Source of the DNA: a virus
Strand: one strand, 5' to 3'
IMG/VR virus record: IMGVR_UViG_3300021964_000669
Coordinates: 1-21,221 of that record
DNA length: 21,221 nt
Within the stretch, counting starts at the first letter, position 1. The number at the start of each line of letters is the position of its first letter. The notes beneath the pieces were generated by a model. That model was not told where the DNA came from. It ran no database searches and was given only the letters and a program-made list of their open reading frames with translations. The translations under genes were made by a program, and so were the position numbers. This document shows, piece by piece, positions 1 to 21,221 of this stretch.

Positions 1-1
1 G

Positions 2-214
2 TACACCCCAGATACTGAGTTTGATTTCTACTACGTAGAAGAATCTAGAAGATATAAATTCGAAATAAAACCAAAGTTTAATGAAAGTCCTAATTTTAAT
101 TTAGAGAGATGGTTAAAACTTCCTTACATTGAAGGACAACCTAGTGCTATAGTCGCTCAGCCAAATAGAGTTACATTGCGTGATGCTGCAATGGAACGAC
201 TTAGAGGCAAATGA
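2..214 (+). CDS. C-terminal end of an unrecognised protein (5' end outside window)
   Basis: An open reading frame enters from the left edge and ends at a TGA at 212-214, giving the last 70 residues. The visible part is mixed, with an acidic and aromatic start (TPDTEFDFYYVEE) and an ending MERLRGK. I do not recognise a family or motif. The stop overlaps the start of the next gene as ATGA, so the two are probably translationally coupled and co-transcribed. Function unknown. Confidence 0.7.
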   Translation, partial: YTPDTEFDFYYVEESRRYKFEIKPKFNESPNFNLERWLKLPYIEGQPSAIVAQPNRVTLRDAAMERLRGK

Positions 215-741
215 GATTCGAAGTACTAGATTTAAAACATGTTAGCCCGTATGCTAACGGTCCGTCCAAAGAGTGGATTGTAAAACATTACGGTGATGTG
301 TTTGGAAATATATTTTTTAACTGGTGCTGTCAACCAGACTTTAAAATCTTAAATGATGCTAAACCTTTACTTAAAAGTCAACCTAGTGATAATCCTCTGG
401 TTGCTAAACTAAACAAGTTATGCTATCTTGCCCACGAGTGGCGTGTTCAACGTCAGTGGGATAATCCTTTAGTTGTTACAGATCAAAAAGGAAATTATAT
501 AGTACATCCTGGACAGGACCGATATAACATAATGAGAGCATTCGGTGTTACATCTTATAATTTTTGTTTGATAGATCTAGAAGAAAGCAAAGATGATATT
601 GTGGCCAAGTTAGAAAAAATATTTAACAACGACGGTGTTATACAGTTTGATCAAAAGCATTTGACATTTAGGAATTATCGAGTAGATCCTACACATTATG
701 CTAAATGGATAGCACAGGACATTTCCATAGACTGTTTATAA
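211..741 (+). CDS. Unrecognised 176-aa protein, possible ParB-like motif
   Basis: Begins at an ATG sharing ATGA with the stop of the preceding gene and ends before a convergent leftward block. Soluble, no signal peptide or membrane segment. Around residues 88-105 there is a hydrophobic strand, a turn and then VHPGQDR, which recalls the strand-turn-G..R core of ParB/sulfiredoxin-fold domains (a nucleotide-binding GxxR motif). This is a weak resemblance and the rest of the protein does not obviously fit. Two adjacent cysteines (WCC) lie near residue 39. Function cannot be assigned; coupling to the upstream gene suggests a shared role. Confidence 0.75.
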   Translation: MRFEVLDLKHVSPYANGPSKEWIVKHYGDVFGNIFFNWCCQPDFKILNDAKPLLKSQPSDNPLVAKLNKLCYLAHEWRVQRQWDNPLVVTDQKGNYIVHPGQDRYNIMRAFGVTSYNFCLIDLEESKDDIVAKLEKIFNNDGVIQFDQKHLTFRNYRVDPTHYAKWIAQDISIDCL

Positions 742-768
742 GAAAAGGTTAGCAGTTTCCTACTAACC
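741..768 (-). terminator. Rho-independent terminator of the leftward block
   Basis: Read leftward, this is a 9-bp stem (GGTTAGTAG/CTGCTAACC, with one U-G pair) closed by a GAAA tetraloop and followed by TTTTCTT. Read rightward the same stem has a C-A mismatch and no immediate T run, so the design favours leftward termination. It lies between the convergent ends of the genes stopping at 741 and 836. Confidence 0.75.
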
Positions 769-835
769 TCTTCATTATTATTATTTTTTCCCTATGGGCT
801 CTAAATGTTTCTTCATCCCTTAGAGGGAGTTTTAA

Positions 836-1141
836 TTACTTTTTATTAATAAAGTCGTAGAATTTTTCAGCCGCTTCAAGAACTTGATCAATTCCAGGAA
901 CAGCTGGCATCTCTACCTTGTTCACAATTTCACCAGTCTTTTCATCACGTTTAGCAGATACTTCAAATCCGTTAAACTTTGATGCGTATTCAAACTCTGT
1001 GAATTGTTTTGCCATATCCAATACTTGTGTACGGATCTCGTAACCGTTCTTATTGAACTGTACTTTTGGCAGTGTTTCTTTAATTTGATTAGCTACTTGT
1101 TCGGCACCACGTTCGATACCTTCTCTAAATGCTTTAGACAT
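836..1141 (-). CDS. Conserved-looking 101-aa phage protein with NGYEIR...LDMAK motif
   Basis: Starts at ATG 1141-1139, 8 nt after an AAGGAG ribosome site; an in-frame ATG six bases upstream is too close to that site. The N-terminal third is amphipathic helix (AFREGIERGAEQVANQIKE). The middle has NGYEIRTQVLDMAKQFTEFE, a pattern I recall from short proteins of marine T4-like phages and cyanophages, and the C-terminus is a second helix. No signal peptide, no catalytic motif. It is the last gene of the leftward block but has its own promoter with two perfect inverted repeats, so it is probably controlled separately from the small genes upstream. Cytoplasmic; function unknown. Confidence 0.8.
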   Translation of the reverse strand: MSKAFREGIERGAEQVANQIKETLPKVQFNKNGYEIRTQVLDMAKQFTEFEYASKFNGFEVSAKRDEKTGEIVNKVEMPAVPGIDQVLEAAEKFYDFINKK

Positions 1142-1177
1142 CTTCATCTCTCCTTATGTGTATGTGTTTGTGTCTGA

Positions 1178-1246
1178 AGTTGTTAGACCTTCTAACAACT
1201 GTTACTAATGTAACACTGTTATTTATATTTGTCAATAACAGTGTTA
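1178..1246 (-). promoter_or_regulatory. Operator-like sigma70 promoter with two inverted repeats and an embedded late box
   Basis: Leftward TTGACA (1235-1230), 17-nt spacer and TACATT (1212-1207). A perfect 13-bp inverted repeat (TAACACTGTTATT at 1211-1223 and its complement at 1234-1246, 10-nt centre) covers the -35 and spacer. The centre also contains an exact T4 late-promoter octamer, TATAAATA, read leftward (1227-1220). A second perfect 10-bp inverted repeat (1178-1187/1191-1200) begins at the predicted start of transcription near 1200. This suggests repressor control plus a 5' hairpin on the mRNA; both are inferred. Confidence 0.6.
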
Positions 1247-1260
1247 TCCATTAGTGATTT

Positions 1261-1308
1261 TTATTTGCCAAACCAATCGTCAGCTTCTTCTTGAGTATAA
1301 GGCCACAT
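1261..1308 (-). CDS. 15-aa microprotein MWPYTQEEADDWFGK
   Basis: Begins at ATG 1308-1306, overlapping the previous stop as TAATG, with a GGGGAGG ribosome site 9 nt upstream, and ends at TAA 1263-1261. The strong ribosome site and tight coupling are the main evidence that it is translated. The peptide is acidic and tryptophan-rich, with a YTQEEADDW core. I recall similar YTxEEAxW strings from short alphaproteobacterial proteins but cannot verify this. It is the last of five overlapping small genes. Function unknown. Confidence 0.55.
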   Translation of the reverse strand: MWPYTQEEADDWFGK

Positions 1309-1409
1309 TATAACATGCCTCCCCAGAATAAACCGTTCACAATCATCATTCCGCATAGGATTGATAACATGATACTGAATGGCACTAGTGCTTGGAAAAA
1401 ACTACGCAT
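1308..1409 (-). CDS. 33-aa small membrane protein
   Basis: ATG 1409-1407 overlaps the end of the DUF1127 gene, with AAGGGG 8 nt upstream; it ends at TAA 1310-1308. After a short MRSFFQ start, nearly all of it is hydrophobic (ALVPFSIMLSILCGMMIV, then GLFWGGML), fitting one membrane-spanning helix. A single-span microprotein between a DUF1127 protein and a 15-aa peptide, held in place by overlaps on both sides. Role unknown; a membrane regulator or a small lysis/superinfection protein are possibilities without direct support. Confidence 0.6.
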   Translation of the reverse strand: MRSFFQALVPFSIMLSILCGMMIVNGLFWGGML

Positions 1410-1644
1410 GGGCTTTCCCCTTCCAAGTTGCGTGTTGCTTACCTCTAAGGTAATGGTCGCCCGCTTCATAGTTTTCTTTTTTAATTAGTTCACGAACTGG
1501 TTCGTTAGCAATCCAGTAAATCTCTGAACGGCTAATTCCTAAGTCATTTAGTTCGTGGTCATTTAATGCGCTAAGTTCTTTAATAGTTCTTTTTGCTAAT
1601 TTTTGTTCAGGAGTCAATCCAAATAATCTTTTTAAACTAATCAT
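1402..1644 (-). CDS. DUF1127 (YjiS-like) small protein
   Basis: An 80-aa protein. Residues 20-47 match the DUF1127 signature: an amphipathic helix, LSALNDHELNDLGISRSEI, then aromatic residues. This domain is common in short alphaproteobacterial proteins; in Agrobacterium and Rhodobacter, members bind RNA and affect small-RNA turnover and phosphate or stress responses. The C-terminal extension is basic (HYLRGKQHATWKGKAHA), which would suit RNA binding. It starts inside the preceding 66-aa gene (8-nt overlap) with AGGAG 9 nt upstream. Its location in a phage suggests interference with host RNA metabolism or capture of a host regulator; that part is inference. Confidence 0.85.
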   Translation of the reverse strand: MISLKRLFGLTPEQKLAKRTIKELSALNDHELNDLGISRSEIYWIANEPVRELIKKENYEAGDHYLRGKQHATWKGKAHA

Positions 1645-1837
1645 TTTTATTTGCTCCTAACATTAGAGCCTTGGCTTCGTCGTAATAACCTTGACGAGCA
1701 AGTTCATTTGCGGCTCTGGCTCTACCTGCTGATTCTCCAAATGCTATTACACTTACGAATGCTACGTAGAGTGCTTTGCGAACTGCGTCGCAGAACTTAC
1801 ATGTGTAAGTCCAATATGTCTGTGCTAGTGTGCTCAT
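1637..1837 (-). CDS. 66-aa protein with RARAANELARxGYYDEAKALM motif, DUF1127-associated type
   Basis: ATG 1837-1835 overlaps the preceding stop (ATGA) and has GAGGAG upstream. The N-terminal half has a cysteine pair (CKFCD) and a hydrophobic stretch (ALYVAFVSVIAFGES). The C-terminal half is a helical motif, RARAANELARQGYYDEAKAL. I know the latter from short alphaproteobacterial proteins, often found near or fused to DUF1127 sequences. The stop lies inside the DUF1127 gene, so the two are translationally coupled. Exact function unknown; a partner of the DUF1127 protein is the simplest reading. Confidence 0.75.
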   Translation of the reverse strand: MSTLAQTYWTYTCKFCDAVRKALYVAFVSVIAFGESAGRARAANELARQGYYDEAKALMLGANKND

Positions 1838-2013
1838 TGTGTTACTCCTCTAATGGTTGGTATTTTTCCTGGTCGTGTTTTCATTTGGTAATAGGCGTCT
1901 TGCCATTGATCACCATATTCTAGTTTTGCCCAACGTATTAGATCAGAGTCGCTTGCTCTACTTTTGAACAAACGGTTCACCCAAGACATCAGACTGCTAT
2001 TACTGTTAGCCAT
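1834..2013 (-). CDS. 59-aa protein, first gene of the leftward microprotein block
   Basis: The start is ATG 2013-2011, preceded by AAGGAG 7 nt upstream. The reading frame stays open further to 2103, but that extension is GC-rich structured leader and has no ribosome site. The protein is small and helical, with a short basic amphipathic start (SWVNRLFKSRASDSDLIRWAKLEYG), a DQWQDAYYQM segment and a basic tail ending RGVTQ. The tryptophans and DSDLIRWAKLEYGDQW are reminiscent of the small-protein neighbours, but I do not recognise a family. Coupled to the next gene through ATGA. Confidence 0.7.
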   Translation of the reverse strand: MANSNSSLMSWVNRLFKSRASDSDLIRWAKLEYGDQWQDAYYQMKTRPGKIPTIRGVTQ

Positions 2014-2029
2014 CTTATTTCTCCTTCGA

Positions 2030-2100
2030 TGTATGGATGCTTTGTGGTTAGCATGATACCCCGGAACTTCCCCGGCGGTGCAACTGCCTTTGGCAGTCGT
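2030..2100 (-). other. GC-rich structured 5' leader of the microprotein block
   Basis: This stretch is much richer in GC than its surroundings. In the leftward transcript it could form three consecutive hairpins: ACTGCC-AAA-GGCAGT (2097-2083), CCGG-loop-CCGG or GGAA-TTCC (2075-2061), and ATGCT-loop-AGCAT (2054-2037). The ribosome site of the 59-aa gene follows directly. It may be a structured leader or regulatory RNA; I do not match it to a named riboswitch. Confidence 0.35.
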
Positions 2101-2193
2101 CAATCACTTTTAAGGCATGGATAATGCCCTGGTCTATCCCAGTGTATGTGTGTGTCGATTGAGGATTTGTGAAAACCCTGCGCTTGACATCAG

Positions 2194-2202
2194 TATTTAC
2201 CA
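2194..2202 (-). promoter_or_regulatory. Possible leftward late-promoter box GGTAAATAC
   Basis: Read leftward this is GGTAAATAC, the same TAAATAC core found before many genes in the window. It lies about 180 nt upstream of the 59-aa gene, so a transcript from here would include the structured GC-rich leader. No good TTGACA/TATAAT pair was found for this block. Confidence 0.35.
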
Positions 2203-2216
2203 TGATAGGACAGTGA

Positions 2217-2321
2217 TGCTTACATAATTAGAGCATATTTTTGCGCAAGACTGTTATGCTATTTTAGCATGACTCTTAATTTTAAAAGATAATTACAATT
2301 ACACTGCGCTATAATAGCGCA
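2217..2321. repeat. Cluster of inverted repeats in the divergent intergenic region
   Basis: The 395-bp gene-free stretch 2014-2408 contains several inverted repeats. The clearest are ATGCTA-TTT-TAGCAT (2256-2270) and TGCGCTAT-A-ATAGCGCA (2305-2321), the latter enclosing a TATAAT-like hexamer at 2310-2315. An imperfect pair, ATGCT...AGCAT, lies near 2217-2236. They share a GCTA/TAGC core. The position between the leftward and rightward blocks suggests regulator binding sites. A TTGACA at 2184-2189 has no convincing -10. Confidence 0.45.
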
Positions 2322-2338
2322 CCCTAAAAAAATAAAGG

Positions 2339-2389
2339 TTGTAAATGTTTTTTAAAGAATGTATACTATTGTTACGAAAAGGTTAAATA
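2339..2389 (+). promoter_or_regulatory. Tandem sigma70-like promoter and late box for the 2409 block
   Basis: TTGTAA (2339-2344), a 17-nt spacer and TATACT (2362-2367) form a sigma70-type promoter. Just downstream is the late-type octamer GTTAAATA (2382-2389), 19 nt before the ATG at 2409. The block could therefore be read both early and late. Confidence 0.55.
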
Positions 2390-2408
2390 CTAAAAAGGCG
2401 TTGGATTC

Positions 2409-2681
2409 ATGAAAATAAAAACTAGATCAATTTTACAAGAACTTAATGACATTGCCGCAAATCGAAACACCGAGGCATTGATTGAGAGCAGGGCTATCAA
2501 TATCATTGATAGTGCTATTAACCTTATCGAGTCTATTAATAAACATTATAGTCCGGCCGAAGCTGATGAACTTCAACGCAGATTGCTTAACGCTATCAAA
2601 GGAGCGGACAACACCAAGTTTACTAGGGGTGTTAGAAAAATTACAGAATCTAGACGCAAGGCGAAAAAGAATGAAAACTAA
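2409..2681 (+). CDS. Unrecognised 90-aa helical protein
   Basis: First gene of the rightward block; starts MKIKTRSILQELNDI and is predicted all-helical and highly charged, with a basic tail (TESRRKAKKNEN). No membrane segment or signal peptide. The stop lies 11 nt inside the following nucleotidyltransferase-like gene, so the two should be translationally coupled. The charged C-terminus and small size would fit a nucleic-acid-associated or internal head protein, but nothing diagnostic is visible. Confidence 0.75.
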   Translation: MKIKTRSILQELNDIAANRNTEALIESRAINIIDSAINLIESINKHYSPAEADELQRRLLNAIKGADNTKFTRGVRKITESRRKAKKNEN

Positions 2682-3474
2682 TTTAAGTGAAGGCGGAAAC
2701 GTCTTTAAGGACAAAGACAAGAAACCCCTTACACAACGTATTGCTACTTCTGATGTAGAAAACACTGTTGCCTATATTGAAAAAATTACAGGACTAGACT
2801 TTACAGCAGAGAAGGGCGAGGATAATAAACCGGTTAAGTGGTTAGGTACAACTGGCCGCAAAGAAGATCCAGACGGTACATTTGAACTAAACAGTTCCGG
2901 TGACTTAGACTTGTCGGTTGATGCTAATGAAATGGATAAAGAAGAATTCTTTCAAAAAATGGTATCACAACTTGGTAAAGAAAACGTTAAGAAGTCAGGT
3001 GACAATGTACATGTTAAAACACCTATTAACGGCGACGAGTCAAATGGGTTTGTTCAAGCAGACTTTATGTTTTCAGATAATCCCAAGTTTCAACAAGGCT
3101 CAATGATTGGTGGTTCAGGAAAGTATAGAGGCGAGCATAGACATATTGTTCTTTCAAGTATTGCTAGAGCAAAGAACTTAAAGTATTCACCAAAGAGTGG
3201 ACTGCTAGATCCAGACAGTAATGAAGTTATCTCAGCTGATTGGAATGTAATCGCAAAAGAACTACTAGGACAAACTGCTACAGTAAAAGATATTAAAAGT
3301 GTTGACGCTATCATTAACTACATTAAGAAACTTCCTAACTACGAAGAACTTATTGGCGCGGCGAGAGAAACACTAGGACGTTATGATATTGAACTTCCAC
3401 AGAAGGAAGCATTTGAAAGTTACACGCCAGGAAGCATTGGTTGGATGCGTTCAATCATTGATTTAGTAAAATGA
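2671..3474 (+). CDS. Nucleotidyltransferase-like protein
   Basis: A 267-aa protein starting at ATG 2671 inside the end of the previous gene; the frame is open upstream but only out of phase over that gene. It begins SEGGNVFKD, as I recall for related proteins in other marine T4-like phages. Residues 58-84 read as the polymerase-beta-type nucleotidyltransferase signature: GTTGRK, a short insert, then SSGDLDLSVD, with D78 and D80 as likely metal ligands. D131 (QADFMF) is a candidate third acid on the following strand. Family members transfer nucleotides to RNA, DNA, proteins or small molecules; the substrate here is unknown. It is followed through ATGA by a 52-aa gene and then a ligase-like protein, so an end-processing or repair pair is plausible. 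Confidence 0.75.
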   Translation: MKTNLSEGGNVFKDKDKKPLTQRIATSDVENTVAYIEKITGLDFTAEKGEDNKPVKWLGTTGRKEDPDGTFELNSSGDLDLSVDANEMDKEEFFQKMVSQLGKENVKKSGDNVHVKTPINGDESNGFVQADFMFSDNPKFQQGSMIGGSGKYRGEHRHIVLSSIARAKNLKYSPKSGLLDPDSNEVISADWNVIAKELLGQTATVKDIKSVDAIINYIKKLPNYEELIGAARETLGRYDIELPQKEAFESYTPGSIGWMRSIIDLVK

Positions 3475-3629
3475 AAATAAAAGAAGTTGTTGATATAAGA
3501 TACAGTGCGTTCGATAAACCAGGAGCACAATTTACTATTGGTGATGTTTACGGTAAAAAGAATTTAAAAGTTCCACACGCAAAGTATGTGGACAAGACAA
3601 ACAGACAAAAGAAGTTACTTAAAAAATGA
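3471..3629 (+). CDS. Unrecognised 52-aa basic protein
   Basis: Short gene between the nucleotidyltransferase-like and ligase-like genes, joined to both by ATGA overlaps (3471-3474 and 3626-3629), which is the main evidence that it is real. Sequence starts MKIKEVVDIRYSAFDKP and ends with a lysine-rich tail (RQKKLLKK). Basic and small, possibly nucleic-acid binding or a virion component. No known motif. Confidence 0.7.
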   Translation: MKIKEVVDIRYSAFDKPGAQFTIGDVYGKKNLKVPHAKYVDKTNRQKKLLKK

Positions 3630-4726
3630 GAGCATTTGAGTTTTTAACAGAAGCCGCAGTTGGCAGAGAATTTAATCATCTAGAAGATCTAGTGTTTACT
3701 GATCCACAGGGCGGAGCATTAAAAGCCGTCGATGTTCTTAAGAATTTAGCATCAGGAGCAAAAGACGTTGCTGTTAAATGGGACGGCAATCCTACAGTGT
3801 ACTGGGGCCGAGATGAAGATGGAAGTTTTCAACTGGTTGGAAAGAACAACTGGACCAAACCCGAAGGCAAATCCAGATCTCCTGAAGAACTAGAAAAATT
3901 TATTCTAAGCAGAGGCAAGGGTGAAGAATGGCGTCCTAAGTTTGCTAAAGACATGGCAAGCCTTTGGCCTATCTTTGAAAAGGCAACTCCTACAGACTTT
4001 AGAGGTTATGTTTATGGAGACCTACTGTATCATCCAGGTAAGCCATATGCTAAACAAGATGGTAAGATCAGTTTCACACCTAATCAATCAACATATGATG
4101 TTAACCCTGGAAGTGAAACAGGTGAACGTATTTCAAGAAGCACAGTTGGTGTAGCAGTACATTCTAAATACACACACTTTGGCGATAAAATCGGCGAGCC
4201 AATTAAAGACATAAGTGCGTTAGCAGGTAATCCAGAGTTGTTTGTTGTTGGACAAACTTATGTAACACATAAGCCTGCTGTTGGAGCAGAGAATATTAAT
4301 ACTATTGCTTCAGAAGCAAAGAAAAGTCAAAGTGCTATTGCTAAAATTTTAGAGAAGCAACCAGGACTATCAGATGTGCCTGACATGGTTTATAGATTTA
4401 TTAATACTATGAGTCGGAATAAACAGTTAGATCGACTTGATCCTAAAAACTTTTTTGAATGGCTTCCTAATGGAAAAGTATCAGCACCTAAACAACAAAA
4501 AGTTATTGCACGTAACGAAGAAAATCCAGGAGCGTTTGCTTCAATGTTTTTTCTTGTTAGGGAAATAATGAAAGCCAAAGACGAAGTTATCAGAGAACTT
4601 GATAGTGCTGAAGGTGATATTAAAACACACACTAACGGCGTACCAGGCGGTGAAGGCTACGTTAAAACAGGTGATAAAGTTAAACTCGTACCAAGAGACC
4701 GCTGGACACCTTTCAGATCTGACTAA
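3626..4726 (+). CDS. DNA/RNA-ligase-like (nucleotidyltransferase-fold) protein, DUF6267-like
   Basis: A 366-aa protein. Residues 49-54 read AVKWDG, matching motif I (K-x-DG) of covalent nucleotidyltransferases such as ATP-dependent ligases and capping enzymes, with K51 the candidate AMP-accepting lysine. YVYGDLLYHPG further on fits motif III, and GGEGYVKTGDKVKL near the C-terminus (E343, K347, K351, K353) fits motifs IV-V in order. From memory this resembles the phage family DUF6267. The N-terminus, MRAFEFLTEAAVG, resembles the capsid-targeting peptides of T4 internal proteins, so it may be packaged in the virion. Coupled through ATGA to the upstream genes. Whether it seals nucleic acid is not shown; no accessory OB-fold is evident. 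Confidence 0.7.
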   Translation: MRAFEFLTEAAVGREFNHLEDLVFTDPQGGALKAVDVLKNLASGAKDVAVKWDGNPTVYWGRDEDGSFQLVGKNNWTKPEGKSRSPEELEKFILSRGKGEEWRPKFAKDMASLWPIFEKATPTDFRGYVYGDLLYHPGKPYAKQDGKISFTPNQSTYDVNPGSETGERISRSTVGVAVHSKYTHFGDKIGEPIKDISALAGNPELFVVGQTYVTHKPAVGAENINTIASEAKKSQSAIAKILEKQPGLSDVPDMVYRFINTMSRNKQLDRLDPKNFFEWLPNGKVSAPKQQKVIARNEENPGAFASMFFLVREIMKAKDEVIRELDSAEGDIKTHTNGVPGGEGYVKTGDKVKLVPRDRWTPFRSD

Positions 4727-4733
4727 AAACAGC

Positions 4734-4753
4734 AACTAAACCATAGTTTTTTT
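4734..4753 (+). terminator. Weak AT-rich terminator
   Basis: A 5-bp stem, AACTA/TAGTT, with a 5-nt loop is directly followed by a T run, just after the stop of the ligase-like gene. It is short and AT-rich, so termination may be partial. Confidence 0.4.
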
Positions 4754-4760
4754 CCAAAAT

Positions 4761-4768
4761 GATAAATA
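4761..4768 (+). promoter_or_regulatory. Late-type promoter GATAAATA
   Basis: Matches the T4 late box TATAAATA in seven of eight positions and is followed by C as at most other boxes in this window. It lies about 75 nt upstream of the structural gene at 4844, right after the upstream gene's terminator. Confidence 0.6.
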
Positions 4769-4783
4769 CTTGTACTAAGAATC

Positions 4784-4831
4784 ATGGGATACTTAGATTA
4801 TAACCAGCCCTGGAGAGGGGTATATGATTAA
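4784..4831 (+). CDS. Possible 15-aa leader peptide MGYLDYNQPWRGVYD
   Basis: An ATG-to-TAA frame within the leader of the 4844 gene, ending at the ribosome site (AAGGAG) of that gene. The ribosome site for the peptide itself is weak. If translated, it could couple or tune expression of the downstream abundant protein. It may equally be chance. Confidence 0.25.
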   Translation: MGYLDYNQPWRGVYD

Positions 4832-4843
4832 GGAGAAAATATC

Positions 4844-5242
4844 ATGGCTAATACATTCGGTGTAGTATCACCAAATTATCAAAAAATCGTAGCAGGTTCT
4901 CAGTTGGGAACTCCTGCTCTTAAGTTCATTGAAGTTGCCGCTGTTCACAGTGCAGCCGCAGTTGACTTTACTAAAGCAGATCTTGCTGGCGCAGGCGCTT
5001 ACACTGACTCACAGTCACTTATGGCTCTTGCTGTAAACGCACTACAAGGTTCAGCAGAAGTTTACATCGTTGGTGTACCTTCAGCAACTGAGTTTGTTGT
5101 TGCTATTAATGACAACACAGACAACGATGGTGTTGTTGCTGCATCTTACAGCACAATGGAAGCTGACATCTTAGCTGCAATTGGTGCTGATACTTCAGTA
5201 ACAATTACTGGTCTTACACTAACTGGTGACGACTTAGTATAA
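4844..5242 (+). CDS. Probable abundant virion structural protein, 132 aa
   Basis: Strong ribosome site (AAGGAG) and own late box upstream, and its own strong terminator downstream: a single-gene late unit expected to be highly expressed. The protein is rich in Ala, Val, Thr, Asp and Gly with almost no charge-dense or basic segments (VAAVHSAAAVDFTKADLAG; IGADTSVTITGLTLTGDDLV), a composition typical of beta-rich capsid decoration, tail tube or fibre proteins. No signal peptide. It is not recognisable as T4 gp19, gp18 or gp23. Family unknown. Confidence 0.75.
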   Translation: MANTFGVVSPNYQKIVAGSQLGTPALKFIEVAAVHSAAAVDFTKADLAGAGAYTDSQSLMALAVNALQGSAEVYIVGVPSATEFVVAINDNTDNDGVVAASYSTMEADILAAIGADTSVTITGLTLTGDDLV

Positions 5243-5289
5243 TAATTCCTAACTACCTTAGGGACCGTGACAACGGAAGGCGTCACACT

Positions 5290-5323
5290 AAAGAGCGGAG
5301 AAGAAATTTTCCGCTCTTTTTTT
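5290..5323 (+). terminator. Strong rho-independent terminator
   Basis: Stem AAGAGCGGA/TCCGCTCTT (9 bp) with an A-rich loop, followed by a run of seven or more T. It ends the single-gene unit 4844-5242. Confidence 0.9.
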
Positions 5324-5328
5324 ATCTG

Positions 5329-5336
5329 CGTAAATA
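5329..5336 (+). promoter_or_regulatory. Late-type promoter CGTAAATA
   Basis: TAAATA core directly after the terminator and 10 nt before ATG 5347. Using T4 spacing, transcription would start near 5342, giving a leader of only about 5 nt and no ribosome site. Confidence 0.5.
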
Positions 5337-5346
5337 ATAGCAGATT

Positions 5347-5718
5347 ATGAAATATAGTATTTTTACCCAAATAGACATAACAAAAGCCAGTCCACTGCGT
5401 GATGAACAAGACATGTTAAAACAAGGGCAACAGGCTAATTTTAATAGTTTGCGTCAAGCCATTGAGCTACGTGCTATTATTGTCGATGACCAAGATCCTA
5501 AACAATACACAGAGGATGGCGAGTTGTGGTGGGTTTATCACTTTGAAACTGATAGGGATGATGAGTATCTAGTTAAAAACAATCCTGTTGGTTTACTAGT
5601 AGATGATATAGATGGCATTCCTTTTATATCTGGACTAAATAATACTGTTGAGTTTGAACAGTTAGTGTTCAAAACAAAAGGCAAAAAACCAAATACAAAA
5701 GTTCAGATTAGAACCTAG
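5347..5718 (+). CDS. Conserved hypothetical T4-like phage protein, 123 aa
   Basis: Starts MKYSIFTQIDITKASPLR and includes QQANFNSLRQAIELRA and an acidic-aromatic middle (GELWWVYHFETDRDDEYLV). I recall short proteins of marine T4-like phages with the same opening (Y.IF.QVDIT...QQ.NF..L.Q.I.LR), usually among structural genes. No signal peptide, no membrane segment, no catalytic motif. It lacks a ribosome site, consistent with a nearly leaderless late transcript. Role unknown, probably late and virion-related. Confidence 0.75.
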   Translation: MKYSIFTQIDITKASPLRDEQDMLKQGQQANFNSLRQAIELRAIIVDDQDPKQYTEDGELWWVYHFETDRDDEYLVKNNPVGLLVDDIDGIPFISGLNNTVEFEQLVFKTKGKKPNTKVQIRT

Positions 5719-5721
5719 TTT

Positions 5722-5729
5722 GATAAATA
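5722..5729 (+). promoter_or_regulatory. Late-type promoter GATAAATA
   Basis: GATAAATAC overlaps the end of the preceding gene's stop region and precedes the gene at 5831 with a leader of about 95 nt. Confidence 0.6.
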
Positions 5730-5797
5730 CAATATCAAAAGGCAATACCAGGCAAACAATAAAGGCCAACGCAGAGTTTACTTTATTAACATATATT

Positions 5798-5816
5798 TGT
5801 TATCGGAGCGATAACA
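5798..5816 (+). promoter_or_regulatory. Hairpin in the leader of the 5831 gene
   Basis: Perfect 8-bp stem TGTTATCG/CGATAACA with a GAG triloop, ending 2 nt before the real ribosome site CGGAGA. The loop itself repeats a GGAG-like sequence. It may insulate or tune the ribosome site, or stabilise the message. Confidence 0.45.
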
Positions 5817-5830
5817 CGGAGATATAACAA

Positions 5831-6076
5831 ATGGCTGGTATCAAAACCACTAACTTAGAAAGAGAAAATTTAGAAGCACACGTAGATTTGTGCGCAGAGC
5901 GTTACGCTCAACTAGAGTCACGTCTTAATACGTTAGAAACCAAAGTAGAACATATTCACAACGACATAGTACATGGTCAAAAGAGTCTATCCAAAGTTAT
6001 TATCACTACAACCGGAACTATTATAGCAGGGTTGATTTCAACAGTGATTGTAATTTTAATGAAAATGCCAGGATAG
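5831..6076 (+). CDS. 81-aa coiled-coil protein with C-terminal membrane anchor (XhlA/holin-accessory-like)
   Basis: Residues 8-52 form a charged helical coiled coil (ERYAQLESRLNTLETKVEHI). Residues 54-78 are one hydrophobic span (VIITTTGTIIAGLISTVIVILM) with a very short tail. This layout is that of XhlA-type haemolysin/holin-accessory proteins, and similar MAGIKTTNLERENLEAH proteins are, as I recall, common in marine T4-like phages. It probably sits in the host inner membrane. Lysis involvement is inferred from topology only; the lysin gene at 19134 is far away. Confidence 0.75.
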   Translation: MAGIKTTNLERENLEAHVDLCAERYAQLESRLNTLETKVEHIHNDIVHGQKSLSKVIITTTGTIIAGLISTVIVILMKMPG

Positions 6077-6097
6077 GCGTATCAATTATATTAGCAT

Positions 6098-6105
6098 ATT
6101 AAATA
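6098..6105 (+). promoter_or_regulatory. Late-type promoter ATTAAATA, abutting a terminator
   Basis: By T4 spacing, initiation would be near 6111, within the 5' arm of the terminator hairpin 6107-6131. Late transcripts would therefore lack half the stem. Serves the gene at 6133. Confidence 0.5.
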
Positions 6106-6106
6106 C

Positions 6107-6131
6107 AAGGCCAATAGAAAGGCCTTTTTTT
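6107..6131 (+). terminator. Terminator directly before a start codon
   Basis: Stem AAGGCC/GGCCTT with an 8-nt A-rich loop followed by T5-7; the next gene's ATG begins at 6133, one base after the T run. It ends the 5831 unit. The only ribosome-site-like sequence for the 6133 gene (AAAGG, 6118-6122) lies in this hairpin. Confidence 0.75.
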
Positions 6132-6132
6132 A

Positions 6133-6576
6133 ATGACTGATATTCAAAAAAAACTAGACAGAGTAATAAGCAATGTACACAAAAGCCTCGCCAATGAGGA
6201 TTTTGTTATACCGCAAAAGACTGATCAAGGAATTTTGATTGGTAGCATTCTTATGGTTACAAATGGTGTGTACAAAGATTTATATCGTGCCAAATCTATG
6301 AGAAAGCTGTATGAAGGAATACATTTAAATAAATGTGCTATCAAAATGGCAAACTTACTAGCATTAGACCGTGACCAACACAGAGTTGCCCAGATCTATC
6401 AAGCAGATCAAAAATTTGGTGCCGCCCTCAAAGATTACGGCATGTTTAAAGACAAGTTTATACGTGCTAAGAAACAAAATGATGAATTTAAACAAGATTT
6501 ATATGTGGCTAGAATGCTTCATTCTAGAGATAAGTATGAATCCGCAAAGTTTCAAGCAATACGTTTGACAGTATAA
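6133..6576 (+). CDS. Unrecognised 147-aa helical protein
   Basis: Starts MTDIQKKLDRVISNVHKSL and is basic and helical throughout, with one mildly hydrophobic stretch (GILIGSILMVTNGVY) too interrupted to be a sure membrane span. The C-terminal half is a long charged helix (DYGMFKDKFIRAKKQNDEFK). Transcribed from its own late box; its ribosome site lies within a terminator hairpin. Family not recognised; late expression suggests a virion or assembly role. Confidence 0.7.
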   Translation: MTDIQKKLDRVISNVHKSLANEDFVIPQKTDQGILIGSILMVTNGVYKDLYRAKSMRKLYEGIHLNKCAIKMANLLALDRDQHRVAQIYQADQKFGAALKDYGMFKDKFIRAKKQNDEFKQDLYVARMLHSRDKYESAKFQAIRLTV

Positions 6577-6578
6577 GT

Positions 6579-6586
6579 AATAAATA
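6579..6586 (+). promoter_or_regulatory. Late-type promoter AATAAATA
   Basis: AATAAATAC directly after the stop of the 6133 gene and about 30 nt upstream of ATG 6616, which has its own ribosome site. Drives the three-gene run 6616-8261. Confidence 0.6.
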
Positions 6587-6615
6587 CATTATAAATTACT
6601 TGGGTGGAGAGTTTT

Positions 6616-7419
6616 ATGAAAACAACAGATATTTTTAAAAGAACAGATTCAAAAAAGATCAACGAAACCGTTGAAAAAGTGTTCGGTACGAAACTGAACC
6701 TAGAGTCATATAACACAGATGACTTAGAAGATATGCGTAACAAACTACGCACACAAATTTTTAACTTTAAACAAAGTGCTACGTTCAATGAAACAGTAGA
6801 AAACGAAACATATACAAAAGCACAGTGGATGCTTGATGCTGTAAATGCTGAGTTGGCTGTGCGTGAAGAAGCAGACCCAGGTATTAAAGAAGAACCCCAA
6901 GGAGAAGAAATGGAACCCCAAGTAAATGAAAGCGCAACAGACCAGGCTAGTGCCATTGTTGCCGCTAAGACAATGGTTGACAAAGTTGGCCGTTGGATTG
7001 AAGAATTAGCATCAATGGAAAATGATCAAATGCTTGACCTAAGTGACAGCATTAGAGACGAAATGGGCCTAGAAGCAAGCAAACAGTTTGTTTCAACAGT
7101 AGCACCTGCTATTGAAAGCGCATTAGATAATTTGAAACAGGCACGTGAAACTCTTGCTAGTGGTGTAAGAACACTAACTGGTGAAGAAAGCCCAACTGAT
7201 ATGTTAGGTGCTGAGCCAGAAGGTGAAACTCCAGACATGCCAGAACCAGCAGGCGATGATGAAATGAATGCTGATCCTGAAATGGATATGGGTGCTGAGC
7301 CAGAAGAAGACGACTTTGCTACAGCTGAACCGGCCGCAGGCGGCGCTGAAGAAGCAGGCAGAGCACAACGTGAATCAGTTGACCATTCGCACTCGCTACT
7401 AAGAACATTGGCTGGATAA
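6616..7419 (+). CDS. Probable virion protein, 267 aa, with acidic C-terminal tail
   Basis: Start chosen at ATG 6616, preceded by GGAGAG; the frame also opens at GTG 6604, which lacks a ribosome site. Residues 1-80 are helical (MKTTDIFKRTDSKKINETVEK... DMRNKLRTQIFNF... YTKAQWMLDAVNAELA). The middle is helical and Ala-rich. Residues from about 190 onward are an acidic, Pro/Glu/Met-rich low-complexity tail. The opening resembles, from memory, structural proteins of marine T4-like phages. Acidic tails of this kind occur in scaffold and prohead core proteins. Followed without a gap by the 7420 gene. Confidence 0.75.
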   Translation: MKTTDIFKRTDSKKINETVEKVFGTKLNLESYNTDDLEDMRNKLRTQIFNFKQSATFNETVENETYTKAQWMLDAVNAELAVREEADPGIKEEPQGEEMEPQVNESATDQASAIVAAKTMVDKVGRWIEELASMENDQMLDLSDSIRDEMGLEASKQFVSTVAPAIESALDNLKQARETLASGVRTLTGEESPTDMLGAEPEGETPDMPEPAGDDEMNADPEMDMGAEPEEDDFATAEPAAGGAEEAGRAQRESVDHSHSLLRTLAG

Positions 7420-7908
7420 ATGCGTCTTTACGAAGTTGAATACAGTAAAGAAGAACTCGCTCAACTAAGAGAAGATCTTAGAAGAGAACACCCACACCTT
7501 ACTGAAGAACAACTTGACGAAATAATTCCAGCAATCGCATTAGGTGCGGCACGACTGGGCATGGCAGCCGTTAGAGGTGCTGGCGCCCTTGCTAGAGGTG
7601 TTGGCAAAGTTGGTAGCGCAGTTGGAAGAGGCGTTGGCAAAGTAGCCAAAGGCATCGGAGGTCTTGCTAATCAAGCAGGTAAATCAGCTGTAGATTTTGG
7701 TAAGAAGCAAGTAATTAAAAAAGTTTCAAACAATTTGAGTTTAGGCGGCCGGACAGATGACTCAGGAAGCGGACAGCAAAGCGATCCAGCTGGCGAACTT
7801 GATCAGATGGCACAAGCTAATACAGAACTACAAGCAACATACCAAGCCAAAGTAAAAGAAATTGAAAAGTCACTTGGTGACATGAAAAAGAGTTTAAATT
7901 TAAAATGA
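7420..7908 (+). CDS. 162-aa protein with Gly/Ala/Val-rich repetitive core
   Basis: ATG directly follows the preceding TAA. The N-terminus MRLYEVEYSKEELAQLRED is helical and charged. Residues 43-90 are an unusual low-complexity run in which GVGK, GRG, GAG and AKG units alternate at 3-4-residue spacing, giving a cationic, helical or membrane-active surface. The tail is Ser/Asp/Gln-rich then helical. The MRLYE start is shared with other genes here (3626, 7905) and recalls T4 capsid-targeting peptides. An internal virion protein that interacts with DNA or membranes is a reasonable guess. No known family. Confidence 0.7.
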   Translation: MRLYEVEYSKEELAQLREDLRREHPHLTEEQLDEIIPAIALGAARLGMAAVRGAGALARGVGKVGSAVGRGVGKVAKGIGGLANQAGKSAVDFGKKQVIKKVSNNLSLGGRTDDSGSGQQSDPAGELDQMAQANTELQATYQAKVKEIEKSLGDMKKSLNLK

Positions 7909-8261
7909 GAATTTACGAAATAGATCAAACCAATGTTGAAGCATTAGCAATTATTTTTAAAACTCTTATTGGGCGTTCTAGAAGTAAATCTCAACCAGCG
8001 AAGTTTAATTGGCAAGGCATCAATACACTCCTTCAAAAAACAAATCAAGAACCACTTGACTACGAAACGTTTGATGCTTTATATAACAGTAGTCAACTTA
8101 TTCAATCATTAGTAAAAGACTATAATAGTGATGGCATTGAGCTTGATGTCCCTGGCGCACCAGATAGTGACAGTCAGCAAGCCAAAACAGATAGCGAAAA
8201 AGCACAAGACAATGTTAATAAAACTGCCGCCAGTGCGGCCATGAACAACATTTCTTCTTGA
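7905..8261 (+). CDS. Unrecognised 118-aa protein
   Basis: Coupled through ATGA to the preceding gene. Starts MRIYEIDQTN, like its neighbour, then a helical region (EALAIIFKTLIGRSRSK) and a globular middle. The last 35 residues are polar and disordered (DSDSQQAKTDSEKAQDNVNK). The stop lies four bases after the TTGACA of the next promoter begins. Probably a late virion-associated protein by context; no family recognised. Confidence 0.7.
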   Translation: MRIYEIDQTNVEALAIIFKTLIGRSRSKSQPAKFNWQGINTLLQKTNQEPLDYETFDALYNSSQLIQSLVKDYNSDGIELDVPGAPDSDSQQAKTDSEKAQDNVNKTAASAAMNNISS

Positions 8262-8315
8262 CAAATCCAATAAATTAGTATACAATGTATTAAGACTGTG
8301 AATTTACGCACAGTC
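8258..8315 (+). promoter_or_regulatory. Sigma70-type promoter with a 5' hairpin
   Basis: TTGACA (8258-8263), 17-nt spacer, TACAAT (8281-8286). Predicted start near 8293, immediately followed by a perfect 7-bp hairpin GACTGTG/CACAGTC (8294-8300/8309-8315). No late box is present, suggesting early expression of the nuclease gene at 8330. Confidence 0.7.
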
Positions 8316-8329
8316 GTTTGGAAAAAATA

Positions 8330-9028
8330 ATGAATGAATTAGAAATAAGCCCTCCACCGTTTGTGGAAAAAATTAAGTATCACGAATGTAAGCAGATCAA
8401 CGATCCAGTAACCCGTAAGCGAGTCTACTTAACTCCGGACGGAGAGAAAACTCCTTCAGTAACAACAGTTCTTAGTTCCACAAAAGACATGACACATTTA
8501 CTCGAATGGAGAAAGCGTGTGGGAGAAGAAAATGCCAAACGAATTACTACAGAAGCCGCAGGTGTTGGTACAGCTATGCACGCTAACCTAGAACGCTTTG
8601 TCGTAGGCGAACAAAGACAGCCAGGAAATAATCCTGTACATGTACAAGCAAATAAAATGGCTACTGTAATCATTGAGAATGCTTTATGCGATGTTGATGA
8701 AATATGGAGTATGGAACAAAGTTTATACTATCCTGGACTATACTCAGGCACAACAGATCTTGTAGGACAATACAAAGGTAATCCTGCTATTATGGATTAC
8801 AAACAGACCAATAAGCCAAAGAAAGCTGAATGGGTAGAAGATTACTATCTACAACTTATGGCCTATGCTTTAGCACACAACGAAGTATACGGCACAGAAA
8901 TACGTGAAGGGCACATTTTTATGTGTAGTCGAGACCTACAATATCAACAGTTTGATTTAACACCAGACAACTGGAACAAATACGAGGATATGTGGCTAGC
9001 CAAGCTCGAAGAATACTATAAATTATAG
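8330..9028 (+). CDS. PD-(D/E)XK exonuclease, RecB/Cas4-like
   Basis: Start set at ATG 8330 (an in-frame TTG at 8318 is less likely). The 232-aa protein shows the ordered motifs of RecB-type nucleases: a helix with H84 (TAMHANLERF), acid E129, GTTDLVG with D143, AIMDYKQT with D156 and K158, and YLQLMAYA with Q175 and Y179. These make a two-metal nuclease site. Cas4-type cysteines are not present, so no Fe-S cluster is expected. Marine T4-like phages commonly carry a nuclease of this size, presumably for DNA processing or host DNA degradation. Unlike its neighbours it has a sigma70-type promoter and probably acts early. Confidence 0.85.
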   Translation: MNELEISPPPFVEKIKYHECKQINDPVTRKRVYLTPDGEKTPSVTTVLSSTKDMTHLLEWRKRVGEENAKRITTEAAGVGTAMHANLERFVVGEQRQPGNNPVHVQANKMATVIIENALCDVDEIWSMEQSLYYPGLYSGTTDLVGQYKGNPAIMDYKQTNKPKKAEWVEDYYLQLMAYALAHNEVYGTEIREGHIFMCSRDLQYQQFDLTPDNWNKYEDMWLAKLEEYYKL

Positions 9029-9038
9029 TATTGCTTCA

Positions 9039-9046
9039 GATAAATA
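9039..9046 (+). promoter_or_regulatory. Late-type promoter GATAAATA
   Basis: GATAAATAA about 27 nt upstream of the GTG start of the tailspike gene, which has an AGGAG ribosome site. Confidence 0.6.
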
Positions 9047-9072
9047 ACTTTATATAAGTTTAGGAGACGAAC

Positions 9073-10641
9073 GTGGCAGTAGTGCAAATCAGCAAAATCC
9101 AGGTACGCAGAGGTCGCAAACAAGGCGAGGCAGGCGTTCCACAACTTTCAAGTGGCGAACTAGCTTGGGCAGTAGACACACAAGAGCTTTACATTGGTAA
9201 TGGCAGTGTACAAGAAGGTGCTCCTGCTGTAGGTAACAGTAAAGTACTTACTGAGCATGACAACTTACTAGACCTAATTGAAAGTTATAGATTTGCTAGA
9301 AACGATGCCAGCATTACTAAAAGTGTTTTTAGAACATTACAGTCAAAACTAGATGACCGTGTTAATGTAAAGGACTTTGGTGCTGTAGGCGATGGTATCG
9401 CAGACGACACACAAGCGTTTCAAAATGCTGTAGATGAACTGTTTAGAAACTCCGACGCTGAATTCCGTAAACAGCTTTTTATTCCAACAGGACACTATCT
9501 AATAGCAAACGACTTGGTTATTCCAAGTTTTGCTTTGCTTGAAGGCGAATCACAGGTAGGAGCAGTTATTATTGTTAACGACTCTAGCATTAGTGTAACA
9601 TCAAGTAATGGAACAGCACCTATCAATTGGCAATCCACTGATAGACCTCAGAACATTATTATTGACAGATTAACTTTTAGATTTACAACTGGACACTTTA
9701 ATATTTCAGGACTTAAAGATAGTAAGTTTAATAGAGTAACATTTGAAGGACCTCATACAACCAACCAAGATGTTTCCGACGCACCAGTCACGGATGCCAT
9801 GGTGTTCATGAGCAATTCAAACAATGTTGGTACTACACTTTCAGGACTTGAATTTACTGATTGTAGATTCCAAAATGCCTATAGAGCATTTAACTTTACA
9901 CAAACAAACGCACTAAGCTGTAATCTTACAATTAACGATAGTGAATTCCATAATTTGTATTATGCGATTGAAGTAAATGGTGTAACTGGTCAAACATGTA
10001 ATTGGAATATCGATCATAATACTTTCCAAGAAGTAGTAGGTTCAGTTCTACAAGCCGACTATGGTGAAGGATTTAAGTTTGTACAAAACAAAATTATAAA
10101 CTGTGGTAATGATGTTAATCAGGTTACTGACCCAGAAAGAAGTATTATTATATTTGGCGAATACGGAAACAATGTGGTTGTTAATAATAGTTTTGATAGA
10201 CAGAAACTAGCTTATTCACAAGTGTTAACTAACGATGAAAGAGTACATTATCCAGAAGTTCTAAACGCCGCAATAGTAACAACTAACGATCAAATTAAAC
10301 AGAGTTTGTATGTTAACTTTTCGCCAACTGGGCTTGCTATGTTCTCAGCATTAAATAGACTAACAAAAATTGATTACATTGTTGACTTCCAAAATGGAAG
10401 CTCAAGAAGTGGAACAATGATTATCTCTAACGGAGATAATCTTTTAAACCCAACCATTACGGATAGGTATATTACAACTAACAATGGCGACGCTAATGTA
10501 GAATCATTAGAGTTTAGCATTAGACTAGTTGATAGGAGCGACTCAACAGCAGGAAGTGAAACAATGATATTAGATTACATTAATCCAGACGCTGGCGTTA
10601 ATCCTGATACTATTTCTTACTTTGTTAGTTACGGTGTTTGA
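9073..10641 (+). CDS. Tailspike/tail-fibre protein with pectate-lyase-like beta-helix
   Basis: GTG start with AGGAG upstream. Residues 5-43 match the short N-terminal domain seen in many phage fibres (Mtd-type): Q.RRG with LSSGELAWAVDTQELYIGNG. Residues 97-121 (VKDFGAVGDGIADDTQAFQNAVD) are the signature opening of the pectate_lyase_3/tailspike beta-helix domain. It is followed by about 250 residues of repeated short strands rich in Asn and Ile/Val (FTDCRFQNAYRAFNF). The C-terminal 150 residues are a separate beta-rich domain. It should attach to the baseplate or neck and bind, perhaps cleave, a host surface glycan; catalytic acids cannot be assigned by eye. Late gene. Confidence 0.88.
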   Translation: MAVVQISKIQVRRGRKQGEAGVPQLSSGELAWAVDTQELYIGNGSVQEGAPAVGNSKVLTEHDNLLDLIESYRFARNDASITKSVFRTLQSKLDDRVNVKDFGAVGDGIADDTQAFQNAVDELFRNSDAEFRKQLFIPTGHYLIANDLVIPSFALLEGESQVGAVIIVNDSSISVTSSNGTAPINWQSTDRPQNIIIDRLTFRFTTGHFNISGLKDSKFNRVTFEGPHTTNQDVSDAPVTDAMVFMSNSNNVGTTLSGLEFTDCRFQNAYRAFNFTQTNALSCNLTINDSEFHNLYYAIEVNGVTGQTCNWNIDHNTFQEVVGSVLQADYGEGFKFVQNKIINCGNDVNQVTDPERSIIIFGEYGNNVVVNNSFDRQKLAYSQVLTNDERVHYPEVLNAAIVTTNDQIKQSLYVNFSPTGLAMFSALNRLTKIDYIVDFQNGSSRSGTMIISNGDNLLNPTITDRYITTNNGDANVESLEFSIRLVDRSDSTAGSETMILDYINPDAGVNPDTISYFVSYGV

Positions 10642-11062
10642 TCTTAAGACTGAAGATAGATTACAAGCATGGCGAGACTTTCGCGACACACTTGAAACGT
10701 CTCAAAACCCACTAGAAGATGTTGCCCGGTTCTGGGCAAAGACTCCATACAACTCTAAAGTGTTAGACCCATACTACGTTGCTTCATGGCCTGACCCTTG
10801 GAAATTGGTAATCAACAACCACTATGATCTTCTTGCTATTACCTTAGGAATGTGTTATACTTTAACTTTAACTGCTCGCTTTAAGGAGACGAAATGCGAA
10901 ATATATACGTCAGTAGAAGCAAAAGAAGAACCTAGATATATGTGTGTTGTAGATGAAAAGCATGTATTAAACTTGTATCACGGTGCTGTTACTACTGTAG
11001 ATAAAATCCCCCCAAGTGCTATTTTACTTTGGGATAGTAATAAACAATCAGAAGTAAAGTAA
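10634..11062 (+). CDS. Conserved hypothetical T4-like phage protein, 142 aa
   Basis: Starts within the end of the tailspike gene; GTG 10634 is used here, with TTG 10622 as an alternative, and neither has a clear ribosome site. Motifs RLQAWRDFRDTLE, VARFWAKTPY, LDPYYVASWPDPWKLV and LLAITLGMCYTLTL recall a conserved protein of marine T4-like phages and cyanophages. Soluble, mixed alpha/beta, with a KHVLNLYHGAV strand region. Overlap with the tailspike suggests coupled translation and possibly a role in fibre assembly or attachment, though that is inferred from position only. Confidence 0.75.
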   Translation: MFDLKTEDRLQAWRDFRDTLETSQNPLEDVARFWAKTPYNSKVLDPYYVASWPDPWKLVINNHYDLLAITLGMCYTLTLTARFKETKCEIYTSVEAKEEPRYMCVVDEKHVLNLYHGAVTTVDKIPPSAILLWDSNKQSEVK

Positions 11063-11077
11063 TATATTGGTGTTACA

Positions 11078-11085
11078 ATTAAATA
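11078..11085 (+). promoter_or_regulatory. Late-type promoter ATTAAATA before nrdA
   Basis: ATTAAATAC lies 33 nt upstream of the nrdA ATG, which has AAAGGAAAGAG in front. A late-type box before a nucleotide-metabolism gene is unexpected, as T4 transcribes nrd genes early/middle. Confidence 0.45.
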
Positions 11086-11118
11086 CTTCACGTTAGAATT
11101 TAAAAGGAAAGAGATAAA

Positions 11119-13497
11119 ATGAATCAAACTAAAGAAATCCTGATCGGTAAGCGAGATGGAAGGAAAGAGAAGTTGGATCTAGATAAGATTCACTTCGTGG
11201 TAGAAGAAGCCTGTAATGGCCTGTCGGGTGTAAGTGCTTCACAAATTGAAATGAACGCAGACCTTCAATTTTATGATGGTATGAGTACAGACGAAATCCA
11301 GAACATTCTTATTCGATCGGCAAACGATCTTATTTCTTTAGAAAATCCAAATTACCAATATGCGGCATCTCGCTTGTTGCTTTACGGATTACACAAACAA
11401 GTATACGGTCGCTATGACCATCTAACTCTTTCTGAAATTATTGATATGAATATTAAACGTGGCGTGTATGATTCAGCAATCCGCGAGAAGTATTCCGAAA
11501 CTGAACTTAAGAAAATGAACACATGGATCAAGCATGATCGTAATGAAGAATTTACGTATGCTGGGTTGCGTCAAGTGGTTGATAAGTATTTGTGTCAGGA
11601 TCGTTCTAACGGCGACATGTTTGAAACTCCGCAGTTTATGTATATGATGATTGCGGCAACACTATTTGCTGAATATCCAAAGGAGACACGTTTAACATAC
11701 GTGAAAAAATATTATGACGCGACCTCACTTTTTAAGATCAACATTCCTACCCCTGTCATGGCAGGAGTGCGTACTCCTATTCGTCAGTTTGCCAGTTGTG
11801 TTCTTGTTGATGTGGACGATACTCTTCCTAGTATCTTTAGCAGTAATAGTGCAATCGGTTACTACATTGCTCAAAGGGCAGGAATTGGAATCAACTCGGG
11901 ACGAGTACGAGCAATTAATTCTAAAATCAGGGGAGGAGAAGTAGCACACACAGGTGTGATTCCTTTCCTAAAAGTGTATGAATCAACTGTAAGAAGTTGT
12001 ACACAAAATGGTGTACGTGGAGGCAGTGCTACTACGCATTTCCCATTATGGCATTATGAAATTGAAGACATCCTAGTACTAAAAAACAACAAAGGTACAG
12101 AAGACAATCGTGTTCGTAAGTTAGACTATTCAATTCAACTTAACAAGTTGATGTACGAAAGGTTGTTAAGCGGTGGAGAAATTACTCTTTTCTCGCCACA
12201 TGATGTTCCAGGATTGTATGAAGCATTCTACGCAGACCAAGACAAGTTTAAAGAATTGTATGAACAGTACGAACGCAAAACATCAATCCGTAAAAAGAAA
12301 ATTAACGCACAGACACTGTTTGGTGCGTTGCTAAAAGAAAGAGCAGAAACAGGCCGCATTTACATCATGAATGTGGATCACTGTAATACACACAGCTCAT
12401 TTAAAGATCCTGTGTATATGAGTAATCTCTGTCAAGAAATTACACTGCCAACCAAACCCATTCAACACATTGATGATGAGGATGGAGAAATTGCTCTTTG
12501 TATCTTAAGTGCTATCAACGTAGGTGGACTAACACTTAATAAAGAGAGTGCTGAACTTGAAGAACTATGTGATCTAGCCGTTAGAGCACTTGAGGAAATC
12601 ATTGAGTATCAAGGTTATCCTGTCAAGGCCGCAGAGAAATCTACAAAGGCTCGACGTTCATTAGGAATTGGCTACATAGGTCTAGCACACTTCCTAGCTA
12701 AACATCACGTGAAGTACAGCGATCAAGAGGCTTGGAAACTTGTCCACGACCTAACTGAAAGTTTCCAATATTATTTGTTAAAAGCATCAAACAATCTTGC
12801 TAAAGAACGTGGTGCGTGTACAGCATTTGATCGCACTAAATATGCGGACGGCATTCTTCCAGTTGATACGTACAAAGAAGATGTTGACAGCATTGTAGGT
12901 AAAAAACTTAATCATGATTGGTCTTCTCTTAGAAAAGATATCAAAGAACATGGCTTACGGCACAGTACATTGTCGGCACAAATGCCATCGGAGAGCAGTT
13001 CCGTTGTGTCAAACGCAACTAATGGAATTGAGCCACCTAGAGGATACTTGTCCGTTAAGAAGTCAAAGAAAGGGCCTCTTAAACAGATTGTTCCGGGCTA
13101 TCAACAACTAAAGAATTTTTATACACTATTATGGGACATGCCTAGTAACGAAGGCTACATCAACATTGTCGCAGTAATGCAGAAGTTCTTTGACCAAGCA
13201 ATTAGTGGTAACTGGAGTTATAATCCTACACACTTTGAAAACAACGAAGTTCCAATGAGTATTATGATGAAAGACATGTTAACAACTTACAAGATGGGTT
13301 GGAAAACTAGTTACTATCAAAACACTTATGACTTTAAAGGTCAAGAAGATGATTTGGAGAACGCACAGGTTGACAATCAGCAAGAAGATGTTAAACTAAA
13401 TGGTATGAATGGACACGCAAATGGTGTGAATGGTCATTCACAAACTGAAACACCTGAAGCACTAGACGATGAGCATTGTGATGCTTGTGCTATATAG
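11119..13497 (+). CDS. nrdA: Ribonucleoside-diphosphate reductase class Ia, alpha subunit
   Basis: A 792-aa enzyme that reduces ribonucleoside diphosphates to deoxynucleotides for phage DNA synthesis. An ATP-cone region lies at residues 5-93 (ILIGKRDGRKEKLDLDKIHFVV). The catalytic site is intact: C227 (ASC), N436-L-C438-Q-E440 (thiyl-radical Cys and Glu) and C461, with the PSESSS...TNGIEPPR phosphate-binding loop. Y732-Y733 serve radical transfer. The C-terminal shuttle pair C787/C790 (CDAC) accepts electrons from glutaredoxin, encoded nearby. Just before it is an unusual Asn/Gly/His linker (NGMNGHANGVNGHS). No intein or intron is present. Followed closely by nrdB. Confidence 0.97.
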   Translation: MNQTKEILIGKRDGRKEKLDLDKIHFVVEEACNGLSGVSASQIEMNADLQFYDGMSTDEIQNILIRSANDLISLENPNYQYAASRLLLYGLHKQVYGRYDHLTLSEIIDMNIKRGVYDSAIREKYSETELKKMNTWIKHDRNEEFTYAGLRQVVDKYLCQDRSNGDMFETPQFMYMMIAATLFAEYPKETRLTYVKKYYDATSLFKINIPTPVMAGVRTPIRQFASCVLVDVDDTLPSIFSSNSAIGYYIAQRAGIGINSGRVRAINSKIRGGEVAHTGVIPFLKVYESTVRSCTQNGVRGGSATTHFPLWHYEIEDILVLKNNKGTEDNRVRKLDYSIQLNKLMYERLLSGGEITLFSPHDVPGLYEAFYADQDKFKELYEQYERKTSIRKKKINAQTLFGALLKERAETGRIYIMNVDHCNTHSSFKDPVYMSNLCQEITLPTKPIQHIDDEDGEIALCILSAINVGGLTLNKESAELEELCDLAVRALEEIIEYQGYPVKAAEKSTKARRSLGIGYIGLAHFLAKHHVKYSDQEAWKLVHDLTESFQYYLLKASNNLAKERGACTAFDRTKYADGILPVDTYKEDVDSIVGKKLNHDWSSLRKDIKEHGLRHSTLSAQMPSESSSVVSNATNGIEPPRGYLSVKKSKKGPLKQIVPGYQQLKNFYTLLWDMPSNEGYINIVAVMQKFFDQAISGNWSYNPTHFENNEVPMSIMMKDMLTTYKMGWKTSYYQNTYDFKGQEDDLENAQVDNQQEDVKLNGMNGHANGVNGHSQTETPEALDDEHCDACAI

Positions 13498-13529
13498 GAA
13501 TTATGAAGAGAGAAGGTAATCAAAAAAGA

Positions 13530-14633
13530 ATGAGTAAGACAGTATTCAACCGAGAAAAGGTAGATTTCACTAAAGAATATATGTTCTTTGGAGCGGATCA
13601 AAACACACAAAGATATGACGTATTTAAGTACCCGGAGTATGATAAATTAAATCAAACCATGCTCAGTTATTTTTGGCGACCAGAAGAAGTTTCGCTACAG
13701 AAAGACCGAGGCGACTACGCAGACTTTCGTCCGGAACAAAAGCATATCTTTACCAGTAACCTAAAGTATCAAACACTGCTAGACAGTGTACAAGGACGAG
13801 GACCTTGTTTGTCGTTTTTGCCACACTGTTCTAATCCAGAATTAGAAAGTTGTATTGTTGCTTGGGACTTTTTTGAAACTATTCACTCACGTTCATATAC
13901 ACATATTGTTAAAAACGTTTACCCAGATCCAGCAGAAGTATTTGACACTATCCTGGACGACGAAAAGATTATTGAACGTGCCGAAAGTGTAACCAAAGAA
14001 TACGATGCGTTTAATGAAATTGCTGACGCATATTTCCACAAAGGCAAAGGAAACATCTATGATGTTAAGAAAGCATTGTACAAAGCAATGATGACTGTTA
14101 ACATCCTCGAAGGGCTACGTTTCTATGTTTCATTTGCTTGTACGTTTGCGTTTGGCGAGTTGAAACTAATGGAAGGTTCAGCAAAGATTATTTCATTGAT
14201 TGCTCGTGATGAAGCAACACACTTAAACTTGTCAACACATATTCTAAAGCATTGGGCAAAAGGTGATGATGATCCCGACTTTGTAAAGATTGCTAAAGAA
14301 TGTGAAGAAGAAATGTATGACATGTGGCGAGAGTGTGTTGAAGAAGAAAAGCGTTGGGCAGACTATCTGTTCAAAGACGGTTCTATGATTGGTTTGAATA
14401 CTAATCTACTCCATGCTTATGTTGAGTTCATTGCTAACAAGCGATTGAAAGCGTTAGGTATGAAAACAATTTACGACCGTCCGCTTAATACTAACCCACT
14501 ACCTTGGACACAGCATTGGCTTTCTAGTGCTGGACTTCAAGTTGCTCCACAAGAAACAGAAGTTGAATCATATTTGATTGGCGGAGTTAAACAAGATATT
14601 TCCGAGGACACTTTTAAAGGATTCAAACTATGA
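13530..14633 (+). CDS. nrdB: Ribonucleoside-diphosphate reductase class Ia, beta subunit
   Basis: A 367-aa radical-generating partner of NrdA. Start chosen at ATG 13530 because MSKTVFN aligns with E. coli NrdB MAYTTFS; ATG 13503, with AGGA 3 nt upstream, is possible. The diiron ligands are all present: D85 (LLDS), E116 and H119 (ETIHSRSY), the LEGLRF glutamate, and the E..H of ARDEATH. The radical tyrosine is Y123. The C-terminal tail (SEDTFKGFKL) fits the peptide that docks on NrdA. The Tyr and acidic ligands place it in class Ia rather than Ib or Ic. Its stop overlaps the next small gene through ATGA. Confidence 0.97.
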   Translation: MSKTVFNREKVDFTKEYMFFGADQNTQRYDVFKYPEYDKLNQTMLSYFWRPEEVSLQKDRGDYADFRPEQKHIFTSNLKYQTLLDSVQGRGPCLSFLPHCSNPELESCIVAWDFFETIHSRSYTHIVKNVYPDPAEVFDTILDDEKIIERAESVTKEYDAFNEIADAYFHKGKGNIYDVKKALYKAMMTVNILEGLRFYVSFACTFAFGELKLMEGSAKIISLIARDEATHLNLSTHILKHWAKGDDDPDFVKIAKECEEEMYDMWRECVEEEKRWADYLFKDGSMIGLNTNLLHAYVEFIANKRLKALGMKTIYDRPLNTNPLPWTQHWLSSAGLQVAPQETEVESYLIGGVKQDISEDTFKGFKL

Positions 14634-14731
14634 TTAAGTTTTTTAAAAATTTGTTTAGCAATCATAACAAGTTGCCAAACGGTGTGCTACATAGAGCACA
14701 CTCAACACGCTATGAGGACTTGTGCCAATGA
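14630..14731 (+). CDS. 33-aa protein between nrdB and glutaredoxin
   Basis: ATGA overlaps with both neighbours (14630-14633 and 14728-14731) support it as a real gene. Sequence begins MIKFFKNLFSNHNKLP, a short amphipathic, basic, hydrophobic helix. It ends RYEDLCQ with a single cysteine. Too short for a fold call; possibly a membrane-associated or NrdAB-related microprotein. No family recognised. Confidence 0.6.
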   Translation: MIKFFKNLFSNHNKLPNGVLHRAHSTRYEDLCQ

Positions 14732-14979
14732 TAGAAATATATGGAAAACCGCAATGTCCCTTTTGTGAAAAAGCAAAAAATATTTGTGAACAAAGACAAC
14801 TAAAATTTGAATACAAACAACTAGGTACAGACTTTGACCGTGACTTTATTATGGAGATGTTTCCAACAGCTAGAACATTCCCTCAAATTAAAGTAAGCGG
14901 CAAAAGTGTCGGAGGATATGATCAGTTTGTAGAATATTTAGACAACACTAATTATAACGGAACAGGACACTCACTATAA
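14728..14979 (+). CDS. grxC: Glutaredoxin
   Basis: An 83-aa protein with an N-terminal strand (MIEIYG) followed by the dithiol active site C10-P-F-C13, then EKAKNICEQRQ. It has the TFPQI loop before the cis-proline strand and GGYDQF in the glutathione-binding position. Start set at ATG 14728 in the ATGA overlap; an in-frame GTG two codons earlier is less likely. It probably reduces the NrdA shuttle cysteines, as phage glutaredoxins do beside nrdAB. The gene symbol is by analogy with E. coli Grx3; T4's nrdC is the functional counterpart. Confidence 0.9.
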   Translation: MIEIYGKPQCPFCEKAKNICEQRQLKFEYKQLGTDFDRDFIMEMFPTARTFPQIKVSGKSVGGYDQFVEYLDNTNYNGTGHSL

Positions 14980-15278
14980 TGATAATTCAAACACCACACA
15001 AAGCAGGAGACATTATCTCATTAAAAGTCACTAGTGGAGAAGAAATAATTTGTAAACTAGTTGAAGAAACAGACAATGTACTGATTGTATCTAAGCCATT
15101 TGCTTTGGTACCAGGAGGGCAAGGCGGCTTAGGAATGATGCCTTGGATCTTGAGCATTAACCCTGACACAAAAGTTACAATAAATAAAAATACAATAATG
15201 CTAAATCAAAAAACAGATGATGGCATTAGCAAGCAATATCTCGAACAAACAACGGGATTAACTATGGTAACTAAGTAA
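14979..15278 (+). CDS. Small beta-rich protein, possibly Sm-like
   Basis: A 99-aa protein overlapping the glutaredoxin stop as TAATG. Residues 10-75 are a series of short strands (DIISLKVTSGEEIICKLV, DNVLIVSKPFALV, KVTINKNTIML) separated by a glycine-rich turn (GGQGGLGMM). The strand order and the VTSGEEI...I.KP pattern are those of small barrel (Sm/Hfq-like) proteins conserved in T4-like marine phages; this fold is suggested, not demonstrated. No signal peptide. Function unknown. Confidence 0.7.
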   Translation: MIIQTPHKAGDIISLKVTSGEEIICKLVEETDNVLIVSKPFALVPGGQGGLGMMPWILSINPDTKVTINKNTIMLNQKTDDGISKQYLEQTTGLTMVTK

Positions 15279-15305
15279 GCAAGAAACTAGGTAAGGAGTT
15301 CTTAA

Positions 15306-16091
15306 ATGGCACAATATACAGCAATGACCTTAACTGGTCAAACCAGCGGAACCTTTACTGGTGTTGATTACACTAGTGAACTTAACGCAATCGCCTCTGC
15401 GCTTGAAGGTGTCAGAAGTGAACTAACAACTATGAACCAATCAATAACAGGTCAGAACACCACGTTCAATGCTAATTTTACTGCCGCTTTCCAAGCAGGT
15501 TCTCATCTAAACCTAGGTACTATTTCAAATGTATTAAATGCTGTACTTGTAGAACAAAGCGCAGGCCACGCACAAGTAGCAAGATCAGCAAATGCTCTTA
15601 CTGCGATAGGAGCGGCCATGGTAGAAGGCAATGATAACGTTGGCGGCAAAATTGCCAGTGGACTAGCGCAACTCAATGCGAGCCAAGCAGTACAGATTGC
15701 TCAAAACTCAAAGAAAACAGCATTTGAGCAAGCGGCGACACAAGCGGCTCTTGAAAGATCAGGACTACCACCTGTTGAAGTTCCACAACCTGATATCGAA
15801 AATGTAATTAAAGAAGCTGTAGGAGATGCTACGATTGTGAGTGCGCAAACAAAAGCAACTGGTTTTGTTACAACACAAATTGACGAAGCTCTTAGTTTTG
15901 GTACTGATGTAGTTACTAATCAGATTAGTCAATTCCAGTTTGTTCAGAACGCTACCTTAAAATGGAATAACTTTACAAGCTCGCTTACTGGTGATACTCC
16001 AGTGGCTGACAAAGGTGAGGCCGGAACAAGAGATACAGCCGCTCAAGCACTGATCACCGGACTCGCTAACACTGGGTCTCCACCTGTATAA
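15306..16091 (+). CDS. Probable virion structural protein, 261 aa
   Basis: Has an AAGGAG ribosome site 7 nt upstream, but no obvious late box before it. Polar composition, rich in Ala, Thr, Gln and Asn, with strands alternating with long Ala-rich helices (LNAIASALEGVRSELTTMNQ; KKTAFEQAATQAALERS). The repetitive GQNTTFNANFTAAF and the Gln/Asn content fit a phage fibre or baseplate protein. No motif links it to a named family. Followed within two bases by an oxygenase gene. Confidence 0.65.
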   Translation: MAQYTAMTLTGQTSGTFTGVDYTSELNAIASALEGVRSELTTMNQSITGQNTTFNANFTAAFQAGSHLNLGTISNVLNAVLVEQSAGHAQVARSANALTAIGAAMVEGNDNVGGKIASGLAQLNASQAVQIAQNSKKTAFEQAATQAALERSGLPPVEVPQPDIENVIKEAVGDATIVSAQTKATGFVTTQIDEALSFGTDVVTNQISQFQFVQNATLKWNNFTSSLTGDTPVADKGEAGTRDTAAQALITGLANTGSPPV

Positions 16092-16092
16092 T

Positions 16093-16647
16093 ATGATAAG
16101 AGCTTGTCCATATTGGTTATATGATAATCAACCACTAGTTGATCTTGCTGACGAAATTCTAAAAGCAGATCTACAAGTCAACACAGCAGAAACTGACACT
16201 CAGGATAATGTCAACAACAGAACTAGTAGTGTAAAGTTCCTCACAGCACAGGACCATCTAGGCAAAGAAATATTTGGAAAAGTATGGGGATATGTAACTG
16301 ATGCTAACATACAGGCAGGTTGGAATTTTAATGTTACAACTTGTGAGCCTTTCCAATACACAGAATATTCAAACAATCAAAAATACGATTGGCATATAGA
16401 TAATCGGTTTGATGAAGATGATATTCGTAAACTAAGTTTTACCATGTTATTAACAGACGATCATGAAGGCGGAGATTTTCAATTCGAATTAGGTAGCCCC
16501 GCTGACAAATTAAGAATAACTACTATTAGCATGAAGAAAGGCGACCTTGTGATATTTCCAAGTTATGCTTGGCACAGGGTTACACCAGTAAAAGACGGAA
16601 CAAGGAAAAGTTTGGTCGGCTGGTGTAGAGGACCTCAGTTCGTTTAG
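16093..16647 (+). CDS. 2-oxoglutarate/Fe(II)-dependent oxygenase (prolyl 4-hydroxylase-like)
   Basis: A 184-aa protein with the double-stranded beta-helix iron motif: H101-x-D103 (WHID), a distal H161 (AWHRVTPV), and R171 ten residues later for 2-oxoglutarate binding. The GGDFQFEL and GDLVIFPSYAW strands are typical of the P4Hc family, which hydroxylates protein side chains and sometimes nucleic acid. Such enzymes are common in marine T4-like phages, often near structural genes. Substrate unknown; a tail or virion protein is likely given the PAAR and structural neighbours. Confidence 0.9.
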   Translation: MIRACPYWLYDNQPLVDLADEILKADLQVNTAETDTQDNVNNRTSSVKFLTAQDHLGKEIFGKVWGYVTDANIQAGWNFNVTTCEPFQYTEYSNNQKYDWHIDNRFDEDDIRKLSFTMLLTDDHEGGDFQFELGSPADKLRITTISMKKGDLVIFPSYAWHRVTPVKDGTRKSLVGWCRGPQFV

Positions 16648-16656
16648 GAAAATATT

Positions 16657-16914
16657 ATGGCAAAATTTTTAGCAGTAATTAATGAAGACGTAGCAGACGC
16701 AGTAATTATTGCTAGTCCGAATACATCTGTAAGAGCAAATTTTAATGATGTTGCTACTATAGGTGCTACTACTGCAAAAGGCAGTGTAGTAGTTACAGGC
16801 AGTGGAAGTATCAGTGTAGAAGGCAAACGATTAGCAAGAACTACTGATTCAACTAACACAGGCGCCGCCATTCAAACAGGGTCCAATAGTCAAACAATAT
16901 GTGCAGGAGACTAA
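16657..16914 (+). CDS. PAAR-like tail spike tip protein
   Basis: An 85-aa protein whose C-terminal half carries PAAR-repeat features: VTGSGSISVEGKRLARTTDS, then GAAIQTGSNSQTICAGD. These repeats fold into a short cone that binds metal and caps the VgrG/gp5-type spike, as does T4 gp5.4. The first 40 residues are a beta-rich lead-in. Similar short PAAR proteins lie among baseplate genes in many myoviruses. Followed by a gene starting one base after its stop. Confidence 0.85.
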   Translation: MAKFLAVINEDVADAVIIASPNTSVRANFNDVATIGATTAKGSVVVTGSGSISVEGKRLARTTDSTNTGAAIQTGSNSQTICAGD

Positions 16915-16915
16915 A

Positions 16916-17335
16916 TTGGACAACATTAAAAAACATTTATACAAAGCACTCGGTTTCATCTGTGTAGGCTTAGCCTATATTGGATTTATTACACCGGGTA
17001 TACCATTTTCAATCTTTCTTGTTATAGCGGCTTGGGCATTTGCCAAAAGCAGTCCTAAAATGGAGGCATGGTTATATAATCACCCTTGGTTTGGCAAGTT
17101 TCTAACTAACTGGAACAAGAAGCGAGTATTTCCTACTAAAGGAAAATATGCGATGATTGCTGTAATGTCATCGACTCTAGCAATAACTTACTATACTACT
17201 GGAAACCTTAAAGCAGTACTATGGAGCGGAGGCTTTATGGCGCTAGTCGCTATATGGGCTTGGAGATATCCAGGCAGTGAAGAAGAACACGCTCGTAGAA
17301 TTAAACAAGGTGAAAGAGTAGCATGGCTGAAATAA
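16916..17335 (+). CDS. YbaN/DUF454-family inner-membrane protein
   Basis: A 139-aa membrane protein. TTG 16916 is chosen because AGGAG lies 6 nt upstream; GTG 16901 has no ribosome site. It matches the DUF454 layout: a first span (ALGFICVGLAYIGFITPGIPF), a second span (SIFLVIAAWAFAKSS), then the SPKMEAWLYNHPWFGKFLTNW motif. A further hydrophobic pair follows (YAMIAVMSSTLAITYY and VLWSGGFMALVAIWAW). Host YbaN proteins are inner-membrane proteins of unknown function; a phage copy is uncommon. The gene starts just after the PAAR gene and its end overlaps the next oxygenase-like gene. Confidence 0.85.
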   Translation: MDNIKKHLYKALGFICVGLAYIGFITPGIPFSIFLVIAAWAFAKSSPKMEAWLYNHPWFGKFLTNWNKKRVFPTKGKYAMIAVMSSTLAITYYTTGNLKAVLWSGGFMALVAIWAWRYPGSEEEHARRIKQGERVAWLK

Positions 17336-17958
17336 ATCACGAAGTAATACCTTTATTTTCAATTCCTTTATACAAAAGTCAACTAGCACCCCTTGACCCA
17401 CTTATGTTTCAAAAGTTATCTCGTCATGAGTGGGAAAAGAACGAAGGGTTCGTGACGCATGTAGAAACTGCTGAACGACATCTACTAGATAGACCAGAGT
17501 ATAAAGGACTTAAGAAATCAATACAAGAACATGTTGATCACTTTGCTTATGAAGTAATAGGTAGTCAGCGTGATATCAGTTGGGAAATAACAACTAGTTG
17601 GGTTAATAGATCAAACAAGGACGACTATCACACAAGTCATTGGCACAGTAACAGTTTAATCAGTGGTGTATTTTATATTAACACAAATCCAGATAGTGGT
17701 GCTATTGTATTCCATAAAGACAAAGATCATAAAAACTTATGGGGAGATACATTGCGTATTGACTGGGATAAAGAAACTGATTACAATACAGAAGCCGTTG
17801 GCATACTACCAAAAACAAACGAGATTTTAATGTTTCCTAGCATTTTAGCACATTCAGTATTAACAAACACTTCTAACGAAAGTAGATATAGTTTGGCATT
17901 CAATGTCTTTCCAAGAGGAATCTTTGGCAAGGGCGGAAACAGTGAATTGAGTTTATAA
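17323..17958 (+). CDS. Putative 2-oxoglutarate/Fe(II) oxygenase (TIGR02466-like)
   Basis: A 211-aa protein overlapping the end of the DUF454 gene. Motifs typical of the 2OG-FeII_Oxy_5 group are visible: HWHSNSLISGVFYIN (H106, H108), SGAIVFHKD, EILMFPSILAHSVLTN (H177) and SRYSLAFNVFPRG (R188). The usual H-x-D iron pair is replaced by H-x-H or H-x-N here, as in other members of this family from memory, so activity needs testing. Substrate unknown. It is the second oxygenase-type gene within 1.2 kb and shares a transcript with spike and membrane genes. Confidence 0.8.
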   Translation: MAEINHEVIPLFSIPLYKSQLAPLDPLMFQKLSRHEWEKNEGFVTHVETAERHLLDRPEYKGLKKSIQEHVDHFAYEVIGSQRDISWEITTSWVNRSNKDDYHTSHWHSNSLISGVFYINTNPDSGAIVFHKDKDHKNLWGDTLRIDWDKETDYNTEAVGILPKTNEILMFPSILAHSVLTNTSNESRYSLAFNVFPRGIFGKGGNSELSL

Positions 17959-18131
17959 TGTGGGAACTTTGGTGTAAAGCAATAGGGGAAAAAGCATATG
18001 AAGACAACCGTAGAGCTGACAGTGTGGCTATTATTAGGACTATCTGGATCCTGTTACATATTGCTACTTGTTTGGCCATTATACTTAATGCTATAGCCAA
18101 TCACGGCTGGAATCTAATATTTTTAGGTTGA
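17958..18131 (+). CDS. 57-aa single-span membrane protein
   Basis: ATG overlaps the preceding stop as TAATG. Layout: a short N-terminal cytoplasmic part (MWELWCKAIGEKAYEDNRRAD), one hydrophobic span (VAIIRTIWILLHIATCLAII), then a short tail. I recall small proteins with this MWELWCKA.GEKA opening in marine T4-like phages. Its TGA overlaps the TTGACA of the tmRNA promoter. Function unknown. Confidence 0.8.
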   Translation: MWELWCKAIGEKAYEDNRRADSVAIIRTIWILLHIATCLAIILNAIANHGWNLIFLG

Positions 18132-18157
18132 CAAAATTTAAAATAGATGCTTAAATA
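18128..18157 (+). promoter_or_regulatory. Promoter of the tmRNA gene (sigma70-like with overlapping late box)
   Basis: TTGACA (18128-18133), 17-nt spacer and TTAAAT (18151-18156). The late-type octamer CTTAAATA (18150-18157) overlaps the -10. Either would start transcription near 18163, just before the acceptor piece. The -35 overlaps the stop of the gene before it. Confidence 0.6.
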
Positions 18158-18163
18158 TACTTG

Positions 18164-18441
18164 TAACGTTGAAGCCAATCAACGACATTCTGGACCCGGG
18201 GGCGGTACCCGGCGACTCCACCATAAACACATCATGGTCCTAGATGAAGGAAATTGGTGTGTTTATGATGGGGTCGAAATAGGATCGACAGGTGTAATAG
18301 AGAACGTGGAGTTACCGGTAGGCGATGACCGTAAATCAAGCAACTTTATAGACGCAAACGATAATTTTGCTTCTGAGGATTTTGCCCTAGCGGCATAATC
18401 ACTCGGGGTGGGCAACCGGCCTAGCAACAGAAACGGTTGCG
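18164..18441 (+). ncRNA. ssrA: Permuted, two-piece transfer-messenger RNA (tmRNA)
   Basis: Rescues stalled ribosomes by tagging unfinished proteins. The gene is in circularly permuted order. The acceptor piece comes first: a 6-bp hairpin (18167-18184), a T arm CCGGG/CCCGG with a 7-nt loop (18196-18212), the acceptor strand CGACTCC (18213-18219) and ACCA (18220-18223). A 46-nt intervening segment (18224-18269) has ends pairing through ATAAACACA/TGTGTTTAT. The coding piece starts GGGGTCG (18270). GGGGTCG pairs with CGACTCC over 7 bp, keeping the G3-U pair that alanyl-tRNA synthetase reads. A D-loop-like GGATCGACAGG follows, then a resume codon GCA at 18354 and the tag ANDNFASEDFALAA ending in TAA at 18396-18398. 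The 3' end has a GCAACCG/CGGTTGC hairpin. The ANDN...AA tag is alphaproteobacterial in style. Exact 5' and 3' processing ends are estimated. Confidence 0.95.
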
Positions 18442-18447
18442 CTTTCC

Positions 18448-18455
18448 AATAAATA
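18448..18455 (+). promoter_or_regulatory. Late-type promoter AATAAATA giving a leaderless start
   Basis: AATAAATA followed by five bases and then ATG 18461. With T4 late spacing (box at -13 to -6), the first transcribed base is the A of that ATG. No ribosome site is present. Confidence 0.55.
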
Positions 18456-18460
18456 CTGTC

Positions 18461-19018
18461 ATGAACAAGACTTTTAGATTAGACTATCGACCACTCCTCG
18501 GCAGTAGACCAACAAAATTCGGACCAAGTAATTATAAAGATTTAATATCTATATCAGTTAACGGAGTTGTTGTAGAGTCATTTGACTTGTCTTCAGTAAT
18601 AACAGGATACAGTGTAGAAAAACCAATTGTACTTAACGCAAACGGTACTAACACTATAGTAATCAACCTACAACAGATTTTAGGCGATGACGTGTCCGAA
18701 ATTACAGGCACGACAGAGTTTTCTCCAGTTAAAGATTCTCTTTGGAGAGTTTCTAATACTTACGATTGGAGACAAGTATCAGACGATAAAATAAAACAAA
18801 TTGACAATATTCTTAAAATTGACCATGAAGGGTTTTTATTTAAGGTCAATGATATTGTAATAAATCAAGTTGATAAACTAGAAGCAGGTGCCTTATATTC
18901 TAATAGCATTATGAATAATTGGGACACTATTAACCCTCTTGTATTCACATATGAAGAATTTGGTGTTACTACTAAAAATCAAAAATTTGTTACTTCTTTT
19001 TCTTACCAAATTAAATAA
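18461..19018 (+). CDS. Unrecognised 185-aa beta-rich protein
   Basis: ATG 18461 is chosen; the frame also opens at TTG 18437, but that lies in the tmRNA 3' hairpin. Soluble, Asn/Val/Ile-rich and predicted beta-strand throughout (SISVNGVVVESFDLSSVITGY; DEISEI-type loops), ending FVTSFSYQIK. No signal peptide or membrane segment. The composition fits a late virion or tail component. Driven by its own late box in a leaderless arrangement. No family recognised. Confidence 0.7.
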   Translation: MNKTFRLDYRPLLGSRPTKFGPSNYKDLISISVNGVVVESFDLSSVITGYSVEKPIVLNANGTNTIVINLQQILGDDVSEITGTTEFSPVKDSLWRVSNTYDWRQVSDDKIKQIDNILKIDHEGFLFKVNDIVINQVDKLEAGALYSNSIMNNWDTINPLVFTYEEFGVTTKNQKFVTSFSYQIK

Positions 19019-19023
19019 AACAC

Positions 19024-19098
19024 TTGACAATTTCCATAAAATATCATATACTGTTATTAGTTAAAACTACATAGAAGAAAAAGTATGTTTTTTTAACT
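19024..19098 (+). promoter_or_regulatory. Sigma70-type promoter with long 5' hairpin
   Basis: TTGACA (19024-19029), 17-nt spacer, TATACT (19047-19052): the best sigma70 match in the window. From the predicted start near 19059, the RNA folds as AGTTAAAA/TTTTAACT (19059-19066/19091-19098) with an inner ACATA/TATGT stem (19069-19073/19084-19088). Confidence 0.75.
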
Positions 19099-19109
19099 GT
19101 TTCTACTAA

Positions 19110-19117
19110 CCTAAATA
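19110..19117 (+). promoter_or_regulatory. Possible late box CCTAAATA
   Basis: TAAATA core 17 nt before ATG 19134, downstream of the sigma70-type promoter for the same gene. The hydrolase may be transcribed by both systems. Confidence 0.4.
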
Positions 19118-19133
19118 GAGTATGAGGATTTTT

Positions 19134-19739
19134 ATGAAACTAAGTATATCGACGTTTTTGGTTGTACTAACTACAACACTTAGCATAGCGGGTGTTTCAA
19201 ATGGTGATACTATCAGACTCGATCACAACGACGGAACTACGACATATCTAGTAAACGGCGTTGAGCAAAAAACAATTCCACATCTTTACACAGAAGAATC
19301 AGAACCAGAACTTTACTGTTTGGCTTTAAACATCTATCACGAAAGTAGATCGGATAACCTAGCAGGACAAGCGGCTGTTGCTGATGTAGTCCTTAACAGG
19401 GTAAATGATAAACGATGGCCTAGCACTATATGTGAAGTAATCAAGCAAGGTCCAATATCTAAATGGTGGAAAGAAGAAAAAGGCAAAGAAGTTCCAATTA
19501 GGAATCGTTGCCAATTTAGTTGGTGGTGTGACGGAAAAAATGATGAACCGCTTCAACCTCTAGCATGGCGGAAAGCACAGGAAATTGCTTACCATATCGT
19601 GAACAGTAATCTTTTCCGCGGTGTAACAGAAGGTGCTACACACTATCACGCAACTTATGTAGATCCACATTGGAATAAATCAATGATCGAAATTGGACGC
19701 ATAGGTGAGCATATATTCTATAAAAGTTTACCAAAATAA
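19134..19739 (+). CDS. Secreted SleB-type cell-wall hydrolase (Hydrolase_2), probable endolysin
   Basis: ATG 19134 is chosen: GAGGAT lies just upstream and the product then starts with a typical signal peptide (MKLSISTFLVVLTTTLSIA). ATG 19122 would add four residues. Residues 61-200 match the SleB/Hydrolase_2 domain: LALNIYHESRSDNLAGQAAVADVVLNRV with the catalytic-type glutamate, then CQFSWWCDG, and GATHYHATYVDPHW near the end. These enzymes cut peptidoglycan glycan strands. A secreted lysin implies Sec export and a holin-independent or pinholin-type release. Two promoter types precede it. Confidence 0.9.
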   Translation: MKLSISTFLVVLTTTLSIAGVSNGDTIRLDHNDGTTTYLVNGVEQKTIPHLYTEESEPELYCLALNIYHESRSDNLAGQAAVADVVLNRVNDKRWPSTICEVIKQGPISKWWKEEKGKEVPIRNRCQFSWWCDGKNDEPLQPLAWRKAQEIAYHIVNSNLFRGVTEGATHYHATYVDPHWNKSMIEIGRIGEHIFYKSLPK

Positions 19740-19749
19740 ACAAAAAAGG

Positions 19750-19778
19750 TTGACTATTAAGTTACTTTATAGTAATAT
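19750..19778 (+). promoter_or_regulatory. Sigma70-like promoter for the lipoprotein genes
   Basis: TTGACT (19750-19755), 17-nt spacer and TAATAT (19773-19778), about 40 nt upstream of the lipoprotein gene at 19819. Confidence 0.55.
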
Positions 19779-19818
19779 ATGCATACATTAACACATACAC
19801 ACAGAAAGAGGTATGACT

Positions 19819-20298
19819 ATGAAAGGCACATTTAAGGCAGTAACATTGGCGGCAACACTACTAACACTAGGTGCGTGTAGCTCAATGACAACTATAGCAG
19901 AGCGTGATTCGTACGCACAACCGAAGTGGTACGCAGACTGCGCTCAATCAGGATCAGAAGGTTGGTTCTGGTGGGAAAAAGAATACGCATACGCTTGTGG
20001 CGCTGGAGAATCTAAATTCCAACAAGCCGCAGAAGAGCAGATGTATGCTATTGCGATGAATAACTTTGCGAAGCGTATTAATGGTAAAGTTAATTCTGAA
20101 ACTAACATTGACATCAAGAACAATGTTAAAAACACTTCAACACAAATTAGTTACAAAGTAACTGATACAGCAATTACACAGCACCTTGAAGAAGAACGTT
20201 CGACGTTTGTGTATGCTGGTCAGCAATTTACTTTTGTTAAGTTGAAGATGCCTAAAGAAGTATTTGATCAATTGGTAGTAGAAAATAAGGGGCAGTAA
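19819..20298 (+). CDS. LPP20-like outer-membrane lipoprotein
   Basis: Start at ATG 19819, 7 nt after GAGG; ATG 19813 is only 1 nt from it. The signal peptide ends in a lipobox LGAC at residues 17-20, so the mature protein is a lipoprotein. The body has PKWYADCAQSGS, then an alanine-rich helix (KFQQAAEEQMYAIAMNNFAKRI) and the repeated polar strands of the LPP20 family. Bacterial LPP20 proteins are outer-membrane or flagellar-associated lipoproteins. In a phage it may alter the host envelope, for example to block superinfection or aid lysis; this is inference. Confidence 0.8.
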   Translation: MKGTFKAVTLAATLLTLGACSSMTTIAERDSYAQPKWYADCAQSGSEGWFWWEKEYAYACGAGESKFQQAAEEQMYAIAMNNFAKRINGKVNSETNIDIKNNVKNTSTQISYKVTDTAITQHLEEERSTFVYAGQQFTFVKLKMPKEVFDQLVVENKGQ

Positions 20299-20299
20299 C

Positions 20300-20641
20300 A
20301 TGCTTCGCTTCCTGCTACCTATAATCGGAATCGCGGTACTTTCAGGCTGTGCCGCGACAACCGAAACTACGCTGTACTCAAATCCACAGCACGATCAATA
20401 CTGTTTTACCAAGCAGACTATTAAAGTAGTTGATGGTGAAGAAGTAAGTAGTGAAACTAATCTAGATTGCTCAGATAATCAACTAGACAAGGTTGTAATG
20501 AACAGAGCAGGAATGGCAGATTCCTGCGTATATTTCAGAAATAAATTTTTATTAGGAGGCAAGTATGTTAACAAAGTTGGCATCAGGTGTAAAGCTGATA
20601 ATGGCGACTGGCATATTGTTGATGACGATATCCATAACTAG
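20300..20641 (+). CDS. Small lipoprotein
   Basis: A 113-aa protein with a short signal peptide (MLRFLLPIIGIAVLSGC) and the lipobox cysteine at residue 17. The mature part is polar with four further cysteines (YCF, LDC, DSC, IRC), which could form disulphides in the periplasm. It begins two bases after the LPP20-like gene ends, and its last 77 bases overlap the next gene in another frame. No family recognised; lipoproteins of this size in phages include superinfection-blocking and spanin-like proteins. Confidence 0.75.
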   Translation: MLRFLLPIIGIAVLSGCAATTETTLYSNPQHDQYCFTKQTIKVVDGEEVSSETNLDCSDNQLDKVVMNRAGMADSCVYFRNKFLLGGKYVNKVGIRCKADNGDWHIVDDDIHN

Positions 20642-20960
20642 TGCTAAAGCCGATCTAGTAATGCGAACAGAACCAATTAGTTTTGGTTGGTTTCAAAAAT
20701 TAGACGAAGTACAAATGAACAGTCATATTTCAGCAATTGGACAAGCTCTAGTAGGTGCTGACAATGGCGAAGCAGTACATTGGAATAGGAACGGTGCTTG
20801 GGGAATGACAAGGATACTTCACACCGATTCTACAAGTCAAGGATATTGTAGAACAGTGTATATAGAAGTGTATGCTTTTAATAAAATGAAAGAAGATGTA
20901 CACAAATACTGTTACACAACAAGCACAGCATCTTGGCATCAACGGGCTATAAAGCGATAA
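20565..20960 (+). CDS. Secreted 17-kDa-surface-antigen-like protein
   Basis: A 131-aa protein with an excellent AGGAGG ribosome site. Signal peptide at about residues 1-28 (LIMATGILLMTISITSAKA). The C-terminal region has the pattern of the alphaproteobacterial/rickettsial 17-kDa surface antigen family. There is a short helix ending in a glycine-acidic loop (LVGADNGEAVHWNRNG), then CRTVYIEV and KYCYTTSTASWH, i.e. CR, then C, then W. The start lies inside the previous lipoprotein gene (77-nt overlap), a clear co-expression signal. Not a lipoprotein itself: no lipobox. Function unknown; an envelope-acting phage protein is likely. Confidence 0.8.
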   Translation: MLTKLASGVKLIMATGILLMTISITSAKADLVMRTEPISFGWFQKLDEVQMNSHISAIGQALVGADNGEAVHWNRNGAWGMTRILHTDSTSQGYCRTVYIEVYAFNKMKEDVHKYCYTTSTASWHQRAIKR

Positions 20961-20963
20961 ATA
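20956..20963 (+). promoter_or_regulatory. Late-type promoter GATAAATA giving a leaderless start
   Basis: GATAAATA overlaps the stop region of the preceding gene; five bases then lead to ATG 20969. As at 18448, T4 spacing would place the first transcribed base on the start codon. Confidence 0.55.
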
Positions 20964-20968
20964 CATAC

Positions 20969-21221
20969 ATGGCGTTAGGAATTATTACATTTATCTCAGC
21001 ACTCACAATCAGTGCTATTGCTATCTACTATAGTGTAGCAGGACTTGCCGCGATATTTGCGGCCGCAGTCATTCCTATTATTATAATGGGTGTGTCATTA
21101 GAAGTTGGTAAACTAGTTACCGCAGTATGGCTTCACAGATATTGGAGTCGTGCTACTTGGTGGTTAAAAACTTATCTAAGTATTGCTGTTCTTGTTTTAA
21201 TGTTTATTACAAGCATGGGTA
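20969..21221 (+). CDS. Multi-span membrane protein, N-terminal part (runs off right edge)
   Basis: 84 residues visible: three hydrophobic spans in quick succession (LGIITFISALTISAIAIYYSV; LAAIFAAAVIPIIIMGVSL; TYLSIAVLVLMFITSMG) joined by a short charged loop (EVGKLVTAVWLHRYW). I recall long proteins with this opening, including ISAL.IS..AI.YSVAGLAAIFA, in cyanophages and other marine T4-like phages. The full gene is probably much longer. It has no ribosome site, matching the leaderless late promoter directly before it. Confidence 0.85.
   Translation, partial: MALGIITFISALTISAIAIYYSVAGLAAIFAAAVIPIIIMGVSLEVGKLVTAVWLHRYWSRATWWLKTYLSIAVLVLMFITSMG

Follow-up and report, generated by a model that had tools for sequence, protein, structure and literature searches.

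A structured leader RNA upstream of a conserved block of overlapping microprotein genes in marine phages

We analyzed a virus record of 21,221 bases from IMG/VR, the whole of which is called the window here. Its minus strand carries five overlapping tiny genes, which we confirm as real and as conserved in many marine phages. They are preceded by a structured leader RNA of about 120 nt (2036–2155, minus strand) that is described by a covariance model, R1, shows covariation and has no match in Rfam. We tentatively propose that the leader is a cis-acting operator RNA that is bound by a protein and sets the expression of a coupled microprotein operon.

Results

Five overlapping genes form a conserved block

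A preliminary description of this DNA had placed ORFs of 59, 66, 80, 33 and 15 amino acids at 1261–2013, overlapping by ATGA (4 nt), 8 nt, 8 nt and TAATG (1 nt), each with a ribosome site. Re-reading the sequence returned all five on the minus strand with the same coordinates and overlaps, as well as a purine-rich Shine–Dalgarno (SD) sequence upstream of every gene. Gene A (59 aa; 1834–2013), with the motif WAKxEYGxxWxxAYxxM, is the first gene of nearly all blocks and has the SD AAGGAG at 2021–2026. It is followed by gene C (66 aa; 1637–1837), which has a CxxC motif and the sequence GRARAAxELxRxGYxxEAKALM (the ARAA family), and by gene B (80 aa; 1402–1644), a DUF1127 domain with the conserved tail YEAGDHYxRGKxxATWKGKAHA. 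Gene E (33 aa; 1308–1409), for which relatives were found, encodes a one-span membrane microprotein ending in FWGGML, and gene F (15 aa; 1261–1308) encodes MWPYTQEEADDWFGK. The limits first given hold for these genes; the upstream end has to be moved to about 2155–2209, to include the leader and a promoter region.

The relatives discussed below are metagenomic contigs, many of them related to one another, and counts among them are not counts of independent events. In two related contigs (L002/L008 and L003/L005), all five genes are retained in the same order, the check on gene order that the preliminary description had suggested. Across 63 distinct blocks, adjacent genes overlap by 1–26 nt at most junctions, mostly with spacings of −1, −4, −8 or −26. 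The order and overlaps of the block genes are thus far beyond chance.

The 33- and 15-aa genes, whose standing was said to depend on their presence in relatives, are not missing there. A WPYTxEE micro-ORF no longer than 35 aa, with the family consensus MWPYTxEEADxxxGK, occurs in 68 of 82 blocks (55 distinct DNA sequences; none in shuffled blocks), a count that is biased by selection on the peptide; 46 of these ORFs have the same TAATG overlap. The two related contigs named above encode MSHWPYTDEEADFLNGKLALDKD and MWPYTDEEADFLNGK. Codon differences in the 15-mer, taken at positions outside the motif, fall mainly at the third position (619, versus 363 and 294 at the first and second). The set of ORFs upstream of the 15-mer, mostly the one-span gene, gave 2272 third-position differences versus 1662 and 683; because some further short ORFs ahead of the 15-mer are included, these counts support coding but do not stand purely for the membrane family. 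The FWGG codons of gene E contain the SD of the 15-mer, GGGGAGG. Two genes that most gene finders drop are therefore conserved parts of marine phage genomes.

The alphaproteobacterial flavor noted in the preliminary description is echoed by DUF1127 matches on alphaproteobacterial plasmids and by a permuted, alphaproteobacterial-type tmRNA in the window (18117–18443, plus strand; RF01849, 127 bits; RF04321, 130 bits; tag ANDNFASEDFALAA). The plus strand of the window also encodes a 2OG-Fe(II) oxygenase (17323–17958; PHROG 81) and a phage exonuclease (8318–9028; PHROG 298). Next to the block lies a 103-aa gene (836–1147, minus strand) with its own ACACACATACACAC...GGAG start, which is kept downstream of the block in six other contigs (L008, L005, L042, L043, L048 and L079).

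Properties of the block proteins

The DUF1127 assignment of the 80-aa product is sound: it scored 43.5 bits with PF06568 against a cut-off of 23.3, and proteins of other blocks scored 37.5 and 34.7 bits. About 14% arginine has been quoted as a hallmark of DUF1127 proteins (PMC12501420), a typical property and not part of the Pfam definition; the window protein contains 6.25% and its relatives 7–9%. In the AF2 model, the DUF1127 core is confident (about 90; helices 12–25, 29–34 and 39–46). The tail, modeled below 50 yet conserved, is probably disordered. A fold search with this model against the PDB gave nothing significant. The 59-, 66- and 33-aa products had no Pfam family above cut-off (the 15-mer is too short for such a search), and the gene C product had no match in Pfam, PHROG, PDB sequences or plasmids. 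Profile comparison suggests that C and some DUF1127 proteins may have a common N-terminal TYCxFC module. The AF2 model of the gene A product, of low confidence (pLDDT 69), has two helices.

The literature on DUF1127 is divided between RNA binding and an association with PhoR or the membrane. CcaF1 acts on its own transcript together with RNase E (PMC10253847). In Agrobacterium and E. coli, the sensor kinase PhoR is a binding partner of the DUF1127 proteins (PMC12501420). YjiS of Salmonella associates with the membrane (PMC11707872) and, as PMC12501420 reviews, there is no evidence that it interacts with RNA. In open-licence full-text literature, no paper named DUF1127 together with the terms virus and marine. 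Whatever the leader does, a role of the phage DUF1127 protein in redirecting host RNA turnover, as the preliminary description had suggested, or in modulating a sensor kinase such as PhoR, appears somewhat unlikely to us. The RNA binding of CcaF1 (PMC10253847), the binding of PhoR (PMC12501420), the inner-membrane location of YjiS (PMC11707872) and the one-span membrane protein within the block all speak for it; against it, DUF3563 replaces DUF1127 in many blocks, and a role of the phage copies would be one by analogy.

A covarying leader RNA precedes gene A

The DNA 5′ of the first gene is far more conserved than the block genes, and holds a leader that the preliminary description had missed. 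R1 scored the window leader at 125.3 bits (E = 4e-33), the window being one of the model's 45 seeds. From 5′ to 3′ on the minus strand, the leader comprises five hairpins: P1 (2129–2142; CUGG-GAUAGA-CCAG), closing a G[NAWAGA]C hexaloop; P2 (2114–2128; GGCAU-UAUCC-AUGCC), with a variable loop; P3 (2081–2099; CGACUGCC-AAA-GGCAGUUG), of 8 bp; P4 (2058–2079; ACCGCCGG-GGAAGUU-CCGGGGU), which is nearly invariant; and P5 (2037–2054; AUGCU..AGCAU), which adjoins the SD and overlaps a possible further stem, PJ. All 60 unique elements compared have in common P1 (loop GAWAGA), P2, P3 (CC-AAA-GG), an almost invariant P4 and an invariant P5, which is kept in 60 of 60.

Three of the helices are supported by compensation, one of the marks of a structured cis-regulatory RNA. 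In P1 and P3, compensatory changes occur at fixed positions; pairs 2–4 of P1 are kept in 60/60 elements through such changes, and P3 has 98.1% of its cells paired with two-sided changes at 4 pairs. P2, whose count of 60/60 is biased because it was located by best fit, is 92.8% paired in an alignment-based count, with two-sided changes at 3 of 4 pairs. With all helices taken together, 98.0% of cells are paired and the covariation score is 0.340, versus 0.143 after shuffling; sliding the structure along the alignment left at most 46% paired. Covariation neither supports nor contradicts P4 and P5, since their pairs never vary in the strict-core set, where the P4 stem is invariant. A kissing loop between P1 and P2 was ruled out, as the two loops do not covary. 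The covariance models of Rfam 15 gave only chance matches far below their cut-offs, even at E = 10, so a known riboswitch or other Rfam RNA is likewise ruled out. The window also had no match to the glutamine riboswitch.

RNAalifold predicts PJ (GYRA/UUGC or UCAU) as a closing stem, which would turn P3 and P4 into a three-way junction. The leader could on this basis be a riboswitch-type sensor, in which PJ competes with P5 beside the SD and a ligand decides which of them forms. We regard this as improbable. The nearly invariant core is aptamer-like, PJ cells are 98.9% paired with two-sided changes at one pair, PJ and P5 have bases in common in both sequence types, and in the common type the P5 loop UUUCCU could, to judge by complementarity, pair with AGGAGA of the SD. 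On the other hand, PJ is statistically and thermodynamically weak: shuffled columns pair nearly as well (59 versus 54, and 60 versus 59), its mean probability is 0.11, and it is broken in some modular leaders (L135 and L139). The window-type leader does not have the anti-SD loop, and a variable number of hairpins and the replacement of P4 by a G[NAAAGA]C hairpin would be unusual for an aptamer.

Upstream of the leader lies a degenerate T4-type late promoter, GGTAAATA (2194–2201, minus strand), beside a sigma70-like −10 element, TATCAT (2202–2207, minus strand). The exact T4-type late promoter TATAAATA is present in 61 of 74 unique loci at a nearly constant position upstream of P1, and in loci read by eye it directly follows a sigma70-like −35/−10 pair. 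Because these promoter elements sit there, the mRNA would be expected to start just upstream of the leader. Such an arrangement also suits a passive or host-factor element, for example a 5′ stabilizer, an RNase-resistant structure or a ribosome/Hfq-like site that gives high expression of the block: 5′ hairpins adjoin a dual promoter, loops are A-rich and SDs are strong. We nonetheless consider that explanation unlikely, because conservation of the exact loop and core across very different phages, and a single use per genome at one operon only, exceed the needs of a generic stabilizer.

The leader is modular and occurs once per record

Searching with a 22-base probe of the leader retrieved 12 viral stretches; with a looser probe the number rose to 102, which have the strict core. 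About 100 further viral stretches carry a modular form with one to four G[NAWAGA]C-loop hairpins (scans for such forms added 16 and 89 stretches, of which a few are spurious), in which repeated units of UGACG, a stem and a G[NAAAGA]C loop take the place of P3 and P4. The loop motif is present in 91 of 91 unique leaders, which hold 120 G[NAWAGA]C hairpins in total, versus 0.3 expected after shuffling and 0.9 from background. Most leaders have a single such hairpin; where it recurs, the loop is identical and the stems differ. One loop presented one to four times on different stems is the pattern expected of a module that is recognized by a protein.

Repetition of the loop also raises the idea that the leader acts additionally or mainly in trans, as a 5′-UTR-derived sRNA or sponge titrating a host RNA-binding protein. 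CsrB/RsmZ-type sponges have a layout similar to that of the leaders with repeated loops. We think this very improbable, given that most leaders have just one such hairpin, that the leader is single-copy and tightly linked in cis to the block, and that no U-run of the intrinsic-terminator type follows it.

Every record contained one leader, including records of up to 316 kb, which rules out multi-copy antitermination sites of the put type. Second, weak covariance-model matches downstream of the block were traced to the ACACACATACACAC with which the leader of the next gene starts. The window leader had no match among 50,697 phage records, and scans of phage records found no leader in isolated phages. 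A host-borne origin of the RNA was also rejected, one bacterial-genome scan having given just a viral-looking contig and a chance match in Herbidospora. The viral-looking contig, inside a Flavobacteriales MAG (L106; PAND01000020.1), carries the leader and the block, with a relative of gene A as the downstream gene; it is probably a mis-binned viral contig.

Some variants depart further from the common form. Five contigs of up to 222 kb (L131, L133, L134, L128 and L141) have a strongly degenerate leader that the covariance model misses; in L128, L131 and L141, all that is left is P2 with two hairpins of the G[NAWAGA]C type. The modular leaders of another phage group (L222, L237, L274 and L292) have an extra 5′ hairpin ahead of P1, for example GAGC-GACCUCA-GCUC, whose C-rich loop is conserved.

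Leader and block are linked through genes A and C

A leader-blind search with the 59-aa family returned 157 viral relatives, and the leader lay directly upstream in 71 of the 76 kept loci tested; those of the remaining loci that were read have visibly degenerate versions. When blocks were anchored on the 3′ end of the leader, blind to gene A, 117 distinct blocks contained A in 115 cases and C (ARAA) in 116, together with DUF1127 (69), DUF3563 (41), both (3), the tail module (62) and WPYT (84), compared with 0–2 in random stretches of the same loci (about 1/117 for A/C); the family HMMs were built from the sequences under study, so that close relatives are in part counted by construction, and the false-positive rate is bounded by the control stretches. 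A few modular leaders have no gene A, and the blocks there open with a DUF1127, DUF3563 or ARAA gene.

DUF3563 stands in for DUF1127 in about a third of blocks. Among 121 blocks, 62 had DUF1127 alone, 42 DUF3563 alone, 1 both and 16 neither (Fisher p = 4e-18, an optimistic value because related phages are not independent). Gene 2 of L033 scored 35 bits with PF12086 (DUF3563), above the gathering threshold of 26.9, and the L061 version scored 22.8 bits, below it; DUF3563 is absent from the window. DUF1127 is thus not what marks the operon, given that DUF3563 replaces it whereas A and C are near-constant; the constant signature is the 66-aa C family. The microproteins are modular: depending on the phage, the tail (YEPGDHYMRGKxVAFWKGHA, with variants) is fused either to DUF1127 or to ARAA. 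A cupredoxin-like gene (pseudoazurin/plastocyanin type) was seen by eye in or beside the block in two contigs (L061, gene 4; L024, gene 5).

Discussion

In these uncultivated marine phages of the T4 type, the block may represent a single transcription unit. Its mRNA would start at a promoter region that combines early-like with late-like elements. Specific hairpins would form at the 5′ end of this mRNA and make up a cis-acting leader; behind it come an SD and the overlapping genes, whose translation is likely to be coupled. We suggest, tentatively, that this operator is bound by a protein that recognizes the fixed P3/P4 core together with the G[NAWAGA]C hairpins, and that binding determines how the whole block is translated or how stable it is; the small proteins would therefore be made at a fixed ratio and time. 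Both the direction of such regulation and an action of the proteins on host regulators are points that we infer.

The putative binder would be a block product, with the 66-aa C and the 59-aa A as near-constant partners, or a host RNA-binding factor. Autoregulation is attractive because A and C are such constant partners and because CcaF1 is known to target the transcript that encodes it (PMC10253847). Yet the proteins are not arginine-rich and the leader core outlasts their divergence, which makes a host factor almost as probable as a block protein. That the core is more conserved than the proteins counts against the operator proposal, as it would also fit a host factor or a small ligand.

With greater reserve, we raise the possibility that leader and block together make up one ribonucleoprotein control device of marine phages, jumbo phages included, consisting of a new modular class of regulatory RNA with variable G[NAWAGA]C hairpins and a likewise new class of combinatorial microprotein operon that shuffles DUF1127, DUF3563, ARAA and tail modules. 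It is rare to find structured RNAs that many phages have in common, that are linked to one operon and that Rfam lacks. As the RNA and its partner proteins are defined and many natural variants exist, the binder can be sought directly. The block also places in a phage setting the question whether RNA or signaling proteins are the targets of DUF1127 proteins.

The 80-aa protein resembles known DUF1127 proteins (PF06568; CcaF1, the Agrobacterium SDPs and YjiS) in having the domain above the curated cut-off; it differs from them in its added conserved tail, its 6% arginine and the placement of its gene in an overlapping operon, where it is exchangeable with DUF3563. In the ccaF1-CcsR operon of Rhodobacter sphaeroides, a DUF1127 gene is likewise co-transcribed with structured RNA, and CcaF1 acts on that RNA (PMC10253847); the sRNAs there lie downstream of the gene, whereas the phage RNA is a 5′ leader, its hairpins are unrelated, and the five genes behind it are probably coupled. 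A DUF1127 gene preceded by a regulated leader is also known from Sinorhizobium meliloti (duf1127-1; PMC12218461), but that attenuator uses a translated uORF and C-rich segments, none of which was identified in the hairpin-based phage leader.

A cultured counterpart is Methylophilales phage Melnitz, a marine OM43 phage and thus a laboratory-accessible relative (L122; MZ577098.1), whose genes 44–46, in a block at 2058–2644, have the order A′-C-DUF1127. Like the window phage, Melnitz encodes a tmRNA (PMC9004378). Unlike the window, it has a match to the glutamine riboswitch and none to the leader, its A′ is very divergent, and E and F are not recognizable. Phage translational operators and boxB- or put-type hairpins are short, with a fixed purine-rich loop that is read by a protein or by polymerase. 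The phage leader differs from these in its loop, in its variable number of hairpins and in its single site per genome, and its binder is putative.
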